DNA of 64,000 nt from Bacteroidota bacterium. Lineage in GTDB: Bacteria > Bacteroidota > Bacteroidia > Bacteroidales > ML635J-15. Each line of letters begins with the position of its first letter. Position 1 is the stretch's first letter. The position numbers were made by a program, and so were the translations under genes. Positions 1 to 64,000 of this stretch are shown one piece after another. The notes beneath the pieces were generated by a model, which did no database searches, had not been told where the DNA came from, and saw only the letters and a program-made list of their open reading frames with translations. The stretch is from assembly GCA_029558535.1 (NCBI GenBank), contig JAKQEK010000406.1, positions 1-64,000 of the forward strand, read 5' to 3'.

Positions 1-681
1 TTTATATCAAACTTTTTTTCTTAACAAAAAAAGTTACAAAAAAGTCAAGGCAACCTTTAGCTCACGAGCTTGCGAGTAAACCGATGCTGCCCAACGCACC
101 TCGATACGAAACAAAAGAATTGTACGTCGACCTTGACCTAAAACAAATGCCATACCCCTTTGTCCAGTACTCAAAATATTTGTTTTAGAGAACGACACCG
201 ATTGTAAATTTGTAATAGTCTAATCTTCGCAATTTCAATTGCTCGATTATACTAAACAAATTTATCATCGGCACTCGTCATGTCGGCTCGACACAATTCT
301 AATTGTTTCTATCTCACCGCTTGAGCTGCCCGCCGTTTTGCCCGGCCATCCCGCGGAGCATTGAATACTGTTTTGTCGCTTTACAATTCTGATTTTAAAA
401 AAATTAACGCACTAATTGGGTCAAGTCTGGAGCGACCTTAATTTGTCGCACTAATCCGGACAAGTCAGGACAGAGATACGCTAAGAACCGCAGAGATACG
501 CAGAGAAGAATGGAACAAATGATTAGTGATAAGTGATAAGTGATAAAAATAAATTCAATAATCAGGCTTAATGGACAAAAGTTTCTTCGCATCTTCGTGT
601 TTTTGTGTCTTTGTGGCCAAAACAAAGTGTGAGAATCTGTGTGAGAGCGAGTACAGTAAAAAACACCACCAACTTTACTTA
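1..681. other. Gene-free stretch with palindromes and short repeats
   Basis: I find no supportable gene here; the short open frames lack any recognisable protein character. The stretch holds a perfect 11-bp inverted repeat (CTAAAACAAAT at 138-148 against 178-188), a 74-bp nested imperfect palindrome at 198-271, two related copies of a motif starting CGCACTAAT (at 409 and 447, 38 bases apart), a CAGAGATACGC-type repeat around 472-506, and three copies of the 7-mer AGTGATA at 525-545. The segment at about 590-622 resembles, on the other strand, the GCCACGAAGGCAC text at about 17934. It reads like decayed intergenic or mobile-element-associated DNA. Confidence 0.6.
198..271. repeat. Nested imperfect palindrome
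   Basis: Arms pair from outside inwards: CCGAT (198-202) with ATCGG (267-271), TAAATTTGT (205-213) with ACAAATTTA (256-264), TAATC (221-225) with GATTA (245-249), and GCAATT (229-234) with AATTGC (237-242) around a 2-base centre. Only short mismatched bulges interrupt the arms. No U-run follows, so this is not a typical terminator. It could be a recombination-site remnant or a structured RNA. Confidence 0.6.
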
Positions 682-2151
682 TTATTCCTGCCTTTCAAAA
701 GCCCCCAAATCAGGATGCCCGTCAATAAGACGATTATTCCCATTTTGATCTAATGGTACAATATTCCCTATGCTTAGTTTTCCGGCATCTTTTGCAGGAG
801 ACAATGTATCTAATTGATATTCAAATGGATTTACGGTTTCCATAAATTTTGGCGACTCATTCCAAATATTGTCAATAAAAAAATCGCTGGATTCCAAATC
901 TTGATAATCCTTATATTTAATAAGACAATTATCAAACCTGAAATTGGCTATAGCATCAACGCTTAAATCCAAATCTAATTCATTATCACGAGAACCGTAA
1001 ATAATACAATTCCCAAAATATGCATCTACAAGATCTCTGAATGATGTTTGAACGTTTCCGTTACCATCTCGGTACTGATAATAATTGTTAAGTATTAACT
1101 GTGGCGTTTGCCTGTTGCCAATCCAATAATTTGCCATTGTACAATGAATAAAAGAATACTGCCCTCCTATTATACATGCCACATTATATTGTCCACTATT
1201 GGCAAAAACACAATTTTCTGCTTCAATATATGCTCCTAATGCGTACAGCCCTGCAATTTTTGAATTCTCAATATTTGTATTCTTTAATCTCACGGTTGGA
1301 ACTCCGGGAGTAACACAAGAATCTACCTGTAGCCCAATTATTGCATTTTTTATATCTGCATAATAAATTTGATTATCATGAGAACCTGACATTAAATGTA
1401 TTCCACCAAAAATTCTCGTAGTATTACCATATCCATCCTCTAAAAAAGCGCCCCACTGCCCTGCTATCTCTGAATAGTAATCTTCCAGACGGTCACCGGT
1501 AAATACTACACGATTATTTGTTTCTCCCAGCACCTTCAGAGTTCCACCGATAAACAATGAAGAGCCACGGTGCATATAAACTTTTGTTCCCGGCATTACA
1601 GTCAAAGTAATATTTTCTTCCACCAGAGCCGAATTATATATAACCACAGGTTTAGCAGATGTCCAAGTTGTATCATTTGAAATATACCTACCATTAATTA
1701 ATGTAATATCTTGACCATAAGCTATCAATTTTACATTCTGCACATTACCATTCGATATAAAAATTATCGAATCTTTTTCTATCATTTCATCTCTATTTGG
1801 ATCAATAGTAACCTCGACAAAAATATAAATTGAATCTCCCGGGGCTAGCTCAAAATCTTCAATTTCATTTACAGGAAAGCCATTGATATTTAACCTATAA
1901 ACAGAATTATTCTTTTTTGCTAAATATATTTTATCGAGTTTTAATGACTTCGATTTATTGGGATTTTTAATTGTAAAATACTCTGTTGCACTTCCAACCG
2001 TAGTAAAAACAGTATCAAAATGCACTGTATCCGTTGAGAAAACAAGTTTATCGGCAGGATCTGTAGTAAAAGGATTCTTTTGACATGAATTAATAATAAT
2101 CAACGAACCAAAACACAAGATAATTAACAGAGATGTTGCAATACTTTTCAA
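682..2151 (-). CDS. Surface lipoprotein with parallel beta-helix-like region
   Basis: Predicted 489-residue lipoprotein. Residues 1-23 form a lipoprotein signal peptide with a lipobox ending at Cys23 (IINSC). Residues about 35-150 are rich in beta strands and end with an immunoglobulin-like pattern. Residues about 165-420 have the repetitive INGR, NTNIENS, CVFANSGQYN pattern of a right-handed parallel beta-helix, and the C-terminus ends in DLGAFERQE, a frequent ending of Bacteroidota beta-helix proteins. It lies 66 bases downstream of the CHU_C adhesin gene in the same direction and may share its transcript. Export and lipidation are clear from sequence. A carbohydrate-binding or structural role is inference from the fold only. 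Confidence 0.75.
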   Translation of the reverse strand: MKSIATSLLIILCFGSLIIINSCQKNPFTTDPADKLVFSTDTVHFDTVFTTVGSATEYFTIKNPNKSKSLKLDKIYLAKKNNSVYRLNINGFPVNEIEDFELAPGDSIYIFVEVTIDPNRDEMIEKDSIIFISNGNVQNVKLIAYGQDITLINGRYISNDTTWTSAKPVVIYNSALVEENITLTVMPGTKVYMHRGSSLFIGGTLKVLGETNNRVVFTGDRLEDYYSEIAGQWGAFLEDGYGNTTRIFGGIHLMSGSHDNQIYYADIKNAIIGLQVDSCVTPGVPTVRLKNTNIENSKIAGLYALGAYIEAENCVFANSGQYNVACIIGGQYSFIHCTMANYWIGNRQTPQLILNNYYQYRDGNGNVQTSFRDLVDAYFGNCIIYGSRDNELDLDLSVDAIANFRFDNCLIKYKDYQDLESSDFFIDNIWNESPKFMETVNPFEYQLDTLSPAKDAGKLSIGNIVPLDQNGNNRLIDGHPDLGAFERQE

Positions 2152-2217
2152 TTTATTACTTTTTGATTGTATAAACGTAATTAAGATATAGTTATTATAA
2201 CAAAGCGAAAAAATCCA

Positions 2218-5200
2218 TTACTTTATCAGAGTAACTGTTCCGCTTTCTTCGTGTGGTTTACCAATAAAATCCACAAAGGTGCAATACCATCTGTACATTC
2301 CATTTGTCAGTATTGGGTCTCCTTTAAGAACATTGCCGTTATGGGATCCGTCCCAAGCCATGCGATATGGATTCTCCTCATCATATGTCGAGGTTTCAAA
2401 CACTTTCATACCATAACGGTCATAAATAACCAAATAAAAGTCTTTGTCGCTTATACCATGCCCAAAAATGTGAAATATATCATTTATACCGTCACCATTT
2501 GGAGTAAAAGCAGATGGGGCATAAAAAGCAAATTCATCATGCACCCTTACTTTTTTAAAAGCAGTATCGAGACATTCATATTGATTCTTAGCAATCATCG
2601 TAATATCATATTCGCCAACTTCAGTATAATTATGAATCTGCATATTTTCTGTCCACATACTGCTGTATCCGTCACCGAAATCCCAGAAATAAGTAATTCC
2701 GCCTTCTGAATAATTTACAAATTCGACCTGACCATTTAACACAGAAACCAATTCGGGTGTTGCGGCGAATTCAGCTCTTGGAAGAGGATATATAAATATC
2801 ATATTATTGTATTTGATTGTTTTTTTACAGCCATATTCAGACCAGGCGGTTAAAGAGACCGAATAAGTTCCTGATGTATTATATGTATGTGATGGGTTTT
2901 TCTGGACTGAGAAGCCTCCATCACCAAAATCCCATAAATAGGTCTGTCCAAAATCTGCTGTTGTTTCGGTAAACTGAAATACTCCGGGAGGACAAGATGC
3001 TGTTTTGTCAGCATAAAAAGCAGCATGAGGTAAAGGATGTACTTCTACATATACAGAATCAGAATCCCCGGGAGAGCCACAATCATCAGACACATTAAAT
3101 ACATAATAGCCTGTTTCTTGTGGATAAAATGTTTTTGGCATATTTACAACTCCAACGTCCTCCATATTGATAGTATATGGGCCTCCGTTTCCACCATCAA
3201 TTTCCATTTCAACTAAAACTGACTCTCCAACACATATTTCTTCCGGAGTTACTGTTGTCGCCATAATGCTGATGATAGGATGGACATTTACAGTAACATT
3301 TTTAACAGGTCCAAAACAGCCTCTAAAGTCCGTAGTAACTAAAGTATAGGATGTAGTAACAATTGGACTTACGGTTAAATGCTCACCGTACCAATAAGAA
3401 CCATCGTTGCCCATCCAAACAAAATCGTATGGACCCATACCTCCTGTCGCATGTACGAATGTTGAGAATGTTTCACCTATACAAATTGTTCCTCCCCATG
3501 GTTCTGTAACATAAACCGCTTCTGGTTGATCAACAAATGCAGTTGCAACATATTGACAGCCATTGGCATCAGTAACAGTAACTGCATGAAAACCGAAACC
3601 TACTGCAATTGAATCCTGAGTTTGTCCACCTGACCAAGTATATTGATAAAATGGTCCGAATTCATTTACGAACGGAACACCCCCGACAGCATCTACTTCT
3701 ACAAAACCATCGTTATAGCCCCAACAAGTTGCAGGTCCTGACACAACTGTTAAATAAACAGTGTCTGGTTGAGTAAGTGTAAAATGAGCATCTCCGGTAC
3801 ATCCAAAAAGATCTGTAATTGTTAGTTCATAATCTCCTGCACACAAATTTGGGTAATAATCAGTCGTACTTCCCCAAGAATATTGAAATGGTGCTATTCC
3901 GCCGGTAATATTCAAAGTTGCAGAACCATCACATACACCATGACATAACAAATCTACTGTTTCGACATCAATTATTATCGGTTGACTAACAGTAACTGTA
4001 GTAGTTTGAGGGGTATAAGTACATAAATTATCATCATATACCGTAACGGTATATTGGGTTGTAACAGTTGGACTAACAATCCTATTACCCGAATTCATAT
4101 CAGGTGCATCATTCCAAGTATATAAATAAGGCTCAACACCACCTGTTACAGTAACATCAATATTTGCTTGTTCTCCAGCACAAATACCCTGATTTGGAGT
4201 AATGTTATAAAAGAATTGAGCAGGTTCAGCAATAAAAACAGACGCTGTACCAGTACAACCATTTGCATCTTCTACAGTAACTGCATAATTCCCTGAAATC
4301 AAATTATAGATAGATTCTGCAGCGATAAAGGTACTCCACATATAATCGTAAGGTTCAGCACCTCCACTGACAACAGCAGTTGCTGAGCCATCAACTTTAC
4401 CATAACATGAAATATCTTCTGGATCGATAGTAACTATTACAGCAGGATTAACTGTCACAGTAAAACATTCTGTAATCTGACAACTACTGTATAAATCAGT
4501 AACCGTAACACAATAATTGCCTCCTGAAGTAAAGCTAATACCAGGAGCAATTGACCCGGTTGACCATTCGTACATATAAGGACCGGTACCTACAATAATA
4601 TTTATTCCGGCACTTCCCGAGCCTCCTTCACATATTGAAGCAGTATAAACGACATTTAAATCAAAATCACCACTAACAATCGTAATATCATCAGAATCTA
4701 CACAGGTTCCGTAAGTGGCAGTTACAGAATATGTTCCCCCGTCAGTCACAACAATACTCTGAGAGAACTGTGCAGGAGAAGTGTTCCATGCAAAACTAAC
4801 ATCTCCGGGATTTGCACCCATGACATTTGCTACCAGAGTTACAGGACCACCACAAGCACTACCGGATGAAGTAACAGAAACAACAAAAGTACTATTATCA
4901 GCAATTGTAAAGTTTATTACGGTATCTCCACAAGGAGCATCATCAGTTACTGTTACAGAATAATTTCCGGCGGCAAGATTGGTAATACTTGTTCCTGTTT
5001 GCGAATTGCTCCAATTAATTGTTGGATTTGTTGCACATGAAGAATTAACCGTAATGGTCGCAGAACCCGTTTGTCCACAACCATTATCAACCGTACTTAA
5101 AGTAACTGAAAGTTCTTCAGGGTCAGGATCTATAAATGATGCTGCTATACCAAAAGTACACAGAGAGTTTCCTCCTTCAAAACTAAAACCATCCATAGCT

Positions 5201-6129
5201 AGCACATATAATCCTGGAGCAAGGTTTTGTGAATATATTACAGTACCAGTACCATTTTCGCACCCTTGATAAGTTGTACTATTGGGAGGATCACTTAATG
5301 GACTACCACCAATTCCTGTACAATTTGTTCCATTCCATGAATAAACTGCAAATTGAATTTCAGGATCTGTTGGAAACATACCCCCAACCTCATTAGCCCA
5401 ACACTCGCCATACTCAATTTCAATAGTAACCGGCTGAGGGTCACCAGGGAGCACCTCAAACGAATAAAATACAACATTATCAGTTGAAGTCCATCCGCAA
5501 TCATCAGGAGCCTGAATTGTTCCGCCCGGAGCAAGAATATTACATCCGGCTGTTCCCAATTCCGGTGGATTATTACAATCTGATTCAGGTAGAGAGGTTA
5601 TAACTGAAGCTGCAAAAAACAATGAAGTAACATCATTATCTTCCTCCCAAATTCTGACATAAATTGTCTCGCCGGGGGTCATGCCCAATACTTCCCAACG
5701 TATTTCACCATTTTGCAAAAAACCGTCAGATTCATTAAAGCAGTCAATTAAAGTAAGGCTTCCACAAGTTCCTCTATAAATAGCCATCCCCGGACCACAA
5801 GCGGGAGCTCCCGGAATTAATGGAGGTATAGCCATCATCGGTGTTACAGCATTAAAAGCATGAAAAGCTAATTCTGTTACTCCGGTAGGAACCTGAAAAG
5901 TGTACCACATATCATTTGTAGTCCCACCAAAGCTTCCACAAGTGGGAGCCGGAAGGTCAGAAGATGTTACTGCCCCGTCAAAGTCAACATTTGTAAAAAA
6001 CATATCGCCGCAAGACCCGTAAACGTCAAGCGGAATATTAACAGCGTTGGCACAATTGCTCTGTGAATAAACGCTATTTGAAAAGCTAATTATAAGAAGT
6101 ATAATAATAGCGGAGACAAAATTTCTCAT
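2218..6129 (-). CDS. CHU_C-type T9SS surface protein with SprB-like and PKD repeats
   Basis: A 1303-residue exported protein. The signal peptide (about 1-22) ends near YSQS. Residues about 25-330 form two beta-rich Cys-containing modules. Residues about 345-960 hold many SprB-like repeats of the type GGVEPYLYTWND followed by YTVTVTD, including NGC motifs. Two PKD domains follow at about 1038-1200 (both with WDFGDG). The C-terminus, from about 1203 (FTPNGDGINDIF) to 1303, is the gliding-motility-associated CHU_C type B sorting domain of T9SS. The protein is therefore expected on the cell surface, probably as an adhesin like SprB of gliding Bacteroidota. SprB itself is much larger, and no gliding genes lie in this window, so a motility role is unproven. 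Confidence 0.9.
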   Translation of the reverse strand: MRNFVSAIIILLIISFSNSVYSQSNCANAVNIPLDVYGSCGDMFFTNVDFDGAVTSSDLPAPTCGSFGGTTNDMWYTFQVPTGVTELAFHAFNAVTPMMAIPPLIPGAPACGPGMAIYRGTCGSLTLIDCFNESDGFLQNGEIRWEVLGMTPGETIYVRIWEEDNDVTSLFFAASVITSLPESDCNNPPELGTAGCNILAPGGTIQAPDDCGWTSTDNVVFYSFEVLPGDPQPVTIEIEYGECWANEVGGMFPTDPEIQFAVYSWNGTNCTGIGGSPLSDPPNSTTYQGCENGTGTVIYSQNLAPGLYVLAMDGFSFEGGNSLCTFGIAASFIDPDPEELSVTLSTVDNGCGQTGSATITVNSSCATNPTINWSNSQTGTSITNLAAGNYSVTVTDDAPCGDTVINFTIADNSTFVVSVTSSGSACGGPVTLVANVMGANPGDVSFAWNTSPAQFSQSIVVTDGGTYSVTATYGTCVDSDDITIVSGDFDLNVVYTASICEGGSGSAGINIIVGTGPYMYEWSTGSIAPGISFTSGGNYCVTVTDLYSSCQITECFTVTVNPAVIVTIDPEDISCYGKVDGSATAVVSGGAEPYDYMWSTFIAAESIYNLISGNYAVTVEDANGCTGTASVFIAEPAQFFYNITPNQGICAGEQANIDVTVTGGVEPYLYTWNDAPDMNSGNRIVSPTVTTQYTVTVYDDNLCTYTPQTTTVTVSQPIIIDVETVDLLCHGVCDGSATLNITGGIAPFQYSWGSTTDYYPNLCAGDYELTITDLFGCTGDAHFTLTQPDTVYLTVVSGPATCWGYNDGFVEVDAVGGVPFVNEFGPFYQYTWSGGQTQDSIAVGFGFHAVTVTDANGCQYVATAFVDQPEAVYVTEPWGGTICIGETFSTFVHATGGMGPYDFVWMGNDGSYWYGEHLTVSPIVTTSYTLVTTDFRGCFGPVKNVTVNVHPIISIMATTVTPEEICVGESVLVEMEIDGGNGGPYTINMEDVGVVNMPKTFYPQETGYYVFNVSDDCGSPGDSDSVYVEVHPLPHAAFYADKTASCPPGVFQFTETTADFGQTYLWDFGDGGFSVQKNPSHTYNTSGTYSVSLTAWSEYGCKKTIKYNNMIFIYPLPRAEFAATPELVSVLNGQVEFVNYSEGGITYFWDFGDGYSSMWTENMQIHNYTEVGEYDITMIAKNQYECLDTAFKKVRVHDEFAFYAPSAFTPNGDGINDIFHIFGHGISDKDFYLVIYDRYGMKVFETSTYDEENPYRMAWDGSHNGNVLKGDPILTNGMYRWYCTFVDFIGKPHEESGTVTLIK

Positions 6130-6160
6130 ATATTATGTTTTTTTAAAGCTATTAATTCAG

Positions 6161-6168
6161 CAAATTTA
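6161..6168 (-). promoter_or_regulatory. -7 promoter element (TAAATTTG) for the CHU_C adhesin gene
   Basis: On the minus strand this reads TAAATTTG, matching the Bacteroidota -7 consensus TAnnTTTG, 31 bases before the ATG at 6129. I see no matching TTG at the usual distance upstream, so only the -7 half is supported. Confidence 0.45.
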
Positions 6169-6478
6169 ACAAATCAATTTAAAATCACCTGAAAATACTG
6201 TAAAATATTGTTATTTTTTTCAAATAAACAATGTTTACAATTTATTTTCTTGAAATTATGACTTAAAAATTGTTTTTCGGTTGTCTGTAACGACAAATTC
6301 TTTTAGTACAATATACAAATATTTACAATAGAAGAAATGTAATTATTTAGGTGGCATCTATTATTTGCTTTTGTTATAGTTTGTGAACCCCAACTTAAAA
6401 GTCGCGGTTACTGATATTTGAGCCCACTGGACTCAGAGTTTTGAACCATCTAAAGTATTAGATAGAAATATATTAAAA
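6169..6478. other. AT-rich intergenic stretch without a gene
   Basis: This lies between the ABC-F gene (ending at 6479) and the adhesin gene promoter. I see no open frame with protein character and no strong hairpin with a U-run to end the ABC-F transcript. Confidence 0.5.
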
Positions 6479-8371
6479 TTATTCCTGTAATTCACTTAAT
6501 TCAAGCCATCTCATCTCCTTATTTTCGATTGTGCTTAGTAATTCTGAATATTCATTTGATTTCTTCAATAATTCCTCATGATTCAAGTCTCCTGAATTTA
6601 ATAATTTCTCCAATTCAATTTTTTTAAGATTCAATTCGTGCAATTCGATTTCGAGTTTTTCAAATTCAAACTTGTCTTTAAAACTCATTTTCTTCGGCTT
6701 GTCAGATTTAATCTTATTATCGGACTTTTTCAGATTTGCATTTAAAGAATTTGGAGATTTCTCATTATTGTCTCTGTAATTATCATCGGTTACAAACACA
6801 TCTGAATCTCTATACTGTGTGTAATTGCCTGGAAAATCGGTAATCTGCCCGTTATTCCCAAACACAAAAACATGATCTACAATTTTATCCATAAAAAATC
6901 TGTCATGAGAAACTATTATTACGCTGGCATCCGTTTCCGATAAATATTCTTCAAGAACCTGTAATGTCATAATGTCAAGATCGTTGGTCGGTTCATCCAT
7001 TAAAAGCACATTTGGCTGAGTCATTAAGACTGTGCATAGATACAATCTACGTTTCTCACCCCCGCTCAACTTACGGACTAAAGTATATTGCATATCCTGC
7101 GGGAATAAGAAATATTGCAAGAATCCGGATGCTGAAAATGTTTTACCATTTTTAAGTTTTACCGTTTCGGCAATATTTTTAACAATATCTATTGGTTTGG
7201 AATCTTCATCAAAATTTATCCCATCCTGAGTATAATAAGCAATTTTTACGGTTTTTCCAATTTCAATTCTCCCTTTATCTGGATTTATCAATCCGTTAAT
7301 AATATTTAAAAATGTCGTCTTACCACAACCGTTTTTTCCAACAATTCCAACTTTCTCATTTCTTGCCAACTTATACGAAAAGTCTTTAATCAAGCATTTT
7401 TCGCCAAAAGATTTTGATATATTAAACAAATCAATGACCTTTTTACCAAGTCTTTCTGATGATATGCCCAATTCAAGTTTCTTTTCATCTAATTTAATTG
7501 ATGCCTTAGATTTAATATTCTCAAATTCTGCTACACGAAATTTTGATTTATGAGTTCTTGCTTTTGGCATCCTGCGTATCCATTCCTGTTCAGTACGCAT
7601 AAGATTTTGTGATCTGTCAATGTTTGCCTGTAAATTATCAATACGTTCAGCACGTTTTTCAACAAAATAAGAATAATTTCCCTGATATGTATAGATTTGT
7701 CCTCTATCCATTTCAATAATGAAATTACATACTCTGTCTAGAAAATATCTGTCGTGAGTGACCATTAGAATTGTCATTCCGGAATTTTCAAGATAATTTT
7801 CAAGCCATTCTATCATATCAAGATCGAGATGATTTGTCGGCTCATCAAGAATCAACAATTCCGGTTCGCTTATCAGAGTTCCGGCAAGAGCAATCCGCTT
7901 TTTCTGTCCGCCACTCAGAAATTTTATTTTCGTATTAAATTCAGTTATTTTAAGTCTCCCGAGAATCTGTTTTACTCGTGATTCATAATCCCAGGCATTG
8001 AGTCTGTCCATTTTATCTAAAATCGGTTGCAAACCCGAATGGTCTTCACCTGCAATACAGTCGTTATATTCTCTGATGGTGGAAATTATTTCGTCATCCT
8101 GAAAAAAAACTGCTTCGAGAACAGTTTTTTCCGGATTTAAAATAATATCCTGAGGAAGATAAGCTATCCGTAAATCCCTCTTCATAGTAATCTTACCGGT
8201 ATCACCTGTATCAACACCTGCAAGTATATTCAGCAAACTTGTTTTTCCTGTCCCGTTTTTTGCAACGATTGCGATTTTTTGAGATTCTGCAATATGGATG
8301 CTGATTTCTTCGAAAAGAAGTTTTTCACCATAGCGTTTACTCAGATTATCTGCCTGTAAAAGACTTATCAT
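6479..8371 (-). CDS. ABC-F family ATPase (Uup/EttA type)
   Basis: A 630-residue soluble protein with two ABC ATPase domains and no membrane segments. Walker A motifs are at residues 37-45 (AKNGTGKTS) and about 350 (GKNGCGKTT). Signatures LSGGQKKR and LSGGEKRR are each followed by a Walker B (LILDEPTNHLD, LLMDEPTNDLD). A linker of about 80 residues joins the domains, and a charged coiled coil at about 555-630 resembles the C-terminal DNA- or ribosome-binding extension of Uup. ABC-F proteins act on ribosomes rather than in transport. It starts 15 bases after trmD stops, so the two are probably cotranscribed. The exact subfamily is uncertain; length and the C-terminal coiled coil favour Uup. Confidence 0.93.
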   Translation of the reverse strand: MISLLQADNLSKRYGEKLLFEEISIHIAESQKIAIVAKNGTGKTSLLNILAGVDTGDTGKITMKRDLRIAYLPQDIILNPEKTVLEAVFFQDDEIISTIREYNDCIAGEDHSGLQPILDKMDRLNAWDYESRVKQILGRLKITEFNTKIKFLSGGQKKRIALAGTLISEPELLILDEPTNHLDLDMIEWLENYLENSGMTILMVTHDRYFLDRVCNFIIEMDRGQIYTYQGNYSYFVEKRAERIDNLQANIDRSQNLMRTEQEWIRRMPKARTHKSKFRVAEFENIKSKASIKLDEKKLELGISSERLGKKVIDLFNISKSFGEKCLIKDFSYKLARNEKVGIVGKNGCGKTTFLNIINGLINPDKGRIEIGKTVKIAYYTQDGINFDEDSKPIDIVKNIAETVKLKNGKTFSASGFLQYFLFPQDMQYTLVRKLSGGEKRRLYLCTVLMTQPNVLLMDEPTNDLDIMTLQVLEEYLSETDASVIIVSHDRFFMDKIVDHVFVFGNNGQITDFPGNYTQYRDSDVFVTDDNYRDNNEKSPNSLNANLKKSDNKIKSDKPKKMSFKDKFEFEKLEIELHELNLKKIELEKLLNSGDLNHEELLKKSNEYSELLSTIENKEMRWLELSELQE

Positions 8372-8386
8372 TTATACTCTCCTTTT

Positions 8387-9076
8387 TTATTCTCCATTAA
8401 AATCTTTAAACAAGTCAGGTCTAAGGTTTTGTGTCCTTTGCAGAATTTGATCCTCTTTCCATTTTTCAATTTCAGCAAAATTACCCGATAAGAGAATGTC
8501 CGGAACTTTCCATCCATTAAATTCTGCAGGTCGGGTATAAACGGGAGGAGCCAACAATCCGTCCTGAAACGAATCGGATAAAGCAGACTGCTCGTCACCT
8601 ATAGCTCCCGGAATCAACCTTATAATACTATCTGTAATCATGGCAGCGGGCAACTCTCCTCCTGTCAGGACAAAATCCCCAACGCTAAATTCTTCGTCAA
8701 TCAGTTGCTCCCTGATTCTATGATCAACCCCTTTGTAATGTCCACAAAAAATAATTATATTTTGCAGTAAACTAAGCCGATTTGCCGATTTTTGATCCCA
8801 TTGCTTTGCATCCGGCGAAGTGTATATAACCAAATCATAATTTCTCTCAGATTTCAATTTCTGTATTAAATTAAAAACCGGCTCAATCATAAGAACCATA
8901 CCGGCATCACCTCCAAAAGGATAATCATCTACCTGTTTGTGTTTGCCCAAACCATAATCTCGTAAATCGTGAATTACAATCTCTGCCAAATTTTTATCCA
9001 CTGCCCTTTTAATAATTGAATGATTTAGAGGTCCTTCAAGTATTTCGGGAAAAACTGTAATAATATCAATTCTCAT
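8387..9076 (-). CDS. trmD: tRNA (guanine-N1-)-methyltransferase TrmD
   Basis: A 229-residue SPOUT-family enzyme that makes m1G37 in tRNA from S-adenosylmethionine and so prevents +1 frameshifting. Family hallmarks are visible: the N-terminal [24 protein letters not shown] around residues 51-63, the knot region [11 protein letters not shown] and [16 protein letters not shown], and [26 protein letters not shown]. Length is normal for the family. It heads a two-gene set with the ABC-F gene. In many bacteria trmD sits beside rpsP, rimM and rplS; that context is absent here. Confidence 0.97.
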
Positions 9077-9100
9077 AAACTAAAGAATTACATTGATTTG

Positions 9101-9108
9101 CAAAAATA
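9101..9108 (-). promoter_or_regulatory. -7 promoter element (TATTTTTG) for trmD
   Basis: The minus strand reads TATTTTTG, matching TAnnTTTG, 24 bases upstream of the trmD ATG at 9076. No TTG is found at 18-20 bases further upstream, so support is partial. Confidence 0.4.
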
Positions 9109-9221
9109 ATCAAAGACCTTAATAAATTCGATTATATGACAATATAAATTGGAATGTGGGTTTAAAAATTGTAAATTACAAAGAGGTGATTAAGTGATTG
9201 CAAAGAAAAAACAATTATTAT

Positions 9222-9252
9222 TTGTTTTTATTTCATTAAAACTATACCTTCG
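9222..9252 (+). promoter_or_regulatory. Promoter for the DUF349 gene operon
   Basis: TTG at 9222-9224, a 20-base spacer, then TACCTTCG at 9245-9252 (one mismatch to TAnnTTTG). It lies about 70 bases before the start codon at 9322 and is the only good candidate for the DUF349-receptor-pyrG-yidC transcript. Confidence 0.5.
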
Positions 9253-9321
9253 TAAGTTTATTATTAAACGAAATGCTTTTATTAACTAATTAAAGATCAG
9301 AGACTTAAGATTATTATTGAA

Positions 9322-11308
9322 ATGGAAAACAAGTTGAATAATTCGGAAAACACTGCCTCAAAATCAGAGAAAACAGATTTGAACGATACAAATTTGTGTA
9401 TTGAAAATCCATCTGATAAGGAAATAGATAATAATAATACTGATATTATTGTCACAGAAAACATAATATTAGAAGAGAAAGATCAAACAGAATATGATTT
9501 TCAATTGCCCGAAGAAAATGAAATGCTTGATGAAGAAATGACAGATATTGAAGCTTCTGAAAATAACGAAAAATCCTCATTTGAAAGTTATACAGATTTA
9601 TCAAAAGAAGACATTTTAACAAAATTACGCCAACTTATTCATGAAACCAATGTTGATGAAACGCGTAAAGAAATCGAATTCCTTAAGGCTCAGTACTACA
9701 AGAAGCTTAAACAAGAATTTGATAAACTTAGACAAGAATTAAAAGACAGTACCGGTAATGAACTTGAAATTGAAAGGCCTAAAGACGATACAGAAGATTA
9801 CTTAAAGGAATTGATGGCTGATTACAAGTTAAAAAAAGCCGAACTGGCAAAAAAACAAGAAGAACAAAAAGTCAATAATCTCAAGCTGAAAGAAGAAATT
9901 ATTGAAAAAATAAAAGGTTTGGCTAACAGTGAAGAGTCACTACATAAAACCTTTGCTGAATTTAAATCACTACAAGAAGAATGGACAAATATAGGCCCCG
10001 TACCTAATTCGGAAACTAACATACTTTGGAAAAACTATCAATTACAAATTGAAAGGTTTTATGATTTGGTAAAAATCAACAAAGAGTTACGTGATCTGGA
10101 TTTTAAACGTAATCTGGAACAAAAAATCGAATTATGTGAAAAAGCAGAGGAATTGTTAATTGCTCAGGACATAATTGCTGCTTACAGACAATTACAGGAA
10201 TATCATAATTTATGGAAAGAACTTGGACCTGTCCCTCACGATAAACGAGAGGAAATATGGGATAGATTTAGTATTACCAGTAAAAAAATCCGTCAGGCAT
10301 ATCAGGATCATTTTGAAAAAATAAAGCAAGAACATCAAGCTAATTATGAACAAAAAGTAATTCTTTGCGAAAAAGCAGAATCAATTTTTGAAAATGCAAA
10401 TCCTGTTACTTCAAAAGACTGGACAGAATTATCTGAACAAGTGCTTGAACTTCAGAAAATTTGGAAAACTATCGGTATGGTTCCCTCCAATGTTAATACA
10501 GAAATATACGAGAGATTTCGTGCTGCTTGTAATAAATTCTTTGAAACAAAAAAGGAATTTTACGGAGCAATAAATGAAGAATTAAATACGAATTTGCAGA
10601 AAAAAATAGAGCTGTGTATAAGTGCAGAGTCAATAAAAGACAATACAGACTGGAAGAAAAACACTGAGTTGTTTCTAGATTTGCAAAAGAAATGGAAGGC
10701 AATTGGGGCTGTTCCAAAAAAGAATTCGGAACAGATTTGGAAAAGATTCAGAGCTGCCTGTGATCATTTCTTTGATGCTAAATCTGCATTTTATTCAAAT
10801 ATTGACAACGAACAAAAAGAGAACTTAAAGAAAAAAGAAGAATTGATTGAAGAAATAAAGGGTTTTTCTCCTTCTTCGAATCAGTCTGATAATATTGCAA
10901 AATTAAAAGAATTTCAAAGCAGATGGACTGAAATCGGATATGTTGCCAGTTCACAAAAAGATCGTTTATATGCTGAATTTAAAAAGCTTATTAGTGAATT
11001 GTATGACAAAATGAAAGTAGATAGAGAATCACTTGAACTTAATAACTTTAATTCAAGGATAGAATCTCTAAAAGGCAGTGGATCTATCGAATCACTTTCA
11101 AGAGAAAGAAGCAGAATATTACAGCAAATTCAGGAGAAAAACACTGAAATCTTACAAATAGAAAACAATATGGGTTTCTTCTCTACGGGTTCTGACAGTA
11201 TAATCAAAGAATTCAAAAAGAAAATCGAGAAAGCCGAATCAGAGATAAAGATGCTTAAAGATAAGAAGAAAGCTATAGATCTTGCAGAAAGGGAACTTAA
11301 AAAAGCAA

Positions 11309-11334
<26 letters not shown>
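9322..11334 (+). CDS. DUF349 domain protein
   Basis: A 670-residue, highly charged, probably cytoplasmic protein. The first 100 residues are acidic and low in complexity. The rest contains about five tandem DUF349 repeats, each with the pattern LWKELGPVPHDKREEIWDRF or a close variant such as WKTIGMVP followed by RFRAACNKFF. A coiled coil with many lysines and glutamates ends the protein (about 590-670). DUF349 is common in Bacteroidota and some actinobacteria, and I know of no firmly established biochemical function. Its 3' end overlaps the start of the TonB-dependent receptor gene. Confidence 0.88.
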
Positions 11335-15257
<3,923 letters not shown>

Positions 15258-15266
15258 AATCAAAAA

Positions 15267-17195
15267 ATGGATAAGAATAGTATAATAGGTTTAGTTGTAA
15301 TTGGGGTTCTTCTTGTTGGATATATGTTTTTGACAAAGCCCAGCAAAGAAGAAATTGCAGAGATGAAAAGAAAAAATGATTCAATTGCTCAGGTTGAACA
15401 TCGTAAAGACTCTCTGGAGAAAGTTCAAAAAGATATTCTTGCACTTCAACAAGATAGTATTGCTAAAATTACTGCTGATTCAATTGCACAGGTAACCGAT
15501 ACAATTACCTCTGCTCAGAAAGATTCTATATCTTCAGTTGATTTAGAATCGAAATACGGAATTTTTAAAGATGCTGCAACAGGTACAGAAGAGTTTTTTA
15601 CAATTGAAAACAATAAAATGATTATTACACTCACAAATCGTGGAGGTAAAATTTATTCTGTAGAACTCAAAGATTATAAAACATATTATCAAGAACCTTT
15701 AATTCTTTTCGTAAATGATTCGGCTTCTGTTTTTGGACTAGAACTTATGGCAGGAGGCAAACCACTTATTACAAACGAAATGTATTTTACGCCGGTTATT
15801 TCTGACAGCATTATTAAAGTTAGTAATAAAGATGTAAAAGCTGCTATGAGACTCCAGCTAAGTGATGATAAGTATTTGGAATTTCTTTATACAATTCATC
15901 CTGATGACTATATGATAGATTTCGATATTAATTTTGTTGGATTACAGGAAGAAATAAGAACAAATCCGTATGTTACATTAAGATGGAATAGCAATATCCC
16001 GGGGCTTGAAAGAGGAAGAGACTGGGAATCTAACAATACTACAGTTTTTCTGAGAATGGCAGATGAAGAAATTGAAAAACTTAGCGAAACAAAAGATAAA
16101 GACAAATTTGAAAGTCGAGGAGGTGTTCAGTGGATAGCATACAAACAACAATTCTTCTCCTCTATTCTGATTTCAAAAGATAAACTTGATAATCCTACCG
16201 TAAGTCTTGTCAAAGTTGAAGATAAAAACAGTAAATATCTGAAACAATTCAACTCAGAATTCACTTTTGAAATAAAAGATACTGTTACACAAGCACAGAA
16301 TTTTAATTTTTATTTTGGACCGAATAAATTTTCAATTCTTAAGCAATATGATATAAAACTAGAAAAAGTTGTGCCTTTGGGTTGGGGAATTTTTGGCTGG
16401 GTAAACAGATTTATTGTTATTCCGATTTTTAACTGGCTAGGAGGATTTATAGGTAATTTTGGGATAATAATTCTTCTTCTTACGCTGATTATTAAAATCG
16501 GATTATTTCCTCTGACCTATAAATCGTATAAGTCCTCTGCTAAAATGAGAGTACTTAAACCTCAGGTGGATGAACTAGCAATAAAGTATCCCAAAGGAAA
16601 AGAAATGGAAAAGCAGCAGGCAACAATGGCACTATACAAAAAAGCAGGAGTAAATCCTATGGGAGGATGCATTCCAATGTTGTTGCAGTTCCCGATACTT
16701 ATTGCAATGTTCCGCTTCTTCCCTGCGTCTATTGAATTGCGTCAGGAAAGCTTTTTATGGGCTAACGACCTTTCGACATACGATGCAATTGTGGAATGGA
16801 GTGCAAACATTCCATTGTTGTCAAGTTTTTACGGAAATCATATAAGCCTTTTCACATTACTTATGGCCATTTCGATGTTAATTTCCACAAAAATGACAAG
16901 TGCAAATCAACCTACAAATGCTAATATGCCCGGAATGAAAGCAATGATGTATATTATGCCGGTGATGATGATTTTCTGGTTTAACAAATACTCATCCGGT
17001 CTTAGTTACTATTATTTCCTAGCCAATGTTATCACAATATTGCAAACCTGGATAATACAGAAATTTATCATTGATGAGAAGAAGGTTTTAGCACAAATGG
17101 AGCTAAATAAGAAAAAACCTGTAAAACCAAAATCAAAGTGGCAACAAAGACTTGAGGACGCAGCAAAAATGCAACAACAAAGGAATAAAAGATAA
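15267..17195 (+). CDS. yidC: Membrane protein insertase YidC
   Basis: A 642-residue inner-membrane insertase that helps integrate and fold membrane proteins with or without SecYEG. An N-terminal membrane segment (about 5-22) is followed by a Ser/Asp/Lys-rich linker and a large periplasmic beta-sandwich domain (about 90-360). The conserved 60KD_IMP core has five segments, including WLGGFIGNFGIIILLLTLIIK, the MGGCIPMLLQFPI loop and FNKYSSGLSYYYFLANVITI. The basic tail (KKPVKPKSKWQQRLEDAAKMQQQ) suits ribosome contact. This is the Gram-negative long form. It ends eight bases before a strong terminator hairpin. Confidence 0.97.
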   Translation: MDKNSIIGLVVIGVLLVGYMFLTKPSKEEIAEMKRKNDSIAQVEHRKDSLEKVQKDILALQQDSIAKITADSIAQVTDTITSAQKDSISSVDLESKYGIFKDAATGTEEFFTIENNKMIITLTNRGGKIYSVELKDYKTYYQEPLILFVNDSASVFGLELMAGGKPLITNEMYFTPVISDSIIKVSNKDVKAAMRLQLSDDKYLEFLYTIHPDDYMIDFDINFVGLQEEIRTNPYVTLRWNSNIPGLERGRDWESNNTTVFLRMADEEIEKLSETKDKDKFESRGGVQWIAYKQQFFSSILISKDKLDNPTVSLVKVEDKNSKYLKQFNSEFTFEIKDTVTQAQNFNFYFGPNKFSILKQYDIKLEKVVPLGWGIFGWVNRFIVIPIFNWLGGFIGNFGIIILLLTLIIKIGLFPLTYKSYKSSAKMRVLKPQVDELAIKYPKGKEMEKQQATMALYKKAGVNPMGGCIPMLLQFPILIAMFRFFPASIELRQESFLWANDLSTYDAIVEWSANIPLLSSFYGNHISLFTLLMAISMLISTKMTSANQPTNANMPGMKAMMYIMPVMMIFWFNKYSSGLSYYYFLANVITILQTWIIQKFIIDEKKVLAQMELNKKKPVKPKSKWQQRLEDAAKMQQQRNKR

Positions 17196-17202
17196 ATATC
17201 AC

Positions 17203-17229
17203 GAGGCTGTATTAACAGCCTCTTTTTTT
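17203..17229 (+). terminator. Rho-independent terminator after yidC
   Basis: A perfect 8-bp stem, GAGGCTGT (17203-17210) with ACAGCCTC (17215-17222), has a 4-base loop and is followed by seven T. The T-run ends directly at the ATG of menG (17230). It probably ends the DUF349-to-yidC transcript; read-through into menG is possible. Confidence 0.85.
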
Positions 17230-17910
17230 ATGAAAACCGACAAGATTACACTACCGGAAATGTTTGACAATATTGCCGATAACTACGACAGGCTTAATCA
17301 CAGATTGTCGTTTGGGTTAGATAAAAAATGGAGACGTAAGTTTGTTAATCATTTATCAGGAAAGGAGTATAAAACCATTGTAGACATTGCCTGCGGGACT
17401 GGAGATGTACTTATTGAACTGCAAAAGCTTAATGCAGAAAAATATTATGCAATTGATCCTGCTGAAAAAATGCTGGCATACGCTAAACAAAAATGCCCTA
17501 ATTCCGAGTTTGTTATTTCGGGTGCTGAAGAAATTCCATTGGCTGATAACTCAGTTGATTTGATTACTGTCGTTTTTGGTATTAGAAATTTTGAAGATTT
17601 ATCGAAATCCATAAAAGAATTTTACCGGATTTTAAACTCAGGAGGAAATGTTTCAATAATGGAATTCTCACTACCCGATTTTTTTCTATTCAGATGGGGA
17701 TTTTTATTATACCTTAAATTATTGGTACCACTTAGCGGAAGACTATCAAAAGAACAAAAAAACGCATATAAATATCTGTCAGCCTCAATTGTTGATTTTG
17801 CAAGAAAAACTAATGTCGCCGTAGTTTTAGAAAAGTCTGGATTTATAAAAACAAAAATCCATAAACTTATGCTGGGTAGTGTTGTAATTTATACATTTTA
17901 TAAAGAATGA
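17230..17910 (+). CDS. menG: Demethylmenaquinone methyltransferase (UbiE/MenG)
   Basis: A 226-residue class I methyltransferase that converts demethylmenaquinone to menaquinone; the ubiquinone step is not expected in Bacteroidota. Motifs seen are MFDNIADNYDRLNHRLSFGLDKKWR at the N-terminus (a UbiE signature), the SAM motif VDIACGTGDV, AEEIPLADNSVDLITVVFGIRNF, and the C-terminal YKYLSASIVDF. The ATG at 17230 gives a normal family length; upstream codons in this frame run through the terminator hairpin. The transcript start is puzzling because the terminator T-run abuts this ATG, leaving no room for its own leader unless transcription starts upstream or reads through. Confidence 0.93.
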   Translation: MKTDKITLPEMFDNIADNYDRLNHRLSFGLDKKWRRKFVNHLSGKEYKTIVDIACGTGDVLIELQKLNAEKYYAIDPAEKMLAYAKQKCPNSEFVISGAEEIPLADNSVDLITVVFGIRNFEDLSKSIKEFYRILNSGGNVSIMEFSLPDFFLFRWGFLLYLKLLVPLSGRLSKEQKNAYKYLSASIVDFARKTNVAVVLEKSGFIKTKIHKLMLGSVVIYTFYKE

Positions 17911-18025
17911 AGATTTGTTGAGTTTATTTTTTGCCACGAAGGCACTAAAACACTGAGGGGCATTAAAGATTTTTATAATACCACTTCCTCCGGTCGTGAC
18001 TCAATATCAAATGACAATTTATCAG

Positions 18026-18312
18026 TACTATATCTTAATCATTCAATCAAATACACAAATTAGCCGTTTATTAACCGTTAAGTAACGGATAAAAAAATGC
18101 AAAAATCAAAAACACAAATCACAAGAGGCGTTGCATTATATCTTTATTATTCAGTCGGTTACATAACATAGCCGTTTATTAACGGTTAAGTAACGGATAA
18201 AAAAAATGCAAAAATCAAAAACACAAATCACAAGAGGCGTTGCATTATATCGTTATTATTCAGTTGGTTACATAACATAGCCGTTTATTAACCGTTAAGT
18301 AACGGATAAAAA
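18026..18312. repeat. 108/109-bp tandem repeats carrying LytTR-like boxes
   Basis: Three partial or full copies of a unit whose core begins TAGCCGTTTATTAA start at 18061, 18169 and 18278. The spacer of about 38 bases (AATGCAAAAATC through ACAAGAGGCGTTG) occurs twice, and the preceding ATAT..TTATTATTCAGT segment occurs three times, first copy diverged. Each core carries GCCGTTTAT, then 11 bases on ACCGTTAAG, then inverted TAACGG. ACCGTTAAG fits the LytTR direct-repeat consensus [TA][AC][CA]GTTN[AG][TG] exactly. The array lies between menG and the LytS/LytTR gene pair, so these may be the regulator's own binding sites. Confidence 0.75.
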
Positions 18313-18378
18313 TATACACAAAACATACAATTTATAGTATTATTCTTATACCATTAGATAATCAATCTTTATTTTTAA

Positions 18379-18386
18379 TATCTTTG
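18379..18386 (+). promoter_or_regulatory. -7 promoter element (TATCTTTG) for the LytS/LytTR operon
   Basis: TATCTTTG matches TAnnTTTG and lies 18 bases before the ATG at 18405. No TTG sits at the usual -33 distance, which would suit a promoter needing an activator bound at the repeats upstream (inference). Confidence 0.5.
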
Positions 18387-18404
18387 AAATCATAAGCTAT
18401 TTGT

Positions 18405-19460
18405 ATGAGCAAAATAACATCAAAACAAGTAATTAGTCCTCTGGCACACCTATTTGGTTGGTTAGGTTACTTCTTTATTCCAAAACTAATTGATACTTTT
18501 CAGGACAAACCTGAGTTTTTTCGAGAATCTAATTTTTGGTGGACGATACAGATTCTTATTGTGATTTTCTTTTATGTTAACTATTTGATATTTATACCAG
18601 GTTTACTATTCAAGAAGAAATATTTACTGTATGCCTTATCGGTAATAGCTTGTATAATAGGTTTTTCATTTATAATTGAGTTTTTTGTTTCAACTGTTTT
18701 TCAACAAGGACCAGTTTTTCAAGGACGCGGCGAATTTGTGCCACCAAAACCTCCAGATGGGATGAATGGGCCATTTAAAGGGATATCTGTATTTTCAATT
18801 GTTTTTATCATTAGTACTGCACTTAGAATGAGCATTGAATGGTTTAAAAATGAGAAACTCAGGCGCGAACTGGAAAATGAAAAACTTAAAGCTGAGTTGG
18901 AGGCTCTTAAAGCTCAAATTGATCCTCATTTTTTCTTTAATGTGTTAAACAATATTTGCTCTTTAGCAAGAAAGAAATCCAACGATACTGAAAAATTTAT
19001 AATTAAATTATCCGAACTAATAAGATATAATCTTTATGAGAACAAAGGCGAAAAATTCTTTCTAGAAAAGGAAATAGGCTTTCTGAAGAGTTATATTGAA
19101 ATTCAGCAATTAAGACTTGACAAAAATGCAATTGTTAAGTTTGACTATAATGACACTAACCCGGATTTGATGGTAGAGCCGATGATATTGTTTCCTTTTA
19201 TTGAGAATGCTTTTAAACATGGCATAAGTTACCAGAATACATCTTTAATAAACATCAAACTTAAAACAGAGGCAAGCCGACTATTTTTTGAAGTCGAAAA
19301 TCCAATTGTTGAGAAATCTGTCGGCAAGGAGTCAAATCACAACGGAATTGGTTTAAATAATGTAAAAAAGCGTCTTAGTTTGTTATATCCTGAAAAACAT
19401 TTTCTTGACGTCACTAGTGACGAGGGCGTTTTTAAAGTATCTCTAATAATTGAATTATGA
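18405..19460 (+). CDS. LytS-family sensor histidine kinase
   Basis: A 351-residue membrane kinase. Four hydrophobic segments occupy about residues 11-28, 45-69, 72-98 and 124-147, with a Pro-rich extracytoplasmic loop at about 100-122. A charged helix follows, then the His_kinase domain with the phospho-acceptor H175 in AQIDPHFFFNVLNN. The N box is in MILFPFIENAFKHG and the G box in NGIGLNNVKKRLSLLYP. No separate ligand-binding domain is seen, so the signal is unknown. Its last 4 bases overlap the response regulator start (ATGA), so the two are translationally coupled. Confidence 0.93.
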   Translation: MSKITSKQVISPLAHLFGWLGYFFIPKLIDTFQDKPEFFRESNFWWTIQILIVIFFYVNYLIFIPGLLFKKKYLLYALSVIACIIGFSFIIEFFVSTVFQQGPVFQGRGEFVPPKPPDGMNGPFKGISVFSIVFIISTALRMSIEWFKNEKLRRELENEKLKAELEALKAQIDPHFFFNVLNNICSLARKKSNDTEKFIIKLSELIRYNLYENKGEKFFLEKEIGFLKSYIEIQQLRLDKNAIVKFDYNDTNPDLMVEPMILFPFIENAFKHGISYQNTSLINIKLKTEASRLFFEVENPIVEKSVGKESNHNGIGLNNVKKRLSLLYPEKHFLDVTSDEGVFKVSLIIEL

Positions 19461-20155
19461 TAAACTGTTTAGCCATTGACGACGAACAATTATCTCTCGA
19501 TCTGATTGAAGATAATATCAAAAAAATTCCTTTTCTAAATCTGAAAAAAAAATGTACAAATATATTTGAAGCAATTCAAATATTGAATTCGGATAATATT
19601 GACTTAATATTTTTAGATATTGAAATGCCCGATATGAATGGCTTACAAATGCTTAAAAGCTTAAAAACCAAACCTATGGTAATCCTTATAACGGCTTATG
19701 ACAAATATGCAATGCAAGGCTACGAACTGGATGTTATTGATTATCTTTTAAAGCCGGTGCCATTTGACAGGTTTTTAAAAGCTGCAAACAAAGCAATGGA
19801 GTATCATTCACATAAAAATGAAAGTATCCATGAACAATTAAATAAAAAAAGTTTGTTCATTAAATCGGAGCATAAAATTCTGAAAATTGATATATCTGAT
19901 ATTGATTATATAGAATCTCTCAAAGATTATATTAAGATATATTGTGGCAATAAACCGATATTAACACTTATGTCACTAAAATCAATAGAAGCGAATTTAC
20001 CTAATGACAAATTTATCAGAGTTCATCGTTCTTACATTATTTCGATAGAAAAAATAAATTATATCAGTCGCAGTAAAGTTTTTATTGGAGAAAAGGCTAT
20101 TCCGATAAGTAATTCGTATCGGGATAATATAATTAAGCTTCTACCTGAGGGATAG
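19457..20155 (+). CDS. LytTR-family response regulator
   Basis: A 232-residue partner of the preceding kinase. The receiver domain (1-115) has the acidic pair D8/D9, phospho-acceptor D54 (LIFLDIEMPDMNG), T79 and K99 (YLLKP). The LytTR DNA-binding domain occupies about 130-230 and contains the usual pattern YIESLKDYIKIY and FIRVHRSYIIS. LytTR proteins bind direct repeats with a central GTT, and such boxes occur in the array upstream of this operon, which suggests autoregulation. No obvious target gene other than the operon itself is evident in the window. Confidence 0.94.
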   Translation: MINCLAIDDEQLSLDLIEDNIKKIPFLNLKKKCTNIFEAIQILNSDNIDLIFLDIEMPDMNGLQMLKSLKTKPMVILITAYDKYAMQGYELDVIDYLLKPVPFDRFLKAANKAMEYHSHKNESIHEQLNKKSLFIKSEHKILKIDISDIDYIESLKDYIKIYCGNKPILTLMSLKSIEANLPNDKFIRVHRSYIISIEKINYISRSKVFIGEKAIPISNSYRDNIIKLLPEG

Positions 20156-20189
20156 GAAAGCAAAAATTCAATTAATAGCCATTACCGCC

Positions 20190-22895
20190 TTAAATCTTGT
20201 TAAATTTGTAAATCAGATTCCCTTTAACTACCAATAAATACATTCCCTGCGGCAAATCATTAATCAACAAAATTGTGTAATCAGAATACTGTTCATATTC
20301 AATTTGTTGAATCTGACCAACAAGATTATATATTTTGATATCGTTAAAGCGACCATTTGTATTTTCAACAATAATAAAATCAGTTGCAGGATTTGGAAAA
20401 ATTTCAAAATCACACCGGTTAATTGCGGGTAATGAATTATCGCATATATTCACGGCCGAAAAGCTAGGAGTAGCTTTAACAAAATCGCCTGTACCATCAG
20501 GACATCGTTGAGTTGAAATATCGGTTATTTGTTCATCAAATTCAACACAATCTATTACCAAGCCATCTGAATGAGTAATAATTAGTTTTTCGCCTGAAGC
20601 TGACAGTTTAAAACTCGCATGATTATCGCCTTGTTCGGGTTCGCTATCTGCCCAAACCATGTAATATGCTCCAGCAGATATTGTTTGTGATGATAAAAAA
20701 GCCCATTTATAAGGATTTGAATAGGAGTCAGACAAAAATAAGTCAGCTAAAACAAGTGTTGATTCTGAAGTGTTTTTTAGTTCTATCCAATCATCATTAT
20801 CATCATAATTATCAACTTCCCCATCGGCATTTGAAGCCAAAAATTCATTAATTACAAGTCCTTGAATATTAATATCGGAGACGCAAGTATTTGGTTGATT
20901 AAAAGTTGGTATTGATAAAAAGAAACTGTTTTCATTATCAATACATCTTTGCATAGATAAATTTTCGACCTGCTCGCCAAAACTTACACTATCAATTATA
21001 TAACCCGATTCATGCGAAAGGTATAATTCCTCTCCCTGCGAGGACAAAGCAAAATCAGCATGTAAGCCGATACCCCCATTTGTATTATCAGCCCAGACAA
21101 TTAAAAAAGAACCGGGCTGAATGGTTGTATCTGGGAAAGCCCACTTTTGCAAATTATCATAAGAATCGGATAAATAAATTCCGCTAAGATTAATTTCCTG
21201 CTCAGATTTGTTATATAATTCTATCCAATCAGGAAACAAGTCGAATTCATCTGAAGCAACAGAATTATTCGAAGCCATAAATTCATTTATTAGTAAATTA
21301 TTCCCCTCCAATATTCCCAGGTTAGCTTCAATTGTATGATATTCCTTTTGAGCTCGGCGAGGAGAAAAAACACCGATATCATCATTCTCGGCATAAATAT
21401 AAAAATCTGTTGACAAAGAGATTATTTCTAAAGAAACACCAAAAACATTATCACCGGCAGCCCCATCTCCGGATAAACCGTCATCAAGCATCTGAATTGC
21501 CGTAAAAGGTGCATAAAAACTACTACGATAATATAAAATAACATCGCCGGAGTTATTATTTGCAACTGAACACGTTACATATATATTTGAATACAGTTCG
21601 GGAGAGTTATTTGAAAACTGAATATCTGAAATTTCAGGAGACACAAAATTAAAATCTGCTAAAGTGTTTAGATAGGTATTCCTCCCATCCATTAGATTTT
21701 GTATTCCTGAAACCGTTCCCATTGGAGGAATACCAACATCGGAACTTATATTTGTCTGAAAATCACTGAATGTATAGAATTTATTAGGGTCAGCATCAAC
21801 CTCATCAGAAATTATAGATTGAAGATACATGCCATATTCGTAGTAGTAATTATTACGAACAACCTCATCCATCAAAGTATAATAATGAGCCAAATACATT
21901 TTTTTGTATCTTGCTTTTGACAAAATTTTGCTAATGAGAGGCCAATTTGCATCATTTAAGTGCAGTACATGAGTCATCTGCTGTTTTTGAACAGTATTTG
22001 TCAATGGCGGACCGGTACCTGAATTTACGAATGTTCCAAAGTTTTCGTTCAAATCCCAAACTATTGGTCTAAAAATGCCATAGTCATCCTGATACAGGTA
22101 ATAGTTCTGAGCCATTGCACCAATGTAAGAATCAAGATTTACAAATAAATTATCGAAAGCTAGCATCCATAAGACTTCGTTGATATTTATGTAGTTTTCA
22201 ATTTCAGCCGTATTATTTTCGATTGTGTTACATAAATCTATCAAATTTTGCCACCCATAATCAGACTTTATCTCATAAGAGTTATAATAAAGTGTGCTAT
22301 CTACACCCTTGTATTTTAAATTCGGCATATTATCAGGTCCACTGCTATAAACAGGATTACATTTAAAAAAGCTATTTGATTTGGAGCCAAACTTTTCCTC
22401 AACAAAAGTTTTAGTAACAGATTCGGGATTTGCAAACAATCCAATATATTCTTCATTGATATAAAGTTTAGCATAGTTTGCTTTAGACACTTTAAGATAG
22501 TTTTTCAAAAAAGCATAAGATAAAACCTCACGTACAAAGGATGGATCTTTAAAGCCATTATTCAATTTAATATCTTTATACCCCTGATAGTCCTGAGATT
22601 TATAAGTGTCCAATTCGATATGCATAGGGTTTTTTGCATTATGCTCGCTATAACTACTGTTACCTTTGTACTTTACACCAACCGAATCAAAAGATATTCC
22701 GTTAATAACGACAGAAGAAGCCATAATATATCCTTCACTGCCCTGCTTGGATGTATCTAGCATATAATCCCAATCAGGATATTCAAAACTTAATCTTATT
22801 TCCTGAATAGTTTCAATATCATATAAATCAGTTATTTGAGCATGGGCAAAAAAAGAAATCAATACTCCAAAAACAAATACATTTAATCTTTTCAT
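20190..22895 (-). CDS. CotH kinase-like protein with two lamin-tail domains and T9SS sorting domain
   Basis: A 901-residue exported protein with a signal peptide (1-19, ending FFAHAQ). The CotH-like region (about 25-400) contains YKGNSSYSEH, DIKLNNGFKDPSFVREVLSY, NLDSYIGAMAQNYYLYQDD and WDLNENFGTF, which include the conserved Asp positions of CotH atypical protein kinases. Two lamin-tail domains follow (about 535-650 and 690-800), each with INEF, DWIELYN or DWIELKN, and a WADs motif. The C-terminus (FEIFPNPATDFIIVEN to YKFNKI) is a type A T9SS sorting domain. Secreted kinase activity is inference. It is a paralogue of the CotH gene at 30685-32946. Confidence 0.9.
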   Translation of the reverse strand: MKRLNVFVFGVLISFFAHAQITDLYDIETIQEIRLSFEYPDWDYMLDTSKQGSEGYIMASSVVINGISFDSVGVKYKGNSSYSEHNAKNPMHIELDTYKSQDYQGYKDIKLNNGFKDPSFVREVLSYAFLKNYLKVSKANYAKLYINEEYIGLFANPESVTKTFVEEKFGSKSNSFFKCNPVYSSGPDNMPNLKYKGVDSTLYYNSYEIKSDYGWQNLIDLCNTIENNTAEIENYININEVLWMLAFDNLFVNLDSYIGAMAQNYYLYQDDYGIFRPIVWDLNENFGTFVNSGTGPPLTNTVQKQQMTHVLHLNDANWPLISKILSKARYKKMYLAHYYTLMDEVVRNNYYYEYGMYLQSIISDEVDADPNKFYTFSDFQTNISSDVGIPPMGTVSGIQNLMDGRNTYLNTLADFNFVSPEISDIQFSNNSPELYSNIYVTCSVANNNSGDVILYYRSSFYAPFTAIQMLDDGLSGDGAAGDNVFGVSLEIISLSTDFYIYAENDDIGVFSPRRAQKEYHTIEANLGILEGNNLLINEFMASNNSVASDEFDLFPDWIELYNKSEQEINLSGIYLSDSYDNLQKWAFPDTTIQPGSFLIVWADNTNGGIGLHADFALSSQGEELYLSHESGYIIDSVSFGEQVENLSMQRCIDNENSFFLSIPTFNQPNTCVSDINIQGLVINEFLASNADGEVDNYDDNDDWIELKNTSESTLVLADLFLSDSYSNPYKWAFLSSQTISAGAYYMVWADSEPEQGDNHASFKLSASGEKLIITHSDGLVIDCVEFDEQITDISTQRCPDGTGDFVKATPSFSAVNICDNSLPAINRCDFEIFPNPATDFIIVENTNGRFNDIKIYNLVGQIQQIEYEQYSDYTILLINDLPQGMYLLVVKGNLIYKFNKI

Positions 22896-22914
22896 TTTTC
22901 ATAGTTTATGCCCA

Positions 22915-22922
22915 CAAATTTA
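22915..22922 (-). promoter_or_regulatory. -7 promoter element (TAAATTTG) for the first CotH gene
   Basis: The minus strand reads TAAATTTG, an exact TAnnTTTG match, 19 bases before the ATG at 22895. No -33 TTG is seen at the right spacing. Confidence 0.4.
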
Positions 22923-22979
22923 AGAAGTTTTTTTATTTATTTAGCTGGCATCAAATATTAGCTTTAATGTATAATACCA

Positions 22980-23013
22980 AAAAAAAACTGCTTTTGACTG
23001 AAAAGCAGTTTTT
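22980..23013 (-). terminator. Terminator after the DUF4382 lipoprotein gene
   Basis: A 13-bp perfect stem, AAAAACTGCTTTT (22983-22995) with AAAAGCAGTTTTT (23001-23013), has a 5-base loop. Read on the minus strand it is followed by a T-run, and it lies 18 bases after the stop at 23032. Confidence 0.85.
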
Positions 23014-23031
23014 AAAATATTTTATAAATGA

Positions 23032-24135
23032 CTAAGGAATTGTTACAGGAATAGGTTCACACATTCTTGTCATGTCATAAGTAGTGCCATTAGTTGTAAT
23101 ATTCCATGTTTTCCTCAAACTGAAATAATATGTCTGTCCTGAAACGAGGGTGTATCCCTGACCAGCAAGGTTTGAAACAATCTGAGAATAATTAAAAGTT
23201 TCGTCAGACCTTACATCACTTTCACCGGTGGCATTAATAGTATTAGGCACCAAAGGATTAGTGTTATTATACATAGCTTCTGCGTCAACAACAAGAGTTC
23301 CGTCAGCTCCTCTGTAAACATGCTGAGAAGTGTGCGAATTTATTACTCCACCATGATTATTGAAATCAACAAAAGTATGAATTCCGTAGTAATTCACTGC
23401 TTCTGTCGAAACAATTGTGATCCCATAAGGTGGAGAATGTCTTATCTGCTGTATGCCTTCTTCGAGAATAAAACCTATGTTAAGAGCAGGTCTAATTCCG
23501 GCGAAAGACCAGGTGTAAGTATCATAAGTAAATGTAATTACATAAGTTGTTGCGTCAGTATCAAATTGAATATTAACATTTTCGATATCACTTATGTCAG
23601 ACAGAGTAAATGCCAAAGGACATTCGAAACTTATTGCTCCACCGCTAAACACATTGGTAACACCCTGTTCTTCGGTTAATGTCATTGAAGGAGATGCAAG
23701 AGTTGCTGTTGCACCACCTGATACTGAAGCTGTATAATTATTACCATCGTAAGTAGTACTTACGCCTGAAACAACAACTTTAATGTGTGAATAAGTCCCA
23801 ATAGGAATACTTGCTGAGACTAAATCGTCAACAGTTCCTTGTAAATCGCGTAAATCAACAGTAGTTTCCGAAGTAAGAAGTTCTACATATTCGTTGTTAC
23901 TATTTTTTAAGGCAATTGAAGAAAATGTAACTTCGCATTTGGTAAGAAGATTAGCATCAATAATTCCTTCTGTACTCGTTTTGTTTGATGACTGCGGATC
24001 ACGAGGGTCGCTAATCTTAATATTTACAGTAGCAGTTTCGGGATCATTTTCTTTTTTACAACCCATAAAAATTACAGATGCTGCTAACAAACCAATAATT
24101 ATTACGCTTAAAAATTTAGTGCCATAGTTTTTCAT
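23032..24135 (-). CDS. DUF4382 domain lipoprotein
   Basis: A 367-residue predicted lipoprotein with the lipobox IFMGC (Cys26). Residues about 32-215 match the DUF4382 pattern: VNIKISDPRD, KCEVTFSSIALKN, VDLRDLQGTVDDLVSASIPIGTYSHIKVVVSGV. The C-terminal 140 residues are a separate beta-rich region (SPPYGITIVSTEAVNYYGIHTF) that I do not recognise. DUF4382 proteins are exported beta-sandwich proteins of unknown role. It has its own terminator and a likely -7 element, so it appears to be a single-gene unit. Confidence 0.82.
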   Translation of the reverse strand: MKNYGTKFLSVIIIGLLAASVIFMGCKKENDPETATVNIKISDPRDPQSSNKTSTEGIIDANLLTKCEVTFSSIALKNSNNEYVELLTSETTVDLRDLQGTVDDLVSASIPIGTYSHIKVVVSGVSTTYDGNNYTASVSGGATATLASPSMTLTEEQGVTNVFSGGAISFECPLAFTLSDISDIENVNIQFDTDATTYVITFTYDTYTWSFAGIRPALNIGFILEEGIQQIRHSPPYGITIVSTEAVNYYGIHTFVDFNNHGGVINSHTSQHVYRGADGTLVVDAEAMYNNTNPLVPNTINATGESDVRSDETFNYSQIVSNLAGQGYTLVSGQTYYFSLRKTWNITTNGTTYDMTRMCEPIPVTIP

Positions 24136-24178
24136 GATAATAGGTTTTAATTAATACAATTTTAAATTCCAACTGATG

Positions 24179-24186
24179 CAAAAATA
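24179..24186 (-). promoter_or_regulatory. -7 promoter element (TATTTTTG) for the DUF4382 gene
   Basis: The minus strand reads TATTTTTG, 43 bases before the ATG at 24135. No -33 partner is clear. Confidence 0.35.
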
Positions 24187-24211
24187 AGTAAAATTAAAAT
24201 AAGCTGACGAT

Positions 24212-24424
24212 TTTGTCATGATTTTTTGAATCGGGTACTTCGAGACAATCATCCTGTGGGCTGATTCCTCAGTCCCCTGATTACCACTCGCTCTCACTCT
24301 GATTCTCTCACTGACTTTGCTGCAGGTTTTGTCATGATTTTTTGAATCGGGTACTTCGAGACAATCTTCCTGTGGGCTGATTCCTCAGTCCCCTGATTAC
24401 CACTCGCTCTCACTCTGATTCTCA
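24212..24424. repeat. 97-bp direct duplication
   Basis: Two copies at 24212-24308 and 24328-24424, starting 116 bases apart, differ by about one base (CATC against CTTC). They contain GGCTGATTCCTCAGTC and end ACTCTGATTCTC. No protein is encoded convincingly. The near identity points to a recent duplication. Confidence 0.85.
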
Positions 24425-24555
24425 CACTGCCAAAAATGCATACCAAAACCCATAAACAAATCCCAAAATCCAAGAAAACAAATTCCAAAATCACAATGTT
24501 AAAACAACGGCAATTATGTAGGGTTAATTCATGGTTCGACACCGCTTTTGTTCCC

Positions 24556-24591
24556 CGCTGCCGCGAGATTGCATCTCGTGGTTTTGCAGCC
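24556..24591. repeat. REP-like palindromic element, copy 1
   Basis: A hairpin in which CCGCGAGAT pairs with ATCTCGTGG around TGC (one G-T pair), flanked by GCTGC and GCAGC that can also pair. The same element recurs at 24679-24715. These are short structured intergenic repeats of the kind mobilised by TnpA-REP (RAYT) transposases; no such gene is in the window. Confidence 0.75.
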
Positions 24592-24611
24592 CAATGGATG
24601 CAACAAAAATC

Positions 24612-24680
24612 CTACTCAAACACCACCTTCTCAACCTTCACAAGTTTCCCCTCAACAAACAAATTACAAACATAAACACC
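24612..24680 (-). pseudogene. Remnant of a T9SS type A sorting domain
   Basis: The minus strand from 24680 to 24612 reads GVYVCNLFVEGKLVKVEK then VVFE and a stop. This is the usual end of a type A sorting domain (SGVYVvki..gg..v.kkl). Its upstream side runs straight into REP-like copy 2 at 24679-24715 and nothing further upstream continues the domain. It is the severed tail of a lost gene, or of an earlier version of the neighbour ending at 24742. Confidence 0.7.
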
Positions 24681-24715
24681 GCTGCCGCGAGATTGCATCT
24701 CGTGGTTTTGCAGCC
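24679..24715. repeat. REP-like palindromic element, copy 2
   Basis: Identical over about 35 bases to the copy at 24556-24591, with the same CCGCGAGAT/ATCTCGTGG stem and GCTGC/GCAGC outer arms. It interrupts the T9SS tail remnant at its Gly-Val-Tyr motif and lies 26 bases beyond the stop of the 654-residue T9SS protein gene. Confidence 0.75.
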
Positions 24716-24741
24716 AAAAGCTGCAAGTAAATTCTTTTAAG

Positions 24742-26706
24742 TTATTGCTTCTCAAAACTCCTCACCAAAACATTTCCATCCCCATCAGTTATCTTGATTT
24801 GATAAACCCCACTTATAAAATCCTTAACATTTATCACAGTTAGATCATTTGAAATTTGCAGCGTTTTTATAAGTTGACCAGCAGAATTATAGACTTCAGC
24901 ATTTTCGAACCGGTTGCTTCGACTACGCTCAGCCACCTGCATACTGCCAGGTGATTGAGCGAAGTCAAAATCACCGACATCAATATATAATAAATCCCTC
25001 GCCGGATTCGGATACAAACTCACAACATTTACAACTTCATCCGCAATCCCACTCCCACAATTATCATTAACAAAAATCTCTTTTGTAATTGTTTTACTTT
25101 CTCCATACGCATCAGTAACTGTAATGCTAATTTCTTGGGTTCCTGATGTGTGCGGAGTACAAAACTCAACAGGTTTAACAATGCACTGCCCCCATTCGTG
25201 GTTGCTGAGTGTGGCTTCGGTAATAGTTTCTTCAAAATAAGTTTCGCCTCCCCATGTCAGATTAATATCTGTAAGTCCAATCTCAACAGGAACAAATGTT
25301 GGCGGGTAGTAAATACTGTCAATTACCTGACCGGTACTGAATTCTATTGTATATGGCGCAGATTTACCGGCAATATGAACATAAACTTCGATAGTATCGT
25401 TCATGCAGATTCCTTCTGGGACTTCTTGTATTTCAAAGTCAAAGTTAAGTTCATCGGGTTCAATGTTACATAATCCATCCAAGCCAAGACTGTCGGTTTT
25501 TACAAGCCATGCTTGTTGGGGTGGATAGTAACCTTGACGATCATATTCATTACCATATCCTGCCATAATAAAGCCATTGTCACCAGTGTTTTTCAAAGAA
25601 ACTAACCATTGATAAGTGGAATTTGTATCAACCGCATAATAATCACGTCTCCAACAAATTTCACCTGACTCATTAACTTTTTGCAAAAATCCTCTTGAAG
25701 CCCCTCTGTGATCTCTGTTATTACCCAGTATATACAAATCTTCACCTTTATAAATCATAGATTTTAATTCACATTCCATAATAATCATATCAGGGCTTTC
25801 AATTTTACAATAGTTTTTGTAAAATCTTTCCCAAATAAGATTACCGCTATTATCAATCTTTCTAAGACAACCATCTAAATCATATTGTTCTCCACCTGTG
25901 CCCCATGTTGCAGCAGGATAAGCCCCACAAGCAAGAATATTAGAATCTTGTGTTTCAATTAAATCCCTAACAGATCCATTACTTCTTGAGTTATGCCCAA
26001 AAGCCTTTTCCCAAATAAGATTTCCGGAAGTATCGGTTTTAATTATGTACCATTTTGAATTGTTTAAAGGCGGTGAAAAACTTCCAGTTATACCGCCAAT
26101 TATTAAGTTGTTTTCATGATTTTTTAAAATTGAACCTCCACCCTCTACTATTGATCCGTAAGATTTTCTCCAAATCGGATTTCCATTTTGATCCATTTTT
26201 ACCAACATTGAGCTGTACCTATCTTCAGCTTCAATATAATCTTGTCCCACAATATAATAAAAGTTATCTGTATAAATTTGGTTTAAAGTTTGCTTCCAAT
26301 TATTATCTTCAAATACAATAAAATTTGCATCCAAATCAAAAGTGTTGTCAAATGTATTAATAAAAATACCAGTTTCACCAGTAATTGTGTTTTTTTTTGT
26401 TCCTGAAAAATATGGGAATCCGCTATCATCCTTAATATTATCCATACCTTCCCAAAGTTCATTAATCGCATTAGTATAGGTTTTCTTCCAAACACAGTTT
26501 CCGTTATTGTCAAGGTATCTTGATGCAAAACATCGGATTAAAAATTCATTACGGCTACCGGTAACCAAAATATAACCTGTATCAACATCAATTACTCCAC
26601 AGGTAATATGATTAAGAGTATCTGCCACAATTTTGTTAAAAACGATCTGTGAGAATGAAGTAGACCAGATTAGCAAAAACAATATCAGTAGTTTAATTTT
26701 TTTCAT
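24742..26706 (-). CDS. T9SS-sorted secreted protein with propeller-like region
   Basis: A 654-residue exported protein. The signal peptide (about 1-20) ends WSTSFSQ. Residues about 25-410 form a repeated beta-rich pattern (DNNGNCVWKKTY, DQNGNPIWRKSYG, DTSGNLIWEKAFG, DNSGNLIWERFY), typical of delta-60-like or SBBP propeller proteins. An immunoglobulin-like segment follows at about 430-545. The type A sorting domain starts VVSLYPNPARDLLYIDV and ends SGVYQIKITDGDGNVLVRSF. It is unusual: between DVG and FENAEVYNSAG it carries about 20 extra residues (DFAQSPGSMQVAERSRSNR) encoded by a palindromic DNA element. Function unknown. Confidence 0.85.
   Translation of the reverse strand: MKKIKLLILFLLIWSTSFSQIVFNKIVADTLNHITCGVIDVDTGYILVTGSRNEFLIRCFASRYLDNNGNCVWKKTYTNAINELWEGMDNIKDDSGFPYFSGTKKNTITGETGIFINTFDNTFDLDANFIVFEDNNWKQTLNQIYTDNFYYIVGQDYIEAEDRYSSMLVKMDQNGNPIWRKSYGSIVEGGGSILKNHENNLIIGGITGSFSPPLNNSKWYIIKTDTSGNLIWEKAFGHNSRSNGSVRDLIETQDSNILACGAYPAATWGTGGEQYDLDGCLRKIDNSGNLIWERFYKNYCKIESPDMIIMECELKSMIYKGEDLYILGNNRDHRGASRGFLQKVNESGEICWRRDYYAVDTNSTYQWLVSLKNTGDNGFIMAGYGNEYDRQGYYPPQQAWLVKTDSLGLDGLCNIEPDELNFDFEIQEVPEGICMNDTIEVYVHIAGKSAPYTIEFSTGQVIDSIYYPPTFVPVEIGLTDINLTWGGETYFEETITEATLSNHEWGQCIVKPVEFCTPHTSGTQEISITVTDAYGESKTITKEIFVNDNCGSGIADEVVNVVSLYPNPARDLLYIDVGDFDFAQSPGSMQVAERSRSNRFENAEVYNSAGQLIKTLQISNDLTVINVKDFISGVYQIKITDGDGNVLVRSFEKQ
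24917..24966. repeat. In-frame palindromic element inside a T9SS sorting domain
   Basis: Inside the gene at 24742-26706, CGCTCA (24926-24931) pairs with TGAGCG, CACCTG with CAGGTG, and the outer CTTC with GAAG, around the centre CATACTGC. The element keeps the reading frame and adds the low-complexity peptide AQSPGSMQVAERSRSNR to the sorting domain. The peptide does not belong to the family pattern, so an insertion is the best reading. Confidence 0.75.
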
Positions 26707-26723
26707 AATCCAAAGTTACAAAG

Positions 26724-26757
26724 AAAACACATCCAGATTGAAACCTGGATGTGTTTT
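26724..26757 (-). terminator. Hairpin terminator after the headless T9SS gene
   Basis: A 13-bp stem, AAAACACATCCAG (26724-26736) with CTGGATGTGTTTT (26745-26757), has an 8-base loop and T-runs on both sides. It lies 8 bases beyond the stop at 26766 and upstream of the 654-residue gene, so it probably isolates the two. Confidence 0.75.
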
Positions 26758-26765
26758 TTGTTGTT

Positions 26766-27317
26766 TTATCTGTATTTAGTAATTTTAACTGTTTCGCTAT
26801 TGCCGAAACAATCTTTTACTACAAGCATATAACTACCGGGAGTATAGTCCATAATACTTATTGTAAAGCTGTCTTTAACAGCATTTAATCTGAACTGCTG
26901 AAGCAATCTGCCATCTTCGGTATATAAGCTTAATTCACCTTTATCGCAATTTTCATCCCTGCTAACTCCAAGTTTTTCAAGCAAAATATCATTACCATCA
27001 TCATACAGTGCAGAAAAATCGTAATCTATGTTTATTTCACCATCTGTAGGATTAGGATAGACATTGATTAAAGGTAAATAATCTTCCTGTGTTATTTCCT
27101 CACTCATTTCAGTTTTTCTTGGCTGAACAACAGCAAAAGGCAAAGGAGTATATTCGGCAAAAACAGTATCTGCAGCAATTTCATAAAGTACTTGGGCAGT
27201 TGCCGAGTATAAAGCCGAACCATCCAATGCTGCCTCAAGTAACATATCCTTATGTGCTAACAGCGAATTTTCATCCTGAATTGATGCAATAAAAAGTTCT
27301 TGTATATCACAATACAT
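26766..27317 (-). pseudogene. Headless T9SS sorting-domain gene fragment
   Basis: A 183-residue open frame. Residues about 85-183 form a type A sorting domain (INVYPNPTDGEINIDYD to SETVKITKYR). The first 80 residues (MYCDIQELFIASIQDENSLLAHKD) look like the helical interior of a larger protein. There is no signal peptide, yet T9SS substrates need one to cross the inner membrane first, so the product could not be secreted as annotated. In-frame stops lie directly upstream of the ATG. I read it as the 3' end of a truncated gene; its own terminator remains intact. Confidence 0.65.
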
Positions 27318-27320
27318 TAT

Positions 27321-27424
27321 TAATTCTCAGCTACAGCTTCAGAAATACTATCATTGTTAATCACGTTATTAACCAATTCACCTTCAATATTAAATATTTC
27401 CTCCTGATAGACCAGAAGCAGTTG
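27321..27424 (-). pseudogene. Short coding remnant upstream of the headless T9SS gene
   Basis: The minus strand reads QLLLVYQEEIFNIEGELVN then NVINNDSISEAVAEN and a stop, ending a few bases before the ATG at 27317. It lacks a start and overlaps the SprB-like remnant in another frame, so at most one of the two frames was ever coding over the shared bases. I do not recognise its family. Confidence 0.35.
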
Positions 27425-27577
27425 GGGTTGTTTGTGGTATTGGATCATCCCAAAGGTAAGAATAAGGCTCTACTCCTCCCCGCTGGCGCGGATTTGTAAT
27501 CCGTGCCCTGATATTACAGGCTCTCGGATTATAAATCCGAGAGAGCCAAGGACAGTTGCGGAAACAATAGAATCGAG
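27392..27577 (-). pseudogene. SprB-like repeat remnant split by a palindrome pair
   Basis: On the minus strand 27577-27548 reads LDSIVSATV and 27479-27392 reads GGVEPYSYLWDDPIPQTTP then TASGLSGGNI and a stop. Joined, these give a canonical SprB repeat (SATV-GGV-PYsYlWddp-QTT-ASGLSGG). The 68 bases between them are two hairpins. The adhesin gene that supplied the repeat is otherwise gone. The same repeat type survives intact in the gene at 2218-6129. Confidence 0.65.
27480..27547. repeat. Pair of REP-like hairpins
   Basis: The first hairpin pairs GCGCGGATT with AATCCGTGC around TGT (27486-27506). The second pairs GGCTCTCGGATT with AATCCGAGAGAGCC around ATA (27519-27547, two unpaired bases). 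Two hairpins sharing the GGATT..AATCC core about a dozen bases apart resemble a REPIN arrangement. The pair sits inside the SprB remnant. Confidence 0.7.
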
Positions 27578-27588
27578 TTTAAAAACAT

Positions 27589-28266
27589 CTAAAACCTAAA
27601 ACTATACCCAATGCCAATAATAAAGTCCGTAACCGGATTTTTTGTGAAAAATTCTTTTTGTACCATGTATCGTATATCGAAAGAATGTTGTTTGTTGATA
27701 GAATATTCTGTTCCTATTGCAAAACGCAATTTGTCAATGGGTTTGTATTCATAATTGAAAATGGGGAAATATGCTTCGGCACTTAAATATGGTTGAAATT
27801 TCCTAACAGGATATTTAAAACTTAATTTTGGTCTTATTGCACTCCTTGAATTGCCATCTGAATCAAATACAAATGTGTTCTTCTGCTGAACCTGTGTTCT
27901 TATTCTCATGTTTACTTCTATTGATTTGATTGAGGTTTTGTACAAATAATCAACAAAAAACCTGCTCACCGGAATATACATATTATTAAGCTGTCTCTGA
28001 GCATTTAACCTGTAAAAGACCGAAATCCTCGACTTTTTATCAAATCTATAATTGACACCAAATTCATTTATAAAGCTACCGGCTTCAGAAATATTTTCAT
28101 TGAATCTGGTTTCATGATTAAATTCTACTGAAATTGCCTGAGTAATTTTTTTTTCTATATCAATACCTGTCCACAAACCGGCATCATTTACCTGTGCTTC
28201 TACCGAATAAGTAAAACTTATTGAAAAAGAAACAATAAAAAATATATAAACAAGAGATTTACTCAT
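27589..28266 (-). CDS. DUF2490 family outer-membrane protein
   Basis: A 225-residue protein with a signal peptide (about 1-25, ending SVEAQ). The DUF2490 pattern is LWTGIDIEKKITQAISVEFNHETRFNENISEAGSFINEFGVNYRF, followed by alternating beta strands (SVFYRLN, MRIRTQVQ, GTEYSINKQHSFDIRYMVQKEF). It ends in Phe, so it is very probably a small outer-membrane beta barrel. Its start overlaps the stop of the DUF4956 gene by 8 bases. As last gene of the CotH/VTC operon it could be an exit pore or anchor for the product; that is inference. Confidence 0.87.
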   Translation of the reverse strand: MSKSLVYIFFIVSFSISFTYSVEAQVNDAGLWTGIDIEKKITQAISVEFNHETRFNENISEAGSFINEFGVNYRFDKKSRISVFYRLNAQRQLNNMYIPVSRFFVDYLYKTSIKSIEVNMRIRTQVQQKNTFVFDSDGNSRSAIRPKLSFKYPVRKFQPYLSAEAYFPIFNYEYKPIDKLRFAIGTEYSINKQHSFDIRYMVQKEFFTKNPVTDFIIGIGYSFRF

Positions 28267-29035
28267 AAAAATATATCTTAACTACTGCAGCATCTTTAAG
28301 CAGATTTATTTTCCCGATAGTTACCCTGTGAATATTAAAGCCCGTTCTCTTTTTCAAATCCTCTATTAATTCTTCTCTTTTATCAGGTTGAATTAAATCA
28401 AGATTATCATATAATACGGAACGTGAAGCTTCTCGCTTAAGGATTAATTTGCTGTCAAGAATAAAAATACAGAAAATCAGTATTCCGTTTATTATCAACA
28501 ATTCATAGTATTCGAGCTGAATAGCTGAGATAAGTCCGATTGCGATAAAAATAAACAGGTAAGTCATGTCCTTCATCGAAATCCCTAATGTTCTGTAACG
28601 TAACATCGAAAAAACCGCAAAAAGTCCGAATGCCGCTCCCATAGAAATCTTTACTTCATTCAGCACATAGGTTAGCAAGAAAATTACAACATTAAATAGT
28701 ATAAAAGTAAAAACAAAGCCCAATTTCTTATTACTTGGATAATAAATCAGGAAAATAATAATTAATACTGCAGCTATATCTATCAGCAAATTATAAAAAA
28801 ACTTTGAGTTTAACTTTACTATATCTTTGTTTTTCTTTTTCTTCACATCTTTTTCTACAACAGTTTCTTCAGAAGAGGAAACCACCCCGGAAGTGTCTTC
28901 ATCAACGACTGTTTGTTCCCATACTTCATTTTCATATTCATTAACCATACTGTCCTGTGCAGTTGAATAACCGGGCAAACATAGTCCTAATAACGCTATC
29001 AGGACTGCAAAAATCATTAGTTTATGCATGTTCAT
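28259..29035 (-). CDS. DUF4956 membrane protein
   Basis: A 258-residue inner-membrane protein. An N-terminal signal-like segment (about 5-26) is followed by a Glu/Val/Asp-rich linker (28-75), then hydrophobic helices at about 82-98, 105-125, 132-145, 155-172 and 176-192. The conserved DUF4956 motif GAAFGLFAVFSMLRYRT lies in the middle. A cytoplasmic domain of about 60 residues ends the protein. DUF4956 genes are known neighbours of VTC-domain genes, and the pair may work together in polyphosphate synthesis and transfer, though no biochemistry is established that I know of. It overlaps the VTC gene by 14 bases; an alternative ATG two codons in would reduce this to 8. Confidence 0.88.
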   Translation of the reverse strand: MNMHKLMIFAVLIALLGLCLPGYSTAQDSMVNEYENEVWEQTVVDEDTSGVVSSSEETVVEKDVKKKKNKDIVKLNSKFFYNLLIDIAAVLIIIFLIYYPSNKKLGFVFTFILFNVVIFLLTYVLNEVKISMGAAFGLFAVFSMLRYRTLGISMKDMTYLFIFIAIGLISAIQLEYYELLIINGILIFCIFILDSKLILKREASRSVLYDNLDLIQPDKREELIEDLKKRTGFNIHRVTIGKINLLKDAAVVKIYFYE

Positions 29036-29774
29036 AACAAATCTTATTTATATTTCTTATTTTTTCTTTTATATTATTTTTTTTCACTTGAGGATACATA
29101 CTTGCAATACCCAAACAGTACTTACTTAACGAAGAAACAAATATTCGTTTCTCTCTTAAAATTTCTCTTACCGGAGATTTTGCTGTTTTATCCTGTTTTA
29201 ATTCGATAATGCAAAGATTCGGGAACTGCACATTTTTTTCCTCATTTTTATAACTCAAGTCTGTATCAATTGTTACTCTTTCGGTAAAGTCTTTGTTTAC
29301 TAAGGTTATTCGTGAGTACAAAACTTCTAAAACAGGGTTCAGAACTTTCTTTTTATCTGTTTTCTTTCTTAAGAACTTTTTATACTTAACATCACAAAGA
29401 TCTTTTACACCCGAAATTGGAATTCTGTCTTTGTTGGTTTTTGAATGATTATTTTTTGTTTTTATTTCAAGAAAACTAATGCCTGTTTCGAGATAAGTCC
29501 GAATTCTTATTTTAACTCGCTCCAATCTTCCGGTTTGATGCTGATAGTAATAAAAAAAATCCGGTGTATCAAAATAAACAGTTTTATAATGACTTATTCT
29601 GTGTTCATTTACTTCTAAAACTAAATAATCCTTTTGCAAAACCAAAAGTAAATCGGACAATAAACCGGCTTTGGTTATGAATTTTGTATCAACTCTATTA
29701 AGTAGTTTTACAGAATCCAACTGACCCAGTTCAACCTTATCATATACTCGCAATATTTCTTGTATAGAAATCAT
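29022..29774 (-). CDS. VTC-domain protein (polyphosphate polymerase-like)
   Basis: A 250-residue cytoplasmic protein made up of one VTC domain, the triphosphate-tunnel fold that makes polyphosphate from ATP in yeast Vtc4. Tunnel residues appear conserved: K31 (RVDTKFI), R90 and R92 (VKIRIRTY), E103 and K105 (FLEIK), R155 (YSRITL), R166 and D170 (ERVTIDTDL), E191 and K193 (IIELKQD), S217-K218 (SKYCLGIASMYP). The pattern supports an active tunnel enzyme, and assignment to polyphosphate synthesis is by family. There is no SPX regulatory domain. It sits between an exported YD-like protein and the DUF4956 membrane protein, with zero spacing on one side and overlap on the other. Confidence 0.9.
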   Translation of the reverse strand: MISIQEILRVYDKVELGQLDSVKLLNRVDTKFITKAGLLSDLLLVLQKDYLVLEVNEHRISHYKTVYFDTPDFFYYYQHQTGRLERVKIRIRTYLETGISFLEIKTKNNHSKTNKDRIPISGVKDLCDVKYKKFLRKKTDKKKVLNPVLEVLYSRITLVNKDFTERVTIDTDLSYKNEEKNVQFPNLCIIELKQDKTAKSPVREILREKRIFVSSLSKYCLGIASMYPQVKKNNIKEKIRNINKICYEHA

Positions 29775-30260
29775 TTAATATGTTTCGTAAGTATATTTTT
29801 TAATCCATCTTAACTCTCCTTTGCCGTTATGTTCCTTTGCTTCCTGCCTTAAGCCTTTGCCATCAACTTTATATGTCTGCTTTTGAATAATATTTCCTTC
29901 ACTGTCAGTTTCTGTTTCTTCAGACTTTTCTCCCATAGCATCGTATTTTGTTGTTGTTTTAACTGTAGCGCCGCTCTTTCGGTCATACTCGGTTTTTTCA
30001 ACAACATTTCCAAAATTATCGAACTTGTATGTGGATTTCTTTTTAATATCTCCCGCCTTACTGTACTCTATCTTAAGAATAGTGTTCCCATTTTTATCGT
30101 ATTCTTCATAAAATTCTTTATAAGTAATACTTTGTCCGTCCTTTTGCTCAGTCTTCTCAATTGTCGTTGACTTTATTTTATTATCTCTGACTTCTTTTTT
30201 TGATTGTGCTAAAACAAAAACAGGCAACAAGGCAATAACAAAAAATAAAACTTGTTTCAT
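29775..30260 (-). CDS. Small exported protein with YD/RHS-like repeats
   Basis: A 161-residue protein with a signal peptide (1-18, ending VFVLAQ). The mature part consists of four to five repeats of about 22 residues of the form YDKNGNTILKIEYSKAGDIKKKSTYKF, KFDNFGNVVEKTEY, KYDAMGEKSEE. These resemble YD-repeats or the MORN-like repeats of YwqK-type proteins and predict an elongated, Lys-rich beta structure. It starts 6 bases after the lipoprotein gene and ends immediately before the VTC gene. A binding role for an anionic polymer would fit the Lys content, but this is a guess. Confidence 0.75.
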   Translation of the reverse strand: MKQVLFFVIALLPVFVLAQSKKEVRDNKIKSTTIEKTEQKDGQSITYKEFYEEYDKNGNTILKIEYSKAGDIKKKSTYKFDNFGNVVEKTEYDRKSGATVKTTTKYDAMGEKSEETETDSEGNIIQKQTYKVDGKGLRQEAKEHNGKGELRWIKKYTYETY

Positions 30261-30266
30261 ATCTGT

Positions 30267-30671
30267 CTAATTATAAATTAATAATTGTGGTACTATCAAT
30301 AATTGATCATTTTCTGTTATTTCAACTTCCTCTATAACAGCAATTTTTCCATCAGGTGAAGTCATCGTAGAATCTTCGGAAAATACATAAATCGTATATT
30401 TTCCTTTTCTCAGGTAATTAAACCTATAGTATCCAAGATAGTCTGTTTCTACCTTATCGTCATATCCGACATTATCTCCATAAACAATATATACATCTTC
30501 TTTCACTCCTGCATATTCACTTAGCAGTGAAGTAAAAGTACTATTATAATTTCGAACCCAAACAGATCCTGTAATTGTTGCATTTCCTCCTTCGCCTGAA
30601 TTTTTCTCACAAGAAATCAGAAAAACGGAAACGGAAACAAAAATCAATAAAATTCTAAAAACAGTTTTCAT
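30267..30671 (-). CDS. Small lipoprotein with SpaA/carboxypeptidase-regulatory-like fold
   Basis: A 134-residue predicted lipoprotein with the lipobox FLISC (Cys21). The mature domain reads ATITGSVWVRNYN, VGYDDKVETDYLGYYRFNYLRKGKYTIYVFSED, the pattern of a prealbumin-like beta sandwich such as SpaA or CarboxypepD_reg. It lies 13 bases after the CotH gene and 6 before the YD-like gene. Probably anchored in the outer membrane; no enzymatic motif is seen. Confidence 0.75.
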   Translation of the reverse strand: MKTVFRILLIFVSVSVFLISCEKNSGEGGNATITGSVWVRNYNSTFTSLLSEYAGVKEDVYIVYGDNVGYDDKVETDYLGYYRFNYLRKGKYTIYVFSEDSTMTSPDGKIAVIEEVEITENDQLLIVPQLLIYN

Positions 30672-30684
30672 ATTAATATCTTTT

Positions 30685-32946
30685 TCATTGTTTAATAAAT
30701 TTGGAGCTCAAACAATTCCGTTCACCTACAAACTTCACATAATATACTCCATCACTCCATTCCAGAGTATTTACATTAAAAGAATAAGAGCTCAATCCAT
30801 CACATTGCTTACAATACAATATTTGTCCTAAATAATTATAAATAAGGACTTTTTCAATTGCAAATTTAACATTAATATTACAAAACAATACATCTGAAAC
30901 CGGATTTGGATATAAACTAATCGGAGATATCTCATTTTCTAACATTAAGTTAGTCATGCTCGGTGTTGGAAATAATACCTTACATTCATTACTCCCGTCC
31001 GGAAATAGTCCAATTGTCCTGTTATTACTGCATGAGTAAATTCGGATAGAATCCAGAATTTTCTCTGTTTTATAACTCAGATAAAGATAATTATCGGAAA
31101 ATGGATATAAATTTTCAAAATCAGTAAAATAAAATTCTTCTGGGGAAAATAGAAAATATCCAAATTCACTAATAATTGTATCATGGATTTCAAAATTTAA
31201 TCCTTTATAGTAAAGCTTTGCAGAAACAATACTCAGCCTTTCATTTGTGTTGTTATACAACTCTATCCAGGTTAGGTCTGATGGTAGAATTTCGTATTCA
31301 TTTAATGCATTGTTTAATGAAACTTCATTAATCTTAATTTCACCAGGTTCGACTCTGACAGGAATCTCGAAAAAATTATAAGCCGCTCTGCATGGTAAAA
31401 AAGTTCCGGCAGAATCGTTCTCTGCCCAGAAATAATATTGTAACAATTTGCCCTGAGGTACAATTGAGGCCGAATAAACATTATCCCCCTCTGTCAAATC
31501 ATCCGTCTCACCATCATCATTCATAATAATATACACAAATTTCTCCTCCGAATTAAACCTATAATACATTCTAACATTAGCCGGAGAATTTAATTTTGTA
31601 TAAAAAGATATCTTTTCTCCACGAACTGCGATATCTACCGATGTATAATTCTCGACAAATTCGGGATTGCCTCTCATTCCGTAATAAGCATCCAAATAAT
31701 TATATCGTGCTTCCATCAAAGATTTAAGTCCGGGGTACTGTTCTGACGAACTTCCTGTGGTTGTATCAATATTTGCAACAAAATCTTCGTATAAATAAAA
31801 CTTATTTGTATCATTCACGACATAGGTATCAATAACACTATGTAAATGTGTCCCTAAATCATAATAATAGTTATTTGCAATATTTTCATCAATTATTGTT
31901 CTTATATGAGCTAAATACATTTTTTTATAAGTAGAATTCAGGAACAGATTTTTCATCAAAGGTCGTGGTGATATTGAAAATGTAAGATGTTGCAAAGGAT
32001 TAAGCGTTTCCAGTTTTGCAATAGTCAAACCGCTAAAATTTGTTGAGCCGTCCGAATGTCTAAAACTTCCAAAAGACATATTTAAATCCCATGGAATAGT
32101 ACTAAAAACGCCGTTATTTTCCTGATACAAATAATAATTTTGAGCATAGGCAATATAACTGTCAAGGTTAAGCAATGAATAATTTAAGGCATGCATCCAT
32201 AAAGCCCTGTCAATATTGAGTACATCATATAAATTTGCAGTATCAAGATTAAGCACATAAATCAAATTATACAACTCCTCCCAACCATGTTCAGACTCAA
32301 TACTGTAATAAGGCATGTATCCCGAAGAATCAGAGCCATGACTATGAGCAAGATTTGCATTCTGTCCATAAGGATATAAAAGCTTCTCGGGATTACCTTT
32401 AAAAAATGGGTTTTTGCTCCCTCCAAAATGTTTTTCAACGAAACAATCATCTACCGCTTCTACATTAGTGTACAAACCAATTAAAGTATCGTTAATGTAT
32501 AAATTTGCAAAATTTGCTCCTGATGCAGGCATATATTTTCTTGCTATATCATAAGAAACAACTTCCCGAACAAATGAAGGATCGTAAATAACATTACTTA
32601 GTTTTAGTTTTTTGTAACCCTGATGGTTTTGATTTTTATATGTATAATCCAGATTTATATTAAAAGGATTTTTCACTTCATTGGCATTCCAAGAACTAAA
32701 ACCTTTATAACGAATTCCACACTCTTTATATCTGTTGCCATCTATGATTACATCAGCTTTAATTCGCGAAAAATTATCTTCGGCCGAAAACAGTGAATCC
32801 AAAATACTTTTCCAATTATCGTCATAAAACTCAATCCGAATTTCTCTGACTTGTTCATAATTATAAAAATCTACCTGAGATTGCAGATTATTTAGAATCA
32901 CAAAATTTAACCCAAACAACAAAGTAATTATTTTAAGCTTACTCAC
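30685..32946 (-). CDS. CotH kinase-like T9SS protein of the VTC operon
   Basis: A 753-residue exported protein with a signal peptide (about 1-22, ending NLQSQ). The CotH-like region (about 25-390) has YKGFSSWNANEVKNPFNINL, KLKLSNVIYDPSFVREVVSYDIA, LLNLDSYIAYAQNYYLYQE and PWDLNMSFGSF. One diverged lamin-tail-like domain follows (about 535-645, INEVSLNNALNEYE, LTWIELYNN). A type A sorting domain (SLYPNPVSDVLFCNI to SSKFIKQ) ends the protein. CotH of Bacillus and its relatives are atypical secreted protein kinases, and a phosphotransfer role on the surface is inferred. It is about as long in the CotH part as the 901-residue paralogue but has lost one lamin-tail domain. Confidence 0.9.
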   Translation of the reverse strand: MSKLKIITLLFGLNFVILNNLQSQVDFYNYEQVREIRIEFYDDNWKSILDSLFSAEDNFSRIKADVIIDGNRYKECGIRYKGFSSWNANEVKNPFNINLDYTYKNQNHQGYKKLKLSNVIYDPSFVREVVSYDIARKYMPASGANFANLYINDTLIGLYTNVEAVDDCFVEKHFGGSKNPFFKGNPEKLLYPYGQNANLAHSHGSDSSGYMPYYSIESEHGWEELYNLIYVLNLDTANLYDVLNIDRALWMHALNYSLLNLDSYIAYAQNYYLYQENNGVFSTIPWDLNMSFGSFRHSDGSTNFSGLTIAKLETLNPLQHLTFSISPRPLMKNLFLNSTYKKMYLAHIRTIIDENIANNYYYDLGTHLHSVIDTYVVNDTNKFYLYEDFVANIDTTTGSSSEQYPGLKSLMEARYNYLDAYYGMRGNPEFVENYTSVDIAVRGEKISFYTKLNSPANVRMYYRFNSEEKFVYIIMNDDGETDDLTEGDNVYSASIVPQGKLLQYYFWAENDSAGTFLPCRAAYNFFEIPVRVEPGEIKINEVSLNNALNEYEILPSDLTWIELYNNTNERLSIVSAKLYYKGLNFEIHDTIISEFGYFLFSPEEFYFTDFENLYPFSDNYLYLSYKTEKILDSIRIYSCSNNRTIGLFPDGSNECKVLFPTPSMTNLMLENEISPISLYPNPVSDVLFCNINVKFAIEKVLIYNYLGQILYCKQCDGLSSYSFNVNTLEWSDGVYYVKFVGERNCLSSKFIKQ

Positions 32947-32982
32947 CTTATCAGAAAGATTTATACAAAACTGAGAATTGAA

Positions 32983-34194
32983 CTATTCTTTAATAATTTT
33001 TGAAGAAAAGACATTATCTTCAAATTTATAAGAAATTAAATAAATCCCTTTGGAAATATTATTAAAATTAATAGAGCTACCTTCAAAATCTGAATTTTGG
33101 TCAATAATTTTTCCTGAAATATCAGTTATGCAATACGAAATTGACCCATAACCATTTGATAAATATAAAACATCTTTAACCGGATTGGGATAAACAAATG
33201 CTTCAAATGACTCATTAAACATTATACCCGCGTCCGTATCCATTTTTGATACTCCGCCACCTGTTGTTATCCATGCAAAATTTTCACCGTCAAACACTAC
33301 CCTTTTAACCATAGCATTTACTAATCCATCACTAACAGTATAGTTTTCCCAAACAGATCCGTTGTACAAAGAAATACCTCCGTCCTGCAAATAATCAGCA
33401 TACTCACATACAATAACATTATCATTGTCGTCAATCGCAATATCCTGAACGTAATTATTAATTAGTCCATTGTTTAATGTATAAGTAACTGAAACACTAT
33501 AGCTATTGTCAAGCACAGTAATGCCGTAATATGACCCTACCCACAAATGCCCTTCGGAATCAGTTGCCAGAGCAGAAATATTATTATCCAGCAAACCGTT
33601 CTCGGTTGTGAGCGGAGTAAAGGTTGAACCATTATATACCATCAAGCCGGCACCAAAAGTTCCGATATACAAATTCTCGCCTGATACCGTTATGCAACTT
33701 ATAAAATCAGAAGACATACCATCCGAACTAGTATAGTTTTGAAAATCAGTACCATTAAACTTTGTCAGTCCGCTAAATGAAGCAAGCCAAACATTTCCGG
33801 AATTATCGCAAGCAATATCAAGAATAGAATTTTCGGGCAGACCATCAGCAGTTGTATAATTTGTAAATATTGACCCGTTATATTTACTTACGCCATTTTC
33901 TGTACCTATCCAAACATTTAAACTATTATCTATTGCAATACATTGGATATAATTATCAACTAAGCCATCATCAGTATCAAACGACTGCCAATTTTCGTCA
34001 TCATATTTTGACAAACCACTTTGAGTACCAAACCACTTAACATTATTTGCATCAATAGCAACTCCACCTGTAACAAAATCATCGACAAGTCCTTGTAAAG
34101 ATGTGAAATTTGTAAATCCGACCTGAGCACTTACCTTAACAAATAACATTGCAGGGATCATTACCAACAAAACTGCAAAAAGTATTTTTTTCAT
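32983..34194 (-). CDS. Two-component-regulator-type propeller protein with T9SS sorting domain
   Basis: A 403-residue exported protein. The signal peptide ends VKVSAQ (about 1-23). Seven or so repeats of the Reg_prop type follow (ITYDDENWQSFDTDDGL, AIDNSLNVWIGTENGVSKYNGSIFTNYTTADGL, CDNSGNVWLASFSGLTKFNG), forming a beta propeller like the extracellular sensor half of hybrid two-component systems, but without any kinase. Residues about 325-403 (AFVYPNPVKDVLYLSNG to SSKIIKE) are a type A sorting domain. It starts 3 bases after the stop of the arylsulfotransferase-like gene, implying cotranscription. Function unknown; ligand binding is plausible. Confidence 0.85.
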   Translation of the reverse strand: MKKILFAVLLVMIPAMLFVKVSAQVGFTNFTSLQGLVDDFVTGGVAIDANNVKWFGTQSGLSKYDDENWQSFDTDDGLVDNYIQCIAIDNSLNVWIGTENGVSKYNGSIFTNYTTADGLPENSILDIACDNSGNVWLASFSGLTKFNGTDFQNYTSSDGMSSDFISCITVSGENLYIGTFGAGLMVYNGSTFTPLTTENGLLDNNISALATDSEGHLWVGSYYGITVLDNSYSVSVTYTLNNGLINNYVQDIAIDDNDNVIVCEYADYLQDGGISLYNGSVWENYTVSDGLVNAMVKRVVFDGENFAWITTGGGVSKMDTDAGIMFNESFEAFVYPNPVKDVLYLSNGYGSISYCITDISGKIIDQNSDFEGSSINFNNISKGIYLISYKFEDNVFSSKIIKE

Positions 34195-34197
34195 AAT

Positions 34198-36126
34198 TTA
34201 TTTTATTAAAATCAATTTTTCTGTTTTAACAGTTGTATATGTCTTCAGAATAACATAGTATATCCCATCGGATAAGTTTGACAAATCAAATACCCCTGAA
34301 TTTTGTCCACTACAAATGGTATTTCCATGAGAAGAAATAATTTCATAGTTAAAATATCCATCGCCATTTATTTCGAATAATCCACTATTTGGATTTGGAT
34401 ATATGGTAATTTCTGACTTCAATTCTTTATCTATTCCGGTAATTTCCAAATAATATTCACCAGACATTGATGAACAACCATCCGAATTTGTCACTTCGAC
34501 CTGATAAGTCCCAGTTTCTTCAGCAGTATATGATTGTGAATTTGCGCCATTTATTGCCGATCCATTAAGATACCATTGATAATATGTTGCTGTAGTAGAG
34601 GTCAATAAGTTGCCATTTTCAGATATCACAGGAATATCAGGAGTAGAATAAACATCAATAGTAATGGAGACCTCATCCGTACAACCCGACTGATCGTTTG
34701 TTACAATAACATTAAATGTCGTTGCTTGTACTGGATTTACAACAGGATTTGCCTCATCTGAACTAAAACCTTCAGGTACCGAAGTCCATGCATACGAAAA
34801 TGTCGGACTACTTTCAGTAATTGCTGTTGCAGAAGTAGCCAGGGTTAAGTTTTCTCCCGGGCATACTATCAATTCTGTCGCTGATAATTCAGCATTAACC
34901 GGACGTATGAAACATTTTTCGTATCTATGAGCCTGTGAAACCTGTCCGCTTATGTTTTTTGACCAGATAGTTGTTCCTGCATCGTTGACTTCGTATATAT
35001 AAGTTAAAGTATTACTCGGCACACAAAGTAACATATTTCCGTTTGGAAACTGTTCCGAGTTTCCTTGTCCCTGAGAATTATAACTAGTATTAAATCTGTC
35101 GGTATAAGTTGTAGGTTGAAAAGCTTGTCCTAATGTAATATCATAAGTATATCCGTTAAGAGGAGCATCAACAAATTCTATTGCTGCCTTGCCTCCAGTT
35201 CCACCGCCATTATTTATAGCAGAAAGAAATCCAGGATATTCGGGATGATCTGATGAAATCCAATGTGCGTCATGAACAACATTAAAAATAGTAGAACCTG
35301 TAGCACTATAAGATGCAGGATTACCCCATCTGTAGAGGAAATCGCCACCTTTTCCCGAATTTCCACCGCTATGACTTGCAGCTTCGACAGAAGATGTCGA
35401 ATGATCAATTACATAAATTTCGTTAAGGTTATGAGAGCTAAAAGTAATCTGATCAAGCTCCTCATTATAGTCAATCCCGTTCATGTGCAACCAGTCTAAT
35501 GTCCCTGTTCCGCTGGAAACACCATAATTAATATTCATCAACTGCGGATTTTGTACAATTGAGGTAACGTATCCGGGTTTTGTAGAGCTCGTATTCTGAC
35601 ACAAGTGATCCCAAAGATGCCATTCCCATACAATTTCACCGGTTGTTGCTCCTGTTGGTTTAACTTCAATGATTTTCTCAGAATTGATTGCTCGACTAGT
35701 TGAACATCCTGCAGCAACGGTCTCGGTGGACGATTTATACTCATAGCAAATCATTAAAACATTGCCATTTGGCATTGGACAAATATCATGATGCAAACAA
35801 TAAGTTGTGCTATTATATGTAAAATCCCATACTACAGTCCCATCCCAAGTAACTTTTTGAACACCTCCCGTAACGCCGCCGCCGCCACCAAATGTTCCAC
35901 TATTCTGAACCGTTCTTACTAATGTATCTCCAGCAATCATATAACTAGAATATCCCGTTTTTCGATTGGTTGCCGAAGTCCATGTTTTGTAATTTGCACC
36001 TGTTAAGTCTAAAAGATAGGTTTTCGTATCGCCTGTTTTCGAATACAATGTATATTCTCCCCAAGATTGAGAAAAGGCTATAAATACTGAAAACAAAAAA
36101 ACTACTACTGAAATAATTCTTTTCAT
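34198..36126 (-). CDS. Arylsulfotransferase (ASST)-like secreted protein with T9SS sorting domain
   Basis: A 642-residue exported protein. The start is taken at ATG 36126 because it begins the signal peptide (MKRIISVVVFLFSVFIAFSQ); the longer open frame adds only eleven residues. The ASST-like region (about 20-400) contains TYCLHHDICPMPNGNVLMI, EIVWEWHLWDHL, DWLHMNGIDYNEELDQITFSSHNLNEIYVIDHST and VHDAHWISSDHP, with several His in the positions expected for the family. Two immunoglobulin-like segments (about 410-555) precede a type A sorting domain (ITIYPNPNSGLFEING). ASST enzymes transfer sulfuryl groups between phenols; the substrate here is unknown and activity is not assured. Confidence 0.85.
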   Translation of the reverse strand: MKRIISVVVFLFSVFIAFSQSWGEYTLYSKTGDTKTYLLDLTGANYKTWTSATNRKTGYSSYMIAGDTLVRTVQNSGTFGGGGGVTGGVQKVTWDGTVVWDFTYNSTTYCLHHDICPMPNGNVLMICYEYKSSTETVAAGCSTSRAINSEKIIEVKPTGATTGEIVWEWHLWDHLCQNTSSTKPGYVTSIVQNPQLMNINYGVSSGTGTLDWLHMNGIDYNEELDQITFSSHNLNEIYVIDHSTSSVEAASHSGGNSGKGGDFLYRWGNPASYSATGSTIFNVVHDAHWISSDHPEYPGFLSAINNGGGTGGKAAIEFVDAPLNGYTYDITLGQAFQPTTYTDRFNTSYNSQGQGNSEQFPNGNMLLCVPSNTLTYIYEVNDAGTTIWSKNISGQVSQAHRYEKCFIRPVNAELSATELIVCPGENLTLATSATAITESSPTFSYAWTSVPEGFSSDEANPVVNPVQATTFNVIVTNDQSGCTDEVSITIDVYSTPDIPVISENGNLLTSTTATYYQWYLNGSAINGANSQSYTAEETGTYQVEVTNSDGCSSMSGEYYLEITGIDKELKSEITIYPNPNSGLFEINGDGYFNYEIISSHGNTICSGQNSGVFDLSNLSDGIYYVILKTYTTVKTEKLILIK

Positions 36127-36169
36127 AAGTTTAATTTTAATAATAAAAACTAATACCAACTAACAGTGC

Positions 36170-36199
36170 CAAATTTACAGAGTGTTGCACATCAATCAA
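36170..36199 (-). promoter_or_regulatory. Promoter of the ASST-CotH-VTC operon
   Basis: Read on the minus strand, TTG (36197-36199), a 19-base spacer and TAAATTTG (36170-36177) match the Bacteroidota housekeeping promoter exactly. The -7 box is 43 bases before the ATG at 36126. No comparable element occurs within the tightly spaced genes downstream to 27589. Confidence 0.7.
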
Positions 36200-36448
36200 A
36201 ACATAATATATAGATAGGTAGTTTTAGTCTATGGTTTCAAAATTTTTACCCACGAATTGAGTATTCTTTAACTACAAAAACGCGACTAAATAATCATTAT
36301 TTCTAAGACTTTAAATAATTAATAGCAAATTTTTTACCCAATCTATACTCCAACTTCAATAAATCCATTATCACATTCATCAATTTCACCAAATTATTCA
36401 CTGTTTGCAATATTTTTAGCTATTTTTTAAAATAATTTACATATTAAC

Positions 36449-36478
36449 TTGTCGAATAAAAATTATGTTATATATTTG
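36449..36478 (+). promoter_or_regulatory. Promoter of rpsT
   Basis: TTG (36449-36451), a 19-base spacer and TATATTTG (36471-36478) match TTG-N19-TAnnTTTG exactly. The predicted start of transcription leaves a leader of about 45 bases before the rpsT ATG at 36533. Confidence 0.8.
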
Positions 36479-36532
36479 CAGTCCGATTTTAAAAAGATTT
36501 TTAGTTAATTTTTATAAGAAAGTAAACAAATT

Positions 36533-36787
36533 ATGGCACATCATCAGTCAGCAAAAAAAAGGATCAGACAAACTGAGACAAAAAGATTACATAACAAATA
36601 TTATGCACGTACAACTCGTAATGCAGTACGCGACTTAAGGAATACAACAAGCAAAGCAGAAGCAGAAGAAATGCTTAAAAAAGTAGCTGCAATGCTGGAC
36701 AAATTGGCAAAGAAAAACATTATTCACGATAATAAAGCTGCCAATTTAAAGTCTTCATTGACAAAGCACGTCAACCAGTTAGCTTAA
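36533..36787 (+). CDS. rpsT: 30S ribosomal protein S20
   Basis: An 84-residue basic protein that binds the 5' domain of 16S rRNA. The sequence [18 protein letters not shown], the central [10 protein letters not shown] and [24 protein letters not shown] are typical for S20, and length is normal. It has its own promoter at 36449-36478 and a terminator at 36807-36837, so it is a single-gene unit. Confidence 0.97.
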
Positions 36788-36806
36788 TAACATTATACAT
36801 ATAATG

Positions 36807-36837
36807 AACTGTTTCGTTATGGCGGAACAGTTTTTTT
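36807..36837 (+). terminator. Terminator after rpsT
   Basis: A 10-bp stem, AACTGTTTCG (36807-36816) with CGGAACAGTT (36823-36832, one G-T pair), has a 6-base loop, and the T-run overlaps its 3' end (T to 36837). Confidence 0.85.
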
Positions 36838-36898
36838 ATTTAGTATAAGCAAAGATTTACTTAAAGTTTTGTAATTTTACGACTGAATGAAAATCTAA

Positions 36899-37588
36899 AT
36901 GGAAGAGAAGAAATCAATAAAAAACTGGTCCGAGGGAGATCAACCCAGAGAAAAACTTTTAAAAAAAGGAAATGACGCTTTAAGTGATGCTGAACTTATT
37001 GCAATTTTAATAGGTTCGGGGTCTCTTGAAAAATCTGCCGTCGAATTAGCACGTGAAATACTTGATTCGTGTAATAATAATTTAAATTCATTAGGGAAAA
37101 AGACTATTACTGAACTTATAAAACATAAAGGTATAGGCGAGGCAAAAGCTATTTCAATAGTTGCAGCAATGGAACTTGGCAAAAGACGAAAACTTGAAAA
37201 AGCCAAGGAACAGAAAAAAATCACATCAAGCCAGATTGCGTTCGAATATTTCCAGCCATTAATGGAAGATCTGACTCATGAAGAATTTCACGTGATGTTT
37301 CTTAATCGTGCCAACATTATTATTGATAGTATCAAACTAAGTACCGGGGGAACTACCGGCACAGTTATGGACGTAAAGTTAATAATAAAACAAGCTCTCG
37401 ATCGTCTGGCACAAGGAATAATAATTGCCCATAATCACCCGTCCGGGAATAAACAACCAAGCAAAGCCGATTATGATATAACAAACAAAATCAAAGAAGC
37501 ATCCTCAATAATGGATATCTCTCTGCTTGATCATATAATTATTGCAGGAAGAGATTATTACAGCTTTGCAGATAATGGTCAGATCTAA
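36899..37588 (+). CDS. radC: RadC family JAB-domain protein
   Basis: A 229-residue protein. A helix-hairpin-helix-like N-terminal region (WSEGDQPREKLLKKGNDALSDAELIAILIGSG, LIKHKGIGEAKA) precedes a JAMM metalloprotease-like domain with E128-E129, the zinc motif HNHPSG (178-183) and D191. Despite its name RadC has no proven role in DNA repair; the JAB fold suggests a peptidase or nuclease-like activity. The full motif set is present. It is convergent with the alkyladenine glycosylase gene, whose stop overlaps its own by 4 bases. Confidence 0.93.
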   Translation: MEEKKSIKNWSEGDQPREKLLKKGNDALSDAELIAILIGSGSLEKSAVELAREILDSCNNNLNSLGKKTITELIKHKGIGEAKAISIVAAMELGKRRKLEKAKEQKKITSSQIAFEYFQPLMEDLTHEEFHVMFLNRANIIIDSIKLSTGGTTGTVMDVKLIIKQALDRLAQGIIIAHNHPSGNKQPSKADYDITNKIKEASSIMDISLLDHIIIAGRDYYSFADNGQI

Positions 37589-38097
37589 TTTCGTTTATCA
37601 ATAAACCTCCATGGTTTTAAAGCCCATTCTTCTCCGGCATAATCAATTCCTATTCGAGGAGCAACTGCTAATTGTGGGCAATATCCGTCGTCTTCAATCC
37701 ACATTTGAGAACAAATAGAAATATTTAAGGTATTTATATCTTTTGTGATTTTCAGAGCTTTAGTTAATTTGCCAGGACCATCATATTCTCCTGCACCTCT
37801 TATCAAAACAGCTTGTGGAACATTTTCCTTTTCTGTAACGATATTTAGCATCCAATACATACCATAAATCAAATAAATATAAATACATCCCGGCCCCTTA
37901 TACATAACTTCTGTTCGTGCTGTTCTGCCCTTGCTGGCATGACAGGCTTTATCTTCCTCGCCTCTGTATGCTTCTGTTTCGGTTATTCGCAATTTGATAA
38001 CTTTGCCATCATCGAATTTTCTCACTAATAGTTTACCAACTAATTCGGGGGCAACGTCTAAAACATCTCTATCAAAAAAATCGGAAAGGAGTTTCAT
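37585..38097 (-). CDS. 3-methyladenine DNA glycosylase (AAG/MPG family)
   Basis: A 170-residue base-excision enzyme that removes alkylated purines, related to human AAG and Bacillus YxlJ. Motifs are the N-terminal DVLDVAPELVGKLLVRK, the catalytic-region ITETEAYRGEEDKACHASKGRTART, MYKGPGCIYIYLIYGMYWMLNIV, AVLIRGAGEYDGPGKLTKAL and the C-terminal APRIGIDYAGEEWALKPWRF. It is slightly shorter than the usual 190-200 residues but every core motif is present. It follows guaD by 10 bases and ends the minus-strand gene group. Confidence 0.93.
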   Translation of the reverse strand: MKLLSDFFDRDVLDVAPELVGKLLVRKFDDGKVIKLRITETEAYRGEEDKACHASKGRTARTEVMYKGPGCIYIYLIYGMYWMLNIVTEKENVPQAVLIRGAGEYDGPGKLTKALKITKDINTLNISICSQMWIEDDGYCPQLAVAPRIGIDYAGEEWALKPWRFIDKRN

Positions 38098-38107
38098 TAA
38101 AAAAACA

Positions 38108-38572
38108 TCAATATTCAGTTTTATTTTCAGAATTCATCCACTTTAGAAAAGCTTCCTGAGCTTCTTCTCTCATCATAGTTTCGGTTTTAAGATTCCTCTC
38201 CTGATAAGGTTTTTCCAACTCATCATAAATAAAGTTATCGCTAAAGCCTATTGCGTCAGCATCTTTTTTTGTGTTTGCAAAATACAATTTGTCTATTCTT
38301 GCCCAATATATTGCGCCTAAGCACATAGGACAAGGTTCACAAGACGAATAAATCTCACAGCCGCTAAGATCAAATGTCCCTAATTTCTTTGATGCCGCCC
38401 TTATTGTATTTATTTCAGCATGAGCTGTAGGATCGTTATCATTAGTAACGCTATTCCCTGAAGCTGCTATGACTTTATTGCCTTTAACTATCACTGCACC
38501 AAATGGTCCTCCGCCTTTGTCAATATTTTCTATTGACAAATTAATTGCCATCTGCATAAATTCATTTTTCAT
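38108..38572 (-). CDS. guaD: Guanine deaminase (cytidine-deaminase fold)
   Basis: A 154-residue zinc deaminase converting guanine to xanthine. The zinc and catalytic residues are H51-A-E53 and the Cys pair in SSCEPCPMC (C81, C84). The sequences GGPFGAVIVK, NSVTNDNDPTAHAE, CLGAIYWARIDKLYFA, GFSDNFIYDE and the C-terminal NKTEY match Bacillus subtilis GuaD closely, where the C-terminal segment covers the neighbouring active site. That favours guanine over tRNA adenosine (TadA) or cytidine. It lies between the O-antigen ligase-like gene and the alkyladenine glycosylase gene. Confidence 0.9.
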   Translation of the reverse strand: MKNEFMQMAINLSIENIDKGGGPFGAVIVKGNKVIAASGNSVTNDNDPTAHAEINTIRAASKKLGTFDLSGCEIYSSCEPCPMCLGAIYWARIDKLYFANTKKDADAIGFSDNFIYDELEKPYQERNLKTETMMREEAQEAFLKWMNSENKTEY

Positions 38573-38590
38573 AATAAATTCTATATTTTT

Positions 38591-40141
38591 TTATTTTTCA
38601 CCCCACAAAAATAGTGAATAAAAATATGCAATAAAAACTACTCCTGTTGTAGTTTCCATTGTATCATCCGTAAACATTGACAACATTGCAATTAAAAAGA
38701 ATACAAAAAAATAGAAATTTTTACTTTTCCATTCAATAATTGCCGGATAAAACCATGCGAATAAACATAAAAGAGCTCCAAAAATTCCAAAACTAATATA
38801 GAATGTAAGGTATTGATTATGAGCACGATGTCTGTATTGAGGATCTATTTGTGAATCTCTTTCAATGTATAAAGACTTGTATTCATCATCTAAATCACCG
38901 GTTCCGGTTCCAAACAAAAAATTTCTGTAGGCAAGTATAGAACCGTATTTAAGATACTCTATTCTTTGAGTTATTGAATGTCCGCTTGGATTTCCTCCTT
39001 TTGAATACACATCAATTTGCCAAATAATATTATAAATACGCTGGTTTAGACTTTTGTGCTTTGCAAAGCGATAATTTGTTTTACCTTTTTCAATCAGTTT
39101 TATATCTTCTTCCGATAAGGCTGCTACTCCTTCGGCATCTTTTCGCAAGCCTTTAGATGTAAGATATCTTATAAGTGTATGTTTCAATATCTGCCCTTTT
39201 TCATCATTGCCTGAAAGACTCAACTTACTTCTTGTGCTCCATGCCGAATTAAGTTCTTTTTCACAAATATCGACATAAACAAGATTACCGTTTTCAAGAA
39301 TACCAGACTCTCTATCATGATAATATGGATTACCATTTTCAGTAAATAATGGATAATCTGTCTTTTTTACTGTAGGGGTATAAAATCTTTTTATCTGTAT
39401 TCCGAGATACCCAACTATTGAAATTGGTACCAGAAACAAAATGGTAATCATAACAAGTCTTTTTATCCTATTTCTTTCTTTGAAAGAACGAATGCCAAAA
39501 ACTATTAATCCTACTACTGTAAGAGCCGTCAAGCCTGTAAAACCTTGCACCATTATTAAAAAAGCAACAAACCAACCTACAACAATAACAGCTAAAACTT
39601 TCAGGTAAGTATTCTGTATAACGCCTTCATATACAAAATAAAAAAATAAAATAATTGACAAACAAATCATAAGTGAAAGTCTAATATGACTTACAAATAA
39701 GGAGAGGTTTCTAACATTTTCAGTATCTGTCTTAAAAATAATTCCGAATTTTGATAATAAACCTGATAAAGAGCTTAACAAAACACCTCCGATAAAAATA
39801 AAGCAAATGACATTTATCCTTTTTCTTGATAATGCGTCAGATGTACCAATAACAATCGGCAATGCCAACAATGGCAATTTAACCCTAATATCTCTAAAAG
39901 CAAATTCAAGGTTTTCTGAATTGATTAGCCATATAAGGTGAGTCAAAAATATTAATAGAAATATTAAAATAGTTTTATCATTAAATAACCGACTGAGTTT
40001 CCTTTTGAAATTTAATTCCACTAGGAAATTTGCTATTGTAAGCAAAATTGCCGCATTAGTAATATATTCAGAAAGGGGAAGGAAAAATGCAATAATACAC
40101 AGTCCGACCAAATAAATATATTTGTGAATCTTCTCTCTCAC
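38591..40141 (-). CDS. O-antigen ligase family membrane protein
   Basis: A 516-residue polytopic inner-membrane protein with about eleven to twelve hydrophobic segments, the last at about 435-515. The large periplasmic loop (about 275-420) contains RIEYLKYGSILAYRNFLFGTGTGDLDDEY and HRAHNQYLTFYISFGIFGALL, typical of the Wzy_C/O-antigen ligase superfamily (RxxxW...HNxyL pattern). Such enzymes transfer or polymerise lipid-linked glycans at the periplasmic face. No glycosyltransferases are nearby, so the substrate cannot be given. It follows the DUF5723 gene by 18 bases. Confidence 0.85.
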   Translation of the reverse strand: MREKIHKYIYLVGLCIIAFFLPLSEYITNAAILLTIANFLVELNFKRKLSRLFNDKTILIFLLIFLTHLIWLINSENLEFAFRDIRVKLPLLALPIVIGTSDALSRKRINVICFIFIGGVLLSSLSGLLSKFGIIFKTDTENVRNLSLFVSHIRLSLMICLSIILFFYFVYEGVIQNTYLKVLAVIVVGWFVAFLIMVQGFTGLTALTVVGLIVFGIRSFKERNRIKRLVMITILFLVPISIVGYLGIQIKRFYTPTVKKTDYPLFTENGNPYYHDRESGILENGNLVYVDICEKELNSAWSTRSKLSLSGNDEKGQILKHTLIRYLTSKGLRKDAEGVAALSEEDIKLIEKGKTNYRFAKHKSLNQRIYNIIWQIDVYSKGGNPSGHSITQRIEYLKYGSILAYRNFLFGTGTGDLDDEYKSLYIERDSQIDPQYRHRAHNQYLTFYISFGIFGALLCLFAWFYPAIIEWKSKNFYFFVFFLIAMLSMFTDDTMETTTGVVFIAYFYSLFLWGEK

Positions 40142-40159
40142 AAATTTCGGAGATATTAA

Positions 40160-41632
40160 CTATGAACGTAATGAAGCGTTTGATTTAATTTTCTTATAGC
40201 CAAAGACCATATTGCAACCCATTCGGATATTTACATTTTTAGCTTTTTGTGGCCATATCATATTCGTAAAACTGTCAGTTATTACATACCAACTCATAAA
40301 TCCCATTCTTGCCGACAGCCCAAATCCAACATTACCGGCGTAATTATTTGCTAATGACCAAGTAAGGTGTGCCGATAAAAAGTTTGTCAAATTTGAATTA
40401 ACTCCTAATGTTAAAGATTGCATATAGGTTTTTCGGTAAAACTCCCCACGATACAATGCTGTAAAGTGCAAAAGTTCGTGGAATTTATATTTACCTCCCA
40501 CATATATGCTAGAAGGTAACCATGTAACGTACCCGGTTTCTATCAGCTCAAATTTAAAAGTATTGAATAGCGTGTCAACCAATTTCTCCATCGTTTCATT
40601 CATATCATCCTCATTTTGCCAGACTTCAACCTGAATACCTCTAAAATCATATTCGCCTTTACTTATAAAGTTTTGAGGATTTGTATTCCATGAGATAAAT
40701 CCAAAGTCTGTTACTGAAGCAAAAAATTCAATTTCGGGATTAAATTTATAAGTTGCTCCAAAGTCAAAACCAAGTCCAATGTTTTTAAAATTAGTCATAT
40801 ACTTTGTAATTGCACCAAATTCCCCATCAGCCATAAATGCATCAACAGATAATTCGTTGATATTAAAATCCAATGAGTCAAGATGTCCGTCAGTGGAATG
40901 GATCAAATAATCAAAATAAATTGGCAAAGATGCATGAATTTTCATATCCGTTACGGCAGTCAAAGAATAATCTTCGGGATCTGTATAAATTGAGAAATCC
41001 TTAAAGTCGGTGGTAACATTTGCCAACCCGAACAAAATTTTCATCCTTGCCCCTACCGTAATGTCATCATTCGCTTTCATAGATCCACCTACGGCAAATT
41101 CTCTAAAATGCGTAAAATTAACGCCCAAACCACTGAAATCGTGAGGTTTACTTTCTAGCATATATGGCATATTCCCATTAAGAGCAAATTCAAAAATATC
41201 ATAAGGCAATGACACTCCATACTTAAATCTCTCAGTCAGAGCCACTGTAATAAACATATTTTCAAGTTTTATCCCCAAATTAAATAATTCAAATTGAGTG
41301 TCAAACCGCAAATGATTGTTTTTATGCAACCGATTCATGAAAAGTGGAATATCCAACATATAAGCTGTATCTGCAACAGTATTTGGCTTTTTATGATATA
41401 TATGATTCCAATAAAATGAATTATTTGCATAGTTAAAATACAGTGGTGGAGGCAATTGACCTACTATAGGAATTAATAATCCTCCTATATGTAATTTATA
41501 AGGGACGTCAATTGAAGGATTCACAAACTGACTTTGCATAACTCTATCCATATTATATAATGTCAGAGCTTGCTGCGCCTGAGTCATACTAAAAACTCCG
41601 GCAAAAATCAATAATATAATATATTTTTTCAT
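40160..41632 (-). CDS. DUF5723 family outer-membrane protein
   Basis: A 490-residue exported protein. The start is taken at the ATG at 41632 (MKKYIILLIFAGVFSMTQAQ), a good signal peptide; three codons upstream is another ATG. The mature N-terminus ALTLYNMDRVMQSQFVNPS and LPPPLYFNYANNSFYWNHIY fit the DUF5723 pattern. The remainder is a long beta barrel resembling the FadL/PorV-like fold (LNTNFAVGGSMKANDDITVGARMKILFG, VNSNLTNFLSAHLTWSLANNYAGNVGFGLSARMG). PorV-type proteins shuttle T9SS cargo, but I cannot tell whether this one does. Confidence 0.82.
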   Translation of the reverse strand: MKKYIILLIFAGVFSMTQAQQALTLYNMDRVMQSQFVNPSIDVPYKLHIGGLLIPIVGQLPPPLYFNYANNSFYWNHIYHKKPNTVADTAYMLDIPLFMNRLHKNNHLRFDTQFELFNLGIKLENMFITVALTERFKYGVSLPYDIFEFALNGNMPYMLESKPHDFSGLGVNFTHFREFAVGGSMKANDDITVGARMKILFGLANVTTDFKDFSIYTDPEDYSLTAVTDMKIHASLPIYFDYLIHSTDGHLDSLDFNINELSVDAFMADGEFGAITKYMTNFKNIGLGFDFGATYKFNPEIEFFASVTDFGFISWNTNPQNFISKGEYDFRGIQVEVWQNEDDMNETMEKLVDTLFNTFKFELIETGYVTWLPSSIYVGGKYKFHELLHFTALYRGEFYRKTYMQSLTLGVNSNLTNFLSAHLTWSLANNYAGNVGFGLSARMGFMSWYVITDSFTNMIWPQKAKNVNIRMGCNMVFGYKKIKSNASLRS

Positions 41633-41650
41633 GTCTTTCATTTTTAGTGA

Positions 41651-43327
41651 TTATAACTCATTTGTAATTGTATCAATATTGCCACCGATTTCAAGATCTA
41701 CTTCAAAACCTACATCGAAAATTATTCTGTAATCACTATATATCTTAACCACTTCGTTCACATTTGCACCGGTAGTATTAGCTTGACCTCCATAAATCAT
41801 ATATTTGCAACCTCTCAATTTTTCCAATCTCTCTTTATCATATTCTATTTTTGTAACTTTTCTGCTAAAATCAAGAACCCTTCCATTTCCATCAACTTCG
41901 GCAGCAGAAAGAAGTCTTTCCTGATAAGTATAGAAAATTGAGTCTAAAACATTATAGTATTGATCAACGAAGTAAATCTGACCGAAGATTTCTATAGGAA
42001 ATCCGTTTTTAATGTCTATCCTAAGCAATGCCCTTGTTATAGGATTATATTCATTAAACAGATCATCAACATCAATCTCCATCGTATCACGCATATTAAA
42101 ATTATAAATATACCCCCACAATGGTAATTCCATAACAACTTCCACAGCAATCTCTGAATCCTCGGTAACGAAATTGTTGTGATTATTCCCTGCTGGATTT
42201 GTTGTTGCCTTAGCTTTAAATTGTATCCATTTAGGTCTTTTATTTACAACATCTACAATATTTGAATTTGTTTTATTTAGTTTTAAAGAATCAAGCTTTG
42301 TCTGACCAGCCACAGTAGCATAAGAAACATCAAATGGGTTTGATTCGCCAACCGGTAATCCAACTCCATAATCAATAATATTATAATCCATGTCGTCAAG
42401 TGCAGAATTTGCCACAAGATGTGTAAAATAGAATTGCGAAGGTATTCCATAAGAATTCCAGTAATACACATTAAATTTAGGATCCCTGAATTCATATCTT
42501 TCTATCTCCCAATCATCATTACGGAAGAGGTTAATATCAATCGTATCACTTTCAAAAAACAAGGTATTAAGTCCAAAATACCCATGCATCATTGAATATC
42601 GCATCCCTTTCATATCTGCATCAAAAGTCAGATTGCCTGTATTTGGAACACTGCTTCCAGAATAATATAATGTCAGCCTTATGTTTACCGGAATCTCATT
42701 AAAACCTGTAGCAGTTTGTGTCATGTCAACTTTATATCCCGAGAAGTCGTTATTAAGACTATTGGCATAACCACCACCTGTTACGTAAGTAAATGTTTTT
42801 GAAAAAGGAACTCCGTTTTTAGTAACAGTAGGAAAAGTAATATATAATCGGGCTGAATGTCCATAAGTTGAGTTTGTGGCAACATCTAAAATTCCTGTTT
42901 TTAACAGAATTGAATCAATTTCAGCTTCAGGATTGAACATTGTAAATACCATGTTTTGAGTATAGACGTAACTAATGGTATCTCCAAAGTCATCAAATCC
43001 GGCAAAGTTAAAAACCGGACTAGCAACAGTTCCTGAAGTTTCCTGATCATTAAGGTATATAATAGATTGAACCGTGTCCGAATTTACATAGGTTTTATAT
43101 TGTAACGAAACATACCCGTCCTGATTTTCAATCAACAAGCCTGTAGAATCATACAATTCAATAAAATCAATAAAAGCAAGATCGCCCCAGGCAGCAGGTA
43201 ATGCAAAACTCGCATCATATTGAACTTCCCTGTCCCATTTATTAAAATCAAAATTATCTTTAATACAGGAGTTCGTAGTTAACATCATCATGATGATAAT
43301 AACTGAGTAGATTAATTTTGTTTTCAT
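41651..43327 (-). CDS. Large lipoprotein of unknown function
   Basis: A 558-residue predicted lipoprotein (start taken at ATG 43327; an ATG five codons upstream overlaps the preceding stop). The lipobox is TTNSC, followed by IKDNFDFNKWDREVQYDASFALPAAWGDLAFIDFI. The rest is beta-rich with no enzymatic motif that I recognise, and repeated strands of the form NFAGFDDFGDTISYVYTQNMVFTMFNP suggest stacked beta sandwiches. It sits between the 920-residue propeller protein and the DUF5723 barrel, so it may be a cell-surface subunit of an envelope complex formed by the three. Confidence 0.7.
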   Translation of the reverse strand: MKTKLIYSVIIIMMMLTTNSCIKDNFDFNKWDREVQYDASFALPAAWGDLAFIDFIELYDSTGLLIENQDGYVSLQYKTYVNSDTVQSIIYLNDQETSGTVASPVFNFAGFDDFGDTISYVYTQNMVFTMFNPEAEIDSILLKTGILDVATNSTYGHSARLYITFPTVTKNGVPFSKTFTYVTGGGYANSLNNDFSGYKVDMTQTATGFNEIPVNIRLTLYYSGSSVPNTGNLTFDADMKGMRYSMMHGYFGLNTLFFESDTIDINLFRNDDWEIERYEFRDPKFNVYYWNSYGIPSQFYFTHLVANSALDDMDYNIIDYGVGLPVGESNPFDVSYATVAGQTKLDSLKLNKTNSNIVDVVNKRPKWIQFKAKATTNPAGNNHNNFVTEDSEIAVEVVMELPLWGYIYNFNMRDTMEIDVDDLFNEYNPITRALLRIDIKNGFPIEIFGQIYFVDQYYNVLDSIFYTYQERLLSAAEVDGNGRVLDFSRKVTKIEYDKERLEKLRGCKYMIYGGQANTTGANVNEVVKIYSDYRIIFDVGFEVDLEIGGNIDTITNEL

Positions 43328-43331
43328 AGTT

Positions 43332-46094
43332 TTAGTTTTCATTTACTTCGTAATTATACAACAAATTCTCCGGTCCGCCAACCAATAAATTAAATTTATT
43401 TGCAGAATTATTTAAATAGCCAATGCTAAACTGAGTAAGTCCATGAAGCGGAAAACCACTATACAGACTACCATCATCGTTTATTAAATATATTTTTCTG
43501 TCAGACTTACAGACGATTCCAATTTTAGTTTGGTTGCGTGGAAACAAATAAAATGAAGGCTCGCTATTAACCTCGCTTTCAAAATCAAAAGTAAATACAG
43601 ATTTCTTTTTCTTATTATAAACTTCCAGTCTTTTACCATCAATAAAAATATATTCCGAAACACCATCTGAGTTTATATCTTTTAAAGCAAAATAGTGTTT
43701 TCCCGAAAAGTCTTTAATTTTTATTGAGTCCTGTGAACCATCCACGTAAAAGATTCTAATTGTTCCATTTGTATCAGTAGTTACAAATCTGGCTTTACCA
43801 TCAACATTATCCATCCAAATTTTATTATTTGTTGAAAAAGTGAAATTTGTAAGAAATTCAATTTTAGTATCGCCGGAACGATTAATAAAATATGATTTAT
43901 ACATATCGTTAAAGACAATATAATCTTCACTTCCAATTACATAATGACTTGGTTCGGAACTGACAGTATGCTCTGTTCCTGCGAATTCCCAGCCCTTGAC
44001 TAAATTGCCGTTAGCATCATAGAGATATACTTTTTTGTCAGAACATGGAACCAATATTCTATAATTCTTATTATTTTCATAATCAAAAACGGCTATAGGA
44101 GAAGTTGATGCCGACCTATAAGATACAGGAAATTTTTCGATATAATTTCCTAATCTGTCAATTACATGAAGTTTGCTTTTGGTTGAAAATAAATATTGAA
44201 ATTTATTGTTTTTATAGAGATCTATTTGAAAAATTCTACTCGTAATTTGTTCATCAAGTTGTATTCTCCAAATTTCCCGACCACTATTAGTTAAAAGATA
44301 CAATATATTCTTCTCATCCTGAACAAGAATTTCCTTTGAATTATCATTATGGTTAATAACCAAGGCCGGCTTACAACTTACTGTATTATCCAATCTGCTT
44401 TCCCAAATTGTTTGAGGTTTATCTTCTATCTCCGAAGAATGACAAATAACAATATTATTGTACAGCCTACCATTTGCACCTGTAACTTGATAACCTAAAT
44501 TTCCGATTCTTTGAAAAGATTCGCGATTTATTTTAAATAAATTGTTGATAGTATCAGACAAGAATTTATTGATTAAGCTTTGACCTGTTGTAAACGAATA
44601 ATACGAAAACATCAAAGACTTGTCTGAAAAGTTTTCTAAAAACAGACTGTGTTCTATATTTGTTTCAAGAGTTTTGTTCAAAATCACATCATAAACTAAT
44701 TTATGTAATGACTCTTTTGAATCTGATAAAACCATAAAATTATTCACAAAACAAATATACTGTCCTGAACAGTTTTCAAACATTCCTCCAAATAGAAGTT
44801 CTGGCAAGTTTTTAAATGGAAGCACATAACAAGGAATAGTTGTTTTTGAGTCTATAACAATTTCACTTTTATATTCATGTACCTGTTTGCCGGTTTTTGT
44901 CGAAATTAACCTTAATACATTTTCAAATTCTAATATACTCCCTGACTGAGATTTAAGTCCAATGATAGTATAATAAGATGGTTCATCTAACAAGGAAACT
45001 GCATTAATTACCGAAAAACAGATCTCATTTTCAACCATTGGATAAAAAGCATCTCGTACATCAAGCCCATATTTACTTTTAATATCGCTAATATCTTGTT
45101 CTCTGACAATATCACGTCCTGATAATTTCAAATATTCATTAAGTCTTTTATCGTATTCTTTGTAGTTATTTAGTGCAAATACTGTATAAAAAGTTGTATT
45201 GTCTGTTAAAATCTGTCTCGTTAAAATTTCAATCGGTTTTTGAGATTTCAAAATGTCTGTATAATTCACGGTATTACCATTATCACTAATAAAGCCGTTA
45301 AGATTTAGCTTTTCTGTAAAGACATTCATATCCAATCCTGTCCAGCCTGAATAGTTATTCAAATATCCCAATTTTGCCGTAAATGTTTGCACAATAAATT
45401 TTGACAATACATCCGGAATATCTTTCATATTCACAAATACATTTGCCTGTTCTTTTTTCCCTGCAGATTCATATACACTGAAAAAATCCTTATCTCTGTC
45501 ACATAAACTAACCGATTCAGTCAAGTTATCTATTGATTTTTCTACGCATACAGCATAAAATGAGATAATTAATAAATGATTTTTAATAGTATAAAACAAC
45601 TTTGGTGAATCTTTGGGACAGAATTCAAAAATAACTGCCTTTTTATAATCTCTGCTTTTCACCTCTCCTGTCTTTTCAATATCATTCTCGATTTGTCGTA
45701 ATATTTTGCTTTCATTTACTTCTGATGACAACTCTACAATGGCTGTTTGCAAAATATTATCTCCAGATTTTTCAAAACTAAACAACACTTTTCCAGAAGC
45801 TGCTATTGATTTTATTGATTCATACATACAAAGACTATCTAAACAATGAATCATAGAGTTTTTCTCTGAAAAAGAAAAAATGTCATTTAGTTCTTTATAA
45901 ATTAAGCTTTCATTTTTCAAACGTACAATCAATTCGGGAAAATTAGAGGTCTCGATTATAATAAACGGCGTTCCGGCAACAGCATCAATTGCTTTAGATT
46001 TCTTGGATTCAGGCTTGATGAAATGTAGAATCAATACAGTAATGATAGTTGCAGCCAATAAGACACCAATTATTATCCATAACTTTTTTTTCAT
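43332..46094 (-). CDS. Membrane-anchored protein with DUF3352-like and propeller regions
   Basis: A 920-residue protein (start at ATG 46094, which begins the anchor MKKKLWIIIGVLLAATIITVLILHF). Residues about 35-540 show alternating helices and strands (IIIETSNFPELIVRLKNESL, DDIKSKYGLDVRDAF) reminiscent of DUF3352. Residues about 580-920 form a propeller, with repeats such as KNNKFQYLFSTKSKLHVIDRLGN, NKNYRILVPCSDKKVYLYDANGN and FALKDINSDGVSEYIFIDGKRLEVY, a PQQ/FG-GAP-like pattern. It has no T9SS domain and probably faces the periplasm from the inner membrane. Function unknown. Confidence 0.7.
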   Translation of the reverse strand: MKKKLWIIIGVLLAATIITVLILHFIKPESKKSKAIDAVAGTPFIIIETSNFPELIVRLKNESLIYKELNDIFSFSEKNSMIHCLDSLCMYESIKSIAASGKVLFSFEKSGDNILQTAIVELSSEVNESKILRQIENDIEKTGEVKSRDYKKAVIFEFCPKDSPKLFYTIKNHLLIISFYAVCVEKSIDNLTESVSLCDRDKDFFSVYESAGKKEQANVFVNMKDIPDVLSKFIVQTFTAKLGYLNNYSGWTGLDMNVFTEKLNLNGFISDNGNTVNYTDILKSQKPIEILTRQILTDNTTFYTVFALNNYKEYDKRLNEYLKLSGRDIVREQDISDIKSKYGLDVRDAFYPMVENEICFSVINAVSLLDEPSYYTIIGLKSQSGSILEFENVLRLISTKTGKQVHEYKSEIVIDSKTTIPCYVLPFKNLPELLFGGMFENCSGQYICFVNNFMVLSDSKESLHKLVYDVILNKTLETNIEHSLFLENFSDKSLMFSYYSFTTGQSLINKFLSDTINNLFKINRESFQRIGNLGYQVTGANGRLYNNIVICHSSEIEDKPQTIWESRLDNTVSCKPALVINHNDNSKEILVQDEKNILYLLTNSGREIWRIQLDEQITSRIFQIDLYKNNKFQYLFSTKSKLHVIDRLGNYIEKFPVSYRSASTSPIAVFDYENNKNYRILVPCSDKKVYLYDANGNLVKGWEFAGTEHTVSSEPSHYVIGSEDYIVFNDMYKSYFINRSGDTKIEFLTNFTFSTNNKIWMDNVDGKARFVTTDTNGTIRIFYVDGSQDSIKIKDFSGKHYFALKDINSDGVSEYIFIDGKRLEVYNKKKKSVFTFDFESEVNSEPSFYLFPRNQTKIGIVCKSDRKIYLINDDGSLYSGFPLHGLTQFSIGYLNNSANKFNLLVGGPENLLYNYEVNEN

Positions 46095-46250
46095 ATCGGT
46101 TGTATGTTTAATTTGTAAAAATAACACTCGTTAAGCTTGAATATCAGATATTTATTAAAACAAATTAACAGTAGTAAGTTAAAAAATTATCAATTCATGT
46201 TTACTAAACTTAAATAGAATAAGAATATCTTAGCAGAGAAATTTTTGTAC

Positions 46251-47531
46251 ATGAAATATCTTTTACTAACAGCTGTTTTAAGTTGGGTTATAAGCCTTAA
46301 TACTTCCGATAATTTTGATGGAGGTAAAAAGAATAATAAAGATGCTGAAGCTACCCAAGACCAAAATACTACAATCAATCTATATGAAAAAATAGATGCA
46401 GCGATGTTTTGTTTGTACGACTCATCGAACATTTGGTGGATTTCGCCTGATAAAGTTTCTGACAGCATACGTAATATCAACATCCCAAGGTATCCCGATT
46501 ATGTATATGAAAAAAGGATAAAAGATTTGAACGAAACTACTCCAATGGATTTGGATTATAATGAATATGTGCTTAAATACATAGACGCATATGGAGTAAG
46601 AAATCGTGATAAATTACAAATAGTAATAACAAGATCAGCATATTATTTTCCGATTTTTGAAGAGTATCTCGATAAATATAATTTACCTCTTGAGTTAAAA
46701 TATCTGGCAGCAGTAGAATCGGCTTTGGATCCGACAGCAGTATCTCCTTCGGGAGCTGTTGGGCTGTGGCAATTTATGAAACCCACTGCAGATCTCTTTA
46801 ATCTCACAATATCTTCGTATATTGACGAAAGAAGAGATGTTTATAAATCCACTGATGCAGCATGCAGATATTTGAAATGTTTATATGAAATGTTTGAAGA
46901 CTGGCAACTTGCATTAGTGGCATATAACGGAGGTCCGGGAACTGTGAAAAAAGCCATTGCCAGAAGTGGAGGAAAAACTGATTATTGGGATTTAAGACCT
47001 TATTTCACTCCTCAAATGCAGAATTATGTCCCTGCATTTATTGCGATGTATTATCTAATGGAATATCACGCAGAACATAATATTTTCCCAAATCAAACTT
47101 TTATTGAAGCGAATAAAACAGACACATTACTGGTTCATGGTTATCTCCATCTTAGTAATATTGCAGAAGCAACCGGCGTTGATGTTAATTTGCTAAAGAA
47201 ACTAAATCCTATATATTCCTATGGATATATCCCAATGGACGGTAATGATTACACTTTAGTTTTGCCAACAGAAGTTACTCACATTTTTCTAGATAACAGT
47301 GAAAAAATTGAAGCCCGCAGAGACACTGTTACCGATTCTTTAGTAGTGCCTCCGTTTATGGTTAGACCGGTACGTCCAAATGTTGTATATCATCAGGTTG
47401 TAAGCGGAGATAATTTTTTCAGACTTGCCGCCAAATATAATTGCTCAATTCCAGAAATATATAAATGGAATGCTTTATCCGAAGGCTATGTATTAAAAAT
47501 CGGAGATACTATTAAAATTATGACAGAATAA
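46251..47531 (+). CDS. Lytic transglycosylase with LysM domain (MltD-like)
   Basis: A 426-residue exported protein that cleaves peptidoglycan glycan strands to 1,6-anhydro products. The start is ATG 46251, giving the signal-like MKYLLLTAVLSWVISLN; the upstream TTG adds two residues only. The SLT domain (about 110-265) has the catalytic Glu in AAVESALDPTAVSPSGAVGLWQFM and LALVAYNGGPGTVKKAI, and the region up to PQMQNYVPAFIAMYYLM is MltD-like. A LysM domain (about 382-426, YHQVVSGDNFFRLAAKYNCSIPEIYKWN) binds peptidoglycan. MltD of E. coli has two LysM domains; this has one clear copy. Confidence 0.92.
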   Translation: MKYLLLTAVLSWVISLNTSDNFDGGKKNNKDAEATQDQNTTINLYEKIDAAMFCLYDSSNIWWISPDKVSDSIRNINIPRYPDYVYEKRIKDLNETTPMDLDYNEYVLKYIDAYGVRNRDKLQIVITRSAYYFPIFEEYLDKYNLPLELKYLAAVESALDPTAVSPSGAVGLWQFMKPTADLFNLTISSYIDERRDVYKSTDAACRYLKCLYEMFEDWQLALVAYNGGPGTVKKAIARSGGKTDYWDLRPYFTPQMQNYVPAFIAMYYLMEYHAEHNIFPNQTFIEANKTDTLLVHGYLHLSNIAEATGVDVNLLKKLNPIYSYGYIPMDGNDYTLVLPTEVTHIFLDNSEKIEARRDTVTDSLVVPPFMVRPVRPNVVYHQVVSGDNFFRLAAKYNCSIPEIYKWNALSEGYVLKIGDTIKIMTE

Positions 47532-47568
47532 AAATTGTTGGTCAAATATTCTTTAATTATTCACAATT

Positions 47569-48096
47569 TTAATACTCATATTCTTCTTCGAAAGTACCAA
47601 CGGTAAATCCCCACTTTGTTGCAAATTCGTATTGAAATTTATTAAAGCGATTAAATGCATCATCATATTTCATTAAAGCGCTTTCGAAATAGGAATCATA
47701 AGCGTCCCAATCACTTCCTGTTAAATCTCCTCCTTTTTCGATGATCAAATTCATAATCTTAGTAAGATCATTTTCAGTAATCTCTTTATACATCTTTAAG
47801 AAGACCTTCATCTCTTTCTTATACTCTGTTCCATCAAATTTACCCATTGCCGAAACATCCTTATTCGCCTTCTTAATGGCTTTCAACGAATTTTCTTTTT
47901 CGATTTTCATAAGGTCATTATCAAAAGCGTCTAGAGCTCCAACAAATTTTCCCAGAGCATCATCAACTGAAGTTTGAATTTTCATCATTTCATCATTATA
48001 CTTAACAGCTGAATTTGTATCTTGTGCATACAATACACTATATGATAAATAAGCATACAAAAATAAAGCAACTATATTTTTAATTTTTCTTTTCAT
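47569..48096 (-). CDS. Secreted helical protein, paralogue 1
   Basis: A 175-residue exported protein with a signal peptide (1-24, ending VLYAQ). The mature part is mostly alpha-helical and acidic: SAVKYNDEMMKIQTSVDDALGKFVGALDAFD, KKANKDVSAMGKFDGTEYKKEMKVFLKMYKEI, SDWDAYDSYFESALMKYDDAFNRFNKFQYEFATKWGF. It aligns along its whole length with the next gene upstream (48170-48700) and so arose by tandem duplication. I do not recognise the family with certainty; it resembles proteins sometimes annotated as LIC11966-family surface proteins. Role unknown. Confidence 0.75.
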   Translation of the reverse strand: MKRKIKNIVALFLYAYLSYSVLYAQDTNSAVKYNDEMMKIQTSVDDALGKFVGALDAFDNDLMKIEKENSLKAIKKANKDVSAMGKFDGTEYKKEMKVFLKMYKEITENDLTKIMNLIIEKGGDLTGSDWDAYDSYFESALMKYDDAFNRFNKFQYEFATKWGFTVGTFEEEYEY

Positions 48097-48135
48097 GGTT
48101 TTAATCTATTAACTTTTAAAAACGTTTATAAAAAT

Positions 48136-48164
48136 ATAAAGCCCCAAAAAAATCGGGGCTTTAT
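48136..48164 (-). terminator. Hairpin between the paralogous secreted-protein genes
   Basis: A 10-bp stem, ATAAAGCCCC (48136-48145) with GGGGCTTTAT (48155-48164), follows the stop at 48170 by 5 bases on the minus strand, with an A/T-rich run beyond. It should reduce read-through from the upstream paralogue into the downstream one. Confidence 0.75.
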
Positions 48165-48169
48165 AACTT

Positions 48170-48700
48170 TTAATTTCTATTTATAGTAAAATCCCATTTG
48201 TCAGCAAAACCATCCTGAAATGCGTCAAATTCAGTAAATGCAGCGTCATACTTCGCTAAAGCACTATCATAAAGCTCTTCGTATTTTAGCCAATCGTCAT
48301 CCGTTAATTCTTCAGTATAACCAACCAAATCAATAATGTCAGTAAGCTCATTCTTAACGATATCTTCATACATTTTAAGCAGCTTAATCATAGCTTTTTT
48401 ATAATCGTCTTTACCATCAAAATCACGCATATCTTCAACATCGCTTATTGCATTTTTAATAATTTTTAATGTGCTGGTTCTTGCATCTTCCATCTCTACC
48501 GGATCAGAGCCATCAATAACATTAAGTAAATCAACAATCGAATTGTCAACTTCTGCCTGAATTGCAATTAAATCATCATTATAATCCAATGCCGTTTCAG
48601 CTGTTTCGGCTTTAATAAGATCTTTCAATTTATCCTTAGCCCCGCCACAAGAAACTAAAAACAAACTGATAATAATTGTAGTAAAAAATAAATTTTTCAT
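48170..48700 (-). CDS. Lipoprotein-type helical protein, paralogue 2
   Basis: A 176-residue protein. Unlike its neighbour it has a lipobox (FLVSCGG, Cys18), so it is probably lipid-anchored. The mature sequence DYNDDLIAIQAEVDNSIVDLLNVIDG, ISDVEDMRDFDGKDDYKKAMIKLLKMYEDIV and DDWLKYEELYDSALAKYDAAFTEFDAFQDGFADKWDF matches paralogue 1 along its length. The pair therefore differs in localisation, one secreted and one anchored, which hints at functional divergence. No catalytic motif is seen. A -7 element (TACTTTTG) lies upstream. Confidence 0.75.
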   Translation of the reverse strand: MKNLFFTTIIISLFLVSCGGAKDKLKDLIKAETAETALDYNDDLIAIQAEVDNSIVDLLNVIDGSDPVEMEDARTSTLKIIKNAISDVEDMRDFDGKDDYKKAMIKLLKMYEDIVKNELTDIIDLVGYTEELTDDDWLKYEELYDSALAKYDAAFTEFDAFQDGFADKWDFTINRN

Positions 48701-48737
48701 AGTTATAATATTAAGTTAATAAATATTTGAATTAAGA

Positions 48738-48774
48738 CAAAAGTATAAAACTAATTTAAAAAAAACTATTTTTG
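48738..48774. promoter_or_regulatory. Divergent -7 elements between the lipoprotein and the YgjP operon
   Basis: On the minus strand 48738-48745 reads TACTTTTG, 37 bases before the ATG at 48700. On the plus strand 48767-48774 reads TATTTTTG, 13 bases before the ATG at 48788. Both match TAnnTTTG; neither has an obvious TTG at the proper distance. Confidence 0.4.
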
Positions 48775-48787
48775 TAAAAAAAAGATT

Positions 48788-49075
48788 ATGGCAAACAGAA
48801 GAAATTTAAAGAAAGACATTAATTGGCTAACCCAAGAGGTTGTATCTGACTGTCTTATACATATGGATTTTAATCCTGTGAAAAACGAAAAAGAATTAGC
48901 TGAAATTATAAATGAAATTATAACAAAACGCGACGAATTGTTCAGTAAAATTAACAAACCGACTTCAAAAATAGATTCTAAAGAAGTCAAGAAACAATAT
49001 GTTCAACATGTTAAAGATATTTTTGAAACTGCTGACCGCTGTTTCGAACGTCTTAGTAAACTTCCTAGAAAATAA
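48788..49075 (+). CDS. Small conserved hypothetical protein
   Basis: A 95-residue soluble protein, MANRRNLKKDINWLTQEVVSDCLIH..., rich in Lys and Glu and mainly alpha-helical. It has the look of a conserved Bacteroidota protein but I know of no function. The stop overlaps the start of the YgjP-like gene by one base (TAATG), so the two are translationally coupled and probably functionally linked. Confidence 0.75.
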   Translation: MANRRNLKKDINWLTQEVVSDCLIHMDFNPVKNEKELAEIINEIITKRDELFSKINKPTSKIDSKEVKKQYVQHVKDIFETADRCFERLSKLPRK

Positions 49076-49809
49076 TGCAGAAAACCATTTCTGTTTCGGA
49101 CATCGGTCCGGTTCTGATTACAAAAAAGTCTAATGCAACAAGAATAAAATTAAGGATTCATCCTGAAAAGGGAGTTCTTGTTACAATTCCTTATATGATA
49201 AGTTATAAAGAAGGTGAAATTTTCGTTCTAAAAAATCTCGATTGGGTTCACGAAAAGTTAACCAAATTATATCAGAAAAAAACAGAAATTCTCTTTAAAC
49301 CTGGCGAAAAGTTTATTACTCGTACCCTAAATTTAGAATTCCAACAATATCAAAAATATAACATTACTGCAAAATTAGTTTCTGGGACAATAATTATAAA
49401 TTATAATCCAGAAACTACAGATTTTACTGTTGAAAAAGTACAACTATTTATTAAAAAGTTTATTTTAAAATGTCTCCGGGCAGAAGGAAAAAAAGAGTTA
49501 CCAAACCGTTTACAAAGCTTATCTGAAAAAACCGGTTTAAAATACAGAACAGCCAAAATAGGGACTGCCGGGACACGCTTGGGTTCTTGCAACTCACGTA
49601 ATGAAATTATTCTTTCAGCCAGACTTATGCTGTTGCCGGAAGAACTTATTGATTATGTAATTCTACATGAACTTTGTCATATTGTTCATAAAAATCATAG
49701 CGAAAAATTCTACAATTTGCTTAATCAACTAACAAATAATCACTCTACAGAATTAAATAAAGCTTTAAAAAAATGTAGAATTGAAATAAAGCCGGGAGTT
49801 TATTATTAA
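49075..49809 (+). CDS. YgjP-like metalloprotease (DUF45, SprT-related)
   Basis: A 244-residue protein. The C-terminal half has the zinc-metalloprotease motif HELCH (198-202) with H207, in the context LILSARLMLLPEELIDYVILHELCHIVHKNHSEKFYNLL typical of the YgjP/WLM group. TAKIGTAGTRLGSCNSRNEIIL precedes it, matching the family W-G-S pattern in diverged form. The N-terminal half is a beta-rich region common to these proteins. No signal peptide, so cytoplasmic. It is coupled to the preceding 95-residue protein gene. Confidence 0.9.
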   Translation: MQKTISVSDIGPVLITKKSNATRIKLRIHPEKGVLVTIPYMISYKEGEIFVLKNLDWVHEKLTKLYQKKTEILFKPGEKFITRTLNLEFQQYQKYNITAKLVSGTIIINYNPETTDFTVEKVQLFIKKFILKCLRAEGKKELPNRLQSLSEKTGLKYRTAKIGTAGTRLGSCNSRNEIILSARLMLLPEELIDYVILHELCHIVHKNHSEKFYNLLNQLTNNHSTELNKALKKCRIEIKPGVYY

Positions 49810-49810
49810 A

Positions 49811-49839
49811 CAAAAAAGCAGTCAAATCATTAACTGCTT
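49811..49839 (-). terminator. Terminator of efp
   Basis: On the minus strand AAGCAGT (49833-49839) pairs with ACTGCTT (49816-49822) around a 10-base loop and is followed by TTTTTG. It lies between the convergent YgjP-like gene and efp, 27 bases after the efp stop. Confidence 0.6.
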
Positions 49840-49866
49840 AATCATAATTTACATTATCTTTTATTT

Positions 49867-50430
49867 TTATCTTGCTCTTTCAACGTATTCCTTTGTTCTT
49901 GTATCTACTTTAATTTTTTCTCCTATTTCGATAAACAAAGGAACCATAACGCTTGTACCTGTTTCTATAGTTGCCGGTTTAAGAGCATTAGTAGATGTAT
50001 CTCCTTTTAGTCCCGGTTCGGTATAAGTAACTTCTAAAACAATAAATGGCGGTAACTCGCAGGTCATTGCAGTTTCTGTTTCGGCATGAAATACAATTTC
50101 TACCTCCTGACCTTCTTTTAAAAATTCAACGCCTTCTATTAATGCTTCAGCTAAAGAAACCTGCTCATAAGTTTCTAAATGCATAAAATTATATCCCATA
50201 TCATCTTTATATAAATACTGATATGGACGACGTTCTATTCTGATTATATCAATCTTAGCGCCTGAGTTAAACGTATTTTCAATAACCCTTCCGTTTTCAA
50301 GACTTTTCATTTTTGTACGTACAAAAGCTCCACCTTTTCCGGGTTTAACATGCTGAAAATAAACAATTTGGTATGGTTTTCCGTTGAATTCAATTGTAAG
50401 ACCATTTCTAATATCTGCTGTAGTTGCCAT
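49867..50430 (-). CDS. efp: Elongation factor P
   Basis: A 187-residue translation factor that rescues ribosomes stalled at proline runs. The KOW-like N-terminal domain carries K32 at the loop tip ([10 protein letters not shown]), equivalent to the modified Lys34 of E. coli. OB domains follow ([38 protein letters not shown], and [47 protein letters not shown]). No epmA or epmB gene is in the window, so the modification state cannot be read from here. Its promoter is at 50448-50476. Confidence 0.97.
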
Positions 50431-50447
50431 AATTTTTAAATTTGTCG

Positions 50448-50476
50448 CAAAAATAATAATATGATGTCGTTTTCAA
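50448..50476 (-). promoter_or_regulatory. Promoter of efp
   Basis: On the minus strand TTG (50474-50476), an 18-base spacer and TATTTTTG (50448-50455) match the Bacteroidota consensus. The -7 box is 17 bases before the ATG at 50430. Confidence 0.65.
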
Positions 50477-50563
50477 AACTTAATTGATAAAAAAACACTT
50501 TATTGGGGAAATAACTTGACTATTTATATAATAAATTAGGCAAAAAAAACAGTCAATTGAAGT

Positions 50564-52510
50564 TTATTGATTTTTTTCACTGCTGCATTCCTTATACTGC
50601 AAAACGAGCAAGGTAATATCGTCAGATTGCTCGGTTCCATCAACAAATACAGACACGCCCTCAAGTGTCTGATCAATTAAGTCTTTAACATTTCTCGAGC
50701 CAGATTTAGAAGTTATCTCCATTAGTCTTTCTTCTCCAAATAACTTACTCTCAGAATTCATAGCTTCGGTAATTCCATCGGTGTACATAAACAATGTGTC
50801 TTCATGCTCAAGTTTAATAGTTTCATTTATGAATACATAATCTTCAAATGCCCCTAAAACTATTCCGGCTTCTATCTTTTGATATTTTGTTAGGCCTTCT
50901 TTTCTAATAATAATGAATGGATTATGTCCGGCATTTGCATATTGAATTTCTCCGGTATTAATATTTAACTTCCCAAAAAACAATGTTACAAACATACATT
51001 GAATATTATCACGGCACAGACCATTATTAGCTTTGAATAGAACCTCAGCTGGGCTTACTCCACTCATAGCTATTGATTTTACTAATATGTTTGTCATAGC
51101 CATAAACAATGCTGCAGGCACTCCCTTTCCTGATACGTCTCCAATCGTAAAACCTAAATATTCCTCGTCAATCATGAAGAAATTGTACAGATCTCCCCCA
51201 ACCTCCTTGGCCGGTTTCATAAATCCTGAAATATTAAATTTGCACAAATCAGTTTGAATAGAACTATCTTTAGGAATCATGCTCATTTGAATTTCACTTG
51301 CAATTCTTAGCTGACTCTCAATATTTTCTTTAGCTGCAGTCGTCTTTATCAAATTATCTACATACTCGTGTAACTTTGTCTGCATATATGAAAATGCGTT
51401 ATGCAACTCTAACATTTCATCCTGGGTTTTTATGTCAGGAAGTTTAACATTAAAATCACCTCCTGCAATATCTTTAGAAGCCTGAGCAAAAAGTACCAAC
51501 GGGGAAGCAATTTTATTAACTATTTTAACTGTCAACAAAACCAATAATATTAAACCGATTAATATTTGCAATATCATAATTACAGTCATTTTATTTAATG
51601 ATGCAAAAACTTCTTCATCGGGATAAACGACTGCAACCGAATAATTTCCTGATTTCAAAGGGGTATAGTATATCCACCTCTTGCCTTTACCTTTCAGGTT
51701 ATAATCTCTAAATCTACTATTTCCCTTTTGCAAATCCCTTCCAATCTCTCTAAGCAAAGGTTCATTCCATCTTTCGGAAGTTGAAAAAATACTTTCATTC
51801 ATAATTTGAGTACTGTCGGGATGAGCCAATACCCAACCATTTCGAGACAACATAAAAGCATACCCTGTTTCAAACACTTTAATATTTGATACAATATCTG
51901 TTAGATGTCTAAGCGCAATGTCAATGGTAGCCACACCGGCAAAGACCCTTCCCTCTAGTGTATTTTTATAAAAAGGAACCGAATAGGTAGCCATCAAAAA
52001 CTCTCCGCCACCCTCATCAAAATATGGTTCTGACCAATATGGTTCTTCCAACATTTTAGGAATCTGATACCAATCCATATAGAAATATTCATATTCATTA
52101 TTTCCTAACAGCATTGTATGAATTCCTTCGCTGTTTCTGTATGCATAAGGTGAGAAGTACAAACCCTTATCCGGATAAAACTCAGGTTCAAAGGCAATTG
52201 CCGCACCACACACTTCGTCATTTTCTTGTAATACAGTTAATAAAAAACTCGATAATGAGTCTTCAACCAAAATATCCCTTTCCATCATTATACTCACCAT
52301 TTGAGGGATTTGCTCTAAAGACTGTAATCTGCTTTCTATTTGTCCTTCGATGTTTTCAGCAAGTTGAATTGCGTATTCTTTTGCAGTATTCCTGATAACA
52401 TCTCTGGAGTAATAATAATAAAAAGTTAAAATCACTAAAAAAAGAGTTAGTGTAACTAATAATACGCGTGAGTTGATTCTAAAACTTATAGTATTTTTCT
52501 TTATTTTCAT
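50564..52510 (-). CDS. Cache-HAMP-SpoIIE membrane phosphatase (RsbU-like)
   Basis: A 648-residue sensor phosphatase. Two membrane helices (about 14-34 and 308-331) flank a periplasmic dCache domain (about 40-300, GAAIAFEPEFYPDKGLYFSPYAY, YWSEPYFDEGGGEFLMATYSVPFYK). A HAMP domain (about 332-385) and a coiled segment lead to a PP2C/SpoIIE domain (about 425-640) with EVGGDLYNFF, IGDVSGKGVPAALFMA and YTDGITEAMNSE, including the metal-binding Asp residues. It should dephosphorylate a STAS protein on signal reception and so free it. The start codon overlaps the stop of the binding-protein gene by one base. Confidence 0.93.
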   Translation of the reverse strand: MKIKKNTISFRINSRVLLVTLTLFLVILTFYYYYSRDVIRNTAKEYAIQLAENIEGQIESRLQSLEQIPQMVSIMMERDILVEDSLSSFLLTVLQENDEVCGAAIAFEPEFYPDKGLYFSPYAYRNSEGIHTMLLGNNEYEYFYMDWYQIPKMLEEPYWSEPYFDEGGGEFLMATYSVPFYKNTLEGRVFAGVATIDIALRHLTDIVSNIKVFETGYAFMLSRNGWVLAHPDSTQIMNESIFSTSERWNEPLLREIGRDLQKGNSRFRDYNLKGKGKRWIYYTPLKSGNYSVAVVYPDEEVFASLNKMTVIMILQILIGLILLVLLTVKIVNKIASPLVLFAQASKDIAGGDFNVKLPDIKTQDEMLELHNAFSYMQTKLHEYVDNLIKTTAAKENIESQLRIASEIQMSMIPKDSSIQTDLCKFNISGFMKPAKEVGGDLYNFFMIDEEYLGFTIGDVSGKGVPAALFMAMTNILVKSIAMSGVSPAEVLFKANNGLCRDNIQCMFVTLFFGKLNINTGEIQYANAGHNPFIIIRKEGLTKYQKIEAGIVLGAFEDYVFINETIKLEHEDTLFMYTDGITEAMNSESKLFGEERLMEITSKSGSRNVKDLIDQTLEGVSVFVDGTEQSDDITLLVLQYKECSSEKNQ

Positions 52511-53517
52511 TACTTATTATGAGATTTTGACAAAAGTGGTTTAAAAAAATCACTATATGTATATGTAAATTTGCATGAATCAAGATTTTGGAGGATATCC
52601 TTTACTTGTTCAAAATCGTTAGGGTCTAACTCACCCTTACTAACTGATTTTCCTTTTGTGGCTTGAAAACCGAGAATTTTATCTAGCATCCATCGCTGAT
52701 GAATTATATTTGTCGGAATATTCTCATTACGCATTAAATCTACAACTAATTTAACAGTATAATCTCTATTGTTTGCAGCATACTCCCACCCCTTTAGACT
52801 TGCACTTGTAAATGCTTTAAGTTCTTTTTCGCGATTACTATAAGTGGATTGTAAAGTATATAGTCCATCTTCAGGTATATCGTATCCAAAGTCGGATAAA
52901 AAAACAGTATTTAATTCGTCATGATTTATACCACTAAGGTAAATCAAGTGATATTCATTATAATACATAACTGTCAATATATCTACACCTCCCATTAAGA
53001 AAAGATTTACTGAAGATAGTATCGGCACCCATTCGACATTAAGTTTATGTTCCTTAATTAAAGATCGTGGCATATCTGAAAAGTCTTTATTCCAAATACC
53101 AATTTTTTTCCCGTTAAAGTCTTCCAAACTTTTGATATTACCCGACTTTTTACTTACAAATAAAATTGCAGAATGCTGAGATAATTGTGCAATATTTACA
53201 AGATTGAGCCCATCACAACGTGAGTGCATTGCTGAAATCAAAAATGCTGATACCACATCTGCTTTTCCGCTTTCTAAAATTTCCATCGAATTTGTAGTCG
53301 TAGTAGCATGTATGATTTCGACATCTAATCCAGCCTCATCATAGAAACCCTGATCAAGTGCCACATAATATCCTGCAAATTGTGCCTGAGGTAACCAGTG
53401 AGTAGCAAAGACAATTTTAGGTTTTTGAGCATTTATAACAATACCACTAGATAATATCAAAACTATAACCAACAATTTAGTCTTTAAAATTATCCGTACT
53501 ATACTAAAAATCTTCAT
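52510..53517 (-). CDS. NMT1/THI5-like periplasmic binding protein
   Basis: A 335-residue exported solute-binding protein. The signal sequence ends INAQ (about 1-30). The domain begins PKIVFATHWLPQAQFAGYYVALDQGFYDEAGLDVEII, the hallmark of the NMT1/THI5/SsuA family, with LEDFNGKKIGIW and RWMLDKILGF further on. These proteins usually bind pyrimidine or aliphatic sulfonate ligands for an ABC importer. No permease or ATPase gene is adjacent; instead it overlaps the sensor phosphatase gene by one base, so it may act as a ligand-sensing partner of the Cache domain (inference). Confidence 0.9.
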   Translation of the reverse strand: MKIFSIVRIILKTKLLVIVLILSSGIVINAQKPKIVFATHWLPQAQFAGYYVALDQGFYDEAGLDVEIIHATTTTNSMEILESGKADVVSAFLISAMHSRCDGLNLVNIAQLSQHSAILFVSKKSGNIKSLEDFNGKKIGIWNKDFSDMPRSLIKEHKLNVEWVPILSSVNLFLMGGVDILTVMYYNEYHLIYLSGINHDELNTVFLSDFGYDIPEDGLYTLQSTYSNREKELKAFTSASLKGWEYAANNRDYTVKLVVDLMRNENIPTNIIHQRWMLDKILGFQATKGKSVSKGELDPNDFEQVKDILQNLDSCKFTYTYSDFFKPLLSKSHNK

Positions 53518-53529
53518 ACAATATTAGAA

Positions 53530-53970
53530 TTAGTCATCATTTGGTCTTACAGAAAAAATATTAAAATTCTTTCCATCTTTATATTCATATCTAAATTCAT
53601 CTACACTTTCTTTTGCCATCAAAATTCCTAATCCCCCTATTTTGCGTTCTTCGAGAGGTAGTCCTAACTCATTCTCATCAGGAATCTTTGTTTCAAGTGG
53701 ATTAAAAGGTGTTGAACTATCTTCAAGAATTACAGTAAAATTCTCTTTCTCAAAGATAGTATGAATATTAATCAGCCCATTGTCAATGCCTGAATTTTGA
53801 TATCCGTAAAGAATAATATTAGTCGCTATTTCATCTACAGCAATGCACAATCCATAGATTTGCTTTTTGTTCAATCCTGCATTGCTTCCTGTTTGCGACA
53901 CAAAATCTCTCATTGGTTCCAGAGATTCCAAAGAAGCAACAAAAGTCTTTGATTCTTCTAAATTATTCAT
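53530..53970 (-). CDS. RsbW-like serine kinase/anti-sigma-type ATPase
   Basis: A 146-residue HATPase_c protein. The start is taken at ATG 53970, directly after the stop of the STAS gene; a longer frame beginning at 53991 overlaps it by 20 bases and adds a non-conserved tail. The N box is in CIAVDEIATNIILYGY, a G-box-like GGLGILMAKESVDEFRY is present, and the end is ...FNIFSVRPNDD. Kinases of this type phosphorylate a STAS partner on serine and sequester it or a second target. With the phosphatase and two STAS proteins encoded here it forms a full partner-switching set. No sigma factor is encoded, so its final target is unknown. Confidence 0.9.
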   Translation of the reverse strand: MNNLEESKTFVASLESLEPMRDFVSQTGSNAGLNKKQIYGLCIAVDEIATNIILYGYQNSGIDNGLINIHTIFEKENFTVILEDSSTPFNPLETKIPDENELGLPLEERKIGGLGILMAKESVDEFRYEYKDGKNFNIFSVRPNDD

Positions 53971-53971
53971 A

Positions 53972-54292
53972 CTATTCAGGATATTGATCAACGATAACTA
54001 CACTAAAAATCAGTCCCGTCATTTTCAATGTTTCTATTAACTGATCCTGTGGTTTTACTAATATTAATTTTGCTTGAGTTCCTAACTTTTGTTTAGCAAA
54101 AATTATAATTCTCAAACCTGCAGAAGCCATAAAATCCAGATGTTCGACATACATAACCAGTTCAAGCGGATTTTGTGGGATAATTTTCATTACCTCCTCC
54201 TGCAAAATGGGAGCTGTTGAAGAATCCAGTGCCCCTGTTAAAGTTAATCTTGCAATATTTTCATTGATTTTTGATTCAACTGTAAAACTCAT
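53972..54292 (-). CDS. STAS anti-sigma-factor-antagonist protein 1
   Basis: A 106-residue STAS domain. The phospho-acceptor is S57 in HLDFMASAGLRIIIFAKQ, which aligns with Ser56 of RsbV. It should be phosphorylated by the RsbW-like kinase encoded immediately downstream and dephosphorylated by the SpoIIE phosphatase. The residues around it differ from STAS 2 in the same operon, so the two could be separate readouts of one switch. It lies 30 bases after glgX. Confidence 0.92.
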   Translation of the reverse strand: MSFTVESKINENIARLTLTGALDSSTAPILQEEVMKIIPQNPLELVMYVEHLDFMASAGLRIIIFAKQKLGTQAKLILVKPQDQLIETLKMTGLIFSVVIVDQYPE

Positions 54293-54322
54293 AATTATTC
54301 CTCCTATTAAATTAATTAATAT

Positions 54323-56446
54323 CTATTTTTCAATTAAAATTACAACTGACCTTGCTCCGACAATCATACTATTCTGATTTTCGACTTTAACTTCGTGAGA
54401 AACTCCATAAAAATCAAAAGGCGGTTGCATATCTGTATTAACAGAAATGAACCAATTTTTTCCACTTGCTAATTTTGGCAATTCTACTATAACAGGCTCC
54501 CAAAACATATTAAGAACTACATAAACAGTATTATCAACAGAGAAGCCATTTTTCGCATGTCCTCCATCTAGCATAAATGCCAACAAGCGACTATTCTCTG
54601 ACCAATCTGCCTGCCAAGCTTGTTTACCGTGGAATGAAATGTCAGAGTAACCGGTATTCATATAATCAATATTTTTGAAATGTTGACTATTTCTCAAAAC
54701 AGGGTGAGAACGCCTAAAACTAATTATATGTTTTGCAAAATTAAATATATCTTCATTTTCTTTTATAAGATCCCAATTAAGCCAATTCAATTCATTATCA
54801 TGACAATAAGTGTTGTTATTACCATTTTGAGTCCTACCCATTTCGTCACCCATTAAAATCATTGGGACACCCTGACTAACAAATAAAATTGATAGTGCAT
54901 TTTTTATTTGCTTATGACGAAGTCTATTTATATCCTGGTTATCAGTTTCCCCTTCCCAGCCACAATTCCAACTGTCATTATCGTTATTACCATCCTGATT
55001 GTTTTCTCCGTTAGCTTCGTTGTGTTTTTCGTTATACGAAACCAAATCGTATAAAGTAAAACCGTCATGACAAGTTACGAAGTTTATTCCGGCAGTAGCA
55101 CCACGCGAAGAGTACATATCAGGTGAACCTTGCATACGTTGAGACATTTCACCCACCATATTACTATCCCCTTTTAGAAATCTACGCAGAGCATCCCTAT
55201 ATTTCCCATTCCATTCTGCCCATCTTCCGTAGCAAGGAAAAGTACCTACTTGATACAATCCTCCTGCATCCCAAGCTTCGGCAATTAGTTTACATTTTGC
55301 AAGAATTGGATCGTGTGCCAAAGATTCGAGTAGGGGTGGATTATTTAAAGGACTGCCGTCCTGTGCTCTACCTAAAATCGAAGCTAAATCAAACCTAAAA
55401 CCATCAATATGATATTCTGCTGCCCAATACCTTAGACAATCCAGAACCATATTACGCACTACAGGATGATTACAATTCAAAGTATTTCCGGTTCCGGAAA
55501 AATTAAAATAATAACCCTCCGGAGTTAACATATAATATGTTTTATTGTCGATCCCTTTAAAAGAAATTACAGGTCCTCTATGATCTCCTTCAGCAGTGTG
55601 GTTAAAAACGACATCCAACAAAACTTCAATATTGTTTTTGTGTAATTCTTTAATAAGATTTTTTAATTCATCAACCTGCATCCCATACTTGCCTGTAGCA
55701 GCATAACCTGATTTGGGTGCAAAGAAATTAAGAGTGCTATATCCCCAGTAATTAATTAGCATTTCCCCAGTTGCCGGATCTATTTTTGAATGTTCATACT
55801 CATCAAATTCATAGATAGGCATAAGCTCAACACAATTAACCCCTAAATCCAGTAAATATGGAATTTTTTCTCTAATACCTGAAAATGTTCCTTTAAATTT
55901 AATTTGAGATGAAGGATGTATCGTAAAACTTCGAACATGCATTTCGTAAATTACAAGATCTTCAATCGGAGTTTCCAATGGTTTATCATTTTCCCAATCA
56001 AAATCTTCGAACACTAATCTTGATCTAAAAGGATATATATTATCCCAATTGGGTGCTCTGAGCCAGGTGTCTCTGCCCCCTATTGCTTTAGCGTAAGGAT
56101 CTGACAGAATTTTATTTGGATTAAAAATATGTCCGGAAGCCGGATCATACGGCCCACTCATCTTATAACCATATTCCAAATTCTCATAATCAAGATCGAA
56201 GACTATCATAGAATAAACATTACCAATCATAAACTCTTTTGGAAAAGGAATTTCGACAAAAGCCTGATCAGCATTTTTTTTGAATAATACCAAAGTACAG
56301 GATGTTGCAGAACTTGAATAAATCGAAAAATTTATCCCATTTGGAACCATCGTTGCTCCAAAAGGCAAAACTCTTCCACAACGATATTTGATACCATTCA
56401 ACTCATGAGTCGGGTAATAATCTATTCTAACATCTGCATCATTCAT
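54323..56446 (-). CDS. glgX: Glycogen debranching enzyme GlgX
   Basis: A 707-residue cytoplasmic glycoside hydrolase (GH13) that removes alpha-1,6 branches from glycogen. A CBM48-like N-terminal domain (about 20-130) precedes the barrel. Motifs are YEMHVRSFT, LDVVFNHTAEGD, DGFRFDLASILGR (nucleophile Asp), KLIAEAWDAGG (acid/base Glu), FVTCHDGFTLYDLVSYN and GDEMGRTQNGNNNTYCHDNELNW. Length and order match GlgX/TreX. Its position between two STAS genes is unusual: the first bases overlap the stop of STAS 2 by 4. Confidence 0.95.
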   Translation of the reverse strand: MNDADVRIDYYPTHELNGIKYRCGRVLPFGATMVPNGINFSIYSSSATSCTLVLFKKNADQAFVEIPFPKEFMIGNVYSMIVFDLDYENLEYGYKMSGPYDPASGHIFNPNKILSDPYAKAIGGRDTWLRAPNWDNIYPFRSRLVFEDFDWENDKPLETPIEDLVIYEMHVRSFTIHPSSQIKFKGTFSGIREKIPYLLDLGVNCVELMPIYEFDEYEHSKIDPATGEMLINYWGYSTLNFFAPKSGYAATGKYGMQVDELKNLIKELHKNNIEVLLDVVFNHTAEGDHRGPVISFKGIDNKTYYMLTPEGYYFNFSGTGNTLNCNHPVVRNMVLDCLRYWAAEYHIDGFRFDLASILGRAQDGSPLNNPPLLESLAHDPILAKCKLIAEAWDAGGLYQVGTFPCYGRWAEWNGKYRDALRRFLKGDSNMVGEMSQRMQGSPDMYSSRGATAGINFVTCHDGFTLYDLVSYNEKHNEANGENNQDGNNDNDSWNCGWEGETDNQDINRLRHKQIKNALSILFVSQGVPMILMGDEMGRTQNGNNNTYCHDNELNWLNWDLIKENEDIFNFAKHIISFRRSHPVLRNSQHFKNIDYMNTGYSDISFHGKQAWQADWSENSRLLAFMLDGGHAKNGFSVDNTVYVVLNMFWEPVIVELPKLASGKNWFISVNTDMQPPFDFYGVSHEVKVENQNSMIVGARSVVILIEK

Positions 56447-56778
56447 GATTTAAAAATATTTTGTGCATCTTCAATCGAGTCAGTAATTTGAAAATAATTT
56501 ATAAAACCTGTCATTGACATTACGTCTTTAATTTCTTCGGAAATACCAACCAATACTACTTTGCCGTTTTTCACTTTAATTTGACGATAAACCATCAACA
56601 GAACTCTTAAGCCGGCGCTAGAAATAAAATCAACTTTCGACAGGTCTAATATTACATTATCACTCTCCGAAATTTTTCCCATAATTTGCATTTGAAGTTC
56701 TCCCGATGTGTTGCCGTCAATACTACCTTCAATTGTAATAATGACAAGGTTTGCTTCCAATTTTAAAGTAACTTCCAT
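56443..56778 (-). CDS. STAS anti-sigma-factor-antagonist protein 2
   Basis: A 111-residue STAS domain with the phospho-acceptor region VDFISSAGLRVLLMVYRQ (S54, with S53 adjacent). Overlap with glgX by 4 bases implies coupled translation and roughly matched amounts. It may pair with the same RsbW-like kinase as STAS 1, or bind GlgX directly; neither is shown by sequence. Confidence 0.92.
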   Translation of the reverse strand: MEVTLKLEANLVIITIEGSIDGNTSGELQMQIMGKISESDNVILDLSKVDFISSAGLRVLLMVYRQIKVKNGKVVLVGISEEIKDVMSMTGFINYFQITDSIEDAQNIFKS

Positions 56779-56809
56779 TTCCTTTTATAGCTTTTTAATT
56801 TGTACTAAA

Positions 56810-58639
56810 TTATAATTTAGGGGATAGCTTTACTTTAACTTTAATTTGTTCGTCTGTTTCAGGCAAACAAACTGTTAGTTTATGAGCATCAAAATTATGA
56901 TACGGATTATCATTAATAAAACATTCCTCTATAAAAATACTGTTTTCGGGTAATATATCAGGTGAAACACGCAAAATATTATCCTTAAAAGCTTTTGGAT
57001 AAGGTTTAAAATATAAAAATAGCGGTTGTTTTGTAATTAATAAATTGATATAAGTTGCTGATAAGAAACAAAGTTCCATACTGTGATAACCACTCATAGA
57101 GTGACTTCCTTTAAATCTTTCGTTACCGAGCAAATATGGAAGCCCATTTGCTAATGTATTAAAATAAACACCTCCATCATCATTATCAAGGAAAAATGCA
57201 TTATAGAATGCCGTAACTTCACTCGCATTTTTGCGATATTCATCATTTTTCATAATACCATACAAAATCAAATAAGCCAAAATAGCTTGTTCTTGTTGCC
57301 ACCATGCTTTTCGGTCGTGCCAAACAAATTCGTGATTTTTTCCGTTTGGTTTGGTTTCACGTTCAAGAACATCATACCAGCCACCTCTTTGTCTGTCGCA
57401 ACCGTATTCAGGCATCAATTCTGCAATTTTTTTTGCAAAGTCAATGTATTCAGGCTTTGATTTCAAAGAGTTCATACGCATCAGATTCCATGCAATTTTA
57501 AGATTATGCCCAACTACAGCTCTGTTTTGCTGCCAACCCCATGATTGGTCTTTACTCCAGTCTTCGAAGAATTTCTCCTGGACAAACGGACTGTTTTCAT
57601 AATCAGGGAAATATTTTGTTATTGTGTCAAAAGTATATTCGAGGAATTTTGCATGTTCGGGGTCTCCTGTTGCCAGAAATAGGTTTATTAAGTATGCAGG
57701 TGCATGATCACCAACGGAATTCCAGTTTTTACGAGCTCGATTATGCGCTAGAGATTCCGTTCTGGCATCGAGCATTATTGGATCTATATGAGAGAAGTAG
57801 CCCTCGCCTTTCTCATCCTTAAAGAATTTTTCAAATAAAGACAGGGTTTTTTCTATGTCATACATGATTTTAGTATCTCCTGTAATACGCATAGTTTGTG
57901 TCGGTCCGGCCAAAGCATAAATCTGTTCATACATCGGAATGGAATCATAATCGTCGCCAAACTCAGAAGTAAGCAGTTTGGTTTCCTTTTCTCCTTCAAC
58001 TTTCAATCCGTGATACCAATAAACAATATCCTCATCCATATCATAAAAACGCATATGGTCACGTAAATACTGTGTACCTTTTTCCGCAGCTTCGAGGAAC
58101 TCGTCCTTACCTGTCAGCATATAAGCAGAAGCAAACCCATAAACCAGTCGGGAAATAGTATCCGTTTCTTGCAAATAATCTCCTTTTTTAGCTCCACCTA
58201 AATGAAGCATTGTGCGATATCTCTTATAATCAATTGGTTTTTCGGGAAATTCAAATTGCCATTTCAGATAACTTTGTGCAATTGAGTTAATCTGATTTAC
58301 CCACCAATCCGGCTCCTCGTGTCTGTAAGTGTTTGGATTTTTACCCGGAAAAACCATCCATTGAACCTGAAAAATTCCCTTAGATTTTCCCTCAACAGGA
58401 TAAAAACTACCATATGCAAAAACCATTTGCTTTGGTATTGCTAAAAGTTTAAACATGTCCCCTGAAGCATCCTGATACTCCTCATTAAGATTGCGAACAT
58501 ATCTGGCAAAACAATTATCAGAGATATAAACCAAAAACTCTCTGTTGTCAGAAGTCGTCAGGTTGAAAGTCTTGTCATTTTCATTAAAATTACTGACATA
58601 ACCTGCAATAGTGTCCGAAAAAGTAAAATTTATTTCCAT
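56810..58639 (-). CDS. AGE-family epimerase/isomerase, long form
   Basis: A 609-residue protein. About 110 N-terminal residues (INFTFSDTIAGYVSNFNENDKTFNLTTSDNREFLVYI) look like an added beta domain not found in the standard 400-residue N-acylglucosamine 2-epimerase. The remaining (alpha/alpha)6 barrel has RMTITGDTKIMYDIEKTLSLFEKFF, RARKNWNSVGDHAPAYLINLF and EFVWHDRKAWWQQEQAILAYL, with His residues in the positions of the family active site. Family members epimerise N-acetylglucosamine/mannosamine, cellobiose or mannose. Its place in front of glgX suggests oligosaccharide or glucan-derived sugar as substrate. Confidence 0.85.
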   Translation of the reverse strand: MEINFTFSDTIAGYVSNFNENDKTFNLTTSDNREFLVYISDNCFARYVRNLNEEYQDASGDMFKLLAIPKQMVFAYGSFYPVEGKSKGIFQVQWMVFPGKNPNTYRHEEPDWWVNQINSIAQSYLKWQFEFPEKPIDYKRYRTMLHLGGAKKGDYLQETDTISRLVYGFASAYMLTGKDEFLEAAEKGTQYLRDHMRFYDMDEDIVYWYHGLKVEGEKETKLLTSEFGDDYDSIPMYEQIYALAGPTQTMRITGDTKIMYDIEKTLSLFEKFFKDEKGEGYFSHIDPIMLDARTESLAHNRARKNWNSVGDHAPAYLINLFLATGDPEHAKFLEYTFDTITKYFPDYENSPFVQEKFFEDWSKDQSWGWQQNRAVVGHNLKIAWNLMRMNSLKSKPEYIDFAKKIAELMPEYGCDRQRGGWYDVLERETKPNGKNHEFVWHDRKAWWQQEQAILAYLILYGIMKNDEYRKNASEVTAFYNAFFLDNDDGGVYFNTLANGLPYLLGNERFKGSHSMSGYHSMELCFLSATYINLLITKQPLFLYFKPYPKAFKDNILRVSPDILPENSIFIEECFINDNPYHNFDAHKLTVCLPETDEQIKVKVKLSPKL

Positions 58640-58675
58640 TATTTTTATAATTATTTTAATTCTTAAATATTTATA

Positions 58676-59080
58676 TTAATCTTCATAACCTTGACTTAAT
58701 TCAATAATATTGCCCTCCGGATCTTTAATCCAAACTACACGCCATCCCTTATCGTTTAATGTTTTAGGACCTAGGGTAATTATCGCATCCGTTCCCATTT
58801 CTTCTAATTTTTTATCAATATTGGCAACCGAGAAAGCAATATGTCTCCAACCTGGATAATGACAACCATCTTCATTTGGCATTTCTATTGGGTTATTCTC
58901 TTCTGACTGAAATAATTCTAAACATATATTATTACTATCCTTTATAAAAACTATCTCTCTAGAGTTTGATCCAATAATAGTTTTTATTCTTTTAAACCCA
59001 AAATACTTAGAATAAAAATTCTCAAAAACTGCAGGGTTTTTACAAGTGACGCCGATATGTAAAAGTGATGTCTCTATCAT
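58676..59080 (-). CDS. VOC family (glyoxalase/dioxygenase fold) protein
   Basis: A 134-residue single-domain protein. It begins SLLHIGVTCKNPAVFENFYSKYFGFKRIK and contains WRHIAFSVANIDKKLEEMG and DKGWRVVWIKDPEGNIIELSQG. Likely metal ligands are H7, E54 (CLEL), the His of WRHIAF, and the last Glu in IIEL, as in glyoxalase I-type enzymes. The exact reaction cannot be assigned. It lies 6 bases after the hydrolase lipoprotein gene and 36 before the AGE epimerase gene. Confidence 0.88.
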   Translation of the reverse strand: MIETSLLHIGVTCKNPAVFENFYSKYFGFKRIKTIIGSNSREIVFIKDSNNICLELFQSEENNPIEMPNEDGCHYPGWRHIAFSVANIDKKLEEMGTDAIITLGPKTLNDKGWRVVWIKDPEGNIIELSQGYED

Positions 59081-59086
59081 ATAAAA

Positions 59087-60124
59087 CTATTTCGTTCTTT
59101 CAATAAAGAAAACCACGGCATTCGTAAATTCTACAGGTTCTGTCACAAACGGGTAATGTCCAGAATGTTCACAAATAACCAATGTTTTATCTGATGAGCC
59201 AACAAGGTTAATATAGTCTTCCCCCATAAGCTGCTTTGAGCAATTAACATCGAAACCGCCCCAAATTGCTACAGTTGGAATAGTAATTTGTGACAGTTTG
59301 TCAGAATAGTCAGTTTCCCAAAATATTTCTTTCAGGTAATCTTCTTTTGCCCAAAGTGATGACCAATTTGACAAATAACTAAAAAAGGAGTAATTGCCGA
59401 AAAACGTTGTAGGATCAATCAAAGTAAACAAATTAACGCTATCAATTTTAGCTGTTGCGTCACCGCACAAAAGCGAAAGTGCAGAAAAATCAGCTATTGT
59501 TGTTATTTCGTTATGACTTTCACAGAAATCCAAAGCTTCCTGCCAGATAGGATCTGTATTCCCTTTTGCGATTTCAATATCAGCTCGTTTTTTCAATTCT
59601 ATTAATTGATAATCCTTAACTGATTTGAGTTTATGTGCTCCGTCAATGTTAATAAAACCCTGAAAATCGTCTTGATTATTTGCTTCGGCAAGATATGCTG
59701 CCGAAAAACCGCCACCACAACTATGTCCCATCAAATAAAATTTGAATCCATCATCGTATCTGGTTTTTAATACTTTGACAACCTTTCCCAAATCATCAAG
59801 ATAACGTTCAACTGTAAAAACGCCACTGTTGTTACCTTGAGTAGAACCACTATTTCCCTGATCCCATAAAGCAATGGCGTAATGTGTTTTAAGTTGTTCA
59901 ATGTTTTTTTCGAAAATCCAGCTTCCTTCACCCGGACCACCATGAACAAAAAGAATAATTACCTTTGATTCGGTATTACCGACAACTTTAACAAGCATAT
60001 CATTTCCATTACTGCGAACAGCAAACAGATCATTTGCATCTGATGATATTAGTGCTTCATCTTTTGAGCATGAACTTAAAAATATTATAGTTAGAATAAA
60101 AAGTCCTAATATTTGTGTTTTCAT
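59087..60124 (-). CDS. Alpha/beta hydrolase lipoprotein (proline iminopeptidase-like)
   Basis: A 345-residue exported hydrolase. The start is ATG 60124, giving the lipoprotein signal MKTQILGLFILTIIFLSSCSKD (lipobox SSC); the longer frame adds ten unlikely residues. Motifs are the HGGPGEGSW oxyanion region, nucleophile Ser in GHSCGGGFSAAY, an acid in GGFDVNC and His in EHSGHYPF, typical of the alpha/beta hydrolase and proline iminopeptidase group. Anchoring to the cell envelope is expected. Its substrate is not evident. It follows the outer-membrane protein gene by 4 bases. Confidence 0.87.
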   Translation of the reverse strand: MKTQILGLFILTIIFLSSCSKDEALISSDANDLFAVRSNGNDMLVKVVGNTESKVIILFVHGGPGEGSWIFEKNIEQLKTHYAIALWDQGNSGSTQGNNSGVFTVERYLDDLGKVVKVLKTRYDDGFKFYLMGHSCGGGFSAAYLAEANNQDDFQGFINIDGAHKLKSVKDYQLIELKKRADIEIAKGNTDPIWQEALDFCESHNEITTIADFSALSLLCGDATAKIDSVNLFTLIDPTTFFGNYSFFSYLSNWSSLWAKEDYLKEIFWETDYSDKLSQITIPTVAIWGGFDVNCSKQLMGEDYINLVGSSDKTLVICEHSGHYPFVTEPVEFTNAVVFFIERTK

Positions 60125-60128
60125 AACT

Positions 60129-60782
60129 TTAGTTTTTTGATTTGTGATATTCATTAATCTCTTTTTGGAATGGCAATGAAGTTCTTAACCCTAACTCTGC
60201 CATAATATGAATAAGCGACCCTCCATTATAGGGAAACTGAACAAGAGGCTTTAATCTAACAAATGTACTTAATGGTAATTCTTCATTAGCTTTAGAAAAA
60301 TCCCAGCCGGCTTCTAACGAAAAAGCTATATTTCCATAAAAATACCCACCGGCAACAGTTGAGACTTCGCCATTTTCTTCAACATTGTATGTTGTACCGT
60401 GAATAAATGTTCTCATAAGTCCCAAATCTACTTGAATTCCTGTAATGAAACCACTTTGACGAGTTTTTCGCAAACCTATTCCTGAAGAAAGAATTAATGC
60501 AGAATTATAACCCTTGTGATTATACCAACCTAAATTTATTGGATTATACAATGTTTTTTCTACAATTTTGGAATTTTTCTTTGTTAGATAAGTCTTTTTC
60601 AGACTATTCTCAAATGTAATATTTAAACCCGGTTTCGTACCTAAATAATCGCCCATATAAGATAGCGAAACAGGTAAATTGTAAAGTACTTTTTCTCCGT
60701 ATTCCGAAGACTTCTGCGCCATTAACATTGTTGTGCTTAAAATAAGTATAAGAACAACGAAATCTCTTTTAATCATCTCCAT
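60129..60782 (-). CDS. Small outer-membrane-type protein of unknown function
   Basis: A 217-residue exported protein (signal peptide about 1-23, ending LMAQ). The mature part begins SSEYGEKVLYNLPVSLSYMGDYLGTKPGLNITFENSL and alternates beta strands (SALILSSGIGLRKTRQSGFITGIQVDLGLM, YFYGNIAFSLEAGWDF), suggesting a small outer-membrane barrel. It has no recognised domain. The start is one base after the stop of the Lcl protein gene. An ATG two codons downstream (60776) is an alternative start. Confidence 0.68.
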   Translation of the reverse strand: MEMIKRDFVVLILILSTTMLMAQKSSEYGEKVLYNLPVSLSYMGDYLGTKPGLNITFENSLKKTYLTKKNSKIVEKTLYNPINLGWYNHKGYNSALILSSGIGLRKTRQSGFITGIQVDLGLMRTFIHGTTYNVEENGEVSTVAGGYFYGNIAFSLEAGWDFSKANEELPLSTFVRLKPLVQFPYNGGSLIHIMAELGLRTSLPFQKEINEYHKSKN

Positions 60783-60783
60783 A

Positions 60784-62766
60784 TTATATATTTTTAATAA
60801 TTATATTTCTTACCGGTTTAAAACAATACTTACCGTATTTTTTATCAGCATAATAACCATCGTAGCCAAACTGAAAATTCACTCCCCACCCAAAAGTTGC
60901 CATAAACGTTGTCGAAGACCAGTAAAAGCCCAAAGGTTTTGTTTTTATTCCAGGGAAAACATCTTTATTATACCAATTTCCATCCGGGCACAAAAGATTT
61001 ACTAGGCTTGCAATTTCTTTGATTGAAGGTAATCTCCAATCATGATAATCTCCCAACTCAAGATTTTCACAAAATTGTAATGCATCGATTAGTGACATTT
61101 CGCCTGGCTCATCCTGCATCCACATAAGGCCTGTATTTACATCCGTAACAGTTTTATCCTTATTAACAATCAAATTGTATTTTTGCGGATTTCCAAAAAT
61201 TGGATTGAATCCCCCACGAACAGCTCTAACCGGATAAAACTTGTGATTAGAATAACAAATACTACAACCATAACCAAAATACACTCCCCACTGCATGTTT
61301 TTATTAGGAGCATAACTATCGTCAGACCAATAAAACTCTGTTTTTGTTTCAGGAAATAATTGAGTGTTTACTGCGGGAATTTCATCGTTGTATAGAACAA
61401 TTGAACGTAATTCCTCGCGATTTGGCATTCTCCAGTCAGAGAAGCCCCCAAAATTACATTTATTCAGATTATTTATATGCCCGTAAGCCTCTTTGAGATT
61501 ATACAATGCCTTGTCATTATTTACAGCATCTTTTTCAGGAGATTTTAATTCCCACATAAGACCTGTATTATTATCTTTTGTCATTAGCCATTCCCGATTA
61601 TTATTAACTTGATTGTCAAGCAGTTTTCCACCAAAACCTATCTTTTGATAACTACATGGATTAATAATATTATCTCCATTCTGTCCTTCAAAGGAAGTGT
61701 TTTTTGTTGATTTAAGGTAATTGCCTTGGTTGTCAAAACATTCTGTTTGTCCTGTATCCGGAAACAAAAATTTTGGTGAAGCCTGCCTTGTTTCAACATT
61801 CCTTACCGCACGTGACAATAACGGAGACATTTTTCCCGCATAATAGCCATCATATCCATAATTAAAATTTGTTACCCAAACAAAATCACCATTAAATACA
61901 CTTGATGAAAAATAATGAAGTAAAGGTGGAACCAAATTATCAACAGGGAAGAAATCCTTATAATACCACCATCCTTCGTTTCTTTCCAGATTTAAAATTG
62001 TATTTAGTTCTTTAATATTTGGTAATCGCCAATCATTGTGTCCCGCAAGTTCAAGTTTATGACAGTATTTTAATGTTTCAAACCAGTTCATACGAGGATT
62101 GTCCCCTTGTTGCCACATTAGCCCTGTAATTTTATCCGTAACAGTTCCATCACCATTATCAACAAAACGCGAAATGCCGGCTTTACCAAAATTTTCATCA
62201 TAGCCTGCTCTTACTGCAATAGCATACTGTTTAGACTGCTTACTAACAGCAGTTGCACTTCCAAAACCGGTAAAAATACCCCAACCCATGCAATCCTGCA
62301 TTTGATAAGTTTCGGCACACCAATATAAGCCAATCTTAATGTTGTAAAAATAATCTGTATTAATAGCAGGATTCATTTTTCCATAATCAATTATCGAACG
62401 AAGTTCATCTTTGTGTGGCAACCTCCAGTCATTGAAACCTCCATAGTTTGCCTTATTTAGATTATTGATGTAGTCTATTAAAGCTTCTTCCTGAGTATAT
62501 TTGCTTTCTACGTAATTCACTGCACCTTTATCAATTGATTTTATTTCCCAAATTAGTCCTGTATTATTATCTTTTACACATTTTGCTGATTTTTTTTCTG
62601 TTATATCTTCTTCATTATCAGTAAGTAATGTATAACTTAATGGATTCAAAGGATTTTTTCCGTCTTGCAGTGATAGGAAGTTGTCATTGTCAGGGAAAAT
62701 TATTTTCCCTGCCTCATCATAACAGTGATTAATTCCTGTGTCAGGGAATTTGAACTTTGTACTCAT
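60784..62766 (-). CDS. Four-repeat Lcl/DUF1566 domain protein without signal peptide
   Basis: A 660-residue protein (start at ATG 62766; the longer frame overlaps the WG gene). It contains four Lcl_C (DUF1566) units at about residues 5-175, 200-315, 335-500 and 520-655. Each has DNTGLIWE, GLMWQQ or GLMWMQ, then FNDWRLPHKDELRSIIDYG or DWRLPSIKEIASLVNL, and a YWSS/YWSDDSY element. Lcl_C is named after the Legionella collagen-like adhesin, where it binds surface glycans. This one lacks a signal peptide, which is odd for such a role, and it sits beside two WG-repeat genes. Confidence 0.85.
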   Translation of the reverse strand: MSTKFKFPDTGINHCYDEAGKIIFPDNDNFLSLQDGKNPLNPLSYTLLTDNEEDITEKKSAKCVKDNNTGLIWEIKSIDKGAVNYVESKYTQEEALIDYINNLNKANYGGFNDWRLPHKDELRSIIDYGKMNPAINTDYFYNIKIGLYWCAETYQMQDCMGWGIFTGFGSATAVSKQSKQYAIAVRAGYDENFGKAGISRFVDNGDGTVTDKITGLMWQQGDNPRMNWFETLKYCHKLELAGHNDWRLPNIKELNTILNLERNEGWWYYKDFFPVDNLVPPLLHYFSSSVFNGDFVWVTNFNYGYDGYYAGKMSPLLSRAVRNVETRQASPKFLFPDTGQTECFDNQGNYLKSTKNTSFEGQNGDNIINPCSYQKIGFGGKLLDNQVNNNREWLMTKDNNTGLMWELKSPEKDAVNNDKALYNLKEAYGHINNLNKCNFGGFSDWRMPNREELRSIVLYNDEIPAVNTQLFPETKTEFYWSDDSYAPNKNMQWGVYFGYGCSICYSNHKFYPVRAVRGGFNPIFGNPQKYNLIVNKDKTVTDVNTGLMWMQDEPGEMSLIDALQFCENLELGDYHDWRLPSIKEIASLVNLLCPDGNWYNKDVFPGIKTKPLGFYWSSTTFMATFGWGVNFQFGYDGYYADKKYGKYCFKPVRNIIIKNI

Positions 62767-62773
62767 AATTAAG

Positions 62774-63763
62774 TTATTTAGTGTTTTTCCAAATATATTC
62801 ACCTTGTTCATTAATAAACCCTATAATATTATCTTTTAAAGTATATGCGACACCACCCGAAAAGCCCAATGCCATATCATAAACAGCATCAATAATAACT
62901 TTACCTGTCATATCAATATAACCCCATTTCTTATTTTTTGAAAATCCGCATAATCCTTCTGTAAAAACCAAAACTGAATCAAACTGAAAGTCAATTACAG
63001 TTTTACCATTTTTATCAATAAACCCCCACAATCCGTTTTTTGTCACTCCTGCAAAACCTTCAGAATATACATTTGCCATACCAAATTGAGGTTCAACCAA
63101 CCATTTGCCATCATGTCCAATAAAACCCCATAAACCGTCCAAACATACAGGAGCAGCATTCTCACAATAAAAATAGAATAGTTTTGTTTGTTCTTTAAAA
63201 TCTTTATAAATCGGAGAAACGATTGATTTTCCATATTTATTGAGTATTCCCCATTTGTCATTTTTCTTATAAAAACAAAATCCCTCTGCAAAAATACTCA
63301 AGTCCTCAAACTTTTCATCGGTCAACAATTGTCCCGATTTATCAATAATTTGCCATTTTTCGCCGATTTTAACAGAAGCATAACCTTCACTAAAGCCGGT
63401 AACCATATCAAATATAGGCTCGATCTGATATTGTCCTTCTGTATTAATAAAACCCCATTTTCCATTTTGGTAATCCTTAACCCCTGCCAAACCTTCGAAA
63501 AACATTTGCGAATCGCCAAACTTTGGTTTAATTAGCAGTTTCCCCCTAACATCAACAAACCCCCACTTATCGTCCAGCATTATAGCAGCAGATTCTTCGG
63601 TAAAAAAGAAAACTTTATCAAATTCAGCATCTATAGCTGATTTACCGTCAGGAGTTATAAATCCCCATTTGTCATTTACTTTGACCGGAGCTAAACCATT
63701 ATAATTAAAATATGGTAGTCCACCAAGTAGTTTTAATCGTTTTTCAAGATGCTGATTTAACAT
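62774..63763 (-). CDS. WG-repeat protein
   Basis: A 329-residue protein made of about nine WG repeats (DKWGFITPDGKSAIDAEF, DKWGFVDVRGKLLIKPKF, GKWGFINTEGQYQIEPIF, GLWGFIGHDGKWLVEPQF, and others; the last, NIIGFINEQGEYIW, is diverged). WG (KWG) proteins form elongated beta structures of unknown function and are widespread in Bacteroidota. The start at ATG 63763 follows the stop of the next WG gene by 10 bases; the longer frame would overlap it. No signal peptide. Confidence 0.85.
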   Translation of the reverse strand: MLNQHLEKRLKLLGGLPYFNYNGLAPVKVNDKWGFITPDGKSAIDAEFDKVFFFTEESAAIMLDDKWGFVDVRGKLLIKPKFGDSQMFFEGLAGVKDYQNGKWGFINTEGQYQIEPIFDMVTGFSEGYASVKIGEKWQIIDKSGQLLTDEKFEDLSIFAEGFCFYKKNDKWGILNKYGKSIVSPIYKDFKEQTKLFYFYCENAAPVCLDGLWGFIGHDGKWLVEPQFGMANVYSEGFAGVTKNGLWGFIDKNGKTVIDFQFDSVLVFTEGLCGFSKNKKWGYIDMTGKVIIDAVYDMALGFSGGVAYTLKDNIIGFINEQGEYIWKNTK

Positions 63764-63773
63764 AATGTACTTT

Positions 63774-64000
63774 TTATGGTTCAATAAATAGAATTTTACC
63801 CTCACCTGTTAAATATTGTCTTTTACCATCTAATATTGCACAGGTAACATTGTCGAAAACACCAAAAGACATATCATATTTCGGTTCAACAAGAAATTTC
63901 CCTTTTGTGTCGAGATATCCCCATTTTCCATCAATTTTGGCACTTGCAATACCACTGCCAAAAGGATGAACTTGATCGAACAATGGTTCAATTACAATAT
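63774..64000 (-). CDS. WG-repeat protein, C-terminal part (cut by window edge)
   Basis: The minus strand from the right edge reads IVIEPLFDQVHPFGSGIASAKIDGKWGYLDTKG, then KFLVEPKYDMSFGVFDNVTCAILDGKRQYLTGEGKILFIEP and a stop. This is at least two WG repeats of a protein whose N-terminus lies beyond the window. It may be a separate gene or an extension of the neighbouring WG protein; the stop at 63774 separates them in this sequence. Confidence 0.7.
   Translation of the reverse strand, partial: IVIEPLFDQVHPFGSGIASAKIDGKWGYLDTKGKFLVEPKYDMSFGVFDNVTCAILDGKRQYLTGEGKILFIEP

What the first reader, a model, noticed from the sequence alone, without database searches (positions are those of the whole stretch)
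24917..24966. Palindromic DNA element inserted in-frame in a secretion signal
The element has two perfectly pairing arm sets (CGCTCA/TGAGCG and CACCTG/CAGGTG) plus outer CTTC/GAAG, and preserves the reading frame of the T9SS sorting domain of the 654-residue protein, adding about 20 residues that are not part of the domain. This suggests short palindromes that can enter coding regions and be tolerated in a sorting domain.
Basis: partly seen in the sequence, partly recalled or inferred. Interest (0 to 1): 0.58.

Follow-up and report, generated by a model that had tools for sequence, protein, structure and literature searches.

The report
Mobile DNA hairpin in secretion tag
A short self-pairing DNA element that copies itself around certain bacterial genomes has landed, without breaking the protein, in one particular loop of the protein tag these bacteria use for secretion, and related elements have landed in the same loop in several other proteins and species.

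Summary
The palindrome is real and larger than described. It is a 66-bp inverted dimer of two hairpins (24911-24976), in frame in the T9SS type-A sorting domain of the 654-residue protein. Its core, TTCGACTNCGCTCA, occurs in 25 of 26 genomes of the same genus (up to 46 copies in one), and in 0 with the pattern read backwards. Stem sequence varies while pairing is kept, so this is a true hairpin family, REP/REPIN-like. Paralogues and relatives show the same loop empty, or holding other palindromes in other frames and orientations, including sorting domains of unrelated proteins. A model places the insert in the beta2-beta3 loop. Published work marks the beta3-beta4 loop and C-terminus as essential, and the beta2-beta3 loop as variable in length (PMC11285876). 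In-frame palindromes are already known (Rickettsia RPEs, intragenic REPs). New here: the sorting-domain loop as a recurrent landing site, the pairing-locked variable stems, and elements nested inside other elements. No transposase could be tied to the element: 0 of 32 Y1/RAYT loci or regions carry the core. It is therefore REP-like, not a proven member.

The parts
24911..24976 (.). whole in-frame palindromic element: two hairpins in inverted order (REPIN-like dimer)
   Evidence: sequence, fold, same architecture in other copies
24912..24937 (+). hairpin 1, stem GGTTGCT/AGCCACC (one mismatch), exact core TTCGACTACGCTCA at 24918-24931
24950..24975 (-). hairpin 2, stem GGTGATT/AATCACC, core with one change (TGAGCGAAGTCAAA)
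24742..26706 (-). 654-residue T9SS cargo protein carrying the element
24769..25017 (-). type-A T9SS sorting domain (PF18962); the insert is in the loop between predicted strands 2 and 3
24203..24429 (.). tandem pair of a related palindromic repeat ('element B'); a B-type element occupies the same loop in paralogue C27

Best explanation
The 66-bp stretch is a non-autonomous, REP/REPIN-like mobile hairpin element. One copy was inserted, in frame, into the beta2-beta3 loop of a T9SS type-A sorting domain. Shown: it is multicopy, hairpin-shaped with compensated stems, found inside and outside genes, and absent from the same loop of relatives and of a paralogue in the same genome. Inferred: copies move as single-stranded hairpins handled in trans by a Y1/HUH-type enzyme. 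Five of the six frames of the core are free of stop codons, so an insertion whose length is a multiple of three is often translatable. It survives here because this loop is not needed for export, and because by published work the domain is commonly cut off after secretion. The extra peptide itself is probably not selected, since different copies are read in different frames.
For: Core in 38 of 61 relatives and 25 of 26 genomes of the genus; 0 with the pattern read backwards. 172 unique copies: the three stem positions next to the core pair in 94, 81 and 88%, against 59, 32 and 35% after dealing the arms out anew (0 of 1000 shuffles as good). Of 166 sites in 32 genomes, 118 lie in no ORF of 150 aa or more and 22 hold two or more exact cores; inverted pairs 29-41 bases apart are the commonest arrangement. 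Same loop filled by different palindromes in own C392 and C27, G001, G015, G010 and G012, and empty in own C392:30.4k and in L018, L019, L020, L204. Three sorting domains outside this protein family have it in the same loop (L040, L240, L241). Model: insert at residues 51-72 of the fragment, pLDDT below 50 at 54-68, between strands 45-50 and 73-79; Foldseek finds the T9SS domains 8qb1, 8gl6 and 7pq4. PMC11285876 (passages): beta3-beta4 loop and C-terminus essential, other loops vary, beta2-beta3 long in mirolase, an insertion in beta5-beta6 tolerated.
Against: No transposase is linked: 0 of 28 Y1_Tnp/RAYT loci plus 4 own-genome RAYT regions hold a core, with about 1.5 kb of flank for most loci. 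G011 has 21 cores and no NF047646 match, though one PF01797 match. The own genome's best RAYT is flanked by a different palindrome. The tree of the paralogues is poorly resolved (7 of 12 inner branches open), so the number of separate insertions in that family is not known. No exact empty site and no target duplication was seen for the window copy.
Confidence: 0.82

Rival explanations
1. The palindromes are not transposed as units. Imperfect inverted repeats already present are turned into perfect ones by template switching during replication (quasi-palindrome correction), which would also make stems co-vary.
For: Stems differ from copy to copy yet pair; hairpins nest inside hairpins (20 contexts).
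Against: A fixed 14-base core at dozens of unrelated sites per genome, in the same inverted-dimer layout, needs copying between sites.
Confidence: 0.1
2. The hairpin is kept by selection as an mRNA structure (stability, attenuation) or the peptide has a role in secretion.
For: Many copies lie just downstream of genes, some of them sorting-domain genes, as REPs do.
Against: In sorting domains the element is read in at least four different frames and both orientations; paralogues and relatives do without it; no Rfam family matches (four loci).
Confidence: 0.06
3. The palindromes act as recombination points that shuffle sorting domains; the in-loop copies are traces of that.
For: Own C305:18298 has a dimer joined to only the second half of a sorting domain (hmm 15-67). 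In the window a domain tail (24612-24680) lies between two copies of another palindrome, similar to the intact end at C493.
Against: Few cases, and truncation by deletion explains them equally well.
Confidence: 0.1
4. Ordinary protein evolution of a variable loop; the palindrome is coincidence.
For: The beta2-beta3 loop varies in length anyway (PMC11285876).
Against: Fold z = -4.4; the same core repeated genome-wide; different palindromes in the same loop.
Confidence: 0.02

Closest known systems
REP / REPIN elements moved by RAYT (TnpA-REP); intragenic GTAG and CGTC REPs (PMC3733652; PMC6006769)
   Same: 20-40 bp hairpins, inverted dimers, many copies, mostly between genes, some in frame inside genes; subclass 2.4 (Cyanobacteria and Bacteroidetes) has REPs in frame inside the transposase gene
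   Different: No GT[AG]G or CGTC tag at the foot; the stem next to the core is variable; no RAYT adjacent. PMC3733652 section 15, as read, stresses DNA repair genes and does not mention sorting domains.
Rickettsia palindromic elements (RPE), as reviewed in PMC10969869
   Same: Palindromes in frame in unrelated proteins
   Different: RPEs about 150 bp by that review; no RPE sequence was compared here; here a single loop of one secretion domain is hit repeatedly
T9SS type-A C-terminal sorting domain (PF18962/TIGR04183; structures 8qb1, 8gl6, 7pq4)
   Same: Host domain, above cut-off, seven strands in the model
   Different: Beta2-beta3 loop lengthened by a DNA element

Membership tests
REP/REPIN (GTAG class) | short hairpin, many dispersed copies | tested here: met
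REP/REPIN (GTAG class) | inverted dimers | tested here: met
   window element; 22 of 166 sites have two or more exact cores, inverted pairs 29-41 bases apart commonest
REP/REPIN (GTAG class) | GT[AG]G tetranucleotide at the foot of the hairpin | tested here: not met
   GTAG appears only inside the loop, and only for one base at the variable N (TAC 84, TCC 37, TTC 32, TGC 19); foot sequences vary
REP/REPIN (GTAG class) | cognate RAYT flanked by the same hairpin | tested here: not met
   0 of 28 loci plus 4 regions; not all RAYT matches were fetched
CGTC REP | CGTC at one end | tested here: not met
   neither CGTC nor GACG in 24911-24976
Rickettsia palindromic elements | sequence of a described RPE family | not tested
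   no RPE sequences were compared
Rickettsia palindromic elements | in-frame insertion in several unrelated genes | tested here: met
   sorting domains; also FGE-sulfatase, PrmC (twice), CinA and reverse transcriptase ORFs
T9SS type-A sorting domain | profile match at the C-terminus | tested here: met
T9SS type-A sorting domain | supports export and is processed | not testable with these tools
   needs an experiment

The most novel reading that the evidence does not exclude
A Bacteroidota-type hairpin element family with a fixed single-stranded core and freely varying but always paired stems inserts preferentially into single-stranded loops. These include the loops of its own earlier copies (nested hairpins) and, filtered by selection, one disposable loop of T9SS sorting domains. 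The elements thereby diversify, and perhaps recombine, the secretion tags of a whole genome.
Probability: 0.2. Interest if true: 0.75.

Novelty: new variant of a known kind. Interest (0 to 1): 0.55.

Why it matters
It gives natural, repeated insertion tests of a secretion signal: nature has tried extra peptides in loop beta2-beta3 (and, in G002 and G016, just before the last strand), and none of the cases seen falls in the loop that experiments call essential. It also shows a palindrome family whose structure, not stem sequence, is conserved, with no known enzyme, which makes the search for that enzyme a concrete question. Annotators should know that peptides such as AERSRS, LSVVE or FDYAQ in such proteins may be element-encoded.

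Tried and rejected
Cognate RAYT: 12 loci, 16 and four own-genome regions were checked for any core; none had one. Rfam: no match in four loci. GTAG and CGTC tags: not met. Literature: no paper in the held library contains the six 14-16-mer core strings searched (0 papers); searches joining palindromes with T9SS, Bacteroidetes or in-frame insertion gave nothing on this subject, so 'not in print' holds only for those searches of open-access papers. Phylogeny of the paralogues was too weak to count insertions. A strict order-wide pattern (YPNP motif plus core at 25-55 bases) found 3 cases in 2 of 393 genomes, 0 with the pattern read backwards. It misses the window copy itself, and only 5 sampled genomes were of the same genus, so it is a lower bound and shows the feature is rare outside core-rich genomes. 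Chance peptide and ancient-evolution readings were rejected. Genomes reached through sorting-domain hits (G000, G012, G220) were dropped for the density estimate; G001 was kept although the orthologue search had also reached it.

Full report
What is there. The window lies in a 5.8-Mb draft genome (513 contigs, 88% complete) related to Bacteroidales and Marinilabiliales bins. On the minus strand, ORF 24742-26706 encodes 654 residues ending in a T9SS type-A sorting domain (PF18962 40 bits, cut-off 27; TIGR04183 25.2 bits, cut-off 23). Within it, 24911-24976 forms a long palindrome (z = -4.4, 0 of 200 shuffles). It consists of two hairpins in opposite orientation, each a stem around a 14-base core TTCGACTNCGCTCA; the second core has one change.

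It is a repeat family. In the own genome, 8 places match the core with up to one mismatch. One (C74) lies in a coding-like stretch without a palindrome around it (sequence) and I set it aside; the others make five element sites. In 61 relatives (own genome included), 38 have the exact core and 25 of 26 of the genus do, with 44 and 46 copies in G002 and G007 and 97 in G050; the pattern read backwards gives 0 everywhere. G220, of another family in the order, has 48.

It is a hairpin kept by pairing, not by stem sequence. Over 172 unique copies, the three positions on each side of the core pair in 94, 81 and 88%, against 59, 32 and 35% when arms are dealt out anew; no shuffle of 1000 was as good. 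In G220 alone (41 copies, 25 different left 6-mers) the values are 98, 90 and 95% against 40, 35 and 45%. There the layout reads roughly as a conserved outer GTCA/TGAC, three free but complementary bases, and the fixed core. An earlier run on 111 copies gave the same picture.

Where it sits. Of 166 distinct sites in 32 genomes, 118 are in no ORF of at least 150 aa, 28 are in some such ORF (several probably not real genes), and 20 were labelled as in or near a sorting domain by a home-made profile (28 seeds). Reading those rows, nine sites lie inside sorting domains. Six are in the loop after the second strand: the window, own C392, G012 L017, G001 L040, G220 L240 and G220 L241; L241 was labelled only 'ORF' because the contig ends there. 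Three are just before the last strand: L050, L073 and L080; L050 and L080 look like one inherited case. One row labelled CTD (L087) only lies after the stop, and another (L278) is likewise outside the domain. Verified non-sorting hosts are FGE-sulfatase (L026), PrmC twice (L074), CinA (L081) and a reverse transcriptase (L279); L273 is a CHU_C protein with repeats.

The same loop in relatives. In the protein family of the window gene the loop holds different palindromes: the dimer (window), a single hairpin (own C392:33.5k), a longer related 'element B' (own C27; contigs C134 and C411 end inside one), a nested form (G001 L021), variants with TTCGGC (G015, G010) and the reverse orientation (G012 L017). 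It is empty in own C392:30.4k and in L018, L019, L020 and L204. G010 (filled) and G019 (empty) are close in sequence around the loop. Frames differ: FDFAQ...AERSRS, SSTPLS, VERSRN, FDCAQ, ISTTLN, LSVVE. So the peptide is not what is conserved.

Why it is tolerated. A model of the last 127 residues (mean pLDDT 70.7, 8-sequence alignment) has seven strands in the domain, with the insert as a low-confidence loop between strands 45-50 and 73-79. Foldseek matches include the sorting domains of mirolase (8qb1), RemA (8gl6) and RgpB (7pq4). PMC11285876 (abstract and passages) names the beta3-beta4 loop and the C-terminus as essential, reports large loop variation elsewhere, a long beta2-beta3 connector in mirolase, and a tolerated insertion in beta5-beta6. 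In the cases seen, the inserts avoid the essential parts. The sorting domain is described as cut off by PorU in P. gingivalis (abstracts); that it is cut here is inference.

How strong is the preference? Leaving out G000, G012 and G220, which were reached through sorting-domain hits, 113 sites remain. Of these, 4 (3 if L050 and L080 count once) are inside sorting domains and 5 inside other genes (4 Pfam-backed, plus L260, which has only weak domain hits; ORFs without any Pfam match, such as L057, were not counted). If sorting domains are about 1% of a genome (own genome: 150 scored matches, 270 candidates), their density is tens of times that of other coding DNA. This is a rough figure: the 1% was not measured in the other genomes, the numbers are small, and the survey of G007, G050 and others was partial.

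How it may move. Elements nest inside the loop of other elements in 20 contexts, for example G002 ...ACTTCGACTGC^GCTCAGCACAAG... empty (L060, L064, L067, L077, L088) and filled (L065, L089, L090). In 9 of the 20 the base after the outer TTCGAC is T, that is, the insert follows GACT or comes shortly after it. TnpA-REP of E. coli cuts at CT next to the hairpin (PMC8266576, passages), so a Y1/HUH enzyme acting on single-stranded loops would fit. This is inference: no core lies in any of 28 Y1/RAYT loci or four further regions, the own RAYT at C493:111450 is flanked by another palindrome, and no GT[AG]G foot exists.

What is known. Intragenic REPs that keep the frame are described (PMC3733652, section 15 read), as are REPs in frame inside the transposase genes of a subclass abundant in Cyanobacteria and Bacteroidetes (PMC6006769, passages and section 13 read) and Rickettsia elements (review PMC10969869, passages). 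So the kind is known; the recurrent sorting-domain loop, the pairing-locked stems and the nesting are what I did not find in those texts or in the searches.

It is a new variant of a known kind, with a good natural experiment on T9SS tags attached.

Noticed in passing
window 24555-24594 and 24679-24718: Two copies of another palindrome (GCTGCAAAACCACGAGATGCAATCTCGCGGCAGCG on the minus strand) enclose a leftover sorting-domain tail (24612-24680, minus strand, GVYVCNLFVEGKLVKVEKVVFE*); an intact gene with a very similar end and the same palindrome lies at C493 about 36.5 kb.
   Followed up: partly
window 24203-24313 and 24319-24429: Tandem 111-base repeats of element B. A pattern for it (up to 2 mismatches) has 30 matches in the own genome, 8 with the pattern read backwards, so the loosest are chance; arrays at C305:20256-20535 and 131056-131305.
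   Followed up: partly
L199/L013, own genome C305:18298-18353: Element dimer joined to only the second half of a sorting domain, with a stop codon inside the element in that frame (sequence).
   Followed up: partly
L152 (own genome C493:111450-111923): RAYT flanked by its own, different palindrome (CCAGCGCGAGT...ACTCGCGCTGG), a classical REPtron layout.
   Followed up: no
L104 and L106 (G012 contig C5): Several hairpins nested one inside another (TTCGAC inside TTCGAC inside TTCGAC with matching GCTCAGGGACCGAA tails).
   Followed up: partly
window 18029-18329: Three copies of an 84-base repeat about 108 bases apart containing GCCGTTTATTAAC.
   Followed up: no
L276 (G220 contig C104): A core lies in what looks like a signal peptide (FAFVMLSGVEAYAQ); no Pfam match for the protein.
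   Followed up: no
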